A stretch of DNA of 64,000 nt, taken from Spirochaetales bacterium (lineage in GTDB: Bacteria; Spirochaetota; Leptospiria; Leptospirales; Leptonemataceae). Under the pieces are notes generated by a model that worked only from the letters and a program-made list of their open reading frames with translations, did not search any database and was not told the DNA's origin. Position 1 is the stretch's first letter, and every line of letters begins with the position of its first letter. The translations under genes and the position numbers were made by a program. Below are positions 1-64,000 of the stretch, one piece after another. Location of the stretch: NCBI GenBank assembly GCA_015075425.1, contig JABTUL010000001.1, positions 2,356,001 through 2,420,000 on the forward strand, written 5' to 3'.

Positions 1-207
1 CTGGTAGCTGCGGCCGCGTTCGTATTTCGCATTGTGCAACCGGACGGTGGTGAAGTTCGGGCAGAGAAGCTTGCTATTCCAGTTGGTACTGAACTTGATA
101 ACGGTCCGCACCTTTGGTGTAGGAGGGGTGCTGCTGGATTCAGTGTGATCGGTTTCCGGCGGCGGCCCGGCCAGAGGATCCACAGGAGCAGTTTGCTTCT
201 TGCTCAT
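1..207 (-). CDS. Phage early protein, partial (C-terminus outside window)
   Basis: Last visible gene of the leftward early operon; 69 residues are seen and the frame runs off the left edge. The ATG at 207 overlaps the stop of the upstream gp16-like gene as ATGA, which supports translational coupling. The first 30 residues are rich in Pro, Thr and Ser. They are followed by a segment (about residues 33-69) with conserved-looking aromatic and charged residues (KFSTNWNSKL, TTVRLHN). I have a weak memory of similar unnamed proteins in transposable phages, but assign no function. Confidence 0.6.
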   Translation of the reverse strand, partial: MSKKQTAPVDPLAGPPPETDHTESSSTPPTPKVRTVIKFSTNWNSKLLCPNFTTVRLHNAKYERGRSYQ

Positions 208-716
208 GCTGGATCCCTGTTGGCGATAGATTTCAGGGCCTCGATGATCGATTGGGCCTGACGGCGATTGAGCTCGGCCAAGGGCTTTTTGAACATACGA
301 TTGCAGATCGACTCCACGTTGATGCGAACCGTTGCACCATTGATACGCCCGAGCAGATCCACAATCAGAGCGTCCTGTGCGGGCGTGCGTTTCCAGTGGG
401 CCAGCTGCTCTATGCCGTCCCGTCGATTCTGGCGACGCTCGGAACGCTCCTGGGGCTCCAGCAGATGGGCAAGGTGAGCGACCAACTGCTTGCCGGATCT
501 GGCAGAGATACGGGAAAGCGATTCGGAGCCGGTCTGTTCAAAGAGGATCGTATAGAGCATGCCTTCATCAAAGCCGAGTTTTTTTGCCAGGCCCCAGACC
601 CGCCGGATGTCGTCCTTGCTGATGCGTCCCAGAGCAGGCTGCCCGGAAGCGCTGGCCCGGCGACGGCGCTGCAGTTCCCGGATATGATCCTGGGTTGTTT
701 TCCCGGACTTTTTCAC
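204..716 (-). CDS. Mu gp16-like regulatory protein (DUF1018 type)
   Basis: 170 residues. The layout fits the Mu gp16 family: a basic N-terminus (RELQRRRRA), then a helical core with DDIRRVWGLAKKLGFDEGM, then SLSRISARSGKQL, and a C-terminal helix ending NRRQAQSIIEALKSI. Family members sit in the early region of transposable phages between Gam and the late activator; their exact role is poorly defined. It overlaps the genes on both sides by 4 bp (ATGA), so it is translated as part of the early operon. The family call comes from pattern recognition, not a search. Confidence 0.7.
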   Translation of the reverse strand: MKKSGKTTQDHIRELQRRRRASASGQPALGRISKDDIRRVWGLAKKLGFDEGMLYTILFEQTGSESLSRISARSGKQLVAHLAHLLEPQERSERRQNRRDGIEQLAHWKRTPAQDALIVDLLGRINGATVRINVESICNRMFKKPLAELNRRQAQSIIEALKSIANRDPA

Positions 717-934
717 TGGACCGTCTCCCGATCCACGACGCGCAAAATGACCAGAAGCAGGAAGGCCAGCCCCAGCCAGATGGCCGGGTCAAAAGGAGCA
801 ACGACTGCGCCGTATTTCTGGAGGCTCCAGAGAAAGCCGCCCAGGGCATAGATCCCTGTGCTCAGGCAAATGCCGATGATGCCGAGCATGATGTGGCGGC
901 TCCAGCGCAGTCGTTGATAAGGCTGCCGTTTCAT
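713..934 (-). CDS. Small two-helix membrane protein
   Basis: 73 residues with two hydrophobic stretches, about residues 16-38 (IMLGIIGICLSTGIYALGGF) and 50-66 (IWLGLAFLLLVILRVV). The N-terminus is basic (MKRQPYQRLRWSRH), so it probably faces the cytoplasm. It starts 2 bp after the Gam stop and overlaps the gp16-like start by 4 bp. Holins have this size and topology, but its place in the early operon argues against a lysis role. Function unknown. Confidence 0.65.
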   Translation of the reverse strand: MKRQPYQRLRWSRHIMLGIIGICLSTGIYALGGFLWSLQKYGAVVAPFDPAIWLGLAFLLLVILRVVDRETVQ

Positions 935-936
935 GG

Positions 937-1509
937 TTAAACTGCAACCTCCATATCCGTGCCTTCGACCGTGGCCGGTTTCACATACAGCCTTTCGATT
1001 TCGTCTTCGATCTCGATTTTGGTGATCTTCCTGGCAGTGATGGGATCGCTCAGGATGGCATCCTTGTTCAGCTCCAGTTTCATGCGCAGGAAGACCCGGT
1101 TGAATTTTGTCACAGCCTTGTTGTAGAATTCGAGCATGCCGTTTTCTGCCAGGATCTTCTCGATCAATCTGGCCGATGTGCGCGTCTTCACTGCTGCTGG
1201 CTTGTCCCGGTAGCTGATGCTTCCCGTGGTCAGTTCAGCGGTCTTTTTGTCGGTCGGGAAGAGCTCCTTGCGGTTGCGATCCGTATAGGCCTTGATGCCC
1301 AGACTGATGGCCAGGATACCTTCTTCGATCGGCTTGATCCGGTCACCCAGCTCTTCCTGCAGCTGTTGGATCTGATCGTTGAAGTGGTTTTCCAGTTCGC
1401 GTTTCTGGCGCTGCAGTTCACCCATGCGGGCTACGGCATGCTCCAGGTCGTTCCGGGTTTTGATCGGTTCAACGGCCACGAGTGGCGGTTTTTCTTTCTT
1501 CTTGCTCAT
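937..1509 (-). CDS. gam: Gam-like host-nuclease inhibitor
   Basis: 190 residues, close to the usual Gam length. A lysine-rich start is followed by a long coiled coil (about residues 20-75, with ELQRQKRELENHFNDQIQQL) and then the Gam beta/alpha core (TTGSISYRDKPAAVKTR, LIEKILAENG). Mu Gam is a Ku-like dimer that binds double-stranded DNA ends and shields linear phage DNA from RecBCD-type exonucleases. Its position downstream of the transposase and ATPase genes matches the Mu early region. The start overlaps the stop of the lysine-rich peptide gene as ATGA. Confidence 0.85.
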   Translation of the reverse strand: MSKKKEKPPLVAVEPIKTRNDLEHAVARMGELQRQKRELENHFNDQIQQLQEELGDRIKPIEEGILAISLGIKAYTDRNRKELFPTDKKTAELTTGSISYRDKPAAVKTRTSARLIEKILAENGMLEFYNKAVTKFNRVFLRMKLELNKDAILSDPITARKITKIEIEDEIERLYVKPATVEGTDMEVAV

Positions 1510-1658
1510 GCAGTCTCCTTCATGTCCTGCATGACCACGCCACCGGACTTGCGTTCAGAGACGGCCACACGGGCTTTCTTCTTCGCCGGAGACTTGCGAG
1601 CCGCAGCCTTCTTCACTGCGGCCTTTTTGGATCCGGTTTTCTTCTTCTTTGCTGGCAT
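1506..1658 (-). CDS. Lysine/alanine-rich histone-like peptide
   Basis: 50 residues, with Lys, Ala and Arg dominating the first 35 (KKKK, SKKAAVKKAAARKSPAKKKAR). This resembles the tails of bacterial histone H1/Hc-type proteins. I chose the ATG at 1658 because AAGGAGG lies just upstream; a longer frame to 1766 would overlap the MuB-type gene. Its composition suggests non-sequence-specific DNA binding, possibly helping transposition complexes or DNA protection together with Gam. That role is inference. The last codons overlap the Gam start. Confidence 0.7.
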   Translation of the reverse strand: MPAKKKKTGSKKAAVKKAAARKSPAKKKARVAVSERKSGGVVMQDMKETA

Positions 1659-1692
1659 TGAGGGCCTCCTTGGGTTTTTGAACTGATTTTGG

Positions 1693-2682
1693 TTAGTTAA
1701 TGGCGGCGCCCGTTTGCTCAAATTCCTGGCGCGGAGCCAGGCCACCGAGAAGAGTTTCCGAAGCATTCGTTATGGCCTCCGAAAGACTGCTGCCTTCCAG
1801 TTTGCCTGACAGGGTTTCGCTTACGCGCTGGGCATTGATGCCCTTCATGTCTGGATACATGCGTTTGGCTGTGATCAGGACGTCGCGCTGGGTATAGTTG
1901 CTTTTCCGGAGACGGTAGCGCAGATCGAGGCGAGGCAGAGCGGCGATGTGTTCGCCCTTGAGCTGGAAATTGCCCTGCTTGTCCACGGCATCTTCAAACT
2001 CCACTCGCAACAGATTGCACAGATGCTGGATGCCCAGCGGTGTGCGGTAAAGGATAGCGGAGGCAAAGCGGCCTTTGAGACCGGGCCCGCTGAAAACCAA
2101 GCCAAACCGTTTCTGCGCGATCAGGACGATATCATCTTCCGTCAACGGGTGCAGGCCCAGATGGTCGATGCGGTGACCCAGTTCGGGCTGATTGAAAATG
2201 CGCTCCCAGGTGCGGTGTGTCTTGCCAAAGAGAATGATGCTGAACAGGTGATCGGAGTCGGCACCGGCAATTTCATGGATCTTTTTCAGGTCGCGGAATG
2301 TCTGCAGATTCAGGTCCTGGGCTTCGTCGATGACCAGGATCACCTTGCGGCGAGTGCTCTCTGCCTGGCGCAGCGCCTGGGCCAGAGCATGGTACTGACG
2401 TTCTACGGATCCGGGCACGTAGGCCGTGGGATCGCAGGCCTCGATCAAAAGCTTCATGATCTGGCTGATCCTCGATGCTGTCTTGGTGAATCCCTTGAGG
2501 GATACGACTACAAAGCGGCGGCGTTCGTCATGCTGCCAGTAGTCCACAAGCCGGTTGTGCAGAGTGGTTTTTCCAGAACCTACGTCCGCTACGATGGCCA
2601 GAAATCCGTTCTTCTTGATGGTTTGTGCGATAGCCTTGTTCGCAACGGCGACGTTGCGAGTTTCAATGAGCGGTTGCTTCAT
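1693..2682 (-). CDS. MuB-type AAA+ ATPase, transposition target selector
   Basis: 329 residues. Walker A is VADVGSGKTT (about residues 32-41) and Walker B is VILVIDEAQDL (about 115-125), followed by sensor-type segments and a helical C-terminal part. In Mu, protein B coats target DNA as an ATP-dependent filament, delivers target to the transposase and stimulates it. The overall look is of the ExeA/TniB/MuB group, and the immediate upstream neighbour is a MuA-type transposase, whose frame it overlaps by 20 bp. This pairing makes the transposition role secure. Confidence 0.9.
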   Translation of the reverse strand: MKQPLIETRNVAVANKAIAQTIKKNGFLAIVADVGSGKTTLHNRLVDYWQHDERRRFVVVSLKGFTKTASRISQIMKLLIEACDPTAYVPGSVERQYHALAQALRQAESTRRKVILVIDEAQDLNLQTFRDLKKIHEIAGADSDHLFSIILFGKTHRTWERIFNQPELGHRIDHLGLHPLTEDDIVLIAQKRFGLVFSGPGLKGRFASAILYRTPLGIQHLCNLLRVEFEDAVDKQGNFQLKGEHIAALPRLDLRYRLRKSNYTQRDVLITAKRMYPDMKGINAQRVSETLSGKLEGSSLSEAITNASETLLGGLAPRQEFEQTGAAIN

Positions 2683-4435
2683 TGGTTTTCTCCTTATATT
2701 TTTCTACGATCATGTTACAAAAATAGACCAGATGCGCGGACTTGATGGAGCCCGTAATTTTGAGCTCGTTGGCGAAGACGGTGCGCAGGGTTTCCAGCGG
2801 CGGATTCTCTGGATCCAGAGCGTTGATTTCCGCATCGTCCAGGCGGGTGAGACGATGCACCCAGAGCAGAGCAGATTCGAGCGTGGCAAAGGATTCCGGT
2901 GGGGCCAGCGAGCTGGTCTCTACAGCCTGCGCCGGATTAGGAAAGCGCAAGACCTTCGCCTGGTTTTCGGGCGGCAGAGTATCTTCAAAAAGCACCATCT
3001 TGGCCAGCCGCTTGCCACGAATGCGGGCCTCGTCGCGGTTGATTGCCCCTTGCGACTGCGGATTGCTTTTGATGTCTTCGAACCCATGCTCGCGCTCACG
3101 TGGATCAACAAGCGGCACGATGCGACCATCAGGCAATTCTGCGACGTAGCGGCGCTCCTCCCCCTGGCGAACGGCTGGCATGTAGATGGCAATTTTCTGG
3201 CCAATTACAGCGTCTTCGTGAGTGACATAGAACTCCGTCCCATCAATCGAAATTTGGCCGAACCGATTCACTACACGTTTCACGTTGGCGACCAGAGCAT
3301 CATACACATTCTGTTCGGTGATGCGGCGGATGGGATGGTCTTTGACGCCAGCCTGCCAGCGGCTGTAGAAGCCCCGCTTGCGACAGATGTGGGCAGCCCA
3401 GGCCTGGTAGAAATAATTCAGTTGGTTGATGTTCTGAATGGTATGCCGGGCCAGAATGGATTCCGGCCCGCGCTTGACCGCACCGATCCGGGACTCCACC
3501 AAGCCCTTTGCAGACGGGTTGCCGGGCAGGTGGGTTTCGACCCGGGATCCGAGCCGGTTCACAAAGCGATTGATCAGGCTGGAATTGCCGATGCCCGAGC
3601 CGCGGTCAGCATAGAGAATGTCCGGGACGCCCTCGAGAGGGCAATCGTGCAGCGGAGGCAGGCGCCCTTCCAGCGGTGATTGCGTGCCACGCTTGGGCAG
3701 GAAAGCCCACTTGAGAAAGGCCAGCCAGTCGGTCGAATTTTCCCCGCCTTTGGTGGCGCTCTTTGAGGTGGGCAGCGGCGCAAAGGCGCGCACCAGAAAT
3801 GTTTTGCTATGCATATCAACCAGGTAATACACCCAGATTTTGAAGAGGCCTTCGCGCAGCAGGAGGTCGCTCGCATGGGTATCGCCGCGCGGCAGGTCGT
3901 AGGGCACGACCCGGCCATCCAGGCGCAGGTAGTAGTGATTCATGGGAGTGGCATCCACAACGAAGACATGACCGGGATGGTTGGCTGTGATATGATAGGC
4001 GGCGGAGCGCCGAGTGGAAGCCTTCTGATTCAGGCCTTCGCGGCGCAAGATGCGGTTCATGCGCACCAGTCCGGCGGGCGTGGAGTAGAATCCCTTAGGC
4101 AGCAGTCCCATGTTCTCTGCAACCATGATGCGCAGTTCCGTGGATCCGTAGTGCCCCTGGGACAGACCGGCCACGGACAGAGCATGCTCACGCTCCATGG
4201 CCAGGGCGGCGTCCGATTTGCGCGACTTGCGTGCGACCCGGCCAGCAGCCAGCGAAACAGGAGAATGACCACGTTTCAGATGCTTTAGTTTCTGATAAAC
4301 CGTGGCAGGGCTCAAACCTGTAAGCTGAGAAAATTCGCGGAGCACGTCACCGCGCTCCTGCCGGCTGCTGGCCTGCGCATGGCGCTCGGCATAAGCCAGT
4401 AGAACACCCATGTCTATGGATTTGCCGCGCGCCAT
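2663..4435 (-). CDS. MuA-type DDE transposase
   Basis: 590 residues. An N-terminal helix-turn-helix (about residues 25-55, SQLTGLSPATVYQKLKHL) and a second DNA-binding region precede an RNase H-fold core. The catalytic triad is visible as Asp in FVVDATPMNHYYL, Asp in ILYADRGSG and Glu in AKGLVESRIGAVKRG. A beta-rich C-terminal domain follows (FGQISIDGTEFYV, RYVAELPDGRIVPL), as in MuA/TniA proteins. The enzyme cleaves the phage ends and joins them to target DNA, driving integration and replicative transposition. It starts 9 bp upstream of the neighbouring gene's stop region and runs into the MuB-type gene. Confidence 0.93.
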   Translation of the reverse strand: MARGKSIDMGVLLAYAERHAQASSRQERGDVLREFSQLTGLSPATVYQKLKHLKRGHSPVSLAAGRVARKSRKSDAALAMEREHALSVAGLSQGHYGSTELRIMVAENMGLLPKGFYSTPAGLVRMNRILRREGLNQKASTRRSAAYHITANHPGHVFVVDATPMNHYYLRLDGRVVPYDLPRGDTHASDLLLREGLFKIWVYYLVDMHSKTFLVRAFAPLPTSKSATKGGENSTDWLAFLKWAFLPKRGTQSPLEGRLPPLHDCPLEGVPDILYADRGSGIGNSSLINRFVNRLGSRVETHLPGNPSAKGLVESRIGAVKRGPESILARHTIQNINQLNYFYQAWAAHICRKRGFYSRWQAGVKDHPIRRITEQNVYDALVANVKRVVNRFGQISIDGTEFYVTHEDAVIGQKIAIYMPAVRQGEERRYVAELPDGRIVPLVDPREREHGFEDIKSNPQSQGAINRDEARIRGKRLAKMVLFEDTLPPENQAKVLRFPNPAQAVETSSLAPPESFATLESALLWVHRLTRLDDAEINALDPENPPLETLRTVFANELKITGSIKSAHLVYFCNMIVEKYKEKTNEATAH

Positions 4436-4443
4436 TTTCTTTC

Positions 4444-5355
4444 TCAGCCCTGAGGAACGAGGTCGGATTCGTCAGCGAGGGTTTCGCGCGCCGTCTGGTG
4501 CCCCCAGATGATCCCGCCCCAGCGGTTCTTGAGATTCTCCAGGCTGGCTTCAATGGCTGATAGAGAGCGAGCAAAGTGTCCGGCCACTTCTGCATCCACA
4601 GCGTCAGCTGACATGCCATCGATCTGGCCCATGAGGCCGATGACCTGGGGTGCAACGTCGGTCAGAAGCTGGATGGCATCCTTTTTATGCGTGATGTAGA
4701 CGAGCCTTGCGGGGTCGATGTCCTTGGTTTCGATCAGGGCTTTTTCGAGATCAGCCGCGCGCTGACGGGCCTGCTCCAGATCCTCCTGCAACGTGGAGAT
4801 AACGCTGTCTTTCGCGCTAAGTTGAGCTGTTTTTTGCTTCAACTTGTGATCCAGCTTCTTGGCCTCATCGCCAGATTCACTTTTCAATTCATTGCGAATT
4901 TGCTTCGCAAAGTCTTTGGCTGAGATTTCCGTGCCATCTTCCAGCACCACTTTGCCGCCCTGAAACTGAATCGAACCATCGGAGATAGCCTGTGCGGTTT
5001 CCTCATGGCGGGCATACAGCAGCAGATGGGTGATGGGTTGCGATAGCACTTGCTGTGCGTCGGAAGAATCGGCGAAGCGATCAGCCACGGTCATCAGGTT
5101 CTTGAATGTGGTATAGGAAGACTGGAAGTTTGTGAGCAACCACTCATGCATGGAACCGCAGTTCTCAATTAAGAACAGCTTCTGATCGCGGATGGTCTTG
5201 AGAGCCATGGCCATGGTGGCCAGGCCGACTTTGACTTGCTGCCGCGCGAACTGCAACAGAGCGGTGTGCTCTGCCGTAAAGGTCAGCTCTTTGCCGGTTT
5301 CCGGGTCAGTGATGATGAGATTCTGGGTTGCGATGTCTTTCTCTTTTCGAGCCAT
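4444..5355 (-). CDS. Early phage protein with coiled coil (DUF3102-like)
   Basis: 303 residues. The N-terminal part (about 25-110) has helices with LATMAMALKTIRDQKLFL and CGSMHEWLLTNF, reminiscent of DUF3102/KilA-type phage proteins that precede transposases. Residues about 165-215 form a coiled coil (LKQKTAQLSAKDSVISTLQEDLEQAR). It lies between a small winged-helix-like gene and the transposase gene in the same operon. A DNA-associated accessory role in transposition or replication is plausible but not shown. Confidence 0.7.
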   Translation of the reverse strand: MARKEKDIATQNLIITDPETGKELTFTAEHTALLQFARQQVKVGLATMAMALKTIRDQKLFLIENCGSMHEWLLTNFQSSYTTFKNLMTVADRFADSSDAQQVLSQPITHLLLYARHEETAQAISDGSIQFQGGKVVLEDGTEISAKDFAKQIRNELKSESGDEAKKLDHKLKQKTAQLSAKDSVISTLQEDLEQARQRAADLEKALIETKDIDPARLVYITHKKDAIQLLTDVAPQVIGLMGQIDGMSADAVDAEVAGHFARSLSAIEASLENLKNRWGGIIWGHQTARETLADESDLVPQG

Positions 5356-5603
5356 ATAGTTTTCTCCATTTGTGTGCGGGCCATTGGCAGCCCTTGAATG
5401 ATCTGATTCTGTAACGGGAGCGCCAGCCCGTATGCTGTGTAATGTTTATCGATCAGCTGCGCAGCCTGCATGTCTGCCAGAGCCCGTTCCACATTGCGCC
5501 GCGGCGCGCCTGTGGCCAGAGCCAGATCCGGGACGGACCAGACTCCGGGGAAGTAACGGATCAAGAAGTACATGATCTGGCTGACGAGCTGAGCGCGGGT
5601 CAT
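5283..5603 (-). CDS. Small winged-helix-like early protein
   Basis: 106 residues. Residues about 18-52 (VWSVPDLALATGAPRRNVERALADMQAAQLID) read as a helix-turn-helix with a following wing, typical of small transcription-factor folds. The last ~25 residues overlap the next gene's start by 73 bp and look low-complexity, so the conserved part may end earlier. Possible early regulator or transposition accessory factor; no named family recognised. Confidence 0.55.
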   Translation of the reverse strand: MTRAQLVSQIMYFLIRYFPGVWSVPDLALATGAPRRNVERALADMQAAQLIDKHYTAYGLALPLQNQIIQGLPMARTQMEKTIWLEKRKTSQPRISSSLTRKPAKS

Positions 5604-5626
5604 GGTTGCGTTATCACCTCCTGCAT

Positions 5627-6223
5627 TTACAGATCCTCCAGCAGAATCATTCTGGTCACGTGACCGGCCAGAAGTTCAAAGGAATAGATCACACGGTAAC
5701 CATTATGGTTTCTGTAGTTCCCTACGAGGTTGCCGTACGGATCGGAAACGGACAGGCAAGCAGGCCCGGCCCCCATGCCGGTTATGATGTGCTTGAAATC
5801 GCCGTAGGCAATGCCAAAGGGCACGGGCCTGCGATAGCGCCGGATGTGCGCGGCAATGTGTTCGGCCCGGGCGGTGTAGTTACGCGCTCGGAATAGTATA
5901 CCATGTTCGGCCAGGATGTCGTTCAGCACATCCATGTGAAACAGGGAGTCAAAGGCATCATCGCGTTTGCGTAGCCTGTGTTCCAGCATGGAGTAGTAGG
6001 CGTAGCCGCCAGCTGGTGTGCTGAATGTGGAGAAAGCTCCAAAGATGTCCGGGTATTTCAGGCTCAGCCAGACATACACATTCTGGAACGAATTGCCCAT
6101 ACACTGAGCCCAGTCCGGGATCTTGAAGCGCGGTGTAGAAAGATCGCCGCGCTGCGGATTCCAGGGGAAGACCGGCTCGACTTCGACTTCGATGACGTTT
6201 TGAGCGATCATAGGCCGAGCCAC
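5627..6223 (-). CDS. C39-like papain-fold cysteine peptidase
   Basis: 198 residues. The pattern fits a C39-type peptidase: a likely nucleophile Cys with a following helix (QCMGNSFQNVYVWLSL, about residues 41-56), a likely catalytic His (DFKHIITGMG, about 143-152), and an Asp in the last core strand (VSDPYGNLVGNY). No signal peptide or transmembrane segment is visible. In phages such domains can be cell-wall endopeptidases or process proteins. No other lysozyme or amidase is visible in this window, so it may be the endolysin, though its place in the early operon is odd. The family is inferred from motifs. Confidence 0.55.
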   Translation of the reverse strand: MARPMIAQNVIEVEVEPVFPWNPQRGDLSTPRFKIPDWAQCMGNSFQNVYVWLSLKYPDIFGAFSTFSTPAGGYAYYSMLEHRLRKRDDAFDSLFHMDVLNDILAEHGILFRARNYTARAEHIAAHIRRYRRPVPFGIAYGDFKHIITGMGAGPACLSVSDPYGNLVGNYRNHNGYRVIYSFELLAGHVTRMILLEDL

Positions 6224-6399
6224 ATCAGGAAGCGCCGGAACGGACTGTAGAGAATCACATCCGGCTCGGGGGTCAGATTGCGAGCGCTGGCACTGGCCAC
6301 AATTTCGCGGCTGGCCAGCGGTCGGCGGCTACGGGTAGATTTGACCGGCGTTCTGGATTCGATTTTGCGCCGGGTGCTGGTTTTTGTTTTTGCAGACAT
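6208..6399 (-). CDS. Small basic protein with hydrophobic C-terminus
   Basis: 63 residues. The first 35 are rich in Lys, Arg, Ser and Thr; the end is YSPFRRFLMWLGL, which could contact membrane. It overlaps the C39-like peptidase gene start by 16 bp, suggesting coupled expression. GAGGAG lies close upstream of the start. Function unknown. Confidence 0.5.
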   Translation of the reverse strand: MSAKTKTSTRRKIESRTPVKSTRSRRPLASREIVASASARNLTPEPDVILYSPFRRFLMWLGL

Positions 6400-6415
6400 T
6401 ATGTCTCCTCCTTAC

Positions 6416-6637
6416 TTAATGTTTACGATCTTTATCAAATAGATGGCGGAACCGGTCGGCTTCTGCCTTGAGGCAGGTTTTGCACTTGTGCTCCTGAAAG
6501 ACCTGATCCACGCGCCGGAAACAGGATCCGCAGATGTGCAGGCCGTGCTGCGCGGCAGCCAGGTGATCGGCAAAGCTGATAGCTGGCGTCCTCTGGAACT
6601 TCACGGAAGTCTGGCGCTCGATGGGATTGACGTTCAT
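6416..6637 (-). CDS. Small zinc-finger-like protein
   Basis: 73 residues with two CxxC pairs (CGSCFRR at about residue 36 and CKTCLKA at about 51). Such pairs would bind one zinc in a treble-clef or DksA/TraR-like small finger. It is first in the downstream half of the early operon and is separated from the zinc protein on the opposite strand by only 36 bp. Function unknown; a transcription-related role is a guess from the fold. Confidence 0.55.
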   Translation of the reverse strand: MNVNPIERQTSVKFQRTPAISFADHLAAAQHGLHICGSCFRRVDQVFQEHKCKTCLKAEADRFRHLFDKDRKH

Positions 6638-6673
6638 GCATGGTACTCCTGAATGATCCTAAAGGGGTTTAGA

Positions 6674-7156
6674 ATGAATAGATATGTCATGTGTACGGGT
6701 CCTCGGGCACATGTGTACAGAAGTGGATCTGGATCGGATCTGCCTCAATGGTGCACACTGTGCCGGGCTCCCATTTCCACAGCATGCGCCAGATGCGGAG
6801 GCGTATTTTCAGCGAGACCCAGAAAGTATTGTCCGCACTGCGCAGGAAAATTCGATCAAAGAGAAATCTTCTGCCTGGTGGTAAAATGGCTACAGACTCA
6901 GGCTTCAGGTACATTGCGCTACAACTCTCAGCTACAAACGCTTCTATCCGCACCAACATATCCTTTGCTCGCTGCCGCGAAACCAGATGAGGAGCATGCA
7001 AAAGACGCCTTCTACGCTCTTGTTCTTCATGGGCAAGGAATTCGCGATAAGCTGAATGCCACCGGGCAAAAGGAATTACTCGAAACCATAGAAAACGTAG
7101 TAATCCCTGAACATTTTGATTTACTTGACGGAACATCTCTTAAATCTCCAGCTTGA
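6674..7156 (+). CDS. Zinc-ribbon protein encoded against the early operon
   Basis: 160 residues. Three CxxC pairs sit near the N-terminus (CTLCRAP, CARCGGV, CPHCAGK, about residues 27-60), followed by a helical domain with DAFYALVLHGQGIRDKLN. I chose the ATG at 6674 because AAAGGGG is well spaced upstream. The gene is read opposite to its neighbours and its end overlaps the stop of the next minus-strand gene by 17 bp. The ordered cysteines support real coding on this strand. Function unknown. Confidence 0.6.
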   Translation: MNRYVMCTGPRAHVYRSGSGSDLPQWCTLCRAPISTACARCGGVFSARPRKYCPHCAGKFDQREIFCLVVKWLQTQASGTLRYNSQLQTLLSAPTYPLLAAAKPDEEHAKDAFYALVLHGQGIRDKLNATGQKELLETIENVVIPEHFDLLDGTSLKSPA

Positions 7157-7391
7157 CTTTTGCATTGTATAACTTTTCAAGATCGAGGCGATAGCGGTGC
7201 ACCATGAACTGGTCCGGTTCAAGTCCCCGCCGCTTGAGCCCAACCCAGAGTCCGGCCAAAGCCGCTGAACTGAGCTTGCGCTTTTCAGCCGGAGAAAGGC
7301 CTGAGCCAACCTCAGCGCAATGCGCGGCAATAGCAGACAGAGCCAGATTGATGGGCCTCAATTCCGACTGGTCAGGCCAGCTCTGGCTCAT
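7140..7391 (-). CDS. Small early phage protein
   Basis: 83 residues from the ATG at 7391, which has GGGGG seven bases upstream; longer starts up to 7487 are possible. Helical, with LSPAEKRKLSSAALAGLWVGLKRRG and an ending of RLDLEKLYNAKVKLEI. No family recognised. It is flanked on both sides by plus-strand genes, so its expression depends on readthrough from the main early promoter or on a local promoter. Confidence 0.45.
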   Translation of the reverse strand: MSQSWPDQSELRPINLALSAIAAHCAEVGSGLSPAEKRKLSSAALAGLWVGLKRRGLEPDQFMVHRYRLDLEKLYNAKVKLEI

Positions 7392-7403
7392 AAGCATGCC
7401 CCC

Positions 7404-7622
7404 ATGGAAATCAATGCGGCTGATTTGATTAAAGTTAAGACGACCCTCGAAACCGAGCTGAGGGAATTGAGCGCCTTGGAGAACCACAAGGGCATCAGCA
7501 CGGAATTGATCACAGAACTCAGGGAATTGAAGCGGGCCCGCGAGGTGCTCCTATTGCTTCTTCTCCAGAAGCTCAATTCCACTACGTTCGACTTACCAAT
7601 CCCGGAAGGGTATTGCTCATAG
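7404..7622 (+). CDS. Possible small coiled-coil protein on the opposite strand
   Basis: 72 residues with a regular heptad-like pattern (LIKVKTTLETELRELSALENHKG, then ELITELRELKRAREVLLLLLLQKL). It starts 12 bp from the divergent minus-strand start and its stop lies 2 bp from the stop of the convergent gene at 7624. No good ribosome-binding site is visible. The minus strand also has an open frame here, so the coding strand is not certain. Confidence 0.4.
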   Translation: MEINAADLIKVKTTLETELRELSALENHKGISTELITELRELKRAREVLLLLLLQKLNSTTFDLPIPEGYCS

Positions 7623-7623
7623 C

Positions 7624-7926
7624 TCACGTTTCTTTCCCCTGGAGGAGAGCTGTTACTTCCGGGATCTTTTCAGGATCAAGGTGCGACGGCAGAATTTTGG
7701 GAGTGATTCCCAAATGATGCAGATCCGAACGCAGGTGATCGAATATGGCAGAGTGGAATTCCTGCTGTTTTGAAACTTCGCTGACAAGGATGGCAACCCG
7801 GCGCAGCAACAAACGGATTTCCATAATCCGCGCGGCATTCGCCGGGTGCACAAAACCGCCGCTGCTTTGTAGTGTGTCAACAAGGACCGACGGCGATTCA
7901 TCCATCTCAAAGCTGACGCTTACCAT
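7624..7926 (-). CDS. Early phage protein, helical
   Basis: 100 residues from the ATG at 7926, which overlaps the stop of the small membrane-protein gene. Helices include NAARIMEIRLLLRRVAILVSEVSKQQEF. No motif recognised. It is translationally coupled to its neighbour, so it is likely a real operon member. Confidence 0.5.
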   Translation of the reverse strand: MVSVSFEMDESPSVLVDTLQSSGGFVHPANAARIMEIRLLLRRVAILVSEVSKQQEFHSAIFDHLRSDLHHLGITPKILPSHLDPEKIPEVTALLQGKET

Positions 7927-8009
7927 TTCCAGCCCCCCGCATGCACAGCCAGCGCCACATAGAAAGCCAGGGCTACGCCAGCGGCCACGAGCCAGAGCCA
8001 CTCAGTCAT
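7920..8009 (-). CDS. Tiny single-span membrane peptide
   Basis: 29 residues: a short start, a hydrophobic helix (WLWLVAAGVALAFYVALAVHAGG) and the end WKW. Its ATG lies inside the last codons of the upstream gene, and its stop overlaps the next start (ATGGTAA), which fits a coupled operon. It would insert in the inner membrane. Small phage membrane peptides can affect superinfection or lysis timing, but nothing here shows which. Confidence 0.5.
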   Translation of the reverse strand: MTEWLWLVAAGVALAFYVALAVHAGGWKW

Positions 8010-8337
8010 GGATGTTCTCCTGCATCCTGTCCCGATATGCCCGAGCCGCCTCTTCAATGAACAACAATTCCAAATGATGGTTGTTCCCGCAACGCGCGCA
8101 GTTATCCACATCCATAAATTTAGAAGGCGCATTGTTTGGCTTCCAGCTCTGTTCATCTGAACCGTGGGGCCTATGCGCGATCCCGCCGATAATTACAATG
8201 CCTGCGCAATCAAGGTCCAGGATTTGTTCGATGACATAACCGGCCCTCTTGACTTTTTCGATCTCATGCGTCAGGCTTATAAAATCGCGCCGTTCCGGTG
8301 GTATCGCCACGACCACCTGGCGATTCGCTATCATCAT
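8002..8337 (-). CDS. Early phage protein with CxxC pair
   Basis: 111 residues when started at the ATG (8337) that overlaps the Ner-like stop as ATGA. An alpha/beta N-terminal half (RQVVVAIPPERRDF, ILDLDCAGIVIIGGIAHRPHG) is followed by CARCGNNHHL, a possible half zinc site, and a charged helix. No family recognised. Confidence 0.5.
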   Translation of the reverse strand: MMIANRQVVVAIPPERRDFISLTHEIEKVKRAGYVIEQILDLDCAGIVIIGGIAHRPHGSDEQSWKPNNAPSKFMDVDNCARCGNNHHLELLFIEEAARAYRDRMQENIHD

Positions 8338-8627
8338 CTGGGCCACCTCCGCAGCAGCGGCCACAGCCGGAGGACATCAGCATCACTCAGCTCCAGATCC
8401 TCCTGGATCCGCTGCACCATCCAGATCACCTGCAGGCGCCCTCCTAGCACGTGTGCGAAATGTGTGTACGATATTCCCAGATTCTGCGCGGCGCGGGTAA
8501 AATTGCCGTGCTTGGCCTTGAGCTTGCGCTTGATGGCCCCTAAGTCGGTCGGTTCAATTCTGCGCCAGAGTTCTGCGCCGCCACTGCGGGCCAGATGCTC
8601 GATGCGCTCTGCTGATGCTGCTTGCAT
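8334..8627 (-). CDS. Ner-like helix-turn-helix regulator
   Basis: 97 residues. A helix-turn-helix is visible at about residues 30-62 (AIKRKLKAKHGNFTRAAQNLGIS, then YTHFAHVLGG), followed by ELSDADVLRLWPLLRR, similar to the end of Ner/Nlp proteins. In Mu, Ner is a Cro-like repressor that turns down the early and repressor promoters after infection. It is the second gene of the early operon here, the expected place. The family is inferred from pattern. Confidence 0.6.
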   Translation of the reverse strand: MQAASAERIEHLARSGGAELWRRIEPTDLGAIKRKLKAKHGNFTRAAQNLGISYTHFAHVLGGRLQVIWMVQRIQEDLELSDADVLRLWPLLRRWPR

Positions 8628-8719
8628 GCTTACCTCTTTTTTATAAAAATTGCAAAGCCTGTTAACGTCCGGCCGACGATCCTGCCATCAGGCTCATGGC
8701 ACACGAGTGCCCGGGATGT

Positions 8720-8762
8720 GCGCAGTCGGGATTCGAACCCGATGAACCTCCGCAGGCTGCGC
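8720..8762 (-). ncRNA. tRNA-like acceptor/T-arm hairpin
   Basis: Reading leftwards there is a canonical T-arm: a 5-bp stem TCGGG/CCCGA around loop TTCGAAT. It is enclosed by a perfect 6-bp outer stem GCGCAG/CTGCGC that mimics an acceptor stem. The usual D and anticodon arms are replaced by a 14-nt linker. No CCA follows. It lies in the gap between two early genes. It may be a degraded tRNA, a tRNA mimic or chance; a normal full tRNA cannot be folded here by eye. Confidence 0.35.
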
Positions 8763-8771
8763 CGTTTGCCA

Positions 8772-9284
8772 TTACGCTGCTCGGCTCAGGTCCATGCGCT
8801 GACGCAACAGACTCAGGTAGTTCTTGCGGGCCAGTTTGCCCATTTTGGCGGTGTAACGGTAAGCCTTGTGGTGGCGGAAGAGCGGACAGGCCAGGTTCAG
8901 TTCCCGGATGGCTGCGGCATCAAGGCCGGCCAGAGTGGCGAGCGCCCCCTCATCGGCCTGATCTGCGATCGAGCTGGCCAGAGTCCGCCCACGTTCCAGA
9001 GCGGCCTCCAGTTGGGCCACGGCCTGGAGGGTGTCGTCTTCATAGTTGCGCCACTGGTCCAGAGTGGCAGAACGGCCTGGTTTTTTCATCCGATGCAGGC
9101 GAGCGAGCTCCCGCCCCTGGCCCGGATGAGCGGCTTCTGCGTCATAGCAGCGCTGCATGATAACATTGCGCTGCAGGCGTTCCTGAGCGGTGCTGACCAG
9201 ACTGGCCAGCTTGCCCTGCTCTTTGCCGTCCAGCTCCCTGCAGTTGTCTGCCAGCCATTGAATCTTTTCTTGAAGTGTTTGCAT
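8772..9284 (-). CDS. First gene of the early operon, helical unknown protein
   Basis: 170 residues, nearly all helical and rich in Ala, Leu and Arg (LQEKIQWLADNCREL, TLDQWRNYEDDTLQAVAQLEAALERGRTLASSIADQ). It begins just downstream of the divergent control region and ends before the tRNA-like element. In Mu, Ner or a similar regulator comes first, so an additional early regulator or accessory protein is possible. No known family is evident. Confidence 0.6.
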   Translation of the reverse strand: MQTLQEKIQWLADNCRELDGKEQGKLASLVSTAQERLQRNVIMQRCYDAEAAHPGQGRELARLHRMKKPGRSATLDQWRNYEDDTLQAVAQLEAALERGRTLASSIADQADEGALATLAGLDAAAIRELNLACPLFRHHKAYRYTAKMGKLARKNYLSLLRQRMDLSRAA

Positions 9285-9323
9285 TTGAATCCCCTTTTCT
9301 GCTTGCCTTTTTTATTGCTTCCA

Positions 9324-9339
9324 TGGCCAACATTGGCCA
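9324..9339. promoter_or_regulatory. Perfect palindrome in early leader, likely operator
   Basis: TGGCCAACATTGGCCA is an inverted repeat with 7-bp arms around CA. It lies between the predicted leftward early promoter and the first early gene, where a repressor or Ner dimer could bind. Confidence 0.45.
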
Positions 9340-9360
9340 CGGTTAGCAGTAGTAGCAAAG

Positions 9361-9388
9361 AAAATACCATATACCATACAGAAGTCAA
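9361..9388 (-). promoter_or_regulatory. Predicted early promoter
   Basis: On the minus strand TTGACT (9388-9383) and TATTTT (9366-9361) are separated by 16 bp, close to sigma-70 consensus. The spacer contains direct repeats of ATACCAT on the plus strand. It would drive the transposase operon. Confidence 0.5.
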
Positions 9389-9395
9389 CCAGAAA

Positions 9396-9413
9396 AATAC
9401 CGCATGACGTATT
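9396..9413. promoter_or_regulatory. Inverted repeat AATAC-N8-GTATT, candidate operator
   Basis: The arms AATAC and GTATT flank 8 bases just upstream of the repressor start. Related ATACC words occur in the early promoter spacer. It is suitable for repressor autoregulation or Ner control. Confidence 0.4.
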
Positions 9414-9432
9414 TTTTTTGTGCAGGGAGATT

Positions 9433-10137
9433 ATGCTCGATCGATTGGATGAATTGCGGAAGGCTCGGGGCCTGAATCAACGTGAGTTTGCACGGGCAAT
9501 CGGCCTGCATCCGTCTTCAATCACGGATTTCAAGAAAGGGCGCTCAAAATCATTCTCTCAGGACACCATAACCCGGATAATCAAGGAATTCGGCGTTAAT
9601 GCCCATTGGCTGCTAACCGGGGAGGGGCCGATGTTTCTGGACCGGGAGCCAGACGCCGATCCTCCACCGCGCCGCCTGCCCTATCAGAAGCCGCCCCGGC
9701 CGGAATCTTGGAGCATGCGTCTCTATGGTAAAATCCCGGCCAGTCCGCCGTCGGGCGTGGATCAGGAGTATACCATGGTGCAGGTGCCGGATTTCCCTGG
9801 TCTGCATGACCGCTGCTATCTGGCCCGGGTGAAGGGCCAGTCGATGCAGGGCATGGGCATCTATGACGGGGATATTGTCTTTGTGGATACGCTCAAATCG
9901 GCCAGGAGCGGGGATATCGTGGTGGCCTTTGTGGATGGGGAGGGCACGCTCAAGCAGCTGGTCCGGCATAAGGGGCGGACTCTCCTGCGGGCCCACGGGC
10001 GCGGCATGCCGGATCTGGATATCACGGAGAAGCAGGCCGCGGTGGACGGGGTGGTGATCAAGCTGGAGCGCATGTTCTTGCGGGAGGATGTGCTGGAGGA
10101 TACTGTGGAAAAAAGGGAGGCTGGGGAGAAAAAGTAG
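9433..10137 (+). CDS. Phage repressor: XRE helix-turn-helix plus S24 (LexA/CI-type) domain
   Basis: 234 residues from the ATG at 9433, chosen for the GGGAG just upstream; a start at 9418 is also open. The N-terminal helix-turn-helix is LNQREFARAIGLHPSSITDFKKG (about residues 14-36). The C-terminal peptidase S24 fold has the nucleophile Ser in KGQSMQGMGIYDGDIVFVD and the general-base Lys in GEGTLKQLVR. Such repressors hold the lysogenic state and cleave themselves when RecA is activated, which would link induction to DNA damage. It diverges from the early operon across an operator-rich gap. Confidence 0.92.
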   Translation: MLDRLDELRKARGLNQREFARAIGLHPSSITDFKKGRSKSFSQDTITRIIKEFGVNAHWLLTGEGPMFLDREPDADPPPRRLPYQKPPRPESWSMRLYGKIPASPPSGVDQEYTMVQVPDFPGLHDRCYLARVKGQSMQGMGIYDGDIVFVDTLKSARSGDIVVAFVDGEGTLKQLVRHKGRTLLRAHGRGMPDLDITEKQAAVDGVVIKLERMFLREDVLEDTVEKREAGEKK

Positions 10138-10179
10138 TTGCGGGGGCCTCCTTTTCCGATAACCTGATCTATAGCTATT

Positions 10180-10392
10180 ATGACCGAAATAAACCTTTCA
10201 AGCTTCCTGTTTGCTACTCCGTCCCTGCTTTCGGGATCCGCTCGGGTTCTGGATCTGGCAGGCACGTTCGACCAGTACAATGTGTCAGCATCAAGAGAAA
10301 TCGCCGATTTGCGTGCTTTACGCAATGACATGAAGGCTGTGGGGTCAGATCTAAGACATGCCGCCGAGTTCATCGAATCAACCCGGCCATAG
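10180..10392 (+). CDS. Small unknown protein, accessory region
   Basis: 70 residues. The N-terminal half is hydrophobic and Ser-rich; the C-terminal half is a charged helix (ASREIADLRALRNDMKAVGSDLRHAAEFI). It overlaps the next gene by 35 bp. It lies just downstream of the repressor, a place where genes expressed in the lysogen are often carried. Function unknown. Confidence 0.45.
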   Translation: MTEINLSSFLFATPSLLSGSARVLDLAGTFDQYNVSASREIADLRALRNDMKAVGSDLRHAAEFIESTRP

Positions 10393-10759
10393 CATAACGG
10401 TCTGGACCAGCCATTCTCCGGTTCCCCCGCCGGACTGGCTGGAGTATTATGAAAGGGTGATTCCCGGCTCTGGCAGCCAGCTATTGGCTCAATGGCATGC
10501 CCAATCAGAACACCGCATGCGCCTCGAATTCAGGGTCGTGAATAGTAACATCAGAATGCAGTATCTGGGCTGGCTTTCTGCGACAGTCTTGGGTCTGGCT
10601 GGAATCGGTGGCGGTATCTTTCTTGTTGCGTTAGGGAAGGAATTGACCGGGTTTGGGGCCGTTGTCAGCTCAGTCGTGGCCTTGGCGGCCGTTTTCATTC
10701 TGGGCCGCAGAAAGCAGGAGTCAGAGCTGTCAGCCAAAAGAAGCCTCGAATCTCAGTAG
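10358..10759 (+). CDS. DUF2335-type predicted membrane protein
   Basis: 133 residues. The segment PPPDWLEYYERVIPGSGSQLLAQWHAQSEHRMRLE matches the DUF2335 signature, and is followed by two hydrophobic helices (LGWLSATVLGLAGIGGGIFLVALG and FGAVVSSVVALAAVFILG). The N-terminus is cytoplasmic and the protein ends in a charged tail. The family is common on mobile elements, with no established function. Probably expressed with the repressor as a lysogeny accessory gene. Confidence 0.7.
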   Translation: MPPSSSNQPGHSITVWTSHSPVPPPDWLEYYERVIPGSGSQLLAQWHAQSEHRMRLEFRVVNSNIRMQYLGWLSATVLGLAGIGGGIFLVALGKELTGFGAVVSSVVALAAVFILGRRKQESELSAKRSLESQ

Positions 10760-10811
10760 GCCTGGGAAAAAAAGTGGTTGCGGGCTGGTTGCCCGGGGTA
10801 ATGCTACAAGG

Positions 10812-11222
10812 ATGAAAAAGCTAATCGTCTTATTTATGATTCTTAGTGTGGTTGCCTGCGCAAAACAGGAGCCGCAGGATACTCTTAATAAAATGATCAA
10901 AGCCTCCTGCGCTGGAGACAAAGCCAGTTTTTTTGAGCATTTGGATCGGAAGAAAATGAAAGAAGCTGTTGGGCGTCAGCCTGGCCTCTCCGGGATGGGC
11001 GATGCAGCCAGTCAGGTCATTTTCCAGTTTATGGCCAACGAGGTGGACAAGAAAGAGAACGGTTCATCCTGCCAGATGAAGCTACTGAAAGTGGAGGATG
11101 GACCAGACGGGGCGCGTATTGCCACAATGCAATATGTCAGTGGGAATCAGCAGCGCTGGGTGTTCAAGGCCGATGAATCCGGGAAGTGGAAGGTCGTTGA
11201 GTTGATGCAGCGGGATTCATGA
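10812..11222 (+). CDS. Lipoprotein, accessory region
   Basis: 136 residues from the ATG at 10812. The signal peptide MKKLIVLFMILSVVAC ends in a lipobox with Cys at residue 16. The mature part (DTLNKMIKASCAGDKASFFEHLD, then a beta-rich half ending SGKWKVVELMQ) resembles small NTF2/DUF4878-like lipoprotein folds. Likely anchored in the inner or outer membrane. A surface role in the lysogen such as superinfection exclusion is possible but not shown. Confidence 0.65.
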   Translation: MKKLIVLFMILSVVACAKQEPQDTLNKMIKASCAGDKASFFEHLDRKKMKEAVGRQPGLSGMGDAASQVIFQFMANEVDKKENGSSCQMKLLKVEDGPDGARIATMQYVSGNQQRWVFKADESGKWKVVELMQRDS

Positions 11223-11228
11223 AATCTG

Positions 11229-11438
11229 ATGAGCGAATCTGGCGGCGGTCTTCTCCTGATTTCCCTGAGCCTTGTGATTCTGGCAGAGCTGGTCCAGGTC
11301 GCCTACAATTATGTGCAGATCGGCAGGGCCAAGAAACAGATTCGGTCTGAACGCCAAAGAATTGCATCATGGGACCGCTTGCGGGTATGCTGTGACGAGC
11401 AGGGAAATCCTATTGACCCCCGCTCAGATTTCCGATAA
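11229..11438 (+). CDS. Small single-span membrane protein
   Basis: 69 residues with one N-terminal hydrophobic helix (GLLLISLSLVILAELVQVAYNYV) followed by a basic cytoplasmic tail (RAKKQIRSERQRIASWDRLR). It starts 6 bp after the lipoprotein stop, so the two are probably co-transcribed. Function unknown. Confidence 0.5.
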   Translation: MSESGGGLLLISLSLVILAELVQVAYNYVQIGRAKKQIRSERQRIASWDRLRVCCDEQGNPIDPRSDFR

Positions 11439-11450
11439 CTTGGACACAAG

Positions 11451-12164
11451 ATGCTGGCTGCAGTTCCACAGAAGCTTTCTCATCAGATTCTATACACAAT
11501 GGGATTCAGCATGCCCAGTGGGGATGTCGATGAGTTTTCCTTGCACCGATACAAGCGCGCCTTGAGCAAACTGATTCGGGAGGACCTCGCGGAACCAGAA
11601 GACTTTTCTGCTTTGATGCTCGTGGATCAGAATCTGGGCAATATGACAGATTTCCGTCAGTGTTTCGAGCAAGCCATCCGGCTATTCCCATCAAACAGCA
11701 TCTTATCCATGTACGTCATCGGCGAAATGGCATCTGCCCCTAACGATCGGTTCAATAGCAAGGAAGAGATCTTCCGGTACTATTTCTCGCATCCATTGAG
11801 CGCAGAGCCCCCTTTGAATTTCTGGGCCTGGCGTGATGGCTGCTACTATCTCGGCCTGCATACCTTCACCGAACCACAGAAGTTCACAGTGAATGTCTTC
11901 AGGAATGAGACTTGCGAGATAATCCTGGGCCCCCTGCAGGCACAGACCACCCTCGAACGGATCAATGGCGTGGGTATGGATTATCTGTTTTTCATTTTGC
12001 AAGAGTTAGCATTTCGCATAGCTACCGAAACAGCAGAAGAAGATGAGATCAATTTTGCGCGTAAAATTCTCGGAACAGAGGCCTTTCAGGAATTCCTTTC
12101 GCGGTCAACGGTTAAGCCTGCTACCATTAGAGATTATTCTGGTTTTCTTCCCGTGGCTTTGTGA
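11451..12164 (+). CDS. Unknown accessory protein, partly repeat-helical
   Basis: 237 residues. The N-terminal half has a TPR-like look (SLHRYKRALSKLIREDLAEPEDFSALMLVDQNLGNMTDFRQCFEQAIRLFP). The C-terminal half is mixed, with several aromatic residues. No signal peptide and no known domain. It is last in the block that follows the repressor and, with the membrane proteins before it, could form a phage-encoded defence or exclusion unit. That is inference from position only. Confidence 0.55.
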   Translation: MLAAVPQKLSHQILYTMGFSMPSGDVDEFSLHRYKRALSKLIREDLAEPEDFSALMLVDQNLGNMTDFRQCFEQAIRLFPSNSILSMYVIGEMASAPNDRFNSKEEIFRYYFSHPLSAEPPLNFWAWRDGCYYLGLHTFTEPQKFTVNVFRNETCEIILGPLQAQTTLERINGVGMDYLFFILQELAFRIATETAEEDEINFARKILGTEAFQEFLSRSTVKPATIRDYSGFLPVAL

Positions 12165-12180
12165 ATCTTGGACTTTGATC

Positions 12181-12194
12181 TATGGAATTCCATA
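12181..12194. promoter_or_regulatory. Perfect 14-bp palindrome
   Basis: TATGGAATTCCATA is fully self-complementary. It lies in the 113-bp gap upstream of the MerR-like helix-turn-helix gene, so it could be that protein's operator. The rest of the gap shows no gene. Confidence 0.35.
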
Positions 12195-12277
12195 AAACAG
12201 GTGCGCCTGGTGAGTCGGCCGGAGACCTGATTTTTTTTCTCCTTGACTTCTCCGGGAATTGACCGGTCCGGCAAACC

Positions 12278-12505
12278 ATGCCAGCGCCAAACAATCCTAA
12301 CTATTTTGACGATCCCATAACAGCCCAAGAAGCGGCGCGCATTCTGGGCGGGATCAGCTCGGAAACGGTCCACAACTATCGCAAGCTCGGAAAATACCGG
12401 GGGCGCTTCCGCATCCTTTCCCGCCGAACCATCCTCTATTGTCGCGAAGACATTGTGGCCCACGCAGCGGCCTGCTCCAGCCGCGCGGAATTTTTCTGTG
12501 AGTAA
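12278..12505 (+). CDS. Small MerR/excisionase-like helix-turn-helix protein
   Basis: 75 residues. PITAQEAARILGGISSETVHNYRKLGKYRGR is a winged helix-turn-helix of the MerR/excisionase type, followed by RTILYCREDIVAHAAA, the usual closing helix. It probably binds DNA in the gap between accessory and late genes and may control late expression. No Mor-type late activator is visible in the window, though one could lie beyond the left edge. Confidence 0.6.
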   Translation: MPAPNNPNYFDDPITAQEAARILGGISSETVHNYRKLGKYRGRFRILSRRTILYCREDIVAHAAACSSRAEFFCE

Positions 12506-12636
12506 ATAGCGGTTTTTTTCAGAAGTTTCAGGTTTTTGTAGAACTGCCCGCAACCGGCCGTTGCATGCGTTCCAGAAGTCTGCTATCTTCCTCTTGTTAT
12601 TCCGGGTATCTTTCCGGGAATGCGAAGCCCCTTTTG

Positions 12637-12656
12637 CCCGGAGCTGCGGCTCCGGG
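12637..12656 (+). terminator. Strong hairpin followed by T-run
   Basis: CCCGGAGC-TGCG-GCTCCGGG is a perfect 8-bp GC-rich stem with a 4-nt loop, followed by AAATTTTTCT. It could terminate transcripts from the accessory block before the late operon. The 12506-12636 stretch has no gene. Confidence 0.55.
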
Positions 12657-12679
12657 AAATTTTTCTGGGCTGGAGGCGG

Positions 12680-12883
12680 ATGGAAACAAAGCTGAAACTC
12701 GGCGACCTGATCAGCTACGCTGTACTGATCGGATCCATGCTGGTCTATTATTTCACGGCCCACCAAGCCACGATGCAGCGCGTCGTCGTCCTGGAAACCA
12801 AGGCCATCCGCACCGAACAGGACATCTCTGAAATCAAGCAGGACCTCAAAGCTGTGCTGGGTCTTCTGAGGCAGCGCCGATGA
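12680..12883 (+). CDS. Small membrane protein with coiled-coil tail, lysis block
   Basis: 67 residues from the ATG at 12680, chosen for the GGAGG upstream. One transmembrane helix (LISYAVLIGSMLVYYF) is followed by a coiled coil (LETKAIRTEQDISEIKQDLKAVLGLL). This resembles small phage membrane proteins that precede holins in Mu-like late regions. It overlaps the next start by 4 bp. Confidence 0.55.
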   Translation: METKLKLGDLISYAVLIGSMLVYYFTAHQATMQRVVVLETKAIRTEQDISEIKQDLKAVLGLLRQRR

Positions 12884-13155
12884 AGTGGTTCTACACAGAC
12901 GATCGGACGGGCAAATTCAGCGGCACGACTCTGCGCAGTTGGCTGCTCTTCCTCCTCTGCTTTTCTTATGCTCTAGCGTTGGCCATCGGATCCTTCCTGG
13001 GCCTCGAAATCAGTTCGGCCCAGCTGGATTTGCTCGGTCTGCTGCTGATGGCCTTTGGAGCCGGCGGCATGCTCTACATGGGCAAGCGCATCAACGAATC
13101 CCGTTCTCTTCCCCGCACACCGGAGCGCCCCTCTGTGGACGCAAGGCAGTTATGA
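12880..13155 (+). CDS. Holin-like membrane protein
   Basis: 91 residues. The start KWFYTDDRTGKFSGTTLRSW is followed by two hydrophobic helices (about residues 22-41 and 48-66), GlyGly-rich in the second, and a polar tail. The pattern recalls DUF2644-type proteins of Mu-like phages, which occupy the lysis region. Probable role: pore-forming holin or antiholin in the inner membrane. It overlaps the spanin-like start by ATGA. Confidence 0.55.
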   Translation: MKWFYTDDRTGKFSGTTLRSWLLFLLCFSYALALAIGSFLGLEISSAQLDLLGLLLMAFGAGGMLYMGKRINESRSLPRTPERPSVDARQL

Positions 13156-13388
13156 ATGCAGCGTTCGCTCTCATACAACGCTTGCCCCTCAAAGTTAGCC
13201 TCAGTCTGGCAGCGCTGCTCCTGCTGGCTGTTCTCTTTCTGGGGCTGCGCAGTTGCTCAGCTCTCAGCTTTGCCCTGGGCACGGAGGAAACAAAGACCAG
13301 TCCTGACGTGCAGCTTTCTCCTCCCGCTTCTTATCATGATCTCCGGGTGCCTGAGTCTCCCCCAGGAGGCTCGCGTCCGGCGCGATAA
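13152..13388 (+). CDS. Possible inner-membrane spanin (Rz-like)
   Basis: 78 residues with one N-terminal transmembrane helix (LKVSLSLAALLLLAVLFLGL) and a periplasmic tail rich in Pro and Ser. A lipoprotein-type sequence lies in another frame over the 3' part, the usual nested arrangement of Rz and Rz1 genes. It is shorter than typical Rz and has little coiled coil, so the call is tentative. Confidence 0.4.
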   Translation: MNAAFALIQRLPLKVSLSLAALLLLAVLFLGLRSCSALSFALGTEETKTSPDVQLSPPASYHDLRVPESPPGGSRPAR

Positions 13389-13704
13389 CGTATGCCAGGG
13401 CAGCTTCAAAAGCACAGCGGGCACGCTGATCATACCACCGGAAGCGGTGGTTGCGCCCCGGGAACTCCGGACGATCGAACACAGTCATTTTGTACCTGCC
13501 TTCCGCTACAACCACCTCGTGACCCATGCAGCCGACCTCAGCCGCTGCCTGCAGGCCGAACAATGTTTACGGAAGTGGACGGAATGGGAACGCGATTGTC
13601 GGGCCGAACAGATCCGGCAACTGCGGCACTCGCCCCTTCCCGCCGCGCTCCAGCTCTTCCAGAGCTGCAAGATCACCAAGCCTGCCTGCCCGGAGCCCGT
13701 CAGC
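13303..13704 (+). CDS. Lipoprotein (o-spanin-like) segment, open into the terminase gene
   Basis: In this frame a hydrophobic stretch (CSFLLPLLIMISGC) ends in a lipobox Cys at 13348-13350 and is followed by about 115 residues with several Cys (CQGSFKSTAG, CLQAEQCLRKWTEWERDC). The start is unclear: a CTG at 13303, or the far upstream ATG at 13156. There is no stop before the small-terminase ATG at 13705, so the reading frame is continuous with it. It could be an o-spanin with a shared frame, or a true fusion. Confidence 0.4.
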
Positions 13705-14244
13705 ATGTATAGCGCGACGGTCAAAGAGCGGGCCTTCGCTCTCTATTTGCAGGGACACAATCCCGAGCAGATCGCCGCGGCTTTGCGGCCGCAGTATGCC
13801 CGGCTCAGTGCCAACACGGTCCGCAAGTGGGCCGAACCAGGCGACCCGGAACAAAGCTGGGATGCCCGCCGCTCCGATGTGGACCGCGCTGTGCGCCGGC
13901 GCATTGAGGAGCAGTCAGCCACGGCCCGGGTGCAGATTCGCCATCAAGTGCAAACCCTGCGCCAGTCACTCTATGAGCGGTTGGTGTCAGAACAGGCCCC
14001 GGAGGCCAAATCCTTTGAGGGGTCAGTCTATGCCTTCCGCGCTCTGCTGAAAGCGGAGATGGACATTGAAGCAGAGGCAGAGAATCGGTTCAGTCCGCTC
14101 ATGGCAGCGGAAGCACTCCTCGAGGCCCTGCACGATCACCCGGAAGTGCGCAAGGTGCTCAAGAAGCACTGGGTAGAGATCAAGGGCATCATTGCCGGCA
14201 AACTCAATCATCTCACACAAACGCGTGAAATCGAGGTCACATGA
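13705..14244 (+). CDS. Small terminase-like DNA-packaging protein
   Basis: 179 residues from the internal ATG at 13705, with GGAG nine bases upstream. An N-terminal helix-turn-helix (RAFALYLQGHNPEQIAAALRPQY, then SANTVRKWAE) is followed by a long helical region (RRIEEQSATARVQIRHQVQTLRQSLYERL). This matches terminase small subunits in layout and sits directly before the large subunit, overlapping it as ATGA. It would recognise phage DNA and recruit the motor. Confidence 0.65.
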   Translation: MYSATVKERAFALYLQGHNPEQIAAALRPQYARLSANTVRKWAEPGDPEQSWDARRSDVDRAVRRRIEEQSATARVQIRHQVQTLRQSLYERLVSEQAPEAKSFEGSVYAFRALLKAEMDIEAEAENRFSPLMAAEALLEALHDHPEVRKVLKKHWVEIKGIIAGKLNHLTQTREIEVT

Positions 14245-15899
14245 AGCAACGTTTAGCAATCCTTTTGATGGCGGCCTTATTTATGGGAGCAACAGTAGAG
14301 AAAGAATTCCTGGAGCATGTTCTCACGGAGGGCGAACGCAAATTCGACAAAACCACCCTCGAAGAATTTCTGGTCCGCAACATCGTCGTGCGCGACGGGG
14401 CAAAGTACACGGCCTATGATTTCAGCGGCCATGCGCCTTTGCGCTGGATCACCCGCAAGCTGGCCCAGCAGAAGCATGTCGTTTGCATGAAGGCCGCCCA
14501 GGTAGGCTTCTCCACCTGGATGATCGGGCGCTCCTTATACCTGACCAATGGCCGTTCCATGAACGTCGCCTTCTTCTTCCCCAACCAACAGGCCATGTCG
14601 GATTTTGTGCAATATCGCATCGACCCCTTGCTGGCCAGTTCGCCTTACTTTGAAAAAATGCTGCGCCAGACCGGCGGTACGGATAACATCAAGATCAAAC
14701 AGATCGGGCGGGCCATCTACGCCTTCCGCTCGACGTCGACCATGACCGGCGTAAAGTCCTTCGACTCCGACGTAAACATCGAAGACGAGGTGGACGAACA
14801 CAACCCCGAGCATCTGGAGTTCACCCGCGACCGCCTTTTGCACTCCAAGTTCGGCTACATAATGGCGGGCAGTCAGCCCTCCATTGATGACTACGGCATC
14901 CACGCCCAGTTCCAGGATTCGAGCCAGAGCTGGTGGCATGTGCGCTGCAGTTGCGGTGTCTGGAACCATCTCGTGGATCTCTTTCTGTCCGATCCCGAGC
15001 GCTTGATTCAGAATGGCCAGTATTGCTGCAGCTCCTGCCAGAAGCCCATCGATAACCAGAAGGGCGAATTCGTAGCCGCCCGCGAGCATGAAATTGCTGG
15101 CATCCAGCTCTCGCAACTGGCCTACAAACAGCTCTCCCCGGGTGAGATCCTGCGCCGCTACCAGCGTGCCCAGGCATCCCTACAGAAGCGCAAGAATTTC
15201 TACATCTCTGTCATTGGTGTGCCCTTTTCCACGGACGATGAGAAGCCTATCAGCCAGGCTGTGCTGACCAAACAGCGCGGGGACCACGGTCTCCAAGAAG
15301 GCGCAGAATTCTTTACCTACATGGGAGCCGACCAGGGTGACACGGTCCACATGGTCTTTGGCGAACCCACCCCGGACAGCCGGATCCGTATCATCGGTCT
15401 GGCGAAATTCTCCGTGCTGGATGAGGATGCCCACTGCAACGCCATCATTCGCTTTAACACCTATGCTGGCCTCATCGATGCCATGCCCAACAAGAACTGG
15501 GCCATCCGCATGGCACTCAATTTTCCGGAGGTCGTAAAGATCCAGTATTTTGCGCGAAAGTTCGCGGAACGCACGGAGACACTGCCCGGAGCAGAGGACG
15601 TCGATACCATCCTGACCAATCGAGACGATTCCTTACAGGAGACGGTAGATGCCATTCGCAATGGCCTATTCGTTTTTCCGGATCCGGAACGCCTGAGCCC
15701 GTCGGACGCGGCCCTCTTTGCTGAATTTGAATATCACTTGAAAATGCTCATCCGTGAACGTGGCGAGGACGAAAATGGCAAGCCCCTTTACCAGTTCAAG
15801 AAGCGCGTAGCCAACCACTTCGGGATGGCTCTCAATTCTCTGCGGCTGGCCTATGAGGGCATCTACGGCAGCTCAGTAAGGCAAGGAATCATAGGATGA
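14241..15899 (+). CDS. Terminase large subunit (GpA/Mu gp28-like)
   Basis: 552 residues. The ATPase Walker A-like segment is KAAQVGFSTWMIGRSLYL (about residue 76) and Walker B is VNIEDEVDEH (about 175). A zinc-ribbon pair follows (CSCGVWNHL, CCSSCQKPI, about 235-272). The nuclease half has an acidic segment YMGADQGDTV (about 361). This is the motor that cuts and pumps DNA into proheads. The first ~14 residues look hydrophobic, so the alternative ATG at 14284 is possible. It overlaps the protease gene by 4 bp. Confidence 0.85.
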   Translation: MKQRLAILLMAALFMGATVEKEFLEHVLTEGERKFDKTTLEEFLVRNIVVRDGAKYTAYDFSGHAPLRWITRKLAQQKHVVCMKAAQVGFSTWMIGRSLYLTNGRSMNVAFFFPNQQAMSDFVQYRIDPLLASSPYFEKMLRQTGGTDNIKIKQIGRAIYAFRSTSTMTGVKSFDSDVNIEDEVDEHNPEHLEFTRDRLLHSKFGYIMAGSQPSIDDYGIHAQFQDSSQSWWHVRCSCGVWNHLVDLFLSDPERLIQNGQYCCSSCQKPIDNQKGEFVAAREHEIAGIQLSQLAYKQLSPGEILRRYQRAQASLQKRKNFYISVIGVPFSTDDEKPISQAVLTKQRGDHGLQEGAEFFTYMGADQGDTVHMVFGEPTPDSRIRIIGLAKFSVLDEDAHCNAIIRFNTYAGLIDAMPNKNWAIRMALNFPEVVKIQYFARKFAERTETLPGAEDVDTILTNRDDSLQETVDAIRNGLFVFPDPERLSPSDAALFAEFEYHLKMLIRERGEDENGKPLYQFKKRVANHFGMALNSLRLAYEGIYGSSVRQGIIG

Positions 15900-16975
15900 A
15901 ATTCTGGCAGGTAGACAAAGCGACTGGCCTGGCCCAGGCCGAGCAGGCGCTGATCCATGGCAATGGCCAGGGCCGTATTATCCTGAGCGATCAGGCGGCG
16001 CTCCTGGCAGATGTGCCCCCGGCTACTGCTGCGACGCAAGATCCGGCCAGCGCGCCTCCGGGTCTCTACCAGCGTGCCTTTCGGGTTCTTTCTGCCATAC
16101 TCATTGATGGCTACTTTCTGGACCTGACGGAGGAAAAAGTTTTGAAGGCCGCCCTCCCCAAATTCGACGGCGTGACAATCTTCAAGAACCATAGGCCCGA
16201 TGTCAACGACTGGGTGGGCGTCATGAAGAATCCACGCTGGACAGACAGCCGCGGACCCGGCATCGATGCTGACTTCCTGATCGATCAGGAATCCAATGTG
16301 CGGATTGTCAAGGGGCTGGAGATCGGTGCCATCAATAGCTGTAGCGTAGAGCTGCGCTTTCAGTGCAAACGTTCCCATGATGACATGGGCTGGGAATTCT
16401 ACGAGAACCTGGGCCGCGAGGTCGATGGCCAGGTGGTGCGCTGGATCGTGACCCGCATCACGCGCATCCCCGAGGTCAGCCTGGTTTATGCGGGCGCGGA
16501 CCCTGGCGCGCGGGTGCTGGGACTATCGGCACCAGAGTCCCGGCCGCTGCAGGGAAAAGAAATCAATAACAAACCTGAACCGGAGGAAAGCAAATTGGAT
16601 ATCGAGGAACTGAAAGAAGAACTGGCCACGCTCAAGGCGGCAAAAGATGCGCAGAGTGCTGAAATGCAGCGCCTGAGCGAATTCGAACAGGGCGAAATAG
16701 CAGCGGTCCGCGCGGAAGCTCTGCGCCTGTACCAGACCCTGCGCGGCGACAAGGCCACGGCCACACTGGTAGCCGCCATTGGTCAGGCCAACCTGAGCAC
16801 GGCGCGGGCCTACATCGAGGACTACCAGCGAGAACTAGACGCTGCCCATCCTGCACGTTGCGCGCAGTGTGGATCCACGAATGTGAGCCGTGCATCCGCA
16901 AAGCCGGATGCGAATCTGCCGCCGCTGAAACCGGAAGCCGCCATCGACATGGACGCCTTCCGGGTAGGGAAATAG
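15896..16975 (+). CDS. Prohead protease fused to scaffold
   Basis: 359 residues. Residues about 60-215 fit an S78-type prohead protease: a His in FKNHRPDVNDWVGV and a Ser in IGAINSCSVELRF, followed by EVSLVYAGADPGARVL. Residues about 235-330 form a coiled coil (IEELKEELATLKAAKDAQSAEMQRLSEF), the expected scaffold. The C-terminal tail has CAQCGSTN. In Mu, gpI and gpZ are nested products from one gene, and an internal scaffold start is possible here. It acts inside proheads, then degrades itself. Confidence 0.8.
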   Translation: MKFWQVDKATGLAQAEQALIHGNGQGRIILSDQAALLADVPPATAATQDPASAPPGLYQRAFRVLSAILIDGYFLDLTEEKVLKAALPKFDGVTIFKNHRPDVNDWVGVMKNPRWTDSRGPGIDADFLIDQESNVRIVKGLEIGAINSCSVELRFQCKRSHDDMGWEFYENLGREVDGQVVRWIVTRITRIPEVSLVYAGADPGARVLGLSAPESRPLQGKEINNKPEPEESKLDIEELKEELATLKAAKDAQSAEMQRLSEFEQGEIAAVRAEALRLYQTLRGDKATATLVAAIGQANLSTARAYIEDYQRELDAAHPARCAQCGSTNVSRASAKPDANLPPLKPEAAIDMDAFRVGK

Positions 16976-16987
16976 GGACATGGCCCT

Positions 16988-17094
16988 CACACGCAAATGC
17001 AGGGCCGTGGAGGCCTCCCTGATTTGGCGGCCACTCGAAGGGTCTGAATCGATTTTGGATACAAATGGACGCAGCCACACGCAAATGCAGGGCC
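16988..17094 (+). repeat. Two 19-bp direct repeats in a gene-free gap
   Basis: CACACGCAAATGCAGGGCC occurs at 16988-17006 and again at 17076-17094 in the 176-bp gap between the protease-scaffold and portal genes. The repeats could be protein-binding sites or traces of a local duplication; no gene is seen in the gap. Confidence 0.5.
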
Positions 17095-17151
17095 TTCCAG
17101 AAGACTTTCTAAACGACGAGACATAATCCAGAGGTTATTGGGACGAAAATC

Positions 17152-18504
17152 GTGTTTGCAAGACTGAAAAAACTCATCGCGCCGGCCTTCTTCTTCCTGT
17201 TCCTGAATCGGGAGGAGAGGCGCAGCCTCTTTCTGGGGGGTTCGGGCTCAGGAGACCGTGCCAGCGCGGCAATGGGCAGCAAGTTTTCTATCGAGCAGGT
17301 TCAGCCGGATTTCCCCATCGATTTTCTGGACTTGATCCAGCGGCTGGTCATGATCACCCCTGATCTTTCGCAGGCCGTGAAACGCATCGTGCAGCTGGCC
17401 AACACCGGCCTTGAGTTTGAGCTTGAGGATGCGAGCGATGAAATGCGTGAGAAGGCCCGGCTGGAAATAAAGGATTTTCTGGCAGCCCATCCCAGCATCA
17501 TCAACCGGCTGATTCGGCAGGTGGCATTGACCGGGGCTGTTTCCGCCGAGGCCGTCCCCAATCTGGACATGAAGGGCCTGGCAGAAATGCGGCCCGTGCG
17601 GGTGGCCAGTGTGCGTTTTGCCCGCGAAGAAGCCCGGGGCCGGACCACCTATGTGCCCCACCAGCTGATTCAGAACGGGTATGCCCTGCTCAATCCGCGC
17701 CAGTATTACTATGAGGCTCTCGAAACGACGGAAGAGTCGCCCTACGCAATCCCGCCTTTCATCGCAGCCATAGAATCCGTCTTCATTCAGAAAGATGCCA
17801 GCACCTCGATCAAGAGCGTTCTCGGGAAACTGGGCCTGCTGGGTTTCCTGCACGTTGTCCGCCGGCGCCCGCGTCCGCGCCCCGGCGACAGACCGGAAGA
17901 ACTGGCAGCCCGGGAAGAAAAGGAGCTGCAGCTCCTGCGAGATTCTGCCCTCTCTAAATTGAGCAAAGGACTGATTGTCTCCTACGACGACGTAAGCACG
18001 GAGCATGCACCGGTGACCGGCGATACGCGCGGTTTCGATTCCGTCTGGAAGACCAATGAGGAACAGATTGCGTCCGGCCTTGATATTGATCCTGCCATTC
18101 TGGGCCGGAGCTACTCGACCACCGAAACCTATGCGGGGGTGGTCTTCACTGCATTTGTGCGCAAGCTCGCCAACCTGCGCCATCCCGTAGAGAACTTTTT
18201 GAAATTCGCCCTGACTTTGCACCTGCGCAGCCTGGGCTACCAATTCAGTCGGCTGTCGGCGCAGTGGGGGAACGATGCGGCCATCGACCGGCAGGCCGAT
18301 GCCCTGGCAGAAAAGGCCCGTGCAGAAACCGAACAATTACAAATCGGCAATGTTCTGACCAAGAAGGCCGCCGGCATCATTGGTCTGGACGACGCTGCCC
18401 GTGAGCTGGGCTACGAAAGAGCCACAGGCAAAGAGGAAGCCGGTCAGGCAGGGGCCGTGATCGACATACAGGACTATGTAAAAAAAAAGCAGCAATCGGC
18501 TTAG
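17152..18504 (+). CDS. Portal protein
   Basis: 450 residues from a GTG. The order fits a portal: an N-terminal arm, a wing/clip core (LSQAVKRIVQLANTGLEFEL, RRRPRPRPGDRPEELAAREEKELQLLRDSALSKLSKG) and a C-terminal helical crown (ADALAEKARAETEQLQIGNVL). It lies between protease and gpF genes. Twelve copies would form the vertex channel for DNA and tail attachment. It is shorter than Mu gp29 (DUF935), so it may belong to a distinct subfamily. Confidence 0.75.
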   Translation: MFARLKKLIAPAFFFLFLNREERRSLFLGGSGSGDRASAAMGSKFSIEQVQPDFPIDFLDLIQRLVMITPDLSQAVKRIVQLANTGLEFELEDASDEMREKARLEIKDFLAAHPSIINRLIRQVALTGAVSAEAVPNLDMKGLAEMRPVRVASVRFAREEARGRTTYVPHQLIQNGYALLNPRQYYYEALETTEESPYAIPPFIAAIESVFIQKDASTSIKSVLGKLGLLGFLHVVRRRPRPRPGDRPEELAAREEKELQLLRDSALSKLSKGLIVSYDDVSTEHAPVTGDTRGFDSVWKTNEEQIASGLDIDPAILGRSYSTTETYAGVVFTAFVRKLANLRHPVENFLKFALTLHLRSLGYQFSRLSAQWGNDAAIDRQADALAEKARAETEQLQIGNVLTKKAAGIIGLDDAARELGYERATGKEEAGQAGAVIDIQDYVKKKQQSA

Positions 18505-18516
18505 ACGAATGCTGCC

Positions 18517-18537
18517 AGCCGGATCAACAGTCCGGCT
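18517..18537 (+). terminator. Hairpin between portal and gpF genes
   Basis: AGCCGGA-N7-TCCGGCT is a perfect 7-bp stem. No T-run follows, so it is more likely an mRNA-stability or attenuation element than a full terminator. Confidence 0.35.
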
Positions 18538-18560
18538 CCCCGGTGATAAGGCTGGGGGAA

Positions 18561-19817
18561 ATGGATCGCGAAAGCGAGCGCATCTTGAACGAAGTTCAGG
18601 AAAGCTTTCTTGCGCAGTTCTTTAAAAAGTACGGCGTTGCTGTGGCGAACATGCTGCGCACCGCCGGCAGATTGATATCAGCGGAAGACGCTGCGGACCG
18701 GATTGTTGAGTTTTTCAAACTTGAGTTCGGTCAGCGTTTTCCAGATTCCGTTTTGGCGGATCTGCATAAGGCATTCAAGTCCTCCTACCAGGTGGGCCAG
18801 AACTTCCCTGTGCGTTCCGGATGGAATAAGCTGCCTGTGCCGGAAGATGCTATCGACTGGTTTGCAAGGGCCAATCACTTTGATGTGTCCAATAAGATGC
18901 TGGGTATGGCAGATCCCATCCGTTCAGCGGTTCTGGAGGCCCTGCAGTCCGGCAATACACCGGCCCGCATGGCTGCCATGGAAAAGGCTTTGGGCCGCGC
19001 TCTGAATGACCCGCCAACCCGGAACCATCTGGAGCAGGTTTTCAGGAACCTTTCCAACCGTGCCCAGAATTTCTCGCGAGTAAAACGCTTTGAATCTCTG
19101 GGCATTCAGGAAGTCGAAATCGTGGCCATCATGGATCGCCGCACAAGCGCTATCTGTAGAACCATGAATGGCCGGCGGGTTGCGGTCCAGACTCTGAGTG
19201 AATTTGTGGATGAATTCACGAGCACGCCCTACGGTGCTGGCTTCTGGAAGAATTTCCAGAATCCGGCTGAGTCTGCCTTTGCGGGGAAACTGGACCGGCT
19301 GAGTACAGCGGACCTCATGAAGCAGCTTAAGTTACCCTTGCCGCCGTACCATTTTCGCTGCCGGACCACAACGGTCTCCAGCGCGCCTACCGTGGTTCGC
19401 AATCGCAGTGGGCAGGCCCTGCGCGGGGATTTGGTTGCACCGGACCGGAAGAGCCAGAGCTATGAGCGCTACCTGGACTGGGCGAATTTGAAACCCGATG
19501 AAAGGCTGTCAAAAATCCAGACGGCCCAACAGCTTGCGCGCTGGGACCTGGAACAACTGGACCAGAAGAGTCAGAAGCACGGCCCCGAGCTGGGGACTAA
19601 AACCGGGGGTGAATTCAGCAGCCTTTCCAAAAAGGTTTTGCGTGAATTCGACACCTTCTTACTCTATGAAGTGGATGATGAAAGTGCCGATCCCAAACGC
19701 TATGGTTTCTACAATGCGGCAGACAAAATTCTGCTCGGCATGGATGAGAACTATGTCATACGGACCATGTTCTCAGCAAAGAAAATCGGGATTCGGGATA
19801 TGGTGCAGGTGAAATGA
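18561..19817 (+). CDS. Mu gpF-like minor head protein
   Basis: 418 residues from the ATG at 18561, which follows a GGGGG; a GTG at 18543 is an alternative. The gpF signature is visible at about residues 190-215 (EIVAIMDRRTSAICRTMNGRRV) and in LPPYHFRCRTTTV. Members join the portal and DNA-injection machinery in head morphogenesis. The C-terminal ~100 residues (VLREFDTFLLYEVDDESADPKRYG, ending IGIRDMVQVK) are extra and unrecognised. It overlaps the next gene by 4 bp. Confidence 0.8.
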   Translation: MDRESERILNEVQESFLAQFFKKYGVAVANMLRTAGRLISAEDAADRIVEFFKLEFGQRFPDSVLADLHKAFKSSYQVGQNFPVRSGWNKLPVPEDAIDWFARANHFDVSNKMLGMADPIRSAVLEALQSGNTPARMAAMEKALGRALNDPPTRNHLEQVFRNLSNRAQNFSRVKRFESLGIQEVEIVAIMDRRTSAICRTMNGRRVAVQTLSEFVDEFTSTPYGAGFWKNFQNPAESAFAGKLDRLSTADLMKQLKLPLPPYHFRCRTTTVSSAPTVVRNRSGQALRGDLVAPDRKSQSYERYLDWANLKPDERLSKIQTAQQLARWDLEQLDQKSQKHGPELGTKTGGEFSSLSKKVLREFDTFLLYEVDDESADPKRYGFYNAADKILLGMDENYVIRTMFSAKKIGIRDMVQVK

Positions 19818-20131
19818 TGACTGATAAGGAGATCTTCTTCATTCGTATGCGCGACCTGGTTGCCGGAGAGGCCATGGATGAAATCGAAATGCTTTGTGCC
19901 CCCGGGTATGCCGAAGAACTGGATGATGGGGAAGTGCATACAGAATACGTCAAGCAGGCTGGCTTGCCGCGATTGCATCGCCTGCTGGCCCGCTACCCAT
20001 CGCAAGGACGTCCATGGCCCTGGCATGCACAGGCCATCTCTGAGGGAAAATACCCGCTGAACAATCTGCCGGAAGGTGTGCGCGAGCTCGCGCGCAAGCT
20101 GTATTATGGCAATACAGAAAAGGAGGATTGA
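19814..20131 (+). CDS. Small acidic head-region protein
   Basis: 105 residues, overlapping the gpF stop (ATGATG). Acidic N-terminal half (RDLVAGEAMDEIEMLCAPGYAEELDDGEVHTEYV), aromatic-rich C-terminal half. No known family; it may be a head accessory protein. Confidence 0.5.
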   Translation: MMTDKEIFFIRMRDLVAGEAMDEIEMLCAPGYAEELDDGEVHTEYVKQAGLPRLHRLLARYPSQGRPWPWHAQAISEGKYPLNNLPEGVRELARKLYYGNTEKED

Positions 20132-20134
20132 AAA

Positions 20135-20872
20135 GTGGAAACAACAACTGAAAATGTACTGAAACCGGTGCTGGTTACATTCAAGCACAGTGGGCTGACC
20201 ACTGCGGACTTGAAGAAGCCGGTCAAAATTACGGCCAACGATACGGTGGCTCTTTGCTCAGATGGGAATGCCATCGACGGCATTCTGATCAACGTGGAGG
20301 CCGATGTCTGTGGCGTCCTGATTTCCGGCGACGTGACGCTGGAGTATTCTGGCTCGGCTCCGGATCTGGGAGCCTGCGCGCTGCTTGCCGCGGCAGCCGG
20401 CAAGATCAAGAAATTCGCGACGGCCGCTCTGACCGCTGGCTACCAGGCATGGGGATTCACAGAGGCTAAAACCGGAGCCTCCGCTTCGGGACTGGCCAAT
20501 GACACCACGACCTACGGGGCCATCATTGTCATCGATGGTGTGGCCAAGGAAGTTTCTATCGTGGGATCTGCCGCCCAGACCCTGACGACTGTGGCGGCCG
20601 AAATCCAGACCGACATTGGTGCTGCGGGAACATGCGCAGTTGTCAGCGGCAAGATTCGCATTACCAGCGCGACGACGGGAGCGGCTTCAACGGTGCGAAT
20701 TAGCGATGGCAATGACTCAACCGATGAGGCCCTATTTGCTACCCTGACTCATGCCAACCCCGCAGTCGATGCGGCTGTGGACGGAACAGTCGATGCCTCA
20801 GGGCCGCACACATACTACCGGGTCTGGTCAGTAGACAGCGACAACAACCTTGTGCGCTTCAGGATGGTGTAG
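20135..20872 (+). CDS. Decoration-like protein with inserted domain
   Basis: 245 residues from a GTG, with AGGAGG upstream. Residues 1-95 and the last ~20 (YYRVWSVDSDNNLVRFRM) align well with the next gene, a 121-residue paralogue. Between these halves lies an extra ~110-residue Thr/Ala-rich beta domain (TGASASGLANDTTTYGAI, VSIVGSAAQTLTTVAAEIQ), similar in style to beta-sandwich domains of phage structural proteins. Location before the major capsid gene suggests a capsid surface or cement protein. Confidence 0.55.
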   Translation: METTTENVLKPVLVTFKHSGLTTADLKKPVKITANDTVALCSDGNAIDGILINVEADVCGVLISGDVTLEYSGSAPDLGACALLAAAAGKIKKFATAALTAGYQAWGFTEAKTGASASGLANDTTTYGAIIVIDGVAKEVSIVGSAAQTLTTVAAEIQTDIGAAGTCAVVSGKIRITSATTGAASTVRISDGNDSTDEALFATLTHANPAVDAAVDGTVDASGPHTYYRVWSVDSDNNLVRFRMV

Positions 20873-20884
20873 CCGGTGCTGGCC

Positions 20885-21250
20885 ATGATTGAAACTGTCA
20901 CGGAAAATGTGCTGCAGCCCGTGCTGGTCACATTCAAGCACAGTGCGTTGACCCGGGCAGACATTGGCAAGCCGGTCAAGGTCAGCGCCAATGATACGGT
21001 GCAGCTGGCCGCTGATGGCAATGCCTTCGATGGCATCCTGGCCACAGTGGAAACTGGCGTCTGTGGCGTTCTGGTATCTGGTGATGTGACGCTAGAGTAT
21101 TCCGGGTCTGATCCGGACACGGGTTTCCAGCCGCTGGTCGCAGCGACGGGAGGCAAGGTGAAGCTCGAAGGTTCGCCGCTGGATTACAACTACTGGCAGG
21201 TATGGTGGGTGGACACTACAGAAAAAAAAGTCCGCTTCCGCCTGCCTTAA
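20885..21250 (+). CDS. Decoration-like protein, short paralogue
   Basis: 121 residues from the ATG at 20885; the N-terminus IETVTENVLQPVLVTFKHS matches the previous gene's METTTENVLKPVLVTFKHS. It is a compact beta-rich protein with no inserted domain. Its place directly before the capsid gene fits Mu gpH/gpD-like head decoration proteins. The two proteins may form mixed trimers on the capsid. Confidence 0.55.
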   Translation: MIETVTENVLQPVLVTFKHSALTRADIGKPVKVSANDTVQLAADGNAFDGILATVETGVCGVLVSGDVTLEYSGSDPDTGFQPLVAATGGKVKLEGSPLDYNYWQVWWVDTTEKKVRFRLP

Positions 21251-21274
21251 GCAAAGGGCAAAAGCATTTCCGGA

Positions 21275-21298
21275 GATACTCACAAAAAGTGAGGTATC
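21275..21298 (+). promoter_or_regulatory. Hairpin covering the capsid ribosome-binding site
   Basis: GATACTCAC-AAAAA-GTGAGGTATC pairs as a ~9-bp stem with a one-base bulge. The right arm holds GAGG, the likely Shine-Dalgarno for the GTG at 21302. The fold could limit capsid translation unless unwound, or act as an mRNA-processing site. Confidence 0.5.
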
Positions 21299-21301
21299 TT
21301 T

Positions 21302-22354
21302 GTGAGCGAAAAACTAAAGAAGCTGGCTCTTGAAGCCGGCATGTGGGAAGACGCAAAAAATGCACGTCTGACCTTCACCGAATTTCTGAGAAAACTGGAA
21401 GTGGATGCAGGCTTCGAGCCTGAGGGGAAGCTGGCAGAATCGGATGCCTATGAGCGCCAGCTGGCAGCACACGGCATCCGGATCAATGACAAGGCCACCT
21501 TGGTCGAGCATTTCTTCCAGACGACGGACAGTCGCATCCTGTTCCCGGAATTCATTGACCGCCAGATCAGGCTTGGTCTGCAGCTCGGTCGTTTGGACGT
21601 GCGCCTGGAAGATACGTATGCGGTGTCGCAAACTGTATCTGAGCCAGCCGTTACCCCGGTGGGTTTTGATTTCAGCAAGGAAGATGTCAAGCCCAAGCGT
21701 GTAGCCGAAGGCGCGGTCTTCCCCCGCATGAAAGCCAAGCTCAAAGACAAAACCATCCGACTCAAGAAGGTCGGCCGTCAGTTGGATATGACCTACGAAG
21801 TGCTACGCCGCATGCAGGTGCTGCAGGCCGGAATGCTCTTCCAGCGCCTGGGCTTCCAGATGTCCCGTGAGATGACAAAAGAGGCACTGCTGGTCATCCG
21901 GGACGGGGACGGCAATGCAGGTTCCGCTGCCGGGACGTCTGATGCAGGAGGGACGTGGAACTATGCGGACCTCATCGACTGCCTGTTTCAGTTCAAGGAC
22001 GGGCATGAGGCCACTCACATTGTAATGAAGCCTGACTTCCTCCAGGAGATCCTGGCGGATGATACGAACTTCAAGCAATTGCAGTCGATCAATCTGCTTG
22101 AGAGCTTTGTGAAGACGGGCCAGATCCAGAATTTCTTCGGCCTGAATTGGCGCACTCATCCGGACATGGAAGATGAAACGATCCTGCTCTATGAGCGTGA
22201 CACCTGCCTCAAGTACTATGAGGAAAAGGGATCCTCCATTCAGGACACTGCCCGGATCATCAACCAGCAGATTCAGGAGACCGTAATCTCTGTGAACTAT
22301 GGTTTCTCGGTCATGTTTGATGGGGCAGCCCATTACAAGACCAAGTCGGCTTAA
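21302..22354 (+). CDS. Major capsid protein (HK97-like fold)
   Basis: 350 residues from a GTG, seven bases after GAGG. A charged N-terminal segment (about 1-60) is followed by an E-loop/P-domain region (GFDFSKEDVKPKRVAEGAVFPRMKAKLKDKTIRLKKVGRQLDMTYEVLRR) and an A-domain (HIVMKPDFLQEILADDTNFKQLQ, ILLYERDTCLKYYEEKG). This order is typical of HK97-fold capsids. It is one gene after the decoration pair and before connector genes, the expected place. Confidence 0.8.
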   Translation: MSEKLKKLALEAGMWEDAKNARLTFTEFLRKLEVDAGFEPEGKLAESDAYERQLAAHGIRINDKATLVEHFFQTTDSRILFPEFIDRQIRLGLQLGRLDVRLEDTYAVSQTVSEPAVTPVGFDFSKEDVKPKRVAEGAVFPRMKAKLKDKTIRLKKVGRQLDMTYEVLRRMQVLQAGMLFQRLGFQMSREMTKEALLVIRDGDGNAGSAAGTSDAGGTWNYADLIDCLFQFKDGHEATHIVMKPDFLQEILADDTNFKQLQSINLLESFVKTGQIQNFFGLNWRTHPDMEDETILLYERDTCLKYYEEKGSSIQDTARIINQQIQETVISVNYGFSVMFDGAAHYKTKSA

Positions 22355-22381
22355 GAGGACTGAGAAACAGGAAGAATTTCC

Positions 22382-22813
22382 ATGATCAATGAGCCAGAAA
22401 CTCTGAAGGCCCTGCTGGGCGTCGACGGCGACACGCTCGGGCTCGACGATCGCACTGCGATTGCCGGGCTCGAACAGACGGCCTATGAGTTCTGGCTGGA
22501 GACCTGCGCTGCTTCGGCGGCGCTGGATCTGGCACGCTGGCTGGGTTTGCCCGTCGCTGATCTACCGGTGACACCGTCGCTGCGGCAGGCGGAGGTCCTG
22601 CTGGTGCAATCTGAGATTGTGCAGCAATTTGGTTTGCTCACCGCTCTCAGCCCGGCCCGGATGAAGGTGGGCGGCGATGACGGCAATGAATTCGATTTCC
22701 AGCACATTGCGGCGGAAGAAAGGTCTGTGGAAGCGGAGTCCCTACGTCGTCGCGCCCATCGCATGGCGACGGGAGAGGATGCTCCCGGCAGCTTTGCAGA
22801 GGTGCTGGGATGA
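22382..22813 (+). CDS. Head-tail connector protein (Mu gp36 position)
   Basis: 143 residues, helical (DDRTAIAGLEQTAYEFWLETCAASAALDLARWLGL). Its place right after the capsid gene and its length fit head-completion proteins of the Mu gp36/DUF1320 kind. The stop overlaps the next start by ATGA. The family name is inferred from order. Confidence 0.55.
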   Translation: MINEPETLKALLGVDGDTLGLDDRTAIAGLEQTAYEFWLETCAASAALDLARWLGLPVADLPVTPSLRQAEVLLVQSEIVQQFGLLTALSPARMKVGGDDGNEFDFQHIAAEERSVEAESLRRRAHRMATGEDAPGSFAEVLG

Positions 22814-23229
22814 GTCCGGCGGCCTCCATGATGCGCGCGGCCTTCCAACGCGGTGCGACGACTCAAGTCACGTTGCTCGTGGCCAGTGGCCGGACAGGGC
22901 GCCTGCAGTCCACGGCCCGCGTTGTCTTTGCACCTGCGGGTGCGATCAAAGGGGTCTGGATCCGCCACCGGGCGGAAACGGCTCAGGGGTCGGGCGGCGC
23001 CCGGCAGGGTTATTTGGATGTTTTCCAGTTCGTCCGGCCGCATCCGGATTTCACCTTGCCTGTTCCCGGCAACCGAATTGTCCGCGGCCTTTACGCTGTG
23101 GATGAGGAATGGCCGGCCGCAGATGAATGGGAGATTCTCTCCGTTGATCTCTTGAGTGAAAGTGGGGCCTTCCATGTCATTCAATTGGGACTCAAGAAAA
23201 TCCAGCGCGGGGGCAACAGCAATGGTTGA
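22810..23229 (+). CDS. Head-tail joining protein
   Basis: 139 residues, beta-rich (TQVTLLVASGRTGRLQSTARVVFAP, DEWEILSVDLLSESGAFHVIQLGLKKI). Its position between two connector genes suggests a neck or stopper protein. It overlaps the next gene by 8 bp. No signature recognised beyond position. Confidence 0.5.
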   Translation: MSPAASMMRAAFQRGATTQVTLLVASGRTGRLQSTARVVFAPAGAIKGVWIRHRAETAQGSGGARQGYLDVFQFVRPHPDFTLPVPGNRIVRGLYAVDEEWPAADEWEILSVDLLSESGAFHVIQLGLKKIQRGGNSNG

Positions 23230-23650
23230 GCTGGAAGATCCCTTCGGGCCTGTCCTGGCTGCCGCGGCGGGCAAGTCCACATCCACTCTGGAGCGCGGAC
23301 TTGGCAGGGCTGCCGCGGCTGTGCAGCGCAATGCCACGCTCGGCATTCGCCGGCAGCTCTTTCGCGGAGAGTGGCCCGGTCTAACGCCGGCCTATGCAAC
23401 CCGCAAGGCCATGAAGGGTCATGGCACTGCCATTCTCATTGCCGAAGGCGATCTGTCAGGGTCCATCGAAATGAGCCGCAAGAGCACCTTGCTTTTTGCT
23501 GTTGGCACGAACATCGTATATTCGCGCGCGCAGGAACTGGGCTATGCTCCGCGCAATCTGCCGGCCCGGCCGTTCATGGCCCCGGCCCTGCGCGAATCTG
23601 AAAGCGAAATCAAAGCTTCCATAATGGAAGCCGTGAGCAGTATCCTGTGA
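23222..23650 (+). CDS. gpG-like virion morphogenesis (tail completion) protein
   Basis: 142 residues from the ATG at 23222, with GGGGG upstream. The middle and C-terminal parts show the morphogenesis pattern: FRGEWPGLTPAYATRKAMKGHG, LSGSIEMSRKSTLLFAVGTNIVYSRAQELGY and LPARPFMAPALRESE. Mu gpG and P2 gpS of this family finish the tail terminus so it can join the head. Confidence 0.75.
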   Translation: MVELEDPFGPVLAAAAGKSTSTLERGLGRAAAAVQRNATLGIRRQLFRGEWPGLTPAYATRKAMKGHGTAILIAEGDLSGSIEMSRKSTLLFAVGTNIVYSRAQELGYAPRNLPARPFMAPALRESESEIKASIMEAVSSIL

Positions 23651-24285
23651 GACAGTCGCACCTCACCTATTTGCGCACGCTGGCAGCCGGTCTGATTCTG
23701 GGCGGCGCGCAGCCTTTTCAGGCCGCGAGCAATAGCACGGATCTAGCTCAGGCGCGGTTTCTGGAAGTTGAGCCACCTCTGGCAGAGTTTCAAGAGTTGG
23801 TGCCGTTTTGTGTCGTCGCGGAGGCCGGGGTAAAGAGCGAGCGCAATGGGCGTCGGATCGAACAGCTGGCCAAAACGGACGATGAAGAGACCGGCACAGC
23901 GGTCCTGTCCTACCTGCGCCAGCATTTTCGCCAGGAGTTCAAGTATCGCCTCGAATTCTGGCTCGAAGATCCGGCAGAAGATATTCTGAGTTCGGCGGTG
24001 CCACTGGATCCAGAGGAGCCGGAGCCGGGCCACAGTTACGGCCTGCTCGATCAGGCCCTGCTCTATATAGCCGCTCATGAATACTTCGCGAGTGAGGTAT
24101 CGGCCACGGTGCGTGTGCACCCGGGTGCCAGTGGACTTGTGAGCGATCCCGCCGGCGAGCTAAGACTCTATAAACTATTCCTTGAAATCATTTTCGAAGA
24201 CGGACTCTGCGAACAAGAGCATCTGCCCACCTTCGCCGGGTCTGAATTCCAGCTTCGAAATACAACTGTGGAGAAAGTAACATGA
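23647..24285 (+). CDS. Tail-region protein, unknown
   Basis: 212 residues from a GTG overlapping the previous stop. The first ~28 residues are hydrophobic-leaning (LRTLAAGLILGGAQPFQAA), then alpha/beta (LAEFQELVPFCVVAEAGVKSERNGRRIEQL, FRQEFKYRLEFWLEDPAEDIL). Position and size fit a tail terminator or gp37-like protein upstream of the sheath. Confidence 0.5.
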   Translation: MRQSHLTYLRTLAAGLILGGAQPFQAASNSTDLAQARFLEVEPPLAEFQELVPFCVVAEAGVKSERNGRRIEQLAKTDDEETGTAVLSYLRQHFRQEFKYRLEFWLEDPAEDILSSAVPLDPEEPEPGHSYGLLDQALLYIAAHEYFASEVSATVRVHPGASGLVSDPAGELRLYKLFLEIIFEDGLCEQEHLPTFAGSEFQLRNTTVEKVT

Positions 24286-24548
24286 AATTTGCAGATTTCT
24301 GTAAGAAGCACGCAATCAAGCCCCATGTGGCGGCGGGGCTGCTCGATCACATGCGACAGGGTTCGCAGCCGGATTTGCCAGAAGCACAGCTTGAGACAGC
24401 CTATGAATCGTTCATGGGCCGCCGCCTGAGCACAGGAGCCAAGCGTCCGGAGCGCACTCCGCCGCCGCCTGCGGATCCACCGGGAGTCCCGTCCGATCCG
24501 CCTGCGGGAGACGAGAAGAAGTCAGCTAAAGGAGGAGGAAGCAAATGA
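24282..24548 (+). CDS. Small basic/proline-rich protein before the sheath
   Basis: 88 residues. A helical N-terminus (FADFCKKHAIKPHVAAGLLDHMRQG) precedes a Pro-rich tail (RTPPPPADPPGVPSDPPAGDEKKSAKG). It overlaps the sheath start by 4 bp. Mu-like phages often carry a similar tiny gene here; function unknown. Confidence 0.5.
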   Translation: MKFADFCKKHAIKPHVAAGLLDHMRQGSQPDLPEAQLETAYESFMGRRLSTGAKRPERTPPPPADPPGVPSDPPAGDEKKSAKGGGSK

Positions 24549-26029
24549 CACCAGATGTAATCACTACCCACCAGGACGGAGGTCTTGGCAATTCGGATTT
24601 CATTGCTGATCGCGTGCATGCGAAGATTGGCCATGCAGAAGCCGGCACGGCCAATCAGGTCTATCTGATCCGCAATTTTGCGCAAGCTCTGAACATATTT
24701 ATCGCGGGCGCTTTGCTCGATTCGATCCGGCAGCACTTTGAAGAGTTCGATGACGTGCAGGGGCAACGTCCGGCACCCCTGCTGGCCATTCGTCCCACGA
24801 ATGATACGGCCGGATCCATTGCGAATCCGGTGAAGTCTGAGGACAGCACCGGCCTTGCCGCTCTGCCTACAACGGCCGGCACTCCCACTGGATCGCGCAC
24901 GGTGATCCTGCGCTTCACCAAGGCCGGAGCCCATGCTACAGCTGAATACCGGCGCTCGACCGATGGTGGGCAGACCTTTGAAGCCCCGATTGTGACGCCC
25001 GCCTCCGGACAGCCCATCAGTCTGGCCGTCGGAGTCACAGCGACCTTCACCAACGATGCCACACCGGCGGACACGTTCCACGTCGGCGATGAATACACCT
25101 TTGTGATCAGCGGGCCAACTGCCAGCAATTCAGCCCGCCTCGATGCCATCGAGGCCCTGATGCAGGAATATCGCCTCTACTGGATCCACATCATCGGACC
25201 GGCGACCCGGGCCTTTGCTGTCTCGGTTTCTCAAGTGCTCGAAACCATGGAAACTGCAAACCATCTGCCCTGTTTTGCCATTCTTGAGAGTGCGCTCAAA
25301 GGCGAAGAATCGCTCGAAACCTATTTTCAGGAGAAGATCGTCGATGAATGGGATCCTTTCGCTCATCCACGCGTGGGCATTGTAACGGCTGAGGGTCGCT
25401 ACATTCAGGGCGGCATCCGCAACTACGGTGGATTCAGCGCCGTCTATGATGCCGGCGATACGATTGGCCAGTGGCGCAATGCAGCCACGTTGCTCTGTGC
25501 CAAGCTGGCTGCTGGTGCGCCCAATGTATCTGCGGGCTATGTCAAGCTGCATCGCAGCCTGACGCTGTCTGAGATCCGCTACTGGGACGAAGGCTACCAG
25601 GACTACATGGACGTCATGCACGACATGGGCCTGACCGTGCTCAAGAAGTATGATGACTATGATGGGATCTACATCGCAAAAGATCTCCTGAAGTCACCGA
25701 ATGGTAGCGACTTCCGCAACATTCCCGAGCGGCGCCGGGCCGACAAGATGCACCGCATTGCGTACCGCGAGAGCCTACCCTTTCTGAATATGGACACGGA
25801 AGTGAAATCGGGATCCGGAGGCATCGATTACATCAAGGCCACGATGGATCAGAAGATTTCCAATGAGATGGAGTCCCCGGGGGCCGCAGAAATTTCCGGC
25901 CATGCAATCAAACTGGATCCGGAGAAGACCTTCTCTCAGACGGGGATTCTGGATGCAGATCTGGTGATGTTCATTCGCGGGCGAGTTGAAGGCATTCGCT
26001 GGCGCACAAGTTTTGCGAAGGCTTCATAA
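24545..26029 (+). CDS. Contractile tail sheath protein
   Basis: 494 residues. The C-terminal half has the sheath pattern: ADKMHRIAYRESLPFLNMDTEVKSGSGGIDYIKA and a final MFIRGRVEGIRWRTSF-like strand. An inserted beta-rich domain lies at about residues 95-195 (TGSRTVILRFTKAGAHATAEYRRSTDGG). The sheath contracts to drive the tube through the cell envelope, making this phage a myovirus type. It is followed 20 bp later by the tube gene. Confidence 0.8.
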   Translation: MTPDVITTHQDGGLGNSDFIADRVHAKIGHAEAGTANQVYLIRNFAQALNIFIAGALLDSIRQHFEEFDDVQGQRPAPLLAIRPTNDTAGSIANPVKSEDSTGLAALPTTAGTPTGSRTVILRFTKAGAHATAEYRRSTDGGQTFEAPIVTPASGQPISLAVGVTATFTNDATPADTFHVGDEYTFVISGPTASNSARLDAIEALMQEYRLYWIHIIGPATRAFAVSVSQVLETMETANHLPCFAILESALKGEESLETYFQEKIVDEWDPFAHPRVGIVTAEGRYIQGGIRNYGGFSAVYDAGDTIGQWRNAATLLCAKLAAGAPNVSAGYVKLHRSLTLSEIRYWDEGYQDYMDVMHDMGLTVLKKYDDYDGIYIAKDLLKSPNGSDFRNIPERRRADKMHRIAYRESLPFLNMDTEVKSGSGGIDYIKATMDQKISNEMESPGAAEISGHAIKLDPEKTFSQTGILDADLVMFIRGRVEGIRWRTSFAKAS

Positions 26030-26049
26030 AAGGTTAGGAGGAAAATACC

Positions 26050-26487
26050 ATGCCCGATGTAAATGTGCCGGCCGTTGAGGCCTACAACTTCCAGAACTTC
26101 AGTCTGAATCTATTCGGATTTGAAGTGATACATTTCACTTCCTTCGATGGGGACCACTCCCGTGACATTGAAGTGATTACCGGCAAAGGGGGCGAAGTCG
26201 TTTCCTATGCTCAAAAGACTTTCAAACGCAATGTGAAAGCGACCATGCATGCGGACGAGCTGGAAAAGCTGGTGCGCCTGGCGGCTCCCTGGGGTGGCAA
26301 TCCTGAATATCTGCCGCCGTCACCGTGCGTGGGAATATCCGAGCCTTTCAATCGCGTGCCCCTCAAGTTGATCTATCCGCAGATCATCCTGACCAAATGG
26401 AGCTACAGCTTCAAAGAAGGTTCTGCTAAAACGGAAATTCCGCTGGAATTCATCGTGCTGCAGCGCCCGATCATCGTTTTCGAATAA
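26050..26487 (+). CDS. Tail tube protein
   Basis: 145 residues, beta-rich (SLNLFGFEVIHFTSFDGDHSRDIEVITGKGGEVVSYAQKTFKRNVKATM). It follows the sheath gene and precedes the tail chaperones, which fixes its role as the inner tube. AGGAGG lies well placed upstream. Confidence 0.75.
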   Translation: MPDVNVPAVEAYNFQNFSLNLFGFEVIHFTSFDGDHSRDIEVITGKGGEVVSYAQKTFKRNVKATMHADELEKLVRLAAPWGGNPEYLPPSPCVGISEPFNRVPLKLIYPQIILTKWSYSFKEGSAKTEIPLEFIVLQRPIIVFE

Positions 26488-26511
26488 GGAAAAAAAAGGA
26501 ACTTTAGGACT

Positions 26512-26952
26512 ATGAAAAAAACCGGAACCGAACTACTGGAAAGCATCAATCCGTACTATGCGGATGTGCCAGAAGTGCAGCAGGCCGCAGCGTTGCTGCC
26601 TGCGGACTACAGACCGATTGACGCCGACTGGGTGGAGCGCAATCAAGAGGCCGTCGCTCTGCTCAAGAAAGCCTTTGACAGCAAAGGCGGCATCCACCTG
26701 CTCAGTGTGGATGACTACGCTGTCATTGCCCGTGCACCCAGCCGCGAGATCCTCAATCGCGGTGCGAAGGAAGCCGGACAGGTAGATCGCATCGAGGCCG
26801 ACTTCAAGTTCGTGAGCCAGTGCATGCTCTATCCGTCCCCGGCTCTGCTGGCGGGCTGGATGAATGAGCATGCTGGTGTGGCCAGTGCCTTCGCCAGCAA
26901 ACTGCTGGAACTCTCCAAAGCAAATCAGGAGGCCCAGGCAAAAAAGCTCTAA
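26512..26952 (+). CDS. Tail assembly chaperone, short product
   Basis: 146 residues, the 0-frame product of a frameshifted gene pair. Helical, with LLPADYRPIDADWVERNQEAVALLKKAF and LEADFKFVSQ-like C-terminal helices, ending in KANQEAQAKKL. Equivalent to Mu gp41; it binds the tape measure and tube protein during tail assembly and is absent from the virion. Confidence 0.75.
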   Translation: MKKTGTELLESINPYYADVPEVQQAAALLPADYRPIDADWVERNQEAVALLKKAFDSKGGIHLLSVDDYAVIARAPSREILNRGAKEAGQVDRIEADFKFVSQCMLYPSPALLAGWMNEHAGVASAFASKLLELSKANQEAQAKKL

Positions 26953-27152
26953 CCGATGCTCTGGATGAACTCAGACAGGGTTCCGGCACGATAGAAGTCC
27001 TGGCGGATTTCTATCTGCGCCGGAAGAGAGTGCCCCAAGACGACGATGGATTTTATGCAACCATGGCAGCGATTGAATATCTGGAGACGCGCATCGTCGA
27101 TCTCATTGCCGCTGGCGTGGCCCGGGGCATCGTCAAAGCTTTTGATGGTTGA
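26512..27152 (+). CDS. Tail assembly chaperone, -1 frameshift product
   Basis: About 213 residues if ribosomes slip back one base at 26940-26946. Reading then continues ALTDALDELRQGSGTIEVLADFYLRRKR and ends ARGIVKAFDG at the stop 27150-27152. The downstream frame has no good start of its own and joins the 0-frame exactly at a canonical slippery heptamer. Most long-tailed phages make such a pair. The ratio of the two products is thought to matter for tail assembly. Confidence 0.75.
26940..26946 (+). promoter_or_regulatory. Slippery site A AAA AAG with upstream AGGAGG
   Basis: AAAAAAG in the frame A AAA AAG is a classic -1 slippery heptamer. AGGAGG lies about 8 bases upstream, like the stimulatory Shine-Dalgarno of dnaX. 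The 0-frame stop TAA comes 4-6 bases after. Confidence 0.75.
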
Positions 27153-27160
27153 GGTTCAGC

Positions 27161-29500
27161 GTGGAGTATAAGGTTGGCGTCACGCTGGGCCTGGCCGATG
27201 GCCTGACCGGAAAGCTCAATTCCATCAACGAAAAATGGAAGGCCTTTCAGTCCAATACGAAGGTCGCCGCAGAAGATATCAAATGGTTCAATGATTCGTG
27301 GTCTCAGGTGAAGAGCGGGACGGCCGTGGCGGGCATAGGTCTGGCCATGCTTGGGGTGAGCAAAGCCATGGTCGGCGCACGCATGGAAAGCGAGAAGCTG
27401 GAGTCGATGATAGGCACTCTCGGAGTCACGGCACAGGAGTTGACGCAGGTATCGGCGTACGGCACGGCCCTGGCTGCTGACATGGGCATTGCGAAGGAGC
27501 AATATCTACGCGGCGTATATGATATTAAGTCCGGCATATCATCCCTGAATGCGCAGGATCTCGGCAAATTCGCGAAGACCATTGCCGTAACCGCCACTGC
27601 AACGGACGGCAATTTCGATCAAATGAGTTCTATGTTTGGAGCGTTGTTTCAGACGTATCGCCATTTGTATAAAGACATGAATGATCTGGACATGGGGAAC
27701 CTGATCGGAAACTCGACTGCCCTGGCGGTGAAAGCCTTCCGAACGAACGGAGAGAAGATACAACGTGCAATGAACTCGCTGAGTTCATCCGGTGGATTCC
27801 TGAATGTGAGTCTCACTGAGCAAATAGCAGTAATTGGAGCTTTGAGTAACCAAATGGAGGCGGGAGAGGCCGGGACAGCCTATCGTGCGTTCTTCACACG
27901 CATCGGATCAGGCATGGCCCAGCTGGGCATAGATGCGCACAAACTGGAAAACGGCACCAAAAGACTCAAAACCATGCCCGAAATTCTGCAAAGCATCAAT
28001 ACAAAATGGGGGCATCTGGACAGAACTGCGTTAGGTGCTAAGCTCGACAAAGCCTTTGGTGAGGAAGGAGCCAAAACGATCAAGAATCTCATGCCGCACA
28101 TGAACACCCTGAAAACTGCGATGGAGGAGATGGGTGATGCAGCGGCAAAACGAGATTGGTCTGGTAGCGCGGAGATGGCCGACAAAGCGCTCGATAATCT
28201 GGTCGGTACCACCGCGAAACTGAAACTCGGCTTTGCCGCTCTCTTCGCCGATGCGGGCGGTCCCATGGCCTCCGGTTTGAATGTACTGCTCAAGCCCCTG
28301 GCCTCCGTCGTGGGCTGGGTGGCAGGACTCGGCAAAGAGCACCCGAACCTAGCAAAGATCGTGGGCATCACATTCACTCTCGTGGCTGCTGTAGTCACTC
28401 TGGCCGGCGTGGTCATGGTGGCGCAGGGTGCGCTGAACATGTTCCGTATTATGAACTACTATTCTGCACTGGCGCAGACGACAAACACATCGGCGTCCAG
28501 CGCGGCCAGCATTGGTCAGACCATACTGGCAACAAAGACCTTATTCACAGCTGGCGCACTCAAGGTCTGGGCGGCCGCACAGTGGCTGGTCAACGCAGCC
28601 ATGACGGCGAATCCCATCGGCCTGATTGTGGTCGGTATCGCCGCTCTCATTGGCGGCATTTATCTTCTGGTGAAACACTGGGGCAGCGTCACCGGTCTTT
28701 TCGATGGACTCAAGACCAAATGGAATGCCATGCCCAACTGGGCCAAGGGGCTCGTGGTCTTGTTGCTCTTGCCGCTCCTGCCTTTCATCGGCATTCCGCT
28801 CCTCATCTACAAGAACTGGGATATCATCAAAGAGATTCCCGGCAAAGTCTTTGCAGACTGGAACAAACTGCCGGGCTGGGCGAAGTTCATTCTGGCCGGC
28901 CTGGCTCCCTTCATTGGCATTCCGCTGCTCGTGATCAAACACTGGGAGAAGATCAAGGCTCTGCCGGCTCTCGTCATTGGATGGCTGAGTGGGCTCAAGG
29001 GCTCCTTGATGGGCTGGCTCAGTGAAATGGGCGAAAGCGCGGGTGGACAATTGATGCGGACGTTTGCGCGCGGCATCTTGAAAGCCGGGAAAGCTGTAGT
29101 CGGGGCTGTGGTGGAAATCCTTGGTGAGGTGGGCAAGCATTTCAATATGAGCGATGCGAAGAAGGGGCCGCTCGCACGCACCACTCAATACGGAGCCAAT
29201 TTGCCGAAGACCTTCGCGGCCGGGGTGGACAGGGGAGCCTCAGCGGTGCCGGAAAGTGTGCAGCGTTTTGCTGGCAAAGCAGCCAGTACGCTCAGCCAGC
29301 CGGTCAAGCCGGGACAGAATCCAGGAGCAGGCTTGCCCGGGCAAGCTGGAGGTGGCATCAGCCTGAACTTCAAAAGTCTGATCGGCGAACTCGTACTGGA
29401 AGGCAAAGCAGCAGCCCGGGGCAGTCTGGATGAGATGGCCCGCACTCTGGCACAAGTGATCTACCGCGAAGTCGAAAAATACGAAGGGGTGGTCGCATGA
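27161..29500 (+). CDS. Tape measure protein
   Basis: 779 residues from the GTG at 27161, which has GAGG six bases upstream (a TTG at 27149 is also open). The N-terminal ~280 residues follow the phage tape-measure domain (FSSMFGALFQTYRHLYKD-like and LGAKLDKAFGEEGAKTIKNL). Several hydrophobic segments lie in the middle (VGITFTLVAAVVTLAGVVMV, NPIGLIVVGIAALIGGIYLL, LVVLLLLPLLPFIGIPLLIY). A repeated W-NKLPGWAKFI-type unit occurs twice near residues 520-620. Length sets the tail length; this size suggests a tail of roughly 110-120 nm. Confidence 0.85.
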   Translation: MEYKVGVTLGLADGLTGKLNSINEKWKAFQSNTKVAAEDIKWFNDSWSQVKSGTAVAGIGLAMLGVSKAMVGARMESEKLESMIGTLGVTAQELTQVSAYGTALAADMGIAKEQYLRGVYDIKSGISSLNAQDLGKFAKTIAVTATATDGNFDQMSSMFGALFQTYRHLYKDMNDLDMGNLIGNSTALAVKAFRTNGEKIQRAMNSLSSSGGFLNVSLTEQIAVIGALSNQMEAGEAGTAYRAFFTRIGSGMAQLGIDAHKLENGTKRLKTMPEILQSINTKWGHLDRTALGAKLDKAFGEEGAKTIKNLMPHMNTLKTAMEEMGDAAAKRDWSGSAEMADKALDNLVGTTAKLKLGFAALFADAGGPMASGLNVLLKPLASVVGWVAGLGKEHPNLAKIVGITFTLVAAVVTLAGVVMVAQGALNMFRIMNYYSALAQTTNTSASSAASIGQTILATKTLFTAGALKVWAAAQWLVNAAMTANPIGLIVVGIAALIGGIYLLVKHWGSVTGLFDGLKTKWNAMPNWAKGLVVLLLLPLLPFIGIPLLIYKNWDIIKEIPGKVFADWNKLPGWAKFILAGLAPFIGIPLLVIKHWEKIKALPALVIGWLSGLKGSLMGWLSEMGESAGGQLMRTFARGILKAGKAVVGAVVEILGEVGKHFNMSDAKKGPLARTTQYGANLPKTFAAGVDRGASAVPESVQRFAGKAASTLSQPVKPGQNPGAGLPGQAGGGISLNFKSLIGELVLEGKAAARGSLDEMARTLAQVIYREVEKYEGVVA

Positions 29501-30015
29501 TTAGCCCGCCGATTCTGGCTGGTGGCTATGTACCACCGGCTTTCCTGACGGACGATGTGGATCCGTTGATCCTGACCTCTCCGGAAGGCCTGATCGTCAA
29601 GCTCCCCTCCGGAACAGCAATCGGAGTCTCCGGAGAAAAGCGCATCACGCGCACAGAGGTGGCTGGCCTCAAAGGCACGGTGAAAGAGTCTGCTGGATTC
29701 CAAGACTGGCAGATCAGCATATCAGGCACGTTCGTTGCTCCGGGCTACAGATTGGGAGTGCCGGGCATCCCGTCCATCATCCAGCAGGTGCGGCAGCTGA
29801 ATGCGCTCTTCCGGCGTGAATCGGAACTGACAGTCACCAACAGCAAGCTCAATGCGCTTCAGATATCATCCGTGATCATGACGCGATTGGATCTGCCAGA
29901 TGCGCCCAGCGCCTATATGCAACCCTTCTCCATCAACCTCGAAAGCGACATTGCACTGGACCTCGATCAGGCTGGCCTCGATGCCAAAGCGGAAGCGCTG
30001 GGAGCCGTCCTGTGA
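29497..30015 (+). CDS. Baseplate/tail protein after tape measure
   Basis: 172 residues overlapping the tape-measure stop by 4 bp. Beta-rich, with GLKGTVKESAGFQDWQISISGTFVAPG and a central VPGIPSIIQQVRQLNALF. It resembles DUF6046-type tail proteins, and its place corresponds to Mu gpN (DNA circularisation/tail protein). The exact family is uncertain. Confidence 0.5.
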   Translation: MISPPILAGGYVPPAFLTDDVDPLILTSPEGLIVKLPSGTAIGVSGEKRITRTEVAGLKGTVKESAGFQDWQISISGTFVAPGYRLGVPGIPSIIQQVRQLNALFRRESELTVTNSKLNALQISSVIMTRLDLPDAPSAYMQPFSINLESDIALDLDQAGLDAKAEALGAVL

Positions 30016-30392
30016 TCATCATGGAATCGCGCATCGCTGGAGGCGAAGACACGCTGCAACGTCTGGCCGCTTTGTACTATGGTCGATGGGAACTCTTCTT
30101 CCTGATCTATGAAGCCAACCGTGCTGTGATCGGTAACATCGATGGTTTGCGGCCGGGGATGCCGCTGCAGATTCCGGCGCCGCAGCAACAGGAACTGCGG
30201 CACGTAGTCGGGGAGGGAGACTCATGGGAAGCTCTATCTCTGACCTACTATGACACCGAACACTTTGCGCGGCTCCTCCGCAAGGCCAATGGCGGCATTG
30301 TGATCTATGAATCGATCGGCACCGAACTCATCATCCCGGCTCTGGTCACACCCGGAGAACTGGAAGCAGCCAGTCGCAGGAGAGCGGCCTGA
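30012..30392 (+). CDS. LysM-like baseplate protein (gpX type)
   Basis: 126 residues with two LysM-like units, about 5-55 (GEDTLQRLAALYYGRWELFFLIYEANRAVI, then LRPGMPLQIPAP) and about 62-112 (VVGEGDSWEALSLTYYDTEHFARLLRKANG). Small LysM proteins of this sort sit between tail tip and hub in contractile tails and help assemble the baseplate. Adjacent gene order supports it. Confidence 0.7.
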   Translation: MIIMESRIAGGEDTLQRLAALYYGRWELFFLIYEANRAVIGNIDGLRPGMPLQIPAPQQQELRHVVGEGDSWEALSLTYYDTEHFARLLRKANGGIVIYESIGTELIIPALVTPGELEAASRRRAA

Positions 30393-31366
30393 TGCTACTG
30401 GTAATGGAACAGCAACTGGAAGTCGGCGGCTACCAATTCCCGGCTGTGATGGAAGTGATCCTTGATAGTTCGCGCAACACGCCAACCGACACCCTGACCG
30501 TCAAGCTGCCGCGCTACCGCAACCTCAAGAAAGACCAGATCAAGCCCGGCCAGCCCGTGCGCTGGAGTGCGGGCTACAAACAGACCGGACTCTTTCCTGA
30601 GTTTCAGGGCAAAGTTTTCAAAGTGCAACCGCGCGAACCCATAGAATTCGAATGCCGTGACGATATGTCCGGTCTTGCCGCCACTCGTCTGCAATCCAAT
30701 TTCTACCTGGCACCGCTGGCCGACGTCATTGGGCGCTGTGCAGCGGGAATACCGTCCGAGATCCGGGTGGCATCGCCCCTGCCTATATCGATCCGTTGCC
30801 AGGGCAAGAGCGCGCGATTCGCACTCTGGGAACTACGGCGCGTCTATGGATACGATTGCTATTTCCAGAGCGGCCGGTTGATCGTGGAAGACGGAGCACA
30901 GCCCACGGAGCAGAGTATGCGTTTCGTCATTCCAGCCCGTGATCCAGCCCTGCGCTCCAATAACTACAGCGGAGTCTCTTTCATCATCGAGGACCAGCTG
31001 GAGCTGGCGGGATCAACGCGCAGCGTCCGCATCACAGTGGAATCTGAGGACCGCAAAACGGGCGTTGTCCAGCGAGCCAGCGCCGGGGCTGGGACGGAAG
31101 AGATCAAAATCGTGGCCGATGGGCTGACCGGAGCCGCTCTCCAGAAGCGCGCGCAAGCAGCGCTTGCAGCCACGCAGGGATCCTTCTCCGGCAGCTTCAA
31201 GACCTTTGGATCGCCGCCGCTCGCTCATTCCATGCAGATCCAGATCACAGACGAAAATGAACCGGCTCGCTCAGGCCTGGCACGGGTGGATCGAGTGGTC
31301 AAAACCTTCAGCGGCGAACAAGGCAGTTACAGACAAGAAGTCCATGTTTCGCGGGCGGTGGCTTGA
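30392..31366 (+). CDS. Baseplate hub protein (gpD/Mu gpP-like)
   Basis: 324 residues. The beginning EVILDSSRNTPTDTLTVKLPRYRNL and KPGQPVRWSAGYKQT are typical of the late-control/hub domain. The C-terminal half has further beta folds (SFIIEDQLELAGSTRSVRITVESEDRKTG). Three copies would form the hub at the tail tip between tube and spike. Next gene overlaps as TGATG. Confidence 0.7.
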   Translation: MLLVMEQQLEVGGYQFPAVMEVILDSSRNTPTDTLTVKLPRYRNLKKDQIKPGQPVRWSAGYKQTGLFPEFQGKVFKVQPREPIEFECRDDMSGLAATRLQSNFYLAPLADVIGRCAAGIPSEIRVASPLPISIRCQGKSARFALWELRRVYGYDCYFQSGRLIVEDGAQPTEQSMRFVIPARDPALRSNNYSGVSFIIEDQLELAGSTRSVRITVESEDRKTGVVQRASAGAGTEEIKIVADGLTGAALQKRAQAALAATQGSFSGSFKTFGSPPLAHSMQIQITDENEPARSGLARVDRVVKTFSGEQGSYRQEVHVSRAVA

Positions 31367-31800
31367 TGGAATCGGAATTGATGGATGCTTTTGAGAAGCT
31401 GCTGCAGGCACTCAAGCAACAGGCCTCCGATCCGCAGAAAGGCATCGTCATGGCCGTGGCCGAACCACAGCAAACCTGTCAGATTCAGGTGGGCACGGAG
31501 ATTCTGCAAGACGTTCCGTACTACGGTCCGGTAACACCCGCATCCGGCATGGAAGCGATCGTGCTCTTTCGCGATGCTCAGGCCAGTCGGCCGGCGGCCA
31601 TTGCCTTTCGTTCTGCAACGCCAGCCTTTGCAGTAAGCCCTACAGGACAGGTGCAGATTGGAGCCATCGCAGACACGCTGGGTGCGATCATAACTGAGCT
31701 TCTCACCGCTCTGGAAACAACGACCGCTGGCGGAGATCCACTGAGTAGTGCTGCGTCAATTGGAGCCCTGAAATCAAGAGTGGCAGCAGTATTGGTATGA
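31366..31800 (+). CDS. Baseplate spike protein (gpV/Mu gp45-like)
   Basis: 144 residues from the ATG at 31366 overlapping the hub stop. Its central part (GIVMAVAEPQQTCQIQVGTEILQDVPYYGPVTPASGMEAIVLF) fits an OB-fold as in P2 gpV/Mu gp45. The C-terminal helix is unlike the His-tipped beta-helix of the longest spikes, so the tip may come from another protein. Confidence 0.55.
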   Translation: MESELMDAFEKLLQALKQQASDPQKGIVMAVAEPQQTCQIQVGTEILQDVPYYGPVTPASGMEAIVLFRDAQASRPAAIAFRSATPAFAVSPTGQVQIGAIADTLGAIITELLTALETTTAGGDPLSSAASIGALKSRVAAVLV

Positions 31801-31810
31801 AATAATTTTT

Positions 31811-32179
31811 ATGATTGACCTTGAAACAGAAACAACGTCCTCCGGCATCAAAGGCGATTTCAAACTGGACGCGGCAGATGATCTGGCCGTTGTCAGCGAC
31901 GACTTGCGTATTGTTCTGGCTGAGATTCGCGAGCACATGGAGATGCGACCGGCTGATGATGTGGACTATCCAGAATTGTATTCGCGTCAGCGGCGCATGC
32001 AGGGCTCGGATGATGATGCTGACGCGCTGGCCCGGATCATGGATGCGGAAAGAATCCTCAGCCAGCATCCGGCCATTCAGCCGGATTCCGTTTCCGTGCA
32101 GTATTCAGATGCCGGAGGCCTTGAGATGAGCTTCAGAACAAAGAGCGGGCAAACGGTAAGGAATTTTCTACTAAAATGA
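31811..32179 (+). CDS. Baseplate wedge protein W (gp25/Mu gp46-like)
   Basis: 122 residues. GDFKLDAADDLAVVSDDLRIVLAEIREHMEMRPADDVDYPEL is the gp25/W-like wedge domain, and the C-terminus ends in a beta strand. It pairs with the J protein encoded next (overlap 4 bp) to start the baseplate wedge. Confidence 0.7.
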   Translation: MIDLETETTSSGIKGDFKLDAADDLAVVSDDLRIVLAEIREHMEMRPADDVDYPELYSRQRRMQGSDDDADALARIMDAERILSQHPAIQPDSVSVQYSDAGGLEMSFRTKSGQTVRNFLLK

Positions 32180-33315
32180 AAATCGAAACCACAAAATCAG
32201 AAGTGCTGAATGAGATCATCACCGATCTCAAGGCCAGTCCGGCCGTGTTCAAGAATTTCACTTTCAATCCGCTCTCGCGTCTGTACACTCTGGTTCGAGC
32301 CATTGCTTTCGCCATCTATGTTTTTATTGATACCCGTCTGGTGACCCTGCTCAAAGCGATCCACCCGCACACGAGCGAAGAGGACGATCTGCATGAATGG
32401 CTGCGCCGTTATGGACTCAGCTGGAAGCAGGCCAGCCGGGCCATCCACAACGTCCGCATCGGCTCAGAGAATCTGCCGGAAATCACCGATATATCCATTC
32501 CGCAGGGCTTGATTGTTAGCACAGCCGGGGCAGAGGAGGACAAGGTTCGTTTCCGGGTGCTCACATCCGGCAAACTGCTCACCACTACGCCAGAAGATTC
32601 CAACGGCTACTATACCGTCCTCATGCAGGTTGAGGCCCTTGTCCCCGGAATAGCCGGCAATGTGGCCAAAAATGCTATTGCGGTGATTGAGAACGGTCCG
32701 GCAGGATTGGAGTATGTGAACAATTTTGAAAACAATCCGACCGTTCCCGGAACGGAGCGTGAATCTATCGCCTCCGTCCGTAATCGCATCGCCCTGGCGG
32801 AAGTAGCTCAGGTTCAATCGATGTGGACGGAGAACTGGTATCTTTCAGAAGCGTTGAGCTTTGAGTTTGTGGAGCGTGTCGCTTTTCGCTCTGCAAAAAC
32901 TCTGGGTCTGGAAGGCGAGATCAAACTGCTTTGTCGTGGGCAGAGTGGATTCTTGACAGGCGAGCAGAAGACTGAACTGCTTGAACACTTCGATGCCGCT
33001 GAGCGCAATCCGGGCGGAGTTGCTCACGTTCTCATTGATGATCTGGAAGCCGTAATCATCGAGCGCACGGTCCAGGTGATTTTTTCCGATATCTCCTTCA
33101 TTCCATCCGACAGCGAACTCATGGCAATGGCAGAGGCATATCTTTATGCTCTGGCTGACGGCGAGAACTGGATCGATCCGGATTTCCGCTCGCCTTTCTT
33201 CACCCTGCAGGGAGTGATCGGGGTTTCCGTCACGCCCATGGGAGATGAAACGATTCCCGTTGGTTCGGTAGGCGTTTATGGCGAAGGTTTCACGATCACC
33301 GGAGTCACGGCATGA
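32176..33315 (+). CDS. Baseplate assembly protein J (Mu gp47-like)
   Basis: 379 residues. Conserved blocks of the J family are visible: LHEWLRRYGLSWKQASRAIHNVRIG, PQGLIVSTAGAEEDKVRFRVL, LVPGIAGNVAKNAI and IDDLEAVIIERTVQVIF. J forms the outer wedge ring linking W to the fibre-carrying proteins. It overlaps the tail I gene by 4 bp. Confidence 0.8.
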   Translation: MKIETTKSEVLNEIITDLKASPAVFKNFTFNPLSRLYTLVRAIAFAIYVFIDTRLVTLLKAIHPHTSEEDDLHEWLRRYGLSWKQASRAIHNVRIGSENLPEITDISIPQGLIVSTAGAEEDKVRFRVLTSGKLLTTTPEDSNGYYTVLMQVEALVPGIAGNVAKNAIAVIENGPAGLEYVNNFENNPTVPGTERESIASVRNRIALAEVAQVQSMWTENWYLSEALSFEFVERVAFRSAKTLGLEGEIKLLCRGQSGFLTGEQKTELLEHFDAAERNPGGVAHVLIDDLEAVIIERTVQVIFSDISFIPSDSELMAMAEAYLYALADGENWIDPDFRSPFFTLQGVIGVSVTPMGDETIPVGSVGVYGEGFTITGVTA

Positions 33316-33965
33316 GATTCAGCTTTGCTTTCCTGATCGCATGGTGGCCCAATCTGCGCCGGGCCATCCGGGCCTTGCCTGCCGAATCCATCTGGTATCG
33401 TTTTCTACTGAGGATCAATCTGGCCTTCGAGCGCCGCGCTGTCAAAGCCAGCTGGATCTACAAACAGCAGAATCTGGAAACATCGGATTCGTATGGTCTG
33501 GATCTGTGGGGCCAGCGCATGCAGCTGGCCCGGGCGGAAGGCGAAAATGACACGGACTACAAAGCACGGCTCTTAATCCATCGTGCGGTCCAGTCCAGCG
33601 GCGCGTCCATTTCTGTGAAGATGATGATCGCCCAATCGCTGACCGGGGCCGCAGTGCAGATTTTCAAAATCTACCGATCCAGCCTGCATCTGGATGCCAT
33701 GTTCCGGGTGGGCGGCCCCTATGAGGCTATCCAGTTCTCGCGCAAATACATCCTGTACCGCTACCGTGTGCTGATGGCCGCGCTGGATGAGTCTTTTAAC
33801 CGGATCGGCCTGAATCGAGCACTGCAAAAAATCAACATTGGCGGCAACTGGCCCGAATTCCGCGAGAACTTAGGCCCGTTCACGCCCATGGGAATCGGAA
33901 GGCCTTATACTCTGCCGCTGCAGTCGCGCCGGTCAGAGCAAACTATTCTGGAGCTGGTATATTAA
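33312..33965 (+). CDS. Tail protein I-like (Mu gp48 position)
   Basis: 217 residues. MRFSFAFLIAWWPNLRRAIRALPAES begins the protein; aromatic and charged blocks follow (WIYKQQNLETSDSYGLDLWGQRMQLARAEGENDTDYKARLL). The place right after J and before the fibre genes matches Mu gp48/P2 gpI, which connects baseplate and fibre. Confidence 0.6.
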   Translation: MRFSFAFLIAWWPNLRRAIRALPAESIWYRFLLRINLAFERRAVKASWIYKQQNLETSDSYGLDLWGQRMQLARAEGENDTDYKARLLIHRAVQSSGASISVKMMIAQSLTGAAVQIFKIYRSSLHLDAMFRVGGPYEAIQFSRKYILYRYRVLMAALDESFNRIGLNRALQKINIGGNWPEFRENLGPFTPMGIGRPYTLPLQSRRSEQTILELVY

Positions 33966-33966
33966 C

Positions 33967-34758
33967 ATGGCTGAAGCAATGACCACAGAGTCGAAGAAAG
34001 TTTTCCTGTACGGCAAAAAGCAGGGCCAGAAATACCTGACGGTCCATCCGCTGCGGCTCTTGGCCGCCGTCCAAAATCAGGCCGAACTCTGGAATCAGGA
34101 TTTGCCGGATACCAGGCTCACAGTCCAGACGGCTGAGGAATTTCCGCCGCCCGGTCAACGCCTGAGCGATGCCGGTGAGCTGATTGGACTATCCACTCTG
34201 GAGCGCGTCATGGCCGGCGAAATGACGCTGGAGCCCGGGCAGAAGATCGAAGATGGCCAGATTGTCAGCAAGACCGATCTCGAGCTGCTCAAGGCCGGGC
34301 TACTTACGCAGGCTGATTTCAAGCAGCAGCGGATCCGCAGTTTTCACGAGCAGTACAACGCCCATATTCAGGCTTTCGTCGCGGCCTATCCGGCCCAGCG
34401 CCGGGAGGGCTGGCCGACTCTCGTCATGGAGGCTCAAACCTGGCAGGATCTGCTGGATTCGACCTCTGAATTGGACCCAGAGGATCGCGCCGCGCAGATA
34501 AATGAGGCCATGTCCCGGTTTCCGCAGCTCACGCATGAGGGCAGCAGCTCAATCGCTGAAATATCGGATCTGGCCACGCGAGTGCTCTTCAAGCGATCCG
34601 TCTATGGCGCCTTTTCGGGCCTGTGCAACCGCGCTCTGGATCAATCGGTAGCCGGATTGCAATCAGTTTCAGAGGCCCAATCTATCGATTTATTTTATTC
34701 GGCCTGCATGGCCATTGAACTCTCATTACCAGCTCTCCCGGAGGCACAAAATGGATAA
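33967..34758 (+). CDS. Tail-fibre-region protein
   Basis: 263 residues. Middle part acidic and charged (GELIGLSTLERVMAGEMTLEPGQKIEDGQIVSKTDLELL), C-terminal half helical. It lies between tail I and the fibre gene and overlaps the fibre start by 8 bp. Probably a fibre-baseplate adaptor; family not recognised. Confidence 0.5.
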   Translation: MAEAMTTESKKVFLYGKKQGQKYLTVHPLRLLAAVQNQAELWNQDLPDTRLTVQTAEEFPPPGQRLSDAGELIGLSTLERVMAGEMTLEPGQKIEDGQIVSKTDLELLKAGLLTQADFKQQRIRSFHEQYNAHIQAFVAAYPAQRREGWPTLVMEAQTWQDLLDSTSELDPEDRAAQINEAMSRFPQLTHEGSSSIAEISDLATRVLFKRSVYGAFSGLCNRALDQSVAGLQSVSEAQSIDLFYSACMAIELSLPALPEAQNG

Positions 34759-36220
34759 ACTTTCAGGCATCACTTTTCCTGCGCATGGTAAATCGGTCTT
34801 CAAAGAGGATTGGGAGCGCGAGCAGGTTGCCAAAGCGCAGGAGGTCATCGATCGCGATCTGGACCTGCACGGTTCCGGCATTGTCTCCGGGGGTGCCATT
34901 GCAGCCGGGGCCAGTCCCAACACAATTGACCTCACTGAAACGGTCATCGCCTACAACGCCGCTGGCCAGCGGATAGTGGTCGATCCGGCCCCGACAGGCA
35001 TTGCCGTTCCAGCTGACGCCACCAGCAAAATCGTCCTGCGCCACGCATTTGAGGAGACTGAAAACACGGCCCCCAACAATCCCGGTGACCCGATCATCTG
35101 GCGCGACAATAGCTATGAAATTGTGGCCCGCCAGGGTGATTTGCAAGATGGTGACGTCCCGCTGCGTGAAGTCACGGCATCCGGTGGCACGGTTACTCCG
35201 GGCACCGATCTGCGTCAGCGCAAAGGCATTTCTGGGGAACATATTCAGCTGGAAACGCTGGACGCGGACCACTTTCCAGACGAAGAGCTGCCGGACAGCA
35301 AGCTTTTGCCGGCCCATAAAATCGGTGATCTGGCGGACCTCCTAGCGGAGATTGATGCCGGAATTTCTGCCCCCAAAAGCATAATCAAGGCCCTGAACTG
35401 GATCCACCTGAATCGGCACGATGTCGGTGACCTGAAATCGATGTATTACTACAAGGCCCCTTCAGCCGCGCATCCATGGTTCTGCCTGAATGCCGCCGAC
35501 CAGGTCATCATGGAATCTGCCTGGCCGGATCTGGTAGCATACCTGCGCGCAGAACCGTGGCGCTACCTGGCCACAGGATCCAATAAGAGCGCGTTCGATA
35601 TAGCTTCGTTTTCCATTACATCCAACGTGGTCACACTGACTCTGACCAACACCACGGCTGAGAATGCCTTCCTGGCCGCCCTGCTCGAAGAGCGTCAGGT
35701 CCATGGCTCTTACTCGAACTTTCCTTCAATCCGGCTCAATGAAGCCGTTGGATCCGTTCCAGTCGGAGACTATACGCCCACAGAAGTCGATGCGGTGAGC
35801 CGCCTGATCCGGTTTGCCTATACCACAGCCAACGATTCAGGATCTCCAGGAGGAAAGACAGTGTCCTGCTACAAGCATCGGGTGCCGGGCTTCACCGACA
35901 GGGCCTACCATTACGCCGTGCAGGGCCGTGTGCTGGTGGCCGCTGAGGATTCGGATCATGAGGTGTTTGGTGGGGGGAGGAGAAGGGATAGGTTCCAGGG
36001 GCACTATCATACCCTATCTAACGGAACGGCTGTCTGGCGACAGCCAGGCTCGGGCGGATTCGGTGGGATGCCACCCGACAGCTCTAACGCTACTTATGCA
36101 TTGACCGTGGCCGCCCCGATCACAGATGGGACCAACGGCACTCCCCGGACAGGAAAAACAACAGACCCGCGTGCGCAAGGTGTTTATCTATACAAGTATG
36201 GGCGCATATTCAATGCGTGA
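34751..36220 (+). CDS. Tail fibre / receptor-binding protein with collar-type tip
   Basis: 489 residues from the ATG at 34751, with GGAGG upstream. The N-terminal ~190 residues are beta-rich (IVSGGAIAAGASPNTIDLTETVIAYN). The C-terminal tip has RDRFQGHYHTLSNGT and ITDGTNGTPRTGKTTDPRAQGVYLYKYGRIF, the usual end of collar-type fibres in Mu-like and other prophages. It is the last phage gene. A purine-rich stretch (about 35967-35993) encodes GGGRRRDR. No reverse transcriptase gene is nearby, so no diversity-generating element. Confidence 0.75.
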   Translation: MDKLSGITFPAHGKSVFKEDWEREQVAKAQEVIDRDLDLHGSGIVSGGAIAAGASPNTIDLTETVIAYNAAGQRIVVDPAPTGIAVPADATSKIVLRHAFEETENTAPNNPGDPIIWRDNSYEIVARQGDLQDGDVPLREVTASGGTVTPGTDLRQRKGISGEHIQLETLDADHFPDEELPDSKLLPAHKIGDLADLLAEIDAGISAPKSIIKALNWIHLNRHDVGDLKSMYYYKAPSAAHPWFCLNAADQVIMESAWPDLVAYLRAEPWRYLATGSNKSAFDIASFSITSNVVTLTLTNTTAENAFLAALLEERQVHGSYSNFPSIRLNEAVGSVPVGDYTPTEVDAVSRLIRFAYTTANDSGSPGGKTVSCYKHRVPGFTDRAYHYAVQGRVLVAAEDSDHEVFGGGRRRDRFQGHYHTLSNGTAVWRQPGSGGFGGMPPDSSNATYALTVAAPITDGTNGTPRTGKTTDPRAQGVYLYKYGRIFNA

Positions 36221-36283
36221 AAATTTCTCTTATTCTGGACTTAGATGATTTGAGCAAAATTCATTGTAGATCGCAAACACATA

Positions 36284-36355
36284 AAGAGGATGGGCCAGTC
36301 CGTAAAAAGAGCGGCCATCCCGTGTCGCCATCCGTGGACTCCCGCGGGCGCACTG
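36284..36355 (+). other. Remnant of the cassette interrupted by the prophage
   Basis: AGAGGATGGGCCAGTCC and the following ~60 bases match the stretch before the family-B site at 48815, so this is the 3' part of a B-type cassette cut by the phage. Its 5' part, expected to begin GTTATTTG, should be at the phage's left end. Confidence 0.6.
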
Positions 36356-36562
36356 CAAATAACTACGGATTCCTGCTGCGGGCCTCCGCATGCGCTCCGG
36401 CTCCTCGGGTCGGCGCACTCTCCGCGGAACGGCTCACCAGTTCGCCTTTTCCGCTCCGTGCGGATGCGCGCCAGTTTTTGGTTGATTTTTATGGCGCGCA
36501 CCGCATCGTGCTTGACCACATTTGCCCTGCGGGCAAACGTCAGGAATCCTACACGTTATGCG
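36356..36562 (+). repeat. attC site, family B (B1)
   Basis: Opens CAAATAAC and closes GTTATGCG. Inner boxes GGATTCCTG and CAGGAATCC pair; hairpins lie between. Confidence 0.85.
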
Positions 36563-36583
36563 ACAGAGCCGGAGAGGGATTGA

Positions 36584-37042
36584 ATGAAGAATCCAAGTAT
36601 GTTTACTCTTATCTTGGCTTCGGCAGTTATTATCGCTATGTGGTTACTTTCAGGCTGGTTGATCTACAATTTTATTGATGCTGAGCAGAGAGGAACTTTC
36701 GGTGACATGTTTGGCGCGATCAATGCCCTTTTTTCTGGACTGGCCTTCGCTGTACTTATTTTCACCGTGTCCCTACAAAGAAGGGAATTGGAACTACAGA
36801 GATATGAACTTGAGTCAACACGCAAAGAACTTTCTCGCTCAGCAAAAGCAGCGGAGATCGACCTAAGGCTTACTGCCCTCTCCTCTCAGATTTCCGCCTA
36901 CTCCGTGATCCTGAATCCCAGCTCCGGAATGAAGAATCGAACAATAGCATCGATTCTATTGAATGAGGACGATGTAAAAGTAAAGCTCGTAAAAGCGCTT
37001 ACGGAAATTGAAGCGATCCAGGAGGAAGGCAAGCGTGGATGA
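36584..37042 (+). CDS. Membrane protein with coiled coil, Abi-like (cassette 1)
   Basis: 152 residues. Two hydrophobic helices (MFTLILASAVIIAMWLLSGWLIYNFI and FGAINALFSGLAFAVLIFTVSL) are joined by RGTFGDMFGA, then a coiled coil (RRELELQRYELESTRKELSRSAKAAE). This layout is that of a widespread membrane family sometimes annotated as putative phage abortive infection protein and often found in mobile regions. A defence role is a family-based suggestion only. It overlaps the DUF2158 gene by 8 bp. Confidence 0.65.
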   Translation: MKNPSMFTLILASAVIIAMWLLSGWLIYNFIDAEQRGTFGDMFGAINALFSGLAFAVLIFTVSLQRRELELQRYELESTRKELSRSAKAAEIDLRLTALSSQISAYSVILNPSSGMKNRTIASILLNEDDVKVKLVKALTEIEAIQEEGKRG

Positions 37043-37256
37043 ATTCGCACAAGGGGACGTGGTGGAACTTAAAAGCGGAGGTCCAAGGATGACCATACAA
37101 GAAATTTCCAGCTGGAGGCCAACTCTTGGGCGCCATGATTATCCCGCCGACCAGGCAAAGTGCTATTGGTTTGATGGAAATGAAATTAAAGAAGCAATAT
37201 TTCAGCTACAGTCACTTAAAAAAGTGATTGAAGCAAATACCGGCTCCATCGCATAA
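37035..37256 (+). CDS. YodC/DUF2158 family protein (cassette 1)
   Basis: 73 residues from the GTG at 37035 with GGAGG upstream. FAQGDVVELKSGGPRMTIQEIS and KCYWFDGNEIKEAIFQLQSL match the DUF2158/YodC family, small beta-barrel proteins of unknown function common in cassettes and prophages. The stop codon overlaps the AAC of attC A1. Confidence 0.7.
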   Translation: MDEFAQGDVVELKSGGPRMTIQEISSWRPTLGRHDYPADQAKCYWFDGNEIKEAIFQLQSLKKVIEANTGSIA

Positions 37257-37488
37257 CTTTGCGGCTTAGCGCTCACTCCCTTCGCTATGCGCTCCGGTCG
37301 CTCGGCCCTGGTCTTCTCCCCGCCACCATTCCGGGAAAAGGGGTTGCAAAAGCCTTAAGGAAAGCCGGAATGGCGGCGGGTCGTGCGGATGCGCGCCCGG
37401 GTTGGTGGATGCGTATGGCGCGCACCGCACCAGACTGCGGGCAAATTGAGCCTCACGGCCCAACTTCGCTAAGCCGCGTCGTTATCTG
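37250..37488 (+). repeat. attC site, family A (A1)
   Basis: Opens CGCATAAC, closes GTTATCTG. Inner boxes GCGGCTTAGCG and CGCTAAGCCGC are perfectly complementary, with TTT/GTC as unpaired spacer. This arrangement is shared by all family-A sites below. Confidence 0.9.
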
Positions 37489-37520
37489 AAATGGGCGCAT
37501 AGTCGGGGGTAAGAACGAAC

Positions 37521-38510
37521 ATGTTTCCGGACTTAAGCAACCCTATGGATTGGATAGCACGCTGGGTCCGGTGCTCAGACCAGGCCCGTAGAAAAGGACT
37601 GCTCAGCCTCGAGGCTTTCGCTATAGAGAATCCGGACACAATCCAAGAGATCACCTTCTGCCGTGCGATGCGTTTGATTCTCGACGGAACTGACCCGGAA
37701 TTGGTGCGACGAATCATAACCAACACTCTGGAAGGCCACAGGGAGACCTTGAATTATCGCTGGCATGTATATAAGCATGCGGTTCTACTTGCGCAAGAAA
37801 CCTTAGCTCTTGAAGCCCGGATTGAGGAAATCTTGATCCCCGGTCACCCACAGAATACTTTCATTGTCAGTAGTCTGTTGCAGGGCAAAACTTCAGCATT
37901 CCAAGATGCATGTCTCGCAATTGCGAAAAGACAACCCGTACGCCAAGAACTCCTGGAGAATCAATTTGGATTTTATTGGAAAGCCACAGAGCAAAGCCTT
38001 ACAATAATTCTTGATGGCGCTCTGGCCGTTCAATCCGGTGACCACCCAAGGTTCGTTTTGGCGACCTTAAACGCCATAGTGAACCCTGAGGTGGACATCG
38101 CGTTATCAGCAATATTGCTGGAGACATTACCCACCGATTCCGCCGACCCTGCGCATTCCCTCTCAACGGAAGAGATTGACGCTCTACTATTCCACGGCGA
38201 GAGGAGAGCGAAGCAGCTTTCAGACATAGTCTTCAGCAATCTTATTGCGCAGCTTGACCAGCGCGCGCTGCAGCGAGTTATCCGTGATACGGAAGCAGAA
38301 ACACTGTTATTGGCATTGGCCACTTCTTCCCGCCCGGCCGTTGAGAAAGTGTTGTCTAGCATTAGTGACCGGGCAAAACTGCAGATATTGAATGACCTGC
38401 AGGTATTCCATCATATCGAAACTACAGCTTCTGAAACGGCCAAATCTAAGATTATCGGGACTATTCAGCGTTTGCTTGACGCCGGAGAAATCGTTTTTGA
38501 TAACCACTGA
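37521..38510 (+). CDS. MotA-like/FliG-C chimeric protein (cassette 2)
   Basis: 329 residues, no transmembrane segment or signal peptide. Residues about 8-72 (WIARWVRCSDQARRKGLLSL, then FCRAMRLILDGTDPELVRRII) match the cytoplasmic segment of the MotA stator. Residues about 222-326 (LSDIVFSNLIAQLDQRALQR, LLLALATSSRPAVEKVLS, DRAKLQILNDLQVFHHIE, IIGTIQRLLDAGEIVF) match the FliG C-terminal torque domain. Those two parts meet at the rotor-stator interface of the flagellar motor. A soluble chimera could modulate torque or act as a brake. The combination is, to my knowledge, unusual. Function is inferred. Confidence 0.75.
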   Translation: MFPDLSNPMDWIARWVRCSDQARRKGLLSLEAFAIENPDTIQEITFCRAMRLILDGTDPELVRRIITNTLEGHRETLNYRWHVYKHAVLLAQETLALEARIEEILIPGHPQNTFIVSSLLQGKTSAFQDACLAIAKRQPVRQELLENQFGFYWKATEQSLTIILDGALAVQSGDHPRFVLATLNAIVNPEVDIALSAILLETLPTDSADPAHSLSTEEIDALLFHGERRAKQLSDIVFSNLIAQLDQRALQRVIRDTEAETLLLALATSSRPAVEKVLSSISDRAKLQILNDLQVFHHIETTASETAKSKIIGTIQRLLDAGEIVFDNH

Positions 38511-38523
38511 CTTGCGCCCACTT

Positions 38524-38762
38524 CAGATAACTTTGCGGCTTAGCGCTCACTCCCTTCGCTATGCGCTCCGGTCGCTCGGCCCTGGTCTTCTCCCCTCCAC
38601 CATTCCGGGAAAAGGGGTTGCAGAAGCTTTGATCAAAGCCGGAATGGTGGAGGGTCGTGCGGATGCGCGCCCGGTCTGGTGGATGCGTATGGCGCGCACC
38701 GCACCAGACTGCGGGCAAATTGGGCCTGTCGGCCCTACTTCGCTAAGCCGCGTCGTTAGCCG
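38524..38762 (+). repeat. attC site, family A (A2)
   Basis: Opens CAGATAAC, closes GTTAGCCG. Confidence 0.9.
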
Positions 38763-38782
38763 CCATGCAGGCATATTATTAA

Positions 38783-39856
38783 ATGAAGTGTCCACGTTGT
38801 TCTGATAGCATGACCTCCAAAGCGATGCCTGCGATGCTAACCTGGAAATGCTTTGGATGCTCAGGAATATTCCTAAAAAGAGAGCATTTTCTGCAGATCT
38901 TTGATGATCGTTTAAGTGCGTCTGTCAAAGCGGCCTTAAACTTGGGTGGAACTGCATCCCCTTTCAACATATTGTGTCCGCAGTGTAGGCGTCCGTTTCG
39001 ACAATATTCCGTGGAGTATTCTTCAGAAACTCACCCCATAGACTATTGTGAGGTCTGTGATGGGCTTTGGCTAGATGGTACGGAGGCTAACGCATTCCCG
39101 CGCTCCGGCAAAGGCTCACCGACAATGACGCCTGCCGGTGCGCTGATTCTCGCGCAATGGAAGGGCCAGAAACTTGATGAAGATCTCGAGGAATTTCAGG
39201 TGCGCAAGGCTTCTTCCGTTCGTGAATACCTTCTTGGATTGCTTGGTTTCCCGATAGAATTCGAAACATTAAAACTACATCGGCCAATCGCTACATGGGC
39301 CATTGCTTTCGCATGTATAGTTACCACGGTATGGTATTGGATTTCCAGTATGACATCGTTGGATCTAGGCTTTATTCCAGCCGATCCCTTTCGCATGTTT
39401 GGTTTAAGCATTGTTACGTCGTTCGCAATACACGCGAATTTCTTCCACCTCGTTGGCAACATGTATGCTCTGATAGTTTTCGGAGATAACATCGAAGATG
39501 ACGTAGGAATAAGCCGTTTCCTGACCCTGTTGATAGGGTCCGCGGTATTTTCCACCTTCTGCGACTTTCTTTTCCGGTATGGCAGCGCAATTCCCAGCAT
39601 AGGTGCTAGCGGAGGCATAGCCGGGATTGTGGCATACTATTGCTTTAGATTCAGATCTCATCGCCTCGGCTGGGTTCACCCGATGACGTTGATTCACCGG
39701 GGCACATACTGGGCGGTAAGGGCACCCTACTTCGGACTGATCTGGCTTGGCTATCAATTCATGGGCCTGTTCGTCAATACAAATGTCAATTACCTGGCGC
39801 ACATATCTGGGGCTCTATTCGGAAGCGTCATCTACTGGCTGGACCAGAGAAATTGA
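38783..39856 (+). CDS. Zinc-ribbon rhomboid family intramembrane protease (cassette 3)
   Basis: 357 residues. Two CxxC pairs at the N-terminus (CPRCSDS, CFGCSGIF) and another two at about 68-95 (CPQCRRP, CEVCDGLW) form zinc ribbons. A rhomboid core follows, with HANFFHLVGNMYALIVFGDNIEDD, the catalytic Ser in SIGASGGIAGIVAYY and the catalytic His in LAHISGALFGSVIYW. About six transmembrane helices. It would cleave membrane proteins within the inner membrane; the ribbons may select substrates. Substrate unknown. Confidence 0.85.
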   Translation: MKCPRCSDSMTSKAMPAMLTWKCFGCSGIFLKREHFLQIFDDRLSASVKAALNLGGTASPFNILCPQCRRPFRQYSVEYSSETHPIDYCEVCDGLWLDGTEANAFPRSGKGSPTMTPAGALILAQWKGQKLDEDLEEFQVRKASSVREYLLGLLGFPIEFETLKLHRPIATWAIAFACIVTTVWYWISSMTSLDLGFIPADPFRMFGLSIVTSFAIHANFFHLVGNMYALIVFGDNIEDDVGISRFLTLLIGSAVFSTFCDFLFRYGSAIPSIGASGGIAGIVAYYCFRFRSHRLGWVHPMTLIHRGTYWAVRAPYFGLIWLGYQFMGLFVNTNVNYLAHISGALFGSVIYWLDQRN

Positions 39857-39877
39857 GTCATATTTTTGCCTGCACAG

Positions 39878-40116
39878 CGGCTAACTTTGCGGCTTAGCGC
39901 TCACTCCCTTCGCTATGCGCTCCGGTCGTTCGGCCCTGGTCTTCTCCCCGCCACCACTCCGGGAAAAGGGGTTGCAAAAGCTTTGACGAAAGCCGGAATG
40001 GTGACGGGTCGTGCGGATGCGCGCCCGGTTTGGTGCATGCGTATGGCGCGCACCGCACCAGACTGCGGGCAAATTGGGCCTGGCGGCCCAACTTCGCTAA
40101 GCCGCGTCGTTCTCCG
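39878..40116 (+). repeat. attC site, family A (A3)
   Basis: Opens CGGCTAAC, closes GTTCTCCG. Confidence 0.9.
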
Positions 40117-40159
40117 CCATTGACTATATATTGATCGAACGCAAATGCATGAGGAAAGA

Positions 40160-40950
40160 ATGCGCCGTACCGTTTCAGTGTTAATCCTATTGTGGCTATT
40201 CGGCTGCAGACCTCCTGCAGCACCAATCGCGACATTTGAAACCCTGTTTCTGCCTGAACATTATGCCGGTAAAGCGAACGACCCAGAGCTCGGGAAAGAC
40301 ATTATCAGGAATTTCTCGAACTCAAGGATAGAAACCCCAAGGCCGCGAAGGACAAGCTCATCGCGGCTATTCGGCATCTTCCTGAAGGCTCGTATTACTA
40401 TGCCCTTGGTTCTTTATTGTGGCTTGACTCACCAGATTTTGCCCAAAAGGCCCTTCGGATAGCTTTTGACAAAGGTGGGGCAGAGGCACACTTATTGCAT
40501 GCAACCTTGCCTGCCTTTATAGCTTAGAAGAAAATATGAAGAGTCAGAATTTTCCTCCAGAAAGCCATTGAGCAGGGATACCTGAATTACAGGCATGTTC
40601 ACAGCGATCCAGATCTGGCGGCACTCCGTAGAGTATCAAACTTTCAAAGTTTCCGGTATTCGCTATTCACGGGCGGGCGGCGGTGATCAGATTAATCGGT
40701 ATTTGCCCAGACGGGAGTATGTAGAACACCGAGCGGAAGGTATTTCTTGCGTCAAAAAACGTGATCAAGATTTCGTCCTACGTTCAAGAGGACGGAAGTT
40801 TCTACATATTGAACGGGAAGAAAGAAGAGATTCGAACCTCTGGAAGTCTTATCCAGTCCAATAACCATAAATACGATTCATAGCATAAAGAGTGAATGCG
40901 AGCGCTATGATCGCCCGGAAATCTTCATGGCTGGTCCCGATTGTCCATGA
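40160..40950 (+). pseudogene. Broken copy of the repeat lipoprotein gene (cassette 4)
   Basis: Nearly identical to the intact gene at 53354-54154 but with several frame-changing indels: one A fewer in CGGGAAAAG near 40295, one A fewer in GAAGAAAAATATG, and shortened T and A runs further on. A few substitutions also occur. Most differences are loss of one base from a homopolymer, so sequencing error in a repeated region is as likely as real decay. Confidence 0.7.
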
Positions 40951-40973
40951 TTTCTGAGCAAATGTGTCAACGG

Positions 40974-41208
40974 CGGAGAACTTTGCGGCTTAGCGCTCAC
41001 TCCCTTCGCTTTCCGCTCCGTTCGTTCGGCCTGGTCTTCTCCCGCCACCATTCCGGGAAAGAGGTTGCAGAAGCCTTGAGAATAGCCGGAATGGTGGCGG
41101 GTCATCGGATGCGCGCCCGGTTTGGTGGATGCGTATGGCGAGCACCGCACCAGACTGCGGGCAAATTGGGCACGGCGGCCCAACTTCGCTAAGCCGCGTC
41201 GTTTAGCG
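40974..41208 (+). repeat. attC site, family A (A4)
   Basis: Opens CGGAGAAC, closes GTTTAGCG. Slightly shorter than other family-A sites because several C, G and A runs have lost a base relative to the copy at 54178. Confidence 0.85.
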
Positions 41209-41309
41209 TAATGACCCGCCGGCGCCTGACATTTTGCCTCAACCTTTGGCGGACCCGCAATCAAATATGTCATTGACAGCATATCTCCTCATACCTCACG
41301 CTCCTCGGG

Positions 41310-41648
41310 TGGCAAATCGAGAGCACGAGTGAATGCTCGGATTGGATACAGACTCTTGATGAATCTGCCCGCGAGGCTGTATTGCGCTCGCTCTTCATAT
41401 TGAGGGGCATTGGCCCCGCTCTGGGCAGACCACACGTGGATACGGTGAAAGGCAGTGCCTACGCCAATATGAAGGAACTCAGAGTGCAGCACAAGCAACG
41501 CGTGATACGCATCTTTTTCGCTTTTGATCCCCGAAGGACAGCCGTCCTGCTAATCGGCGGGGACAAGCGCGGAGATAAGCGGTTCTATGATCGTCTGATT
41601 GCTCGGGCTGACCGACTCTTTGCGAAATATTTGGAGGAGAGAGAATAA
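41310..41648 (+). CDS. HigB/RelE-type (DUF891) toxin, start unclear (cassette 5)
   Basis: The conserved frame runs WQIESTSECSDWIQTLDESA, then LRGIGPALGRPHVDTVKGSA, MKELRVQHKQRVIRIFFAFD and LLIGGDKRGDKRFYDRLI, the phage-derived Gp49/DUF891 toxin pattern. These act as mRNA endonucleases on the ribosome. No ATG precedes the first conserved residues; only a TTG at 41382 lies inside. The true start may be lost by an indel or hidden. It overlaps the antitoxin ATG (TAATG). Confidence 0.7.
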   Translation, partial: WQIESTSECSDWIQTLDESAREAVLRSLFILRGIGPALGRPHVDTVKGSAYANMKELRVQHKQRVIRIFFAFDPRRTAVLLIGGDKRGDKRFYDRLIARADRLFAKYLEERE

Positions 41649-41968
41649 TGAAACCACCCGGCAAGAAGCTCGATCCAATTTATCAACTGAAAGCCAGCCT
41701 TCCGCCCCGACGCATAGCCAGAGCTCAAGCTCAAGCTGACCAGGAGATCTTTCGAATCCGGCTTTCTGAACTCAGAAAGAAAACCGGCGTCAAGCAGGAA
41801 GATATAAAGAATTTCTCACAATCCAGCATATCGCGGATTGAATCCCGCAGGGATATGAAACTCTCAACGCTTATCCAGTATCTCGATGAAATCGGAATGG
41901 GCATTGAGATCACGGTCTTTCCTCGCAAGAGAAAAGGTGCTGAGGAAAAGTTACTTGTCCGTAAGTAA
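41648..41968 (+). CDS. HigA-type XRE antitoxin (cassette 5)
   Basis: 106 residues. Helix-turn-helix LRKKTGVKQEDIKNFSQSSISRIESR (about residues 40-65) and a C-terminal beta segment (MGIEITVFPRKRKG) match the antitoxin partner of DUF891 toxins. It neutralises the toxin and represses the operon. Gene order toxin-then-antitoxin with overlap is typical of higBA. Confidence 0.8.
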   Translation: MKPPGKKLDPIYQLKASLPPRRIARAQAQADQEIFRIRLSELRKKTGVKQEDIKNFSQSSISRIESRRDMKLSTLIQYLDEIGMGIEITVFPRKRKGAEEKLLVRK

Positions 41969-41980
41969 GGCGGGTCACAA

Positions 41981-42218
41981 CGCTAAACTTTGCGGCTTAG
42001 CGCTCACTCCCTGCACATGCGCTCCGGTCGTTCGGCCCTGGTCTTCTCCCCGCCACCATTCCGGGAAAAGGGGTTGCAGAAGCCTTGATGAAAGCCGGAA
42101 TGGTGGCGGGTCGTGCGGATGCGCGTCCGGTTTGGTGTATGCGTATGGCGCGCACCGCACCAGACTGCGGGCAAATTGAGCCTGACGGCCCAACTTCGCT
42201 AAGCCTCGTCGTTAAGCG
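41981..42218 (+). repeat. attC site, family A (A5)
   Basis: Opens CGCTAAAC, closes GTTAAGCG. The lower inner box reads GCTAAGCCTCG, so it has one mismatch. Confidence 0.88.
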
Positions 42219-42257
42219 CCATTGCTTCTCTACTTTCGGGATCTCGGAGGACATTCT

Positions 42258-43091
42258 ATGACTATGCCACTGAAGCACATTTTCTGTTACGCAATAGGAT
42301 TATTAACTTCCATTTTTGTTGCGACTTTTCTCGCAATCTCTGAAATTCAATCAGAATTTTCCATCTACTCTCTCAGTCTTTGGGTTCTATTTCCGGTCGG
42401 CGCGATACTCTCGGGGTTAGCCGCTGCACTGGGATACTACATAAGTGCTCGATTCGTCCATTTGCTTCCAAACAGACTATTCCTTTTTGTAATCGTGCTC
42501 AATTCGGCAGCTATCTTCTTGTTCATCAATGCGCTACAGTATTTAAGCTATGACTTTCCGCCCGAAATAGGATTCTTTGAATTTCTGCACACCAAGATTA
42601 TGGGAACTTCTGTGCGCCTAATCCGCGGCGGGATTGGCGGAGAGGTAGGTGCTTTTGGCTACATCATATCTTTGACCGAGATTATTGGATTCTCCTTGGG
42701 TGGATTCGCGGTGTATGTTTCACTCGTAAACAAACCGTACTGCCGGAAATGTCAGAAATATATTCACCAGAAGGGACACCAAGAGCACTATTTTGAATCT
42801 GCTGAAGAAAGAAAGCTCGCATCCGATAAAATTACCAAACTTCTATCCCAGGGATCTTTACCTCTCGCAATTTCTGAGCATGCAAATATGGGCCGCCAAC
42901 TACCCCTGGCTAAGGACCAGTATTCCGCGAAATTCGAACTGCAAGCATGCCCACAATGTTCAGATCACTATTTTGCCTTTTCGCAGAGCAATCGCTTGGG
43001 TAGCAAATGGGTATCGGATGCAGAAGAGGTCACAGGTATCTTCTCAGGCCTTGCGACGCTCTACGGTATAAAGAGAAGCAACAGCGCTTAA
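42258..43091 (+). CDS. Four-helix membrane protein with zinc ribbons (cassette 6)
   Basis: 277 residues from the ATG at 42258, with GGAGG upstream. Four transmembrane helices (IFCYAIGLLTSIFVATFLAI; SLWVLFPVGAILSGLAAALG; LFLFVIVLNSAAIFLFINAL; FGYIISLTEIIGFSLGGFAV) precede a cytoplasmic half with CRKCQKYIHQ and CPQCSDHYF, a split zinc ribbon. No known family. A tandem copy follows in cassette 7. Confidence 0.6.
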   Translation: MTMPLKHIFCYAIGLLTSIFVATFLAISEIQSEFSIYSLSLWVLFPVGAILSGLAAALGYYISARFVHLLPNRLFLFVIVLNSAAIFLFINALQYLSYDFPPEIGFFEFLHTKIMGTSVRLIRGGIGGEVGAFGYIISLTEIIGFSLGGFAVYVSLVNKPYCRKCQKYIHQKGHQEHYFESAEERKLASDKITKLLSQGSLPLAISEHANMGRQLPLAKDQYSAKFELQACPQCSDHYFAFSQSNRLGSKWVSDAEEVTGIFSGLATLYGIKRSNSA

Positions 43092-43323
43092 CTTTGCGGC
43101 TTAGCGCTCACTCCCTTCGCTATGCGCTCCGGTCGTTCGGCCCTGGTCTTCTCCCCGCCACCATTCCGGGAAAAGGGGTTGCAGAAGCTTTGAGGAAAGC
43201 CGGAATGGTGACGGGTCGTGCGGATGCGCGCCCGGTCTGGTGGATGCGTATGGCGCGCACCGCACCAGACTGCGGGCAAATTGGGCCTGGCGGCCCAACT
43301 TCGCTAAGCCGCGGCGTTAAGCG
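43085..43323 (+). repeat. attC site, family A (A6)
   Basis: Opens CGCTTAAC, closes GTTAAGCG. Shares the variant GCGGCGTT closing segment with A7. Confidence 0.9.
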
Positions 43324-43362
43324 CCATTGCTTCTCTACTTTCGGGATCTCGGAGGACATTCT

Positions 43363-44185
43363 ATGACTATGCCACTGAAGCACATTTTCTGTTACGCAAT
43401 AGGATTATTAACTTCCATTTTTGTTGCGACTTTTCTCGCAATCTCTGAAATTCAATCAGAATTTTCCATCTACTCTCTCAGTCTTTGGGTTCTATTTCCG
43501 GTCGGCGCGATACTCTCGGGGTTAGCCGCTGCACTGGGATACTACATAAGTGCTCGATTCGTCCATTTGCTTCCAAACAGACTATTCCTTTTTGTAATCG
43601 TGCTCAATTCGGCAGCTATCTTCTTGTTCATCAATGCGCTACAGTATTTAAGCTATGACTTTCCGCCCGAAATAGGATTCTTTGAATTTCTGCACACCAG
43701 ATTATGGAACTTCTGTGCGCCTAATCCGCGGCGGGATTGGCGGAGAGGTAGGTGCTTTTGGCTACATCATATCTTTGACCGAGATTATTGGATTCTCCTT
43801 GGGTGGATTCGCGGTGTATGTTTCCTCGTAAACAAACCCATGCCGGAAATGTCAGAAATATATTCACCAGAAGGGACACCAAGAGCGCTATTTTGAATCT
43901 GCTGAAGAAAGAAAGCTCGCATCCGATAAAATTACCAAACTTCTATCCGGGATCTTTACCTCTCGCAATTTCTGAGCATGCAAATATGGGCCGCCAACTA
44001 CCCCTGGCTAAGGACCAGTATTCCGCGAAATTCGAACTGCAAGCATGCCCACAATGTTCAGATCACTATTTTGCCTTTTCGCAGAGCAATCGCTTGGGTA
44101 GCAAATGGGTATCGGATGCAGAAGAGGTCAGGTATCTTCTCAGGCCTTGCGACGCTCTACGGTATAAAGAAGCAACAGCGCTTAA
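43363..44185 (+). pseudogene. Indel-broken tandem copy of the cassette 6 gene (cassette 7)
   Basis: The copy starts identically to cassette 6, then loses one A and one G near 43700, loses bases near 43830 and 43950, and so falls out of frame after about 110 residues. Again the indels are small and mostly in base runs. The first 534 bp stay open to 43896. Confidence 0.7.
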
Positions 44186-44417
44186 CTTTGCGGCTTAGCG
44201 CTCACTCCCTTCGCTATGCGCTCCGGTCGTTCGGCCCTGGTCTTCTCCCCGCCACCATTCCGGGAAAAGGGGTTGCAGAAGCTTTGAGGAAAGCCGGAAT
44301 GGTGACGGGTCGTGCGGATGCGCGCCCGGTCTGGTGGATGCGTATGGCGCGCACCGCACCAGACTGCGGGCAAATTGGGCCTGGCGGCCCAACTTCGCTA
44401 AGCCGCGGCGTTATGCG
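44179..44417 (+). repeat. attC site, family A (A7)
   Basis: Opens CGCTTAAC, closes GTTATGCG. Confidence 0.9.
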
Positions 44418-44442
44418 TAATCACGCCCGAGGGAATTAGTCT

Positions 44443-45398
44443 ATGGAAACCAGACCCACTACAATACAAAATCGTATTGAATACTTCGAACGCAACTATA
44501 GTGTTCTTGTTGATGTGAACCTGATAGGCGATAAAGCCTTTACCCTCGCAGGAGCCGGTATCCGGCATTGTCGATTTTGCCAACGCAAGGACGGTCTGGT
44601 GACCTTTCAGGATGAAGCCCACGCTTTTCCTGAGCTAATTGGTAACCGAATACTATTGACCGAGTATGAATGTGATCAATGTAACGCGCACTTCTCCAAA
44701 TACTTGGAAAACCACTTAGCCAACTACCTTGGCCCCGCCCGCACTTTTGCGCGAACGAGGAAAATCAGGGGTTCCCTCATACAAGACTTCCGATGACTTA
44801 TCGCGGATTGATGTCAAGGCAGGCACAATGATTGTAAGCACTGTAGCAGATCAACCTATTTTCGTTGAGGATGAAAAGAGGAAATTAGTAACTTTCTATA
44901 CTACAAAATCTACTTACATCCCCGTTGCTGTCTACAAGACTGTGGTCAAGATGGCCCTCAGTATTCTTCCGGAAACTGAAATGGAACCTTTCGGTCTACG
45001 GCAAGCTGGTTATTATCGGAAGACCATTCTAAGTCCTTTGTTCGTCCGTGCCCCATGCATTTTAGTTTACAAATGGATACAAGCCTTATCCCTTCATAAA
45101 GGCCATTGTTTTCAAGGTCCGGGACAGCGCTTACCCTGTTCCGTATATGCAATTTTTCCTCGCTTTTGATAACTTCACCTTTCAGGTTACCATACCCACA
45201 GAACGCGATAGGCACTTGGAAGGAAAAGTCGTTGCCATTGAGGCATTCCCCAGCATCCACGAGATCACTGATACCGAGAATGAGACAAAGCATGCCTTTG
45301 CGGATATGTCCAGCTCAGTACCTGTTCGCGGAAGTAAAGTTGAAGTTCAGATGTCCTATGAAAGAAAGGAACCCAGTTCCGGGCGTGACTCCGCATAA
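44443..45398 (+). pseudogene. HNH endonuclease-like gene with several frameshifts (cassette 8)
   Basis: The first 117 codons encode CRFCQRKDGLVTFQDEAHAF, then PELIGNRILLTEYECDQCNA and LENHLANYLGPARTF, a zinc-bound HNH nuclease pattern (CxxC, then DEAH, then CxxC). The similarity continues in another frame (SYKTSDDLSRIDVKAGTMIV) from about 44760, then in further frames near 45050 and 45100 (KAIVFKVRDSAYPVPYMQFF), ending with RDSA at 45398. The full protein would be about 318 residues. Either the gene is dead or the sequence has indel errors. Confidence 0.65.
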
Positions 45399-45630
45399 CT
45401 TTGCGGCTTAGCGCTCACTCCCTTCGCTATGCGCTCCGGTCGCTCGGCCCTGGTCTTCTCCCCGCCACCATTCCGGGAAAAGAGGTTGCAGAAGCCTTGA
45501 GGGAAGCCGGAATGGTGACGGGTCGTGCGGACGCACGCCAGTTTCGGTGTATTCAGATGGCGTGCGCCGCACCAGACTGCGGGCAAATTGGGCCTGGCGG
45601 CCCAACTTCGCTAAGCCGCGTCGTTATTCG
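45392..45630 (+). repeat. attC site, family A (A8)
   Basis: Opens CGCATAAC, closes GTTATTCG. Confidence 0.9.
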
Positions 45631-45663
45631 CCATGCTGCCAGTAAATACCCTGGAGGAACACT

Positions 45664-46095
45664 TTGAAACGTTTATTGATCACCATCCTTATCGCAGCGG
45701 GATTATTCATTGGTTTGCCCACAATGGCTGTCCTCATTTACTATTTGGCGACCTTTGTGGCTGAAAAGCAGTATGCCAATGTTAATGAAAGCAAACCTCC
45801 GACTGGTCCGTTTCGCGAATACCGTTTTTCACCTGACTTTGTCTTGGGATCTGGATCATCCCCCAATTATCGCTATTTGGGAGTATCTATTCTGTACCCG
45901 GAAGAGAATGAGCGGCTACATGCAGAGCTTACGAATAGGTCTGCTCAACTAAGAAATCTGGTCAACTTAACGCTTCAGGGGACAGACCCGACCGCCCATG
46001 CTGATATCGATTTCAAGCGCATTGCAGAGTCACTGAAGGCAAGCTTCAATCAGGTTCTGACGAACGGACCGGTAACAGCAGTGATTCTGAAATAG
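45664..46095 (+). CDS. FliL-like protein (cassette 9)
   Basis: 143 residues from a TTG that has GGAGG seven bases upstream. One N-terminal transmembrane helix (LLITILIAAGLFIGLPTMAVLIYYL) and a periplasmic domain: FREYRFSPDFVLGSGSSPNY, RYLGVSILYPEENERLHAEL, RSAQLRNLVNLTLQGTD, LKASFNQVLTNGPVTAVILK. This order and the closing beta strand match FliL, a stator-associated protein of the flagellar motor. It is slightly shorter than typical FliL. Being on a cassette, it may be an accessory motor modulator. Confidence 0.7.
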   Translation: MKRLLITILIAAGLFIGLPTMAVLIYYLATFVAEKQYANVNESKPPTGPFREYRFSPDFVLGSGSSPNYRYLGVSILYPEENERLHAELTNRSAQLRNLVNLTLQGTDPTAHADIDFKRIAESLKASFNQVLTNGPVTAVILK

Positions 46096-46136
46096 TGAGG
46101 CTTTTTTTTGGACGGTTTTTTCAGCAGGCAGCACGG

Positions 46137-46374
46137 CGAATAACTTTGCGGCTTAGCGCTCACTCCCTTCGCATGCGCTCCGGTCGTTCGGCCCTGGTCT
46201 TCTCCCCGCCGCCATTCCGGGAAAAGGGGTTGCAGAAGCCTTGAGGGAAGCCGGAATGGCGGCGGGTCGTGCGGATGCGCGCCCGGTTTGGTCTATGCGT
46301 ATGGCGCGCACCGCACCAGACTGCGGGCAAATTGGGCCTCACGGCCCAACTTCGCTAAGCCGCGTCGTTATCTG
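46137..46374 (+). repeat. attC site, family A (A9)
   Basis: Opens CGAATAAC, closes GTTATCTG. Confidence 0.9.
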
Positions 46375-46438
46375 CCATTCCGCCAGGATGTTCATTTCTC
46401 ATATACTAAAAGCAATATCATAACCGGGAAGCGCAAAG

Positions 46439-46594
46439 ATGTCATTTTTGACTGAAAGCGCTACCAAAAAAGCTCGGGGTACCCCACTTCCGTTGGTAGC
46501 ATGCGACTATGCGGTAGATTTTTCCGGCACGGACGGTCTAAAATCTCTTGAACTTTTTCAGCGGCGCCTGAAGATAGGTGAATGCAGAGCCTGA
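46439..46594 (+). CDS. Possible short peptide before the toxin-antitoxin pair (cassette 10)
   Basis: 51 residues, no known family. It overlaps the antitoxin start by 13 bp. An inverted repeat (GCTACCAA at 46460-46467 and TTGGTAGC at 46493-46500) lies inside it, so the stretch may instead be the regulatory leader of the module. Confidence 0.3.
   Translation: MSFLTESATKKARGTPLPLVACDYAVDFSGTDGLKSLELFQRRLKIGECRA
46460..46500. promoter_or_regulatory. Inverted repeat upstream of toxin-antitoxin pair
   Basis: GCTACCAA and TTGGTAGC are perfect 8-bp arms with a loop holding GGGGTACCCC. A candidate operator or hairpin for the downstream module. Confidence 0.4.
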
Positions 46595-46761
46595 AGGATA
46601 AAGCCATCGAAACCTTGTCCAAGCTACCCGAAACTGCGACGGCTGATGACATAATGTACCAGATCTACGTCCTTGAAAAGATTCAGAAGGGTCAGAGGGC
46701 CGCGTCGCTCGATGAAGTGCTCTCAGAAGCAGATGTTCGCAAAGCAATGGCGAAGTGGTAG
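46582..46761 (+). CDS. Antitoxin of ParE/RelE-type module (cassette 10)
   Basis: 59 residues. LKDKAIETLSKLPETATADDIMYQIYVLEKIQKGQRAASLDEVLSEADVRKAMAKW is the small helical antitoxin commonly paired with ParE/RelE toxins. It overlaps the toxin GTG by 7 bp. Confidence 0.7.
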   Translation: MQSLKDKAIETLSKLPETATADDIMYQIYVLEKIQKGQRAASLDEVLSEADVRKAMAKW

Positions 46762-47048
46762 TAGTATGGACCCGTCCAGCCCTTGAGGATTTGAAAAGCA
46801 TTTTTGACTACATAGGACGCGATTCTGAGCGATATGCCAGGCACGTCGCTGAAGAAATTGTCAACCGCTGTAAAATCTTGGAGCGCTTTCCGGAAATTGG
46901 CAGAGTAGTTCCAGAATTGCATGATTCAGCTATCAGGGAATTGAGCTGCTATTCCTATCGTATTCTTTACCAGATCAGAGAGAGAATTGAAATACTGGCC
47001 GTTATCCATTCGCGTCGACTATTAGATGAAAGTATTTTAACGGACTGA
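46755..47048 (+). CDS. ParE/RelE-type toxin (cassette 10)
   Basis: 97 residues from a GTG. WTRPALEDLKSIFDYIGRDSERYARHVAEEIV, then FPEIGRVVPELHDSAIRELSCYSYRILYQI and VIHSRRLL are the ParE/RelE-superfamily pattern. ParE toxins poison gyrase; RelE toxins cut mRNA. Which applies is not clear from sequence alone. Confidence 0.8.
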   Translation: MVVVWTRPALEDLKSIFDYIGRDSERYARHVAEEIVNRCKILERFPEIGRVVPELHDSAIRELSCYSYRILYQIRERIEILAVIHSRRLLDESILTD

Positions 47049-47073
47049 GGAATTGTATACAGAGGCGGAACAG

Positions 47074-47312
47074 CAGATAACTTTGCGGCTTAGCGCTCAC
47101 TCCCTTCGTTGTGCGCTCCGGTCGCTCGGCCCTGGTCTTCTCCCCGCCACCATTCCGGGAAAAGGGGTTGCAGAAGCCTTGAGGAACGCCGGAATGGTGA
47201 CGGGTCGTGCGGTTGCGCGCCCGGTTTGGTGTATGCGTATGGCGCGCACCGCACCAGGCTGCGGGCAAATTGGGCCTGACGGCCCAACTTCGCTAAGCCG
47301 CGTCGTTATCTG
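47074..47312 (+). repeat. attC site, family A (A10)
   Basis: Opens CAGATAAC, closes GTTATCTG. Confidence 0.9.
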
Positions 47313-47416
47313 CCATTGCCGCGATACTTTTGGACCACTTCTTACAACTCCCGGACGCCGTGTAGCATGCTCAAATTCATTGACAGACCGATTGTAGTCA
47401 CTTTTATGACTACAGC

Positions 47417-47728
47417 TTGGCTCGAAACTGGGATGTGCAATTTTCTCCGGAAGCTGTCCGACTTTTCGAAGCCTCTGTGCCAAAGCAATTCCGGTCCCTG
47501 ATATTGAAGGCCGCGCTGGAAAACTGGCGACGGAACCGAACAAACCCGGAAAATCCACGAAACGCCTCTCAGCAGGCCGACCGCCCTATTTTCACGGAAG
47601 GATGTTTGGCAATGCCGGGTCCAAGAGTGGCGCTTCTTTATGTTCTTGAAGAAAATCGTATAGTCGTTTTCTTTGTGGGCGGGAAGGGTCGCAAGACTAC
47701 CGAAGAGATGGTGCAAGAATATGAATAA
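47417..47728 (+). pseudogene. RelE-type toxin copy with garbled middle (cassette 11)
   Basis: Homologous to cassette 25. The N-terminus WDVQFSPEAVRLFEASVPKQF is good, but three single-base losses relative to the other copy put about 35 middle residues in wrong frames before the end (LYVLEENRIVVFFVGGKG) is back in frame. It carries a TTG start (LARNWDV) that the other copy lacks. Confidence 0.6.
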
Positions 47729-48035
47729 ATCCTCGCGTTCCAGAGTTGTAGGCATTCAGGGAGGCCAAGGCCCACCTTTCTGAGTATATCAAGAAGTCCA
47801 GAGATGTTCCCATTGTCATCACAAGCCATGGCAAACCGGAGGCGGTGCTTTTCAATGTCTGATGATCAAGATCCTGAAGACGTCATCCTCTTCACTTCGC
47901 CGGAATTCCAGTCCGCACTGGCCTACCCGGAATCCAAGCTCATCCGAAGTGCGGAATTGTTGAAAATACAATTCTCCGGCGGCCAGACAGAAACCTCCGT
48001 CTGCCAAGGTAAAAACTCGCGTCAACGGCAGATAA
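47721..48035 (+). pseudogene. Phd-type antitoxin copy with frameshifts (cassette 11)
   Basis: Starts MNKSSRSRVVGI as in the cassette 25 gene, then an insertion near 47757 and changes near 47860 and 47965 break the frame. Confidence 0.65.
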
Positions 48036-48257
48036 CTGCGGCTTAGCGCTCACTCCTTCGCTATGCGCTCCGGTCGCTCAGCCTGGTCTTCTCCCGCCAC
48101 CATTCCGGGAAAGGGGTTGCAGGAGCTTTGAGGAAAGCCGGAATGGTGACGGGTCGTGCGGATGCGCGCCAGGTTGGAATCTATGCGTACGGCGCGCACC
48201 GCACCAGACTGCGGGCAAATTGGGCGGCCCAACTTCGCTAAGCCGCGTCGTTATTTG
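48029..48257 (+). repeat. attC site, family A (A11)
   Basis: Opens CAGATAAC, closes GTTATTTG. About 10 bp shorter than the cassette 25 site (A22), mostly by single-base losses in runs. Confidence 0.85.
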
Positions 48258-48814
48258 CAATGCGCCCGAAAGTTATCCGCCGGTCATCCTTGCCCGGCGG
48301 GAAGAAATCTTGAGCTCCGTCGAGAGATGCAGCATCGGATAGCTTTCTTTCGCGGAAAGAATTTGCTGGGCGGTCAGATTTTTCCCAGCGGTCCTTTCCT
48401 GATGGAAAGATACTTCCGGAAGAGCCAGAGATTTCGACTTCGGAAAAATTCACCATGAACCGGGCTCAAATGCAAGAAAGAATTTTGCCAAGGAAACGTA
48501 AGACAAAGCTCCGTTGTTTCGCGAGGGTTTCGTGTCCGGAACGCTACTTGCCTTCTTCAAAAGTTCCTTTCATCCTCCGTATGAAAGAAGAGCACCAGAG
48601 ATCTTTTTCTTTGGAGCCCGGATCATGCATTCCTTTGAACCGCCGGAAGAATGACCCCATTCCCATGTTCGCGGAGAGATCCTACTCGGAATCTCTGGGG
48701 AGATGGTAAAGAAAATCATTGGGCCTTCCAATTCACTGGCACAAGAGGATGGGCCAGTCCCTAAAAAGAGCGGCCATCCCGTGTCGCCATCCGTGGACTC
48801 CCGCGGGCGCACTG
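48258..48814 (+). other. Cassette 12 body without a convincing gene
   Basis: About 560 bp. The only open frame of note (48455-48709) is Arg/Ser-rich and not conserved as protein with the sister cassette 26, although the DNA of both is clearly related (for example TTTCGCGAGGGTTTC). GGAAAGATACTTCCGG-type and other small inverted repeats occur. It may hold an RNA, a promoter or simply be non-coding. Confidence 0.5.
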
Positions 48815-49019
48815 CAAATAACTACGGATTCCTGCTGCGGGCCTCCGCATGCGCTCCGGCTCCTCGGGTCGGCGCACTCTCCGCGGAACGGCTCACCAGT
48901 TCGCCTTTTCCGCTTCGTGCGGATGCGCGCCAGTTTTGGTTGATTTTTATGGCGCGCACCGCATCGTGCTTGACCACATTTGCCCTGCGGGCAAACGTCA
49001 GGAATCCTATCGTTCTCTG
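48815..49019 (+). repeat. attC site, family B (B2)
   Basis: Opens CAAATAAC, closes GTTCTCTG. Inner boxes GGATTCCTG/CAGGAATCC. The cassette start GTTATTTGCAATGCGCCCG is complementary to CGGGCGCACTGCAAATAAC over 19 bases with one mismatch. Confidence 0.85.
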
Positions 49020-49054
49020 AAATTGCCGGGTTTCCGTGACCACAAGGATCATCG

Positions 49055-49987
49055 ATGAGATATTCACTGTTTTTGATAGCATTGATCGCCTGTTCTCAGC
49101 AAAGCCAGAAGGAAGGTGATCTCCGTTTTGTCTCCGCCCACGGAGGATTGAATCTTCGGGCGCAGCCGAGCACAACCGCAGAGGTACTCATTCAAATTCC
49201 AGATGCCTCTGTCGTCCGCGTCCAATCCGGCGCCGCAGTGCAGCCCAACGGTCCTGTAGAATACGGCCCTTGGGCAGCCATTGAATATCAGGGAAGGCAG
49301 GGATGGGTTTCCGATAGATTTCTATCGGCAAAGGCCTATACCCTTGATTGCATCAAAGAGTTCCGCTTCCCCGTTGGTGCGGCTGCCAATGGTAAAACTT
49401 GGACCGTTGCTTTCGCGTGCGGCAAAGGGCATCAAGAGCTAATAGAGAACGCCTATCGGTACTATCGCGCATGGTGGACAGACCACGCAGGGGAAAACTT
49501 ATCTGATTCAACGAGAAAGCCGCATCGGCAAATAATTGCTGAAATTGCTCGCGATGTGGTCATCGATTCCACTTCGGAATCGGTTGCACTGATTCAACGT
49601 TCATCCACAGCTTTGGATTTTGCTACTTTTACTCGCGTTTCAGATATCTGGATCTTTAAAGAAAATTTCTGGCAGCCATTTGAGCATCCTTACGGATGGG
49701 GGCATTCTGTTTTGACGGATATCAATCAGGACGCAATCGCAGACGCCGTTACAACCTACAGCTGTTGTGGTCACTCCACGATTAAAGTATTCATCGGGGC
49801 GAAAGATGCTGCGGAGCCCTTGCACATGATTTTCGAAGCAAGCTTTTCCGAATGGGATTTGGTCCTTTCGAAAGGTCACTGCAATCAATTTCAGTTGCAT
49901 GGACGCAATAGCAAAAGCAATGAGCCAGAACATTATAGTCTTGATTGCTCAAAAAATAGCATGGTCCCAGTTAAGAACCAGAAATGA
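49055..49987 (+). CDS. SH3-domain lipoprotein (cassette 13)
   Basis: 310 residues. Short signal peptide with lipobox (LFLIALIAC, Cys at residue 13). A bacterial SH3 domain follows at about 22-90 (GLNLRAQPSTTAEVLIQIPDASVVRVQ, then QGRQGWVSDRFL), which in other proteins binds cell-wall peptides. The C-terminal ~200 residues have several Cys (YSCCGHSTIKVFIGAKD) and are unknown. Probably periplasmic or surface. Confidence 0.75.
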   Translation: MRYSLFLIALIACSQQSQKEGDLRFVSAHGGLNLRAQPSTTAEVLIQIPDASVVRVQSGAAVQPNGPVEYGPWAAIEYQGRQGWVSDRFLSAKAYTLDCIKEFRFPVGAAANGKTWTVAFACGKGHQELIENAYRYYRAWWTDHAGENLSDSTRKPHRQIIAEIARDVVIDSTSESVALIQRSSTALDFATFTRVSDIWIFKENFWQPFEHPYGWGHSVLTDINQDAIADAVTTYSCCGHSTIKVFIGAKDAAEPLHMIFEASFSEWDLVLSKGHCNQFQLHGRNSKSNEPEHYSLDCSKNSMVPVKNQK

Positions 49988-50058
49988 ACAGAAGAATAAT
50001 CCTTCGGCTTGCCCCTCTCGCAGATTTCATCTCGGTGTGTCTTGGTTTCCGGCAACTT

Positions 50059-50297
50059 CAGAGAACTTTGCGGCTTAGCGCTCACTCCCTTCGCTATGCG
50101 CTCCGGTCGCTCGGCCCTGGTCTTCTCCCCGCCACCATTCCGGGAAAAGGGGTTGCAGAAGCTTTGAGGGAAGCCGGAATGGTGACGGGTCGTGCGGATG
50201 CGCGCCCGGTTTGGCGGATGCGTATGGCGCGCACCGCACCAGACTGCGGGCAAATTGGGCCTGACGGCCCAACTTCGCTAAGCCGCGTCGTTAATTG
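50059..50297 (+). repeat. attC site, family A (A12)
   Basis: Opens CAGAGAAC, closes GTTAATTG. Confidence 0.9.
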
Positions 50298-50380
50298 CCA
50301 TTGGTCCGTTAAGATATGCAAGGTAAACGATGATCCACAGTTTTTACGGTAACGAAGTATGCAAGATGTAGGAACATTTC

Positions 50381-51121
50381 GTGAGCTTTAGTAGAATGCT
50401 CCAACAGCATGAAAAGGATCCCTCTACTGTTGTGCTCGATTGGGAAGATTTTGAAATCTCTTGCCTGCGCGCGATCGAGAAGGCCTTCAACAGACACCTT
50501 CAAGAATTCGAATTCTCGCCCCCCATCAGAGCCGGTGATGTAAAAAGAGCCGTTCTGTCTCAGCTAAATCAGCGTACCAGCGCTTTCTGCTCCGCTCAGC
50601 GTACCTTCGGTAAGGTGCGCAAAGCCATCACAAGTGAATTAGGACTGCATCGCTCGCAAGTAAAACTGGATGTACCTCTGGAACAGTATTTTCCCAAACT
50701 TCAGCGCAGAAAATCCTGGCAAAAAGTAAGAAAGGCAATAGGGCTTCCCTTTCCCAATTTAAGACTATCCCCCTTTGCTCTGTCGGCCATTATCGTATCT
50801 GTTCTGCTTGGCTCCGCAGCCTTTTGGGGATATAATTTGCATTTTGTGGTGCTCATAGTATTTGGAGCGCTTGTTTGCCTGGCGTGGTTTCACTTCCGCA
50901 TCGACTTGCCGTGCCCTACCATCCGCGCACTCGTTCATCAATTATTACATTTGCATTACGGTCACTATGTTGATGGAGAGATCGACCCCGAAGAGGCGGA
51001 GCACATCATTTTCCAGATCCTGGACGATTATTCGCAATGCTCATCAAAAGAAATAGGGGATGAGACAATCCTGCGCATTTTCGTTTACCGCTCTTGGGGA
51101 AGGAGTTATTTCATAACATGA
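50381..51121 (+). CDS. Membrane protein with ACP-like region (cassette 14)
   Basis: 246 residues from a GTG. Residues about 65-112 (FGKVRKAITSELGLHRSQVKLDVPLEQYFPKLQRRK) resemble an acyl-carrier-like unit of a small membrane family, though the usual Ser attachment site is not evident. Two transmembrane helices follow (SPFALSAIIVSVLLGSAAFWG and LHFVVLIVFGALVCLAWFHF), then a cytoplasmic tail with a His-rich HLHYGHY. Function unknown. Confidence 0.55.
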   Translation: MSFSRMLQQHEKDPSTVVLDWEDFEISCLRAIEKAFNRHLQEFEFSPPIRAGDVKRAVLSQLNQRTSAFCSAQRTFGKVRKAITSELGLHRSQVKLDVPLEQYFPKLQRRKSWQKVRKAIGLPFPNLRLSPFALSAIIVSVLLGSAAFWGYNLHFVVLIVFGALVCLAWFHFRIDLPCPTIRALVHQLLHLHYGHYVDGEIDPEEAEHIIFQILDDYSQCSSKEIGDETILRIFVYRSWGRSYFIT

Positions 51122-51162
51122 TAATACGTTTATATTCAATTACGTCTAAAAAGGACCAACGG

Positions 51163-51400
51163 CAATTAACTTTGCGGCTTAGCGCTCACTCCCTTCGCTA
51201 TGCGCTCCGGTCGCTCGACCCTGGTCTTCTCCCCGCCACCATTCCGGGAAAAGGGGTTGCAAAAGCATTCATGAAAGCCGGAATGGTGGGGGTCGTGCGG
51301 TTCCGCGCCCGGTTTGGTGGATACGTATGGCGCGCACCGCACCAGACTGCGGGCAAATTGGGCCTGACGGCCCAACTTCGCTAAGCCGCGTCGTTATGCG
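51163..51400 (+). repeat. attC site, family A (A13)
   Basis: Opens CAATTAAC, closes GTTATGCG. Confidence 0.9.
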
Positions 51401-51460
51401 GCATTCCGGCGCGGCGGTATAAATCCCCTGAGGACGCCGGGCTTCGTGCCCGGCGGTAGA

Positions 51461-51784
51461 TTAATCGATCAGCATCTCCTCCAGAGTTGTCTTCACGTGC
51501 TTAATGGTCGTCCCTGGGAGCTTGCCCAGTCGTTTCACAAGCCTTGCGCGGTCGTCCGTGCGGATCTGGTCCAGGACTATAAAACCGCGCTTCCCGGAAA
51601 ACTGCAACTCGACCCGCGTCGGATACTTTCGGGATTTCCTCGTCATCGGAGCAATGATCACTGTCTGGAGATTTTCATTCATTTCATCCGGTGACAGGAC
51701 AACGCACGGCCGGGTTTTCTTGATCTCGTGGCCAACCGTCGGATCAAGACTTATCAGATGCACTTCGTACTGCCTGATTACCAT
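51461..51784 (-). CDS. mazF: MazF/PemK toxin, reversed in cassette 15
   Basis: 107 residues from the ATG at 51784 that overlaps the antitoxin stop. VIRQYEVHLISLDPTVGHEIKKTRPCVVLS, then IIAPMTRKSRKYPTRVEL and GFIVLDQIRTDDRARLVKRLGKL are the MazF/PemK pattern. MazF cuts mRNA at short motifs. It is read opposite to the array, so it depends on a promoter within the cassette. Confidence 0.9.
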   Translation of the reverse strand: MVIRQYEVHLISLDPTVGHEIKKTRPCVVLSPDEMNENLQTVIIAPMTRKSRKYPTRVELQFSGKRGFIVLDQIRTDDRARLVKRLGKLPGTTIKHVKTTLEEMLID

Positions 51785-52026
51785 TTCCAATCCTGAAATT
51801 CCGAATCAATTTCCGGTGGCAGAAAAAGTGTATCCTCTCCGCTCTCACGCATCTGCTTAAGCTGCTCCCCCCAACCTGCGCGAGGCTTCGCCTTAATCGC
51901 TTCCAGCACAATCCGTCGTTTCTGCACTCGCAGGTTTACTTCTTCCTCAATGCCGCACGCCTCAAGGATCGGTTGCGGAATACGGATACCGCGGGAATTG
52001 CCTATTCTTACTACGCTCGCCTTCAT
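51778..52026 (-). CDS. mazE: MazE-type antitoxin, reversed in cassette 15
   Basis: 82 residues. An N-terminal AbrB/MazE fold (SVVRIGNSRGIRIPQPILEACGIEEEVNLRV) binds operator DNA; the acidic, aromatic tail (EDTLFLPPEIDSEFQDWKW) would bind MazF. It leads the reversed operon and overlaps the toxin by 7 bp. Confidence 0.9.
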   Translation of the reverse strand: MKASVVRIGNSRGIRIPQPILEACGIEEEVNLRVQKRRIVLEAIKAKPRAGWGEQLKQMRESGEDTLFLPPEIDSEFQDWKW

Positions 52027-52131
52027 GAATTTCGTGTAATTACTTTGTGACTACCTGTCAACCCTTTAATGGTCAACACGAGGCACCCGGCGTCCGTGCC
52101 GGGCGCTGCCAAAGGACACCGCCGGAACAGC

Positions 52132-52355
52132 CGCATAACTACGTTTGTCCCGCTCCGGGCTTCGACTTCGCTCCGCCCTCCGGTCCGTCGCGCTCGGCCT
52201 GCGGCCGTCCGGACTCGGCGCGAGTGGGAGAAATAAAAGGCGCCTCACCGGACCGCGCTCTGGACAAATTGCAGCATTCGCCGCAATCATTTGGCCTCCG
52301 GCCTCATTTTTTGCTTGCTCAAGGCCGCAACTTCGGGAAAACTACTCGTTATGCG
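52132..52355 (+). repeat. attC site, family C (C1)
   Basis: Opens CGCATAAC, closes GTTATGCG. GTTTGTCCC and GGGAAAAC pair with one extrahelical G, a feature of attC strand recognition. Unlike families A and B in sequence. Confidence 0.85.
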
Positions 52356-52415
52356 GCATTCCGGCGCGGCGGTATAAATCCCCTGAGGACGCCGGGCTTC
52401 GTGCCCGGCGGTAGA

Positions 52416-52739
52416 TTAATCGATCAGCATCTCCTCCAGAGTTGTCTTCACGTGCTTAATGGTCGTCCCTGGGAGCTTGCCCAGTCGTTTCACAAGCCTT
52501 GCGCGGTCGTCCGTGCGGATCTGGTCCAGGACTATAAAACCGCGCTTCCCGGAAAACTGCAACTCGACCCGCGTCGGATACTTTCGGGATTTCCTCGTCA
52601 TCGGAGCAATGATCACTGTCTGGAGATTTTCATTCATTTCATCCGGTGACAGGACAACGCACGGCCGGGTTTTCTTGATCTCGTGGCCAACCGTCGGATC
52701 AAGACTTATCAGATGCACTTCGTACTGCCTGATTACCAT
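52416..52739 (-). CDS. mazF: MazF/PemK toxin, second copy (cassette 16)
   Basis: Sequence-identical to the cassette 15 toxin as far as I can read. Reversed relative to the array. Confidence 0.9.
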   Translation of the reverse strand: MVIRQYEVHLISLDPTVGHEIKKTRPCVVLSPDEMNENLQTVIIAPMTRKSRKYPTRVELQFSGKRGFIVLDQIRTDDRARLVKRLGKLPGTTIKHVKTTLEEMLID

Positions 52740-52981
52740 TTCCAATCCTGAAATTCCGAATCAATTTCCGGTGGCAGAAAAAGTGTATCCTCTCCGCTCT
52801 CACGCATCTGCTTAAGCTGCTCCCCCCAACCTGCGCGAGGCTTCGCCTTAATCGCTTCCAGCACAATCCGTCGTTTCTGCACTCGCAGGTTTACTTCTTC
52901 CTCAATGCCGCACGCCTCAAGGATCGGTTGCGGAATACGGATACCGCGGGAATTGCCTATTCTTACTACGCTCGCCTTCAT
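52733..52981 (-). CDS. mazE: MazE-type antitoxin, second copy (cassette 16)
   Basis: Sequence-identical to the cassette 15 antitoxin. Overlaps its toxin in the same way. Confidence 0.9.
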   Translation of the reverse strand: MKASVVRIGNSRGIRIPQPILEACGIEEEVNLRVQKRRIVLEAIKAKPRAGWGEQLKQMRESGEDTLFLPPEIDSEFQDWKW

Positions 52982-53086
52982 GAATTTCGTGTAATTACTT
53001 TGTGACTACCTGTCAACCCTTTAATGGTCAACACGAGGCACCCGGCGTCCGTGCCGGGCGCTGCCAAAGGACACCGCCGGAACAGC

Positions 53087-53310
53087 CGCATAACTACGTT
53101 TGTCCCGCTCCGGGCTTCGACTTCGCTCCGCCCTCCGGTCCGTCGCGCTCGGCCTGCGGCCGTCCGGACTCGGCGCGAGTGGGAGAAATAAAAGGCGCCT
53201 CACCGGACCGCGCTCTGGACAAATTGCAGCATTCGCCGCAATCATTTGGCCTCCGGCCTCATTTTTTGCTTGCTCAAGGCCGCAACTTCGGGAAAACTAC
53301 TCGTTCTCCG
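53087..53310 (+). repeat. attC site, family C (C2)
   Basis: Opens CGCATAAC, closes GTTCTCCG; otherwise as C1. Confidence 0.85.
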
Positions 53311-53353
53311 CCATTGACTATATATTGATCGAACGCAAATGCATGAGGAAAGA

Positions 53354-54154
53354 ATGCGCCGTACCGTTTCAGTGTTAATCCTATTGTGGCTATTCGGCTG
53401 CAGACCTCCTGCAGCACCAATCGCGACATTTGAAACCCTGTTTCTGCCTGAACATTATGCCGGTAAAGCGAACGACCCAGAGCTCGGGAAAAGACATTAT
53501 CAGGAATTTCTCGAACTCAAGGATAGAAACCCCAAGGCCGCGAAGGACAAGCTCATCGCGGCTATTCGGCATCTTCCTGAAGGCTCGTATTACTATGCCC
53601 TTGGTTCTTTATTGTGGCTTGACTCACCAGATTTTGCCCAAAAGGCCCTTCGGATAGCTTTTGACAAAGGTGGGGCAGAGGCACACTTGGCTGCGTACAA
53701 CCTTGCCTGCCTTTATAGCTTAGAAGAAAAATATGAAGAGTCAGAATTTTTCCTCCAGAAAGCCATTGAGCAGGGATACCTGAATTACAGGCATGTTCAC
53801 AGCGATCCAGATCTGGCGGCACTCCGTAGAGTATCCAAACTTTTCAAAGTTTCCGGTATTCGCTATTCACAGGCGGGCGGCGGTGATCAGATTAATCGGT
53901 ATTTTTGCCCAGACGGGAAGTATGTAGAACACCGAGCGGAAGGTATTTCTTGCGTCAAAAACGTGATCAAGATTTCGTCCTACGTTCAAGAGGACGGAAG
54001 TTTCTACATATTGAACGGGGAAGAAAGAAAGAGATTCGAACCTCTGGAAGTCTTATCCAGTCCAATAACCATAAATACGATTCATAGCATAAAGAGTGAA
54101 TGCGAGCGCTATGATCGCCCGGAAATCTTCATGGCTGGTCCCGATTGTCCATGA
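53354..54154 (+). CDS. Lipoprotein with TPR/Sel1-like repeats (cassette 17)
   Basis: 266 residues from the ATG at 53354 with GAGG upstream; a start at 53339 is also open. Signal peptide RRTVSVLILLWLFGC with lipobox Cys at residue 16. Helical repeats follow (KAAKDKLIAAIRHLPEGSYYYALGSLLWL; AHLAAYNLACLYSLEEKYEESEFFLQKAIEQG). A beta-rich C-terminal part holds two Cys (YFCPDGKYVEHRAEGISC). The broken copy is in cassette 4. Confidence 0.75.
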   Translation: MRRTVSVLILLWLFGCRPPAAPIATFETLFLPEHYAGKANDPELGKRHYQEFLELKDRNPKAAKDKLIAAIRHLPEGSYYYALGSLLWLDSPDFAQKALRIAFDKGGAEAHLAAYNLACLYSLEEKYEESEFFLQKAIEQGYLNYRHVHSDPDLAALRRVSKLFKVSGIRYSQAGGGDQINRYFCPDGKYVEHRAEGISCVKNVIKISSYVQEDGSFYILNGEERKRFEPLEVLSSPITINTIHSIKSECERYDRPEIFMAGPDCP

Positions 54155-54177
54155 TTTCTGAGCAAATGTGTCAACGG

Positions 54178-54416
54178 CGGAGAACTTTGCGGCTTAGCGC
54201 TCACTCCCTTCGCTTTCCGCTCCGTTCGTTCGGCCCTGGTCTTCTCCCCGCCACCATTCCGGGAAAAGAGGTTGCAGAAGCCTTGAGAATAGCCGGAATG
54301 GTGGCGGGTCGTGCGGATGCGCGCCCGGTTTGGTGGATGCGTATGGCGAGCACCGCACCAGACTGCGGGCAAATTGGGCCTGGCGGCCCAACTTCGCTAA
54401 GCCGCGTCGTTTAGCG
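54178..54416 (+). repeat. attC site, family A (A14)
   Basis: Opens CGGAGAAC, closes GTTTAGCG; intact twin of A4. Confidence 0.9.
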
Positions 54417-54539
54417 CCATGTGGACCTGATTCCAAAGGACCATCCCGAGTCGCCCATCCTGGTCTCCCGTTGTGAAAAAGAGATGACAATAAGATCCAA
54501 GATGAATACATTTGCATCATTAGGGAGCAATTGTAATCC

Positions 54540-54782
54540 ATGGCTAAGACAATCACTATGCGAGTCGATGAACGCCTCTACAAGGCAATAAAGCTGGCCG
54601 CCTCGGCTCAGAACCGCACTGTCTCAAATTATCTCGAAACCGCAGCTCGCTCGTTTATTCTTGAAGAACAATTCGTCTCTGATGAAGAAATGTCTGAGAT
54701 TATCGCACACCCTCATTTTGACCGTAACTTTAAGAATGCTCTAGCGGATGTAAAGAAGGGACACTTCGAGTTTGTCCGCTAG
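54540..54782 (+). CDS. Ribbon-helix-helix antitoxin (cassette 18)
   Basis: 80 residues. ITMRVDERLYKAIKLAASAQNRTVSNYLETAARSF is a ribbon-helix-helix DNA-binding unit; the acidic C-terminal tail would bind the toxin. It overlaps the toxin's TTG start by 11 bp. Confidence 0.8.
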   Translation: MAKTITMRVDERLYKAIKLAASAQNRTVSNYLETAARSFILEEQFVSDEEMSEIIAHPHFDRNFKNALADVKKGHFEFVR

Positions 54783-55056
54783 TTTCCGGCTGGCGGAAAC
54801 CGCCACCTACCGCAAATCCCTCGATAAGCTGAAGAATCTGAGCCTGGAACAGAGAATCCGGGAAATTGTCTATCCAGAGATTGTGAAATCGCCGCTGGCA
54901 GGTCCGAACATCAAGAAGTTGAAAGGCCAGTATGATCTCCTGTATCGCTTTCGAATCGGGGACTACAGAATCTTTTATCTTGTCGATACGACCGCCAAAA
55001 TTATCTTCCTGACGGAAATACACCACCGGAAGGACGCGTATAAGAGGAAAAAATGA
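54772..55056 (+). CDS. RelE-type toxin (cassette 18)
   Basis: 94 residues from a TTG. RKSLDKLKNLSLEQRIREIVYPEI, then GPNIKKLKGQYDLLYRFRIGDYRIFYLV and IHHRKDAYKRK are the RelE/YafQ pattern, including the final His-Arg segment of the active site. A ribosome-dependent mRNA endonuclease. Confidence 0.85.
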   Translation: MSASFRLAETATYRKSLDKLKNLSLEQRIREIVYPEIVKSPLAGPNIKKLKGQYDLLYRFRIGDYRIFYLVDTTAKIIFLTEIHHRKDAYKRKK

Positions 55057-55102
55057 TGGACGCTCGCCTTCCGTGGCTCGCTCGGAGTCGCGGTCCACAC
55101 AG

Positions 55103-55341
55103 CGCTAAACTTTGCGGCTTAGCGCTCACTCCCTGCGCTGTGCGCTCCGGTCGCTCGGCCCTGGTCTTCGCCCCGCCACCATTCCGGGAAAAGAGGTTGC
55201 AGAAGCTTTGAGGAAAGCCGGAATGGTGACGGGTCGTGCGGATGCGCGCCCGGTTTGGTCTATGCGTATGGCACGCACCGCACCAGACTGCGGGCAAATT
55301 GGGCCTCACGGCCCAACTTCGCTAAGCCGCGTCGTTAATTG
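55103..55341 (+). repeat. attC site, family A (A15)
   Basis: Opens CGCTAAAC, closes GTTAATTG. Confidence 0.9.
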
Positions 55342-55444
55342 CAATGGGCGTGTGTAGTAGCTTTACTAAGGTTGTTAGTATTGCCTTTGAGTTCTCCCAT
55401 TTTTATGCTTTGCAGCATTCTGATCATCAGAGTCGATTCCCAAA

Positions 55445-55867
55445 ATGAATCTGAATTGGCGTTTCTCAGACGCAGGAGATCTTGAACTTCTCGTAAAATG
55501 GAATAAGCAGTTGATCGAAGACGAGCAGCATCGCAACCGAATGACATTGTCTGAATTGAAGGGGCGCATGAGGTCGTGGCTCATAGAAGAATACCAAGCG
55601 GTAATCTTCTCATTCTCCGCCCCGGTTGCCTATGCCCTGTACAAGAATACAACAGATGGAATATACCTGCGTCAGTTCTTTGTGGATCGCAATCATCGTA
55701 GACAATCCATTGGCAGCACAGCAATAGGAATTCTTCGGAATACGATTTGGCCTGCGGATGTTCGACTTATGGTAGACGTCTTATGCAAAAATAGAGAGGG
55801 AATTGATTTCTGGAAAGCGGTTGGCTATTCTGAGTATTGTTTGACGCTCGAAATTGCCCCGCAATAG
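55445..55867 (+). CDS. GNAT acetyltransferase (cassette 19)
   Basis: 140 residues. AVIFSFSAPVAYALYK, then IYLRQFFVDRNHRRQSIGSTAIGIL, the acetyl-CoA loop with Arg-Arg-x-x-x-Gly, then VRLMVDVLCKNREGIDFWKAVGY are the GNAT fold. It transfers an acetyl group to an unknown amine. GNATs are common in cassette arrays and sometimes confer antibiotic resistance, but nothing shows that here. Confidence 0.8.
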   Translation: MNLNWRFSDAGDLELLVKWNKQLIEDEQHRNRMTLSELKGRMRSWLIEEYQAVIFSFSAPVAYALYKNTTDGIYLRQFFVDRNHRRQSIGSTAIGILRNTIWPADVRLMVDVLCKNREGIDFWKAVGYSEYCLTLEIAPQ

Positions 55868-55898
55868 ATTCTCGTTGGCGGGGGAAGCCCGCCCACTG

Positions 55899-56137
55899 CA
55901 ATTAACTTTGCGGCTTAGCGCTCACTCCCTTCGCTGTGCGCTCCGGTCGTTCGGCCCTGGTCTTCTCCCCGCCACCATTCCGGGAAAAGGGGTTGCAGAA
56001 GCTTTGAGGCAAGCCGGAATGGTGGCGGGTCGTGCGGATGCGCGCCCGGTTTGGTGGATGCGTATGGCGCGCACCGCACCAGACTGCGGGCAAATTGGGC
56101 CTCACGGCCCAACTTCGCTAAGCCGCGTCGTTATGCG
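55899..56137 (+). repeat. attC site, family A (A16)
   Basis: Opens CAATTAAC, closes GTTATGCG. Confidence 0.9.
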
Positions 56138-56155
56138 TCATTTGCGGGCAACTGG

Positions 56156-56491
56156 ATGATCTTATTGCAAACCTCTTTGATTTTGCGAGCATCTTTTGGA
56201 AACTCTAACCGCTTACTGTCACAAGTGCAGCAGACGGTAGAAAGTGCATCTGCGTCCTTCACTCACGAACCTGACAGAAGTGGAGCTCCAACCGTAGAAT
56301 TCACCTTCTTTGCCTATCCGTTGATAGGGCTTCGCAACTTAATTCACGGTAGTTTACAACCACTCCCCCAAGACCGTATCTTATTAAGAATGAAAGCATC
56401 GCTCATGGAGCATTTACAAGCTTACCTTTCCGTCACTTTGATGGCACTCTGCAGTGGTATTGCAATTGCCCTTGAGGATCGGGGGCCTTGA
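56156..56491 (+). CDS. Unknown protein, first of a pair (cassette 20)
   Basis: 111 residues from the ATG at 56156. Ends with a hydrophobic helix (LQAYLSVTLMALCSGIAIAL). Middle part FTFFAYPLIGLRNLIHGSLQ. Overlaps the next gene by 4 bp, suggesting the two act together. No family known. Confidence 0.45.
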   Translation: MILLQTSLILRASFGNSNRLLSQVQQTVESASASFTHEPDRSGAPTVEFTFFAYPLIGLRNLIHGSLQPLPQDRILLRMKASLMEHLQAYLSVTLMALCSGIAIALEDRGP

Positions 56492-56745
56492 TTGGAATCC
56501 TGCCGCCCGCCCTTTTCCTTCTTTACTCTGTCGCATTATTCCGCTGGCGTGCTTCGAAACTGCTGCAGATCTTCCAGCAACAGCTCGCACTGATTGCTTC
56601 CGGACGTCTGGAAGGTTCCGGCGGAACCGCAGTCACCATGCAGCGCAGCGTCCATAAATCTGAGATGCACGAGAACTTTTTCCTTACCGGCATCATGCTT
56701 GCCATTTCTTTGATCATCTTGATTTCATGGATAGTGACCGAATGA
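56488..56745 (+). CDS. Small two-helix membrane protein (cassette 20)
   Basis: 85 residues from a TTG. Helices LPPALFLLYSVALF and LTGIMLAISLIILISWIV flank a cytoplasmic loop (RASKLLQIFQQQLALIASG). Paired with the previous gene by overlap. Unknown. Confidence 0.45.
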   Translation: MIGILPPALFLLYSVALFRWRASKLLQIFQQQLALIASGRLEGSGGTAVTMQRSVHKSEMHENFFLTGIMLAISLIILISWIVTE

Positions 56746-56777
56746 TGCAAGGTTCCGGTGCAAACCCCGCAAACGAA

Positions 56778-57014
56778 CGCATAACTTTGCGGCTTAGCGC
56801 TCACTCCCTCCGCCTGCGCTCCGGTCGCTCGGCCCTGGTCTTCTCCCCGCCACCATTCCGGGAAAAGGGGTTGCAGAAGCCTTGAGGAAAGCCGGAATGG
56901 TGACAGGTCGTGCGGATGCGCGCCCGGTTCGGTCTATGCGTATGGCGCGCACCGCACCAGACTGCGGGCAAATTGGCCTGGCGGCCCAACTTCGCTAAGC
57001 CGCGTCGTTCTCCG
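56778..57014 (+). repeat. attC site, family A (A17)
   Basis: Opens CGCATAAC, closes GTTCTCCG. Confidence 0.9.
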
Positions 57015-57072
57015 CCATAACCACCCGCTTTTATTTTCTTGACCCGTAGTCACAATGTAGATACATTGTATC

Positions 57073-57297
57073 ATGCAGAAAAAGCTGGTGAAGCATGGTA
57101 ACAGTGCAGCGCTTGTTCTTGACAAACCCATTCTGGAATTGCTCCACATTGACATGGAAACTCCGCTTGAGTTGCGCACGGATGGCCATAGTTTGACTAT
57201 CACCCCTGTGCAAACCGAGAGAGAGCTTGCTGTCAGAAAGGCGATACGCAAGGTAACTCGGAACCACGGCAAGACATTGAAGAAATTGGCGCAGTGA
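57073..57297 (+). CDS. AbrB/MazE-type antitoxin (cassette 21)
   Basis: 74 residues. KLVKHGNSAALVLDKPILELLHIDMETPLELRTDG is an AbrB-fold DNA-binding unit; the helical tail would bind the Doc toxin. Overlaps it as GTGA. Confidence 0.8.
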   Translation: MQKKLVKHGNSAALVLDKPILELLHIDMETPLELRTDGHSLTITPVQTERELAVRKAIRKVTRNHGKTLKKLAQ

Positions 57298-57680
57298 TCG
57301 AACCAATCTTCCTCACGGTCGATGAACTCCTTTTAATTCACAAAATACAAATCGAAGAATTCGGAGGAGTTCATGGATTACGCGATTCGGCATTACTGGA
57401 ATCGGCCATGATGCAGCCCATGGCCACAATTGATGGCATCTACCTTCATCCGAGTCTTTTCGATCAGGCAGCCGCCTATGTCTTTCACCTCTGCCAGAAT
57501 CATCCCTTTCTGGACGGAAATAAGCGGGCCGCTCTAGCCGGCGGCCTGGTCTTTCTGGAAATCAATGGCATCGAAATTTTGGACCCAAGCGGGTCCTTGT
57601 ATGAGATGGTCATGAAAGTCGCACGGGGGGTTTACGGGAAGAAAGAAACTGCCGAGATCCTCCGGGGTCTGTCTCGCTAG
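57294..57680 (+). CDS. doc: Doc-type Fic-fold toxin (cassette 21)
   Basis: 128 residues from a GTG. The active-site motif HPFLDGNKRAAL (about residues 68-79) is the Fic/Doc core. The flanks FGGVHGLRDSALLESAMMQP and FDQAAAYVFHLCQN are typical of death-on-curing proteins. Doc phosphorylates elongation factor Tu. The Gly before Asn-Lys-Arg is closer to Fic than to P1 Doc (Ala), so the donor nucleotide use could differ. Confidence 0.88.
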   Translation: MIEPIFLTVDELLLIHKIQIEEFGGVHGLRDSALLESAMMQPMATIDGIYLHPSLFDQAAAYVFHLCQNHPFLDGNKRAALAGGLVFLEINGIEILDPSGSLYEMVMKVARGVYGKKETAEILRGLSR

Positions 57681-57695
57681 CCTATGTGGTTACGG

Positions 57696-57933
57696 CGGAG
57701 AACTTTGCGGCTTAGCGCTCACTCCCTGCGCGATGCGCTCCGGTCGTTCGGCCCTGGTCTTCTCCCCGCCACCATTCCGGAAAAGGGGTTGCAAAAGCTC
57801 TCAGGAAAGCCGGAATGGTGGCGGGTCGTGCGGATGCGCGCCCGGGTTGGTGTATGCGTATGGCGCGCACCGCACCAGACTGCGGGCAAATTGCGGCTGG
57901 CGCCGCAACTTCGCTAAGCCGCGTCGTTAAGCG
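57696..57933 (+). repeat. attC site, family A (A18)
   Basis: Opens CGGAGAAC, closes GTTAAGCG. The inner hairpin near 57890-57910 is changed from the usual TTGGGCC...GGCCCAA to TTGCGGC...GCCGCAA, with pairing kept. Confidence 0.9.
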
Positions 57934-58069
57934 AACATGCGCCGCGGATCTCGGACAAAATCATTCAGCATCCGCTGAACGTGACATATTGCATCGTGCG
58001 TGTCATTAGCTGACTGAAGGGTTAGATAAATTGTTTGCCAGAGCCGTTCGGCTGCGCTGAATAGGAACG

Positions 58070-58396
58070 GTGGCCTCAGTTCTTGCCCATATTCGGGAAG
58101 CGTTTAATTCTGGCCGCTCTCTCTATTCCAAACATGCACGGGAGGAGATGACTGCAGAGGAATTTGGCCGCATTCTGGACCGGGAGGTAGAAGAAGCCCT
58201 GAATAATTGTGAAATTTTGAAGGAATACCCGGGGGACAAACCTTATCCCAGTATGCTGATTCTTGGCTTTACAGCTCTGGGGCGACCGTTACATATCGTT
58301 GTGGCGTACCGGATAGAGGAAGGAATTTTCATTCTGGTAACAGTGTATGAGCCTGATCCGAAAAAATGGGACAATTATCGGATCCGGAAGGAGTAA
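58070..58396 (+). CDS. DUF4258 putative toxin (cassette 22)
   Basis: 108 residues from a GTG. YSKHAREEMTAEEFGRILDREVEEALNNCEILKEYPGD, then PSMLILGFTALGRPLHIVVAYR and LVTVYEPDPKKW are the DUF4258 pattern, a RelE-like fold family paired with YgiT-type zinc antitoxins. Expected to be an mRNA-acting toxin. Confidence 0.8.
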   Translation: MASVLAHIREAFNSGRSLYSKHAREEMTAEEFGRILDREVEEALNNCEILKEYPGDKPYPSMLILGFTALGRPLHIVVAYRIEEGIFILVTVYEPDPKKWDNYRIRKE

Positions 58397-58399
58397 AGT

Positions 58400-58651
58400 A
58401 TGAAGTGCGTGGTCTGCAACGGAGAGGATTTGAACAAAAGAGTCGTTGATGAAGAGATTCGTAGCGGTCCTGACGTTATCATTGTGCCCATTCAGGTCGT
58501 TGCATGCGCTTCCTGCGGAGAAAGATACTATAGCCGGGAAAATATACAATACTTGGAAAAGGTCCGGGATTCGATTCCTGCCGAAGCAAAGGATCTTATA
58601 GAAATTGGCAGAGTATTCAAATATGAGAAGGATACGGCGCACGTCGCTTAA
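58400..58651 (+). CDS. YgiT-type zinc-finger antitoxin (cassette 22)
   Basis: 83 residues. MKCVVCNGEDL and VVACASCGERYYS are the two CxxC halves of the zinc finger. No XRE domain as in MqsA is present, so it is the short form. It follows the toxin by 3 bp. Confidence 0.8.
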   Translation: MKCVVCNGEDLNKRVVDEEIRSGPDVIIVPIQVVACASCGERYYSRENIQYLEKVRDSIPAEAKDLIEIGRVFKYEKDTAHVA

Positions 58652-58883
58652 CTTTGCGGCTTAGCGCTCACTCCCTTCGCTGTGCGCTCCGGTCGTTCGG
58701 CCCTGGTCTTCTCCCCGCCACCATTCCGGGAAAAGGGGTTGCAGAAGCTTTGAGGAAAGCCGGAATGGTGGCGGGTCGTGCGGATGCGCGCCCGGTCTGG
58801 TGGATGCGTATGGCGCGCACCGCACCAGACTGCGGGCAAATTGGGCCTGAAGGCCCAACTTCGCTAAGCCGCGTCGTTCTCCG
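58645..58883 (+). repeat. attC site, family A (A19)
   Basis: Opens CGCTTAAC, closes GTTCTCCG. The antitoxin stop lies in its first bases. Confidence 0.9.
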
Positions 58884-58973
58884 CCATTGACCCGGATTCA
58901 ATGGTTTTCCCGTGATCCATCGGGCCAGCGTAATCATGCTTGACATCATTAATGCCGTCCATTAGTATTCATC

Positions 58974-59255
58974 GTGATTAAGAGCTTCAGGTCGAAAGAC
59001 GCTGAAATGATCTGGCAGGGGGAATGGGCGAAGCGCTTCCCCCCACAGATCCAGGAAATCGCACGCCGGAAGCTCCGAATGCTGAATAATGCTCAGACCC
59101 TCACTGACCTCAGGATTCCTCCATCGAACCGATTGGAGGCATTGCGCGGTGACCGGAAGGGCCAGCACAGCATCCGTATCAATGACCAATGGCGAATCTG
59201 CTTCCGATGGGTCGGGACGGATTCCCATGACGTCGAAATCACTGACTATCATTGA
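58974..59255 (+). CDS. higB: HigB toxin (cassette 23)
   Basis: 93 residues from a GTG. IKSFRSKDAEMIWQGEWAKRF, then ARRKLRMLNNAQTLTDLRIPPSNRLEALRGDRKGQHSIRINDQWRICF and VEITDYH are the classic HigB (RelE-superfamily) pattern with the basic catalytic end. Ribosome-dependent mRNA endonuclease. Confidence 0.9.
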   Translation: MIKSFRSKDAEMIWQGEWAKRFPPQIQEIARRKLRMLNNAQTLTDLRIPPSNRLEALRGDRKGQHSIRINDQWRICFRWVGTDSHDVEITDYH

Positions 59256-59267
59256 AAGGTGGAGCCT

Positions 59268-59573
59268 ATGAAGCGCATTCGGAACATTCATCCAGGAGAA
59301 ATTCTATCAGAGGAGTTTCTAACGCCCATGGGTATTTCAGCCTACAGGCTTGCCAAAGAGACCGGAATGCCTCAAACGCGCATTGGCGATATTATTCACG
59401 GAAAAAGGAGTATCTCGGCCGATACCGCACTACGGTTGGCACGCTTTTTTGGGGTATCCCCGCAATTCTGGCTTGGCCTCCAGAATGATTATGATCTTGA
59501 AGAGCAGAAGAAGAATCTTCGTAATGATCTCGAGAGAATGTCAACCTACGAACAGTTCATGGTCGCTCAATGA
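59268..59573 (+). CDS. higA: HigA antitoxin (cassette 23)
   Basis: 101 residues from the ATG at 59268 with GGTGGAG upstream. RIRNIHPGEILSEEFLTPMGISAYRLAKETGMPQTRIGDIIHGKRSISADTALRLARFFG is the HigA XRE domain. It represses the operon and blocks HigB. Confidence 0.92.
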   Translation: MKRIRNIHPGEILSEEFLTPMGISAYRLAKETGMPQTRIGDIIHGKRSISADTALRLARFFGVSPQFWLGLQNDYDLEEQKKNLRNDLERMSTYEQFMVAQ

Positions 59574-59605
59574 TTGAGAAAGGATCTATTCGCGCGGGTC
59601 AACAG

Positions 59606-59844
59606 CGGAGAACTTTGCGGCTTAGCGCTCACTCCCTCCACTTTGCGCTCCGGTCGCTCGGCCCTGGTCTTCTCCCCGCCACCATTCCGGAAAAAGGGGT
59701 TGCAGAAGCTTTGAGAGAAGCCAGAATGGTGTCGGGTCGTGCGGCTGCGCGCCCGGTTTGGTGTATGCGTCTGGCGCGCACCGCACCAGACTGCGGGCAA
59801 ATTGGGCCCGGCGGCCCAACTTCGCTAAGCCGCGGCGTTAGTCG
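59606..59844 (+). repeat. attC site, family A (A20)
   Basis: Opens CGGAGAAC, closes GTTAGTCG. Confidence 0.9.
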
Positions 59845-59896
59845 ACATGGGGCCGCTTGTGCAGGTGATCATCGGAACGGTCATGATGATTGCTCC

Positions 59897-60529
59897 ATGC
59901 AAAGGCCTCCCGTGCAATCGATACCAGACCGCCAGGATTTTTTTTTGCTTGCTGCTCTACCCATTGCACTGTTTGAGAGCTTTCCAGCTATGAATTATGT
60001 CCGGTATCTTGATCGGAAGTGGGCAGCCATTGAAGCGGATTTTGCTCGCCATCCTGGAATTTAGATCTCGACAGATCCACAGCAATTAGCTTACTATCAT
60101 GCTGGGAAGGAAATCTTTCGGCTAGATAAACGGGGCATCTGCGCCGCCGAGTGGAATATAGCCTATCTTGACATCTCCCAAATGGAGGATTCATTTGATT
60201 TATCCGCACTCCTGCGCGCTCAGTCAGTAGAACACATTGCCGCCCTCCTTACAATAGATTGGTCTACACTGCGGTTTTTTCCCCATGACGGTGTAGGTAC
60301 GGTCGAAATTCGCATTCCCACGGTCGTTGCTTTATCTCTGCATTCTTTGATCCGTAGGATGTTAGCCCTGCAGGAGGCGATTCGGCACCAGCCAAAAGTT
60401 CCGTCCTTGAGCAAGGGATGCCGATGTCCGACCTGTGAGACTTTCAAGATCTGTAACTCAAAGAATCGTTGCAGAAATTGCTATGATACTCTGGAAAATG
60501 GCCCCACATCGACTAACTTTGCGGCTTAG
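59897..60529 (+). pseudogene. Unknown gene split by an in-frame TAG (cassette 24)
   Basis: One frame runs from the ATG at 59897 (PPVQSIPDRQDFFLLAALPI; MNYVRYLDRKWAAIEADFAR) to a TAG at 60062-60064, and continues in the same frame after it (STDPQQLAYYHAGKEIFRLD; ICAAEWNIAYLDIS; TCETFKICNSKNRCRNCYDT) to 60529 inside the attC. The downstream half has ATG 60182 as a possible restart. The C-terminus has CxxC/CxxC zinc pairs. It is either a nonsense mutant or two genes. Function unknown. Confidence 0.5.
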
Positions 60530-60748
60530 CGCTCACTCCCTCCGCTATGCGCTCCGGTCGTTCGGCCCTGGTCTTCTCCCCGCCACCATTCCGGGAAAAG
60601 AGGTTGCAGAAGCCTTGAGGAAAGCCGGAATGGTGACGGGTCGTGCGGATGCGCGCCCGGTTTGGTCTGTGCGCATGGCGCGCACCGCACCAGACTGCGG
60701 GCAAATTGGGCCTGACGGCCCAACTTCGCTAAGCCGCGTCGTTATCTG
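60510..60748 (+). repeat. attC site, family A (A21)
   Basis: Opens CGACTAAC, closes GTTATCTG. Confidence 0.9.
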
Positions 60749-60866
60749 CCATTGCCGCGATACTTTTGGACCACTTCTTACAACTCCCGGACGCCGTGTA
60801 GCATGCTCAAATTCATTGACAGACCGATTGTAGTCACTTTTATGACTACAGCTTGGCTCGAAACTG

Positions 60867-61163
60867 ATGCAATTTTCTCCGGAAGCTGTCCGACTTTTCG
60901 AAGCCTCTGTGCCAAAGCAATTCCGGTCCCTGATATTGAAGGCCGCGCTTGGAAAACTGGCGACGGAACCGAACAAACCCGGAAAATCCACGAAACGCCT
61001 CTCAGCAGGCCGACCGCCCTATTTTCACGGAAAGGATGTTTGGCAATGCCGGGTCCAAGAGTGGCGCTTCTTTTATGTTCTTGAAGAAAATCGTATAGTC
61101 GTTTTCTTTGTGGGCAGGAAGGGTCGCAAGACTACCGAAGAGATGGTGCAAGAATATGAATAA
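60867..61163 (+). CDS. RelE-type toxin (cassette 25)
   Basis: 98 residues. FSPEAVRLFEASVPKQFRSLILKAALGKLATEPNKPGKSTKRL, then FHGKDVWQCRVQEWRFFYVLEENRIVVFFVGRKG are the RelE/HigB-like toxin pattern. The N-terminal WDV codons seen in cassette 11 are lost here by a 4-base difference, so the start is uncertain. It overlaps the Phd antitoxin by 8 bp. Confidence 0.75.
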   Translation: MQFSPEAVRLFEASVPKQFRSLILKAALGKLATEPNKPGKSTKRLSAGRPPYFHGKDVWQCRVQEWRFFYVLEENRIVVFFVGRKGRKTTEEMVQEYE

Positions 61164-61473
61164 ATCCTCGCGTTCCAGAGTTGTAGGCATTCGGGAGGCC
61201 AAGGCCCACCTTTCTGAGTATATCAAGAAGTCCAGAGATGTTCCCATTGTCATCACAAGCCATGGCAAACCGGAGGCGGTGCTTTTCAATGTCTCTGATC
61301 AAGATCCTGAAGACGTCATCCTCTTCACTTCGCCGGAATTCCAGTCCGCACTGGCCTACCCGGAATCCAAGCTCATCCGAAGTGCGGAATTGTTGAAGAA
61401 ATACAATTCTCCGGCGGCCAGACAGAAACCTCCGTCTGCCAAGAGTAAAAAAACTCGCGTCAACGGCAGATAA
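61156..61473 (+). CDS. Phd/YefM-type antitoxin (cassette 25)
   Basis: 105 residues. VVGIREAKAHLSEYIKKSRDVPIVITSHGKPEAVLFNVS is the Phd/YefM fold, which binds operator DNA; the tail would bind the toxin. The intact version of the broken copy in cassette 11. Confidence 0.85.
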   Translation: MNKSSRSRVVGIREAKAHLSEYIKKSRDVPIVITSHGKPEAVLFNVSDQDPEDVILFTSPEFQSALAYPESKLIRSAELLKKYNSPAARQKPPSAKSKKTRVNGR

Positions 61474-61705
61474 CTTTGCGGCTTAGCGCTCACTCCCTTC
61501 GCTATGCGCTCCGGTCGCTCGGCCCTGGTCTTCTCCCCGCCACCATTCCGGGAAAAGGGGTTGCAGGAGCTTTGAGGAAAGCCGGAATGGTGACGGGTCG
61601 TGCGGATGCGCGCCCGGGTTGGTCTATGCGTACGGCGCGCACCGCACCAGACTGCGGGCAAATTGGGCTTGGCGGCCCAACTTCGCTAAGCCGCGTCGTT
61701 ATTTG
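61467..61705 (+). repeat. attC site, family A (A22)
   Basis: Opens CAGATAAC, closes GTTATTTG. Confidence 0.9.
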
Positions 61706-62246
61706 CAATGCGCCCGAAAGTTATCCGCCGGTCATCCTTGCCCGGCGGGAAGAATTCACTTTTCTTCGCCGGTAAATTAGGCATTGCAGAGTTTTCTTAG
61801 TGAAAATTTCTGACCGGTCAGAATTTTCCCAGCAGTCTTCCTGAAGGAAAGATGCATCGGGAGGGAGCGAGTTCGGCTTCAGAAAAAATTAGCTGGACAC
61901 CAGCTTCTAAATGAAAAAAATTTTAGCCGGGAAGCGTAAGACCATATTGCCTTGTTTCGCGAGGGTTTCTTGTCCGGACCGCTACTTGCCCTCTTCACAT
62001 ATTCCTTTCAGCCTTCCAACGGAAGCAGAATGCTGGAAACTTAAAGATTTTGGGATAAAGTGTCTCGGCGGAAAGGCAGTAGAGCCATGGAGCATTGTTT
62101 CGTGAAGAGTTCTGGTCCGGATAGTTTGGAGAGGATTGCCAAAGATCGTTGGGCTTCTCAATGTGGCCTGGCAGGATAGGGTCGGCCAGTGCGTGAAGGG
62201 AGCGGCCATCCCGTGTCGCCATCCGTGGACTCCCGCGGGCGCACTG
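61706..62246 (+). other. Cassette 26 body without a convincing gene
   Basis: About 540 bp, related to cassette 12 at DNA level (shared AAAGTTATCCGCCGGTCATC near the start; TTTCGCGAGGGTTTC in the middle). Short open frames (for example 61911-62105) do not conserve protein sequence well between the two beyond CFARVSCP-RYLPSS. Probably non-coding or RNA-coding. Confidence 0.5.
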
Positions 62247-62452
62247 CAAATAACTTACGGATTCCTGCTGCGGGCCTCCGCATGAGCTCCGGCTCCTCGG
62301 GTCGACGCACTCTACGCGGAACGGCTCACCAGTTCGCCTTTTCCGCTCCGTGCGGATGCGCGCCAATTTTGGTATATTTTTATGGCGCGCACCGCATCGT
62401 GCTTGACCACATTTGCCCTGCGGGCAAACGTCAGGAATCCTAACGTTATGCG
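62247..62452 (+). repeat. attC site, family B (B3)
   Basis: Opens CAAATAAC, closes GTTATGCG; spacer TTAC/TAAC between outer and inner boxes. Confidence 0.85.
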
Positions 62453-62474
62453 CAATCCTGCATAGGAAAATCCG

Positions 62475-63128
62475 ATGCTTTGGAAATACAAAAATACACG
62501 CAGGTTCACGATCATGGGCTTCCTTGCTGGAGGTGCCTTGCTGACGATTGCTGGTTTGGTTTTATTGTTTAATGATGTCGTATCCAAAAGGGCCATCAAG
62601 CAGGATTTCGTTGCGCTGCAAGTAAGAACAATCGCTCTTAACGCACCGTCAGTTCCTGAACGATTCAGCTTCGATCCTGCAGACCGGGCGGTTCAAAATA
62701 AGTGCATTGTCCTCAATAAGGCACTGGATCTACGCAGATGTAATTATCCCGAGCTCAAAGCCACATTCACCATTTTTCCAAATATATGTTCGGTCAATGA
62801 AGGATGCTATGAGTATTATTCTGATTTCCTGCAGAGGTCTGGCAGCCCTTCCGGCCCGGATCCAGTATCGCTCGATTCAGCGGAGCTCCAGATTTCCCTG
62901 TTTCGAAAATTCTTATCCGTCCCTGAAGCAGAGCTTCACTTTGTTCATGATGACAAGGAGCGAAAATTACTGTACGTGCTAGCGCAAGATCGTAAGAAGG
63001 ATGTGTACCTATCGCTGACGGGAGACTTTGGCATTGTGAAATTCGTTGATCCTTTTGCTTCGGTGGAGGAGGCATCACGTTTTGCATCCGCCCTGCTCAT
63101 TTCGAAAAACACTGGTCAAGTCAAGTAA
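62475..63128 (+). CDS. Unknown single-span membrane protein (cassette 27)
   Basis: 217 residues. One N-terminal transmembrane helix (IMGFLAGGALLTIAGLVLLF) and a long extracytoplasmic domain with four Cys (NKCIVLNKALDLRRCNYPEL; NICSVNEGCYEYYSDF), likely two disulfides. No known family. Confidence 0.6.
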   Translation: MLWKYKNTRRFTIMGFLAGGALLTIAGLVLLFNDVVSKRAIKQDFVALQVRTIALNAPSVPERFSFDPADRAVQNKCIVLNKALDLRRCNYPELKATFTIFPNICSVNEGCYEYYSDFLQRSGSPSGPDPVSLDSAELQISLFRKFLSVPEAELHFVHDDKERKLLYVLAQDRKKDVYLSLTGDFGIVKFVDPFASVEEASRFASALLISKNTGQVK

Positions 63129-63138
63129 TGCAGGACTG

Positions 63139-63380
63139 CGCATAACTTTGCGGCTTAGCGCTCACTCTCTCCGCTATACGCTCCGGTCGTTCGGCCCTGG
63201 TCTTCTCCCCGCCACCATTCCGGGAAAAGGGGTTGCAGGAGCTTTGAGGAAAGCCGGAATGGTGACAGGTCGTGCGGATGCGCGCCCGGTTTGGTGGATA
63301 CGTATGGCGCGCACCGCACCAGACTGCGGGCAAATGCTCGGGCGTTGCCCTCGCACTTCGCTAAGCCGCGTCGTTATGCG
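63139..63380 (+). repeat. attC site, family A (A23)
   Basis: Opens CGCATAAC, closes GTTATGCG. The last inner hairpin (about 63335-63355) is altered to GCTCGGGCGTTGCCCTCGC. Confidence 0.9.
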
Positions 63381-63423
63381 CCATTGACACTTAAAGTCAA
63401 CTTTACATACTCAGAGGCATCAT

Positions 63424-64000
63424 ATGAAAATTTACCTTAACGACCTCCTCAGACTATCTGACACAGAATTGAAAAATACTAAAATCCGATTGAATCAGAG
63501 TAACAATCATGATTTCGATCCTATTCAGCTCTTCAAAAACAAGGATATGCAGTTATATAATGGCCAGTTCTACAATTACGGCTCGATGAAATCCTTCCAG
63601 CAAGGCCAAATAGCGATCGGACTTCTTAGGCTGGATTCCGAGAAATGGTTATTGTTTGATATCAGTCGTATTACCAAGGATCTGAACCTTTATGACAGCG
63701 TTGGCTATGAATATGAAACCCTGCATCAGCACAGCAAGTACTTTGGCCGCACTATCATACGCTATAAAAATCACAGCCAGCAAATGATTCGTAATGCCAT
63801 TCCTCTCATCAAAGAATGTATAGTTTTCGAAGTAATCAGTGAAACCTTCGACGACTCAGGATTCCCCGGGTATGAGAATGTGGATTTATCATGGGACGAG
63901 CTGAAAAGAGTTGTGCAAAAGAATGACTGGAGAACCGCGCTCGAAAATCAAAAAGGCGTGTATCTAATAACTGATACCATCACTGGCAAAAGATATGTTG
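63424..64000 (+). CDS. GIY-YIG nuclease-like protein, partial (cassette 28)
   Basis: The frame starts at ATG 63424 with GAGG upstream and runs off the right edge after 192 residues with no stop. An N-terminal ~170-residue domain (KIYLNDLLRLSDTELKNTKI; LRLDSEKWLLFDISRITKDL) precedes WRTALENQKGVYLITDTITG KRYV, the first strand and helix of a GIY-YIG nuclease core. The GVY form of the motif and the N-terminal extension suit the mobile-element GIY-YIG group. The catalytic Arg and Glu would be outside the window. Confidence 0.65.
   Translation, partial: MKIYLNDLLRLSDTELKNTKIRLNQSNNHDFDPIQLFKNKDMQLYNGQFYNYGSMKSFQQGQIAIGLLRLDSEKWLLFDISRITKDLNLYDSVGYEYETLHQHSKYFGRTIIRYKNHSQQMIRNAIPLIKECIVFEVISETFDDSGFPGYENVDLSWDELKRVVQKNDWRTALENQKGVYLITDTITGKRYV

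Follow-up and report, generated by a model that had tools for sequence, protein, structure and literature searches.

A soluble MotA-FliG_C chimera on an integron-like cassette of a spirochaete: a possible clutch or brake of the flagellar motor

The window analyzed here, a stretch of 64,000 nucleotides from contig 1 of a Spirochaetales bacterium, contains a gene which had been predicted from the letters alone to join a MotA-type cytoplasmic stretch with the FliG C-terminal torque domain in one protein devoid of membrane helices. Such a protein would hold both partners of the rotor-stator interface, and the locus thus raises the questions of whether the two halves are what they seem, whether the gene is mobile and what its product might do to the motor. 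The following parts were delineated:

37521..38510, forward strand: open reading frame of 329 amino acids with an ATG start, the soluble MotA-like/CheY-motif/FliG_C chimera (profile and sequence matches)
37539..37751, forward strand: MotA cytoplasmic helices, residues 7-77, with R23 and E31 (NCBIfam NF005997, alignment to host MotA)
37752..37985, forward strand: stretch at the place of MotA membrane helices 3-4, residues 78-155, soluble and of low AF2 confidence
37986..38090, forward strand: MotA C-terminal cytoplasmic helix, residues 156-190, AVQSGDHPR (PDB and host MotA alignment)
38160..38189, forward strand: LSTEEIDALL, residues 214-223, similar to the CheY-P-docking N-terminus of FliM/FliY (host FliM N-terminus, shuffles)
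38229..38495, forward strand: FliG C-terminal torque domain, residues 237-325 (PF01706, E 1.6e-17)

The predicted layout was confirmed by Pfam, NCBIfam, PDB and host comparisons and by hydropathy, and the profile searches named as its check matched both halves, with best E values of 1.6e-17 (PF01706) and 4.5e-9 (MotA-type). FliG_C was the sole significant domain in the Pfam search (64.2 bits, cut-off 23.3), in which the PilZ and glycosyltransferase domains of known brakes were not found, and the FliG_C of PDB sequences aligned to residues 236-326. The FliG model TIGR00207 matched only at its positions 239-328 (56 bits, cut-off 226.7), so that the N-terminal and middle domains of FliG, which serve rotor assembly, were not found in the chimera. 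On the other side, five MotA/PomA/MotP models of NCBIfam matched (the best four at 4.5e-9 to 1.7e-7), one MotA-type model covering residues 3-185, and a phmmer search of PDB sequences aligned residues 8-192 to MotA 77-253; the score against the curated MotA equivalog was 36 bits, with a cut-off of 340. Direct comparison with the proteins of the host gave 40.9 bits for MotA and 35.5 bits for FliG, the best of 1000 shuffles reaching 4.4 and 9.6, respectively. No membrane helix was found in the chimera, the maximal Kyte-Doolittle mean over 19 residues being 1.34 vs. 2.2-2.5 in true MotA. The stretch of residues 78-155 has an HPxN motif and is partly conserved in two relatives. An assembly artefact joining two unrelated halves was rejected, because this arrangement of the parts is seen in other genomes too.

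According to the alignments, R23 and E31 are retained on the MotA side, and on the FliG side R284 and D292 are retained, while the positions of E. coli FliG D288 and R297 are occupied by N and E. We take R23/E31 to be the positions of E. coli MotA R90/E98, and R284/D292 those of FliG R281/D289.

The original prediction overlooked two features: a FliL cassette, described below, and a FliM-like CheY-docking motif at residues 214-223. LSTEEIDALL of the chimera matches LSQDEIDALL of host FliM, both fitting LS-x-[ED]-EIDALL; the host FliM N-terminus reads MTEILSQDEIDALL, and its start in a longer form MTEILSQDEIDALLSAI. The motif is not N-terminal in the chimera and lies internally, between the MotA and FliG_C parts. 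Among 300000 shuffled versions of the chimera, EID[AD]LL appeared in 129 and the full motif in none. A loose form of the pattern, run over the loci examined, matched only FliM/FliY-type proteins and two chimeras, that of the window and a relative in genome G023, the C-terminal end of which reads MSQDEIDDLLGKG. The EIDALL-type motif of FliM/FliY docks CheY-P (PMC9126983), and CheW-domain chemotaxis proteins are encoded by the host.

Structure prediction of the protein alone, also proposed at the outset, yielded a confident model for the MotA part and none for the FliG half, which counts against a clutch. In AF2 modeling of the whole chimera only residues 1-100 and 150-190 were confident, since the alignment held MotA relatives only, and alignment-free prediction of FliG_C by itself was uninformative (pLDDT 47). 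In a Foldseek search the MotA chains of 8UCS ranked first, a result given little weight because the E value was above 0.04.

The second question is that of mobility. The gene is bounded as follows:

37248..37490, forward strand: attC-like site of the preceding cassette (repeat family, start/box comparison)
37482..38755, forward strand: mobile cassette, running from the G^TT point of one recombination site to that of the next (GTT at 37481 and 38755)
38522..38764, forward strand: attC-like site of the chimera cassette (repeat family; bottom-strand fold z -4.95)

Repeats of approximately 230 nt are found on both sides of the gene. Once reverse-complemented, the cassette's own downstream R''-like box TTCAGATAAC is identical to the cassette start GTTATCTGAA at 10/10 bases. 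When, for each interval, the ten bases following the crossover point were compared with the reverse-complemented first box of its last site, the match averaged 9.1 of 10 positions over 22 intervals of the window, and 20000 shuffles never reached 7.9. Such complementarity is the expectation for a circularising cassette. Approximately 55 attC-like sites, all in a single orientation, are located at 2326548-2455374 of contig 1. The flanking repeats and the start/box complementarity bear out the cassette status predicted earlier: the gene of the chimera belongs, as a genuine cassette, to an integron-like array on the chromosome.

A tyrosine recombinase gene (contig 1, 2324384-2325418; L081 1276-2310) precedes the first of the sites found by approximately 1.1 kb. 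Its product scored 168 bits against the IntI model (cut-off 265), with model positions 166-233, the region of the IntI extra patch, unmatched; the recombinase, which heads the array and is extended at its N-terminus, may be an integron integrase of an unusual kind. Its homologues at E <1e-40 are present in 26 of the 48 genomes of the class. The open reading frame following the recombinase gene (L081 2513-3190) recurs at window 56156-56491.

Several other observations were made on the array. Approximately 42 kb inside it (contig 1, 2351522-2393464, including window 1-37464) are free of attC-like cores; a window reading frame at 34715-36220 resembles a phage tail protein, and therefore a prophage has perhaps been inserted among the cassettes. 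A second, different repeat type occurs at window 36284-36551, 48743-49009 and 62176-62442; it may represent recombination sites of a different class and may explain the intervals with poor start/box match. Duplicated cassettes are located at 42222-44198, at 40089-41031 and 53283-54235, and at 47436-48309 and 60868-61757, some with one copy disrupted. Short cassette reading frames between window 46755 and 61473 look by eye like toxin-antitoxin genes (RelE-, Fic/Doc-, HigA- and Phd-like).

The array carries one more motor gene on a cassette of its own:

45664..46095, forward strand: FliL homologue of 143 amino acids (comparison with host FliL, start/box 10/10)

This cassette spans 45624-46367, approximately 8 kb from that of the chimera. 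Its product, not recognized by Pfam, shares 37% identity with host FliL (E 9e-23); FliL genes are common in the family of the host. FliL is a stator-ring protein and supports stators in other bacteria. The host has its own MotA, MotB, FliL, FliF, FliG and FliM, the genes for MotA, MotB and FliL being adjacent. When these six proteins were compared with the array stretches examined, cassette homologues were obtained for MotA, FliG and FliL only, and no MotB, FliM or FliF cassettes were found in these stretches.

Relatives of the chimera were gathered by one search of the class and two of the phylum. The soluble MotA and FliG_C layout is present in nine genomes, and a tenth (G023, L071) has the MotA part and the CheY motif without FliG_C (1e-27 to the chimera). 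In total this makes 10 of 393 genomes of the phylum and 8 of 168 genera (E 1e-36), a patchy distribution which counts against a clutch function. The full-length homologue (G015, L005), from a different genus of the family, is 25% identical (BLASTP 5e-23); the remaining relatives in the class are in G025, G026, G028 and G029, and those outside it in G187, G202 and G220. Apart from the window protein and that of G015, the members with FliG_C are approximately 243-275 amino acids long. In these short members the MotA helices are followed by a short loop where MotA has two membrane helices, and the chain continues with the C-terminal helix of MotA, a linker and FliG_C, with NCBIfam E values of 1.4e-7 to 2.6e-31 for FliG and 2.1e-6 or better for MotA-type models. 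The window member and that of G025 are strongly diverged. In most relatives the CheY motif is missing or cannot be recognised, and no conserved flagellar theme was found among the neighbours of the relatives, both of which count against a clutch as well; the relative in G202 adjoins a chemoreceptor gene, which speaks in favour of one.

No attC-like repeats were found around the gene in G015, G023, G025 and G026, and the relatives inspected sit in the chromosome as ordinary genes. The view of a mobile-cassette protein accordingly holds for this genome and does not extend to the relatives inspected; the protein is not solely a cassette one, and the LIC10244 family is also related to it. Named Leptospiraceae MAGs cluster with the MotA of a family-mate of the host, which by its relatives is probably a spirochaete of the Leptospira side. 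In the FliG_C tree the chimeric parts lie together on the same side of one branch (80/99), and in the MotA tree they form three groups, with a single origin not rejected (AU p 0.32); because of the long branches we give no verdict on one vs. several fusions. A first scan of the genome contigs gave no relative, and the 27 loci of a second scan had the MotA part only, those inspected being true MotA genes. Phage, plasmid and viral collections gave no match to the chimera. Two further loci are of interest in their own right: a stand-alone FliG_C of 96 amino acids in G029 (L072 2189-2476; TIGR00207, E 8.7e-22) is a free torque domain, and in G025 (L078 5833-8237) three LIC10244-like genes stand in tandem, the first being a MotA-FliG_C chimera and the others degenerate.

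The link to LIC10244 comes from NCBIfam NF047717, the model of this family of Leptospira hypothetical proteins, which the short chimeras match at E 1e-14 to 1e-3 (18-55 bits): G025 at 1.1e-14, G220 at 9.6e-14 (residues 9-210 against model 8-201), G187 at 4.1e-12, G202 at 5.9e-9, and G026, G028 and G029 more weakly. The cut-off is 475 bits and every match is far below it, and therefore the short chimeras are relatives of the family, not members; the window protein itself had no match. The likeness covers as many as 200 residues, at roughly corresponding positions, and from the family model we infer that LIC10244 itself is a MotA-FliG_C chimera. In the open papers searched LIC10244 was found only in one table, where this L. 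interrogans protein, listed as cytoplasmic and hypothetical, has the value 6.61 among the genes changed in a perRA/perRB double mutant in rat chambers (PMC8638967).

What, then, might the protein do? A brake, clutch or decoy, as put forward in the original prediction, appears to be the best-supported kind of function, judged by homology and by an engineered MotA-FliG_C fusion. In that Clostridium sporogenes construct, FliG_C fused to the end of MotA is held between adjacent MotA cytoplasmic domains with the torque helix in the cavity (PMC11302681). Soluble proteins are also known to act as brakes, EpsE on FliG (PMC3000366) and YcgR on MotA and FliG (PMC10140304). We consider, with confidence a little short of even, that the chimera could act on the motor as a clutch or brake by imitating, in soluble form, both faces of the rotor-stator contact; the domain matches far above the controls, the retained torque-contact residues, the EIDALL-type motif and the FliL homologue on another cassette of the array are consistent with this. 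The FliG_C part would be taken up by the MotA pairs of real stators in place of rotor FliG, and/or the MotA part would cover rotor FliG, and the stators would then push less on the rotor and torque would fall. CheY-P bound to the EIDALL-type motif might tune this competition, e.g., by opening an inhibitory contact between the halves, and carriage on a cassette, in an array with a FliL-like cassette, would let the integron adjust motor output.

The same domains allow the opposite effect, which we regard as unlikely: a positive adaptor, its MotA part on rotor FliG and its FliG_C in the grip of the stator, could stabilise or recruit stators and raise torque. A single chain holds both binding faces, and FliL, the other motor cassette, is stator-supporting elsewhere; a soluble bridge, however, would have to break at each rotation step, and competition is simpler. 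That the domains have been co-opted as scaffolds in a task unrelated to the motor, or that the cassette is a decaying passenger with no function, we find rather improbable. The lack of conserved flagellar neighbours beside the relatives, the high divergence of the window member and that of G025, and the only published datum on the LIC10244 family, its induction in the perRA/perRB double mutant (PMC8638967), fit such a reading, but the reading frames are intact, the torque-contact residues are kept in several lineages and the layout is common to several families. It is doubtful that the protein is a CheY-P sink or chemotaxis adaptor, altering switching or adaptation through the EIDALL-type motif and leaving the torque interface untouched: the motif is nearly exact to that of FliM and the L071 relative combines it with the MotA part alone, yet most relatives lack the motif and have both motor domains. 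An anti-phage device acting on motility, also suggested originally, is highly improbable and was not borne out, since despite the toxin-antitoxin-like genes of the array neither PADLOC nor the phage and viral collections gave a match; of the earlier interpretation, the layout and the cassette status are supported.

Returning to the clutch or brake, the fuller picture is one that we hold tentatively: the chimeras would form an unrecognised spirochaete family of rotor-stator mimics, the window member being a CheY-gated clutch, mobile beside a FliL cassette, in an integron-tuned motor. The chimera would be the first natural protein found with both torque-interface partners, resembling an engineered fusion, and it could serve as a compact soluble tool for studying stator-FliG engagement and the action of CheY-P outside the C-ring. 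For the Leptospira family LIC10244, so far uncharacterised, it likewise points to a function. In the open papers searched we found no description of a MotA-FliG_C chimera family and no report of motor tuning as integron cargo.

Compared with known systems, the chimera shares with MotA/PomA the cytoplasmic torque helices, the C-terminal helix and the R90/E98-equivalent residues, but it is devoid of all four membrane helices and of a MotB partner gene and scores far below the curated cut-offs. With FliG it shares the C-terminal torque domain, above the Pfam cut-off, but not the N-terminal or middle domain, and therefore it lacks the known rotor anchorage. The FliM/FliY peptide is shared as a motif, but internally and without a FliM domain. 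EpsE, YcgR and MotI, for which action on FliG and/or MotA has been demonstrated or proposed, are soluble like the chimera; they use a glycosyltransferase or PilZ fold, whereas the chimera is built from the motor domains themselves. A counterpart in layout is the C. sporogenes MotA(1-262)-FliG(239-333) fusion (8UCS), in which FliG_C is linked to the end of MotA in the same order of partners; that fusion, however, is a laboratory construct with membrane helices and MotB, whereas the chimera is natural and soluble.
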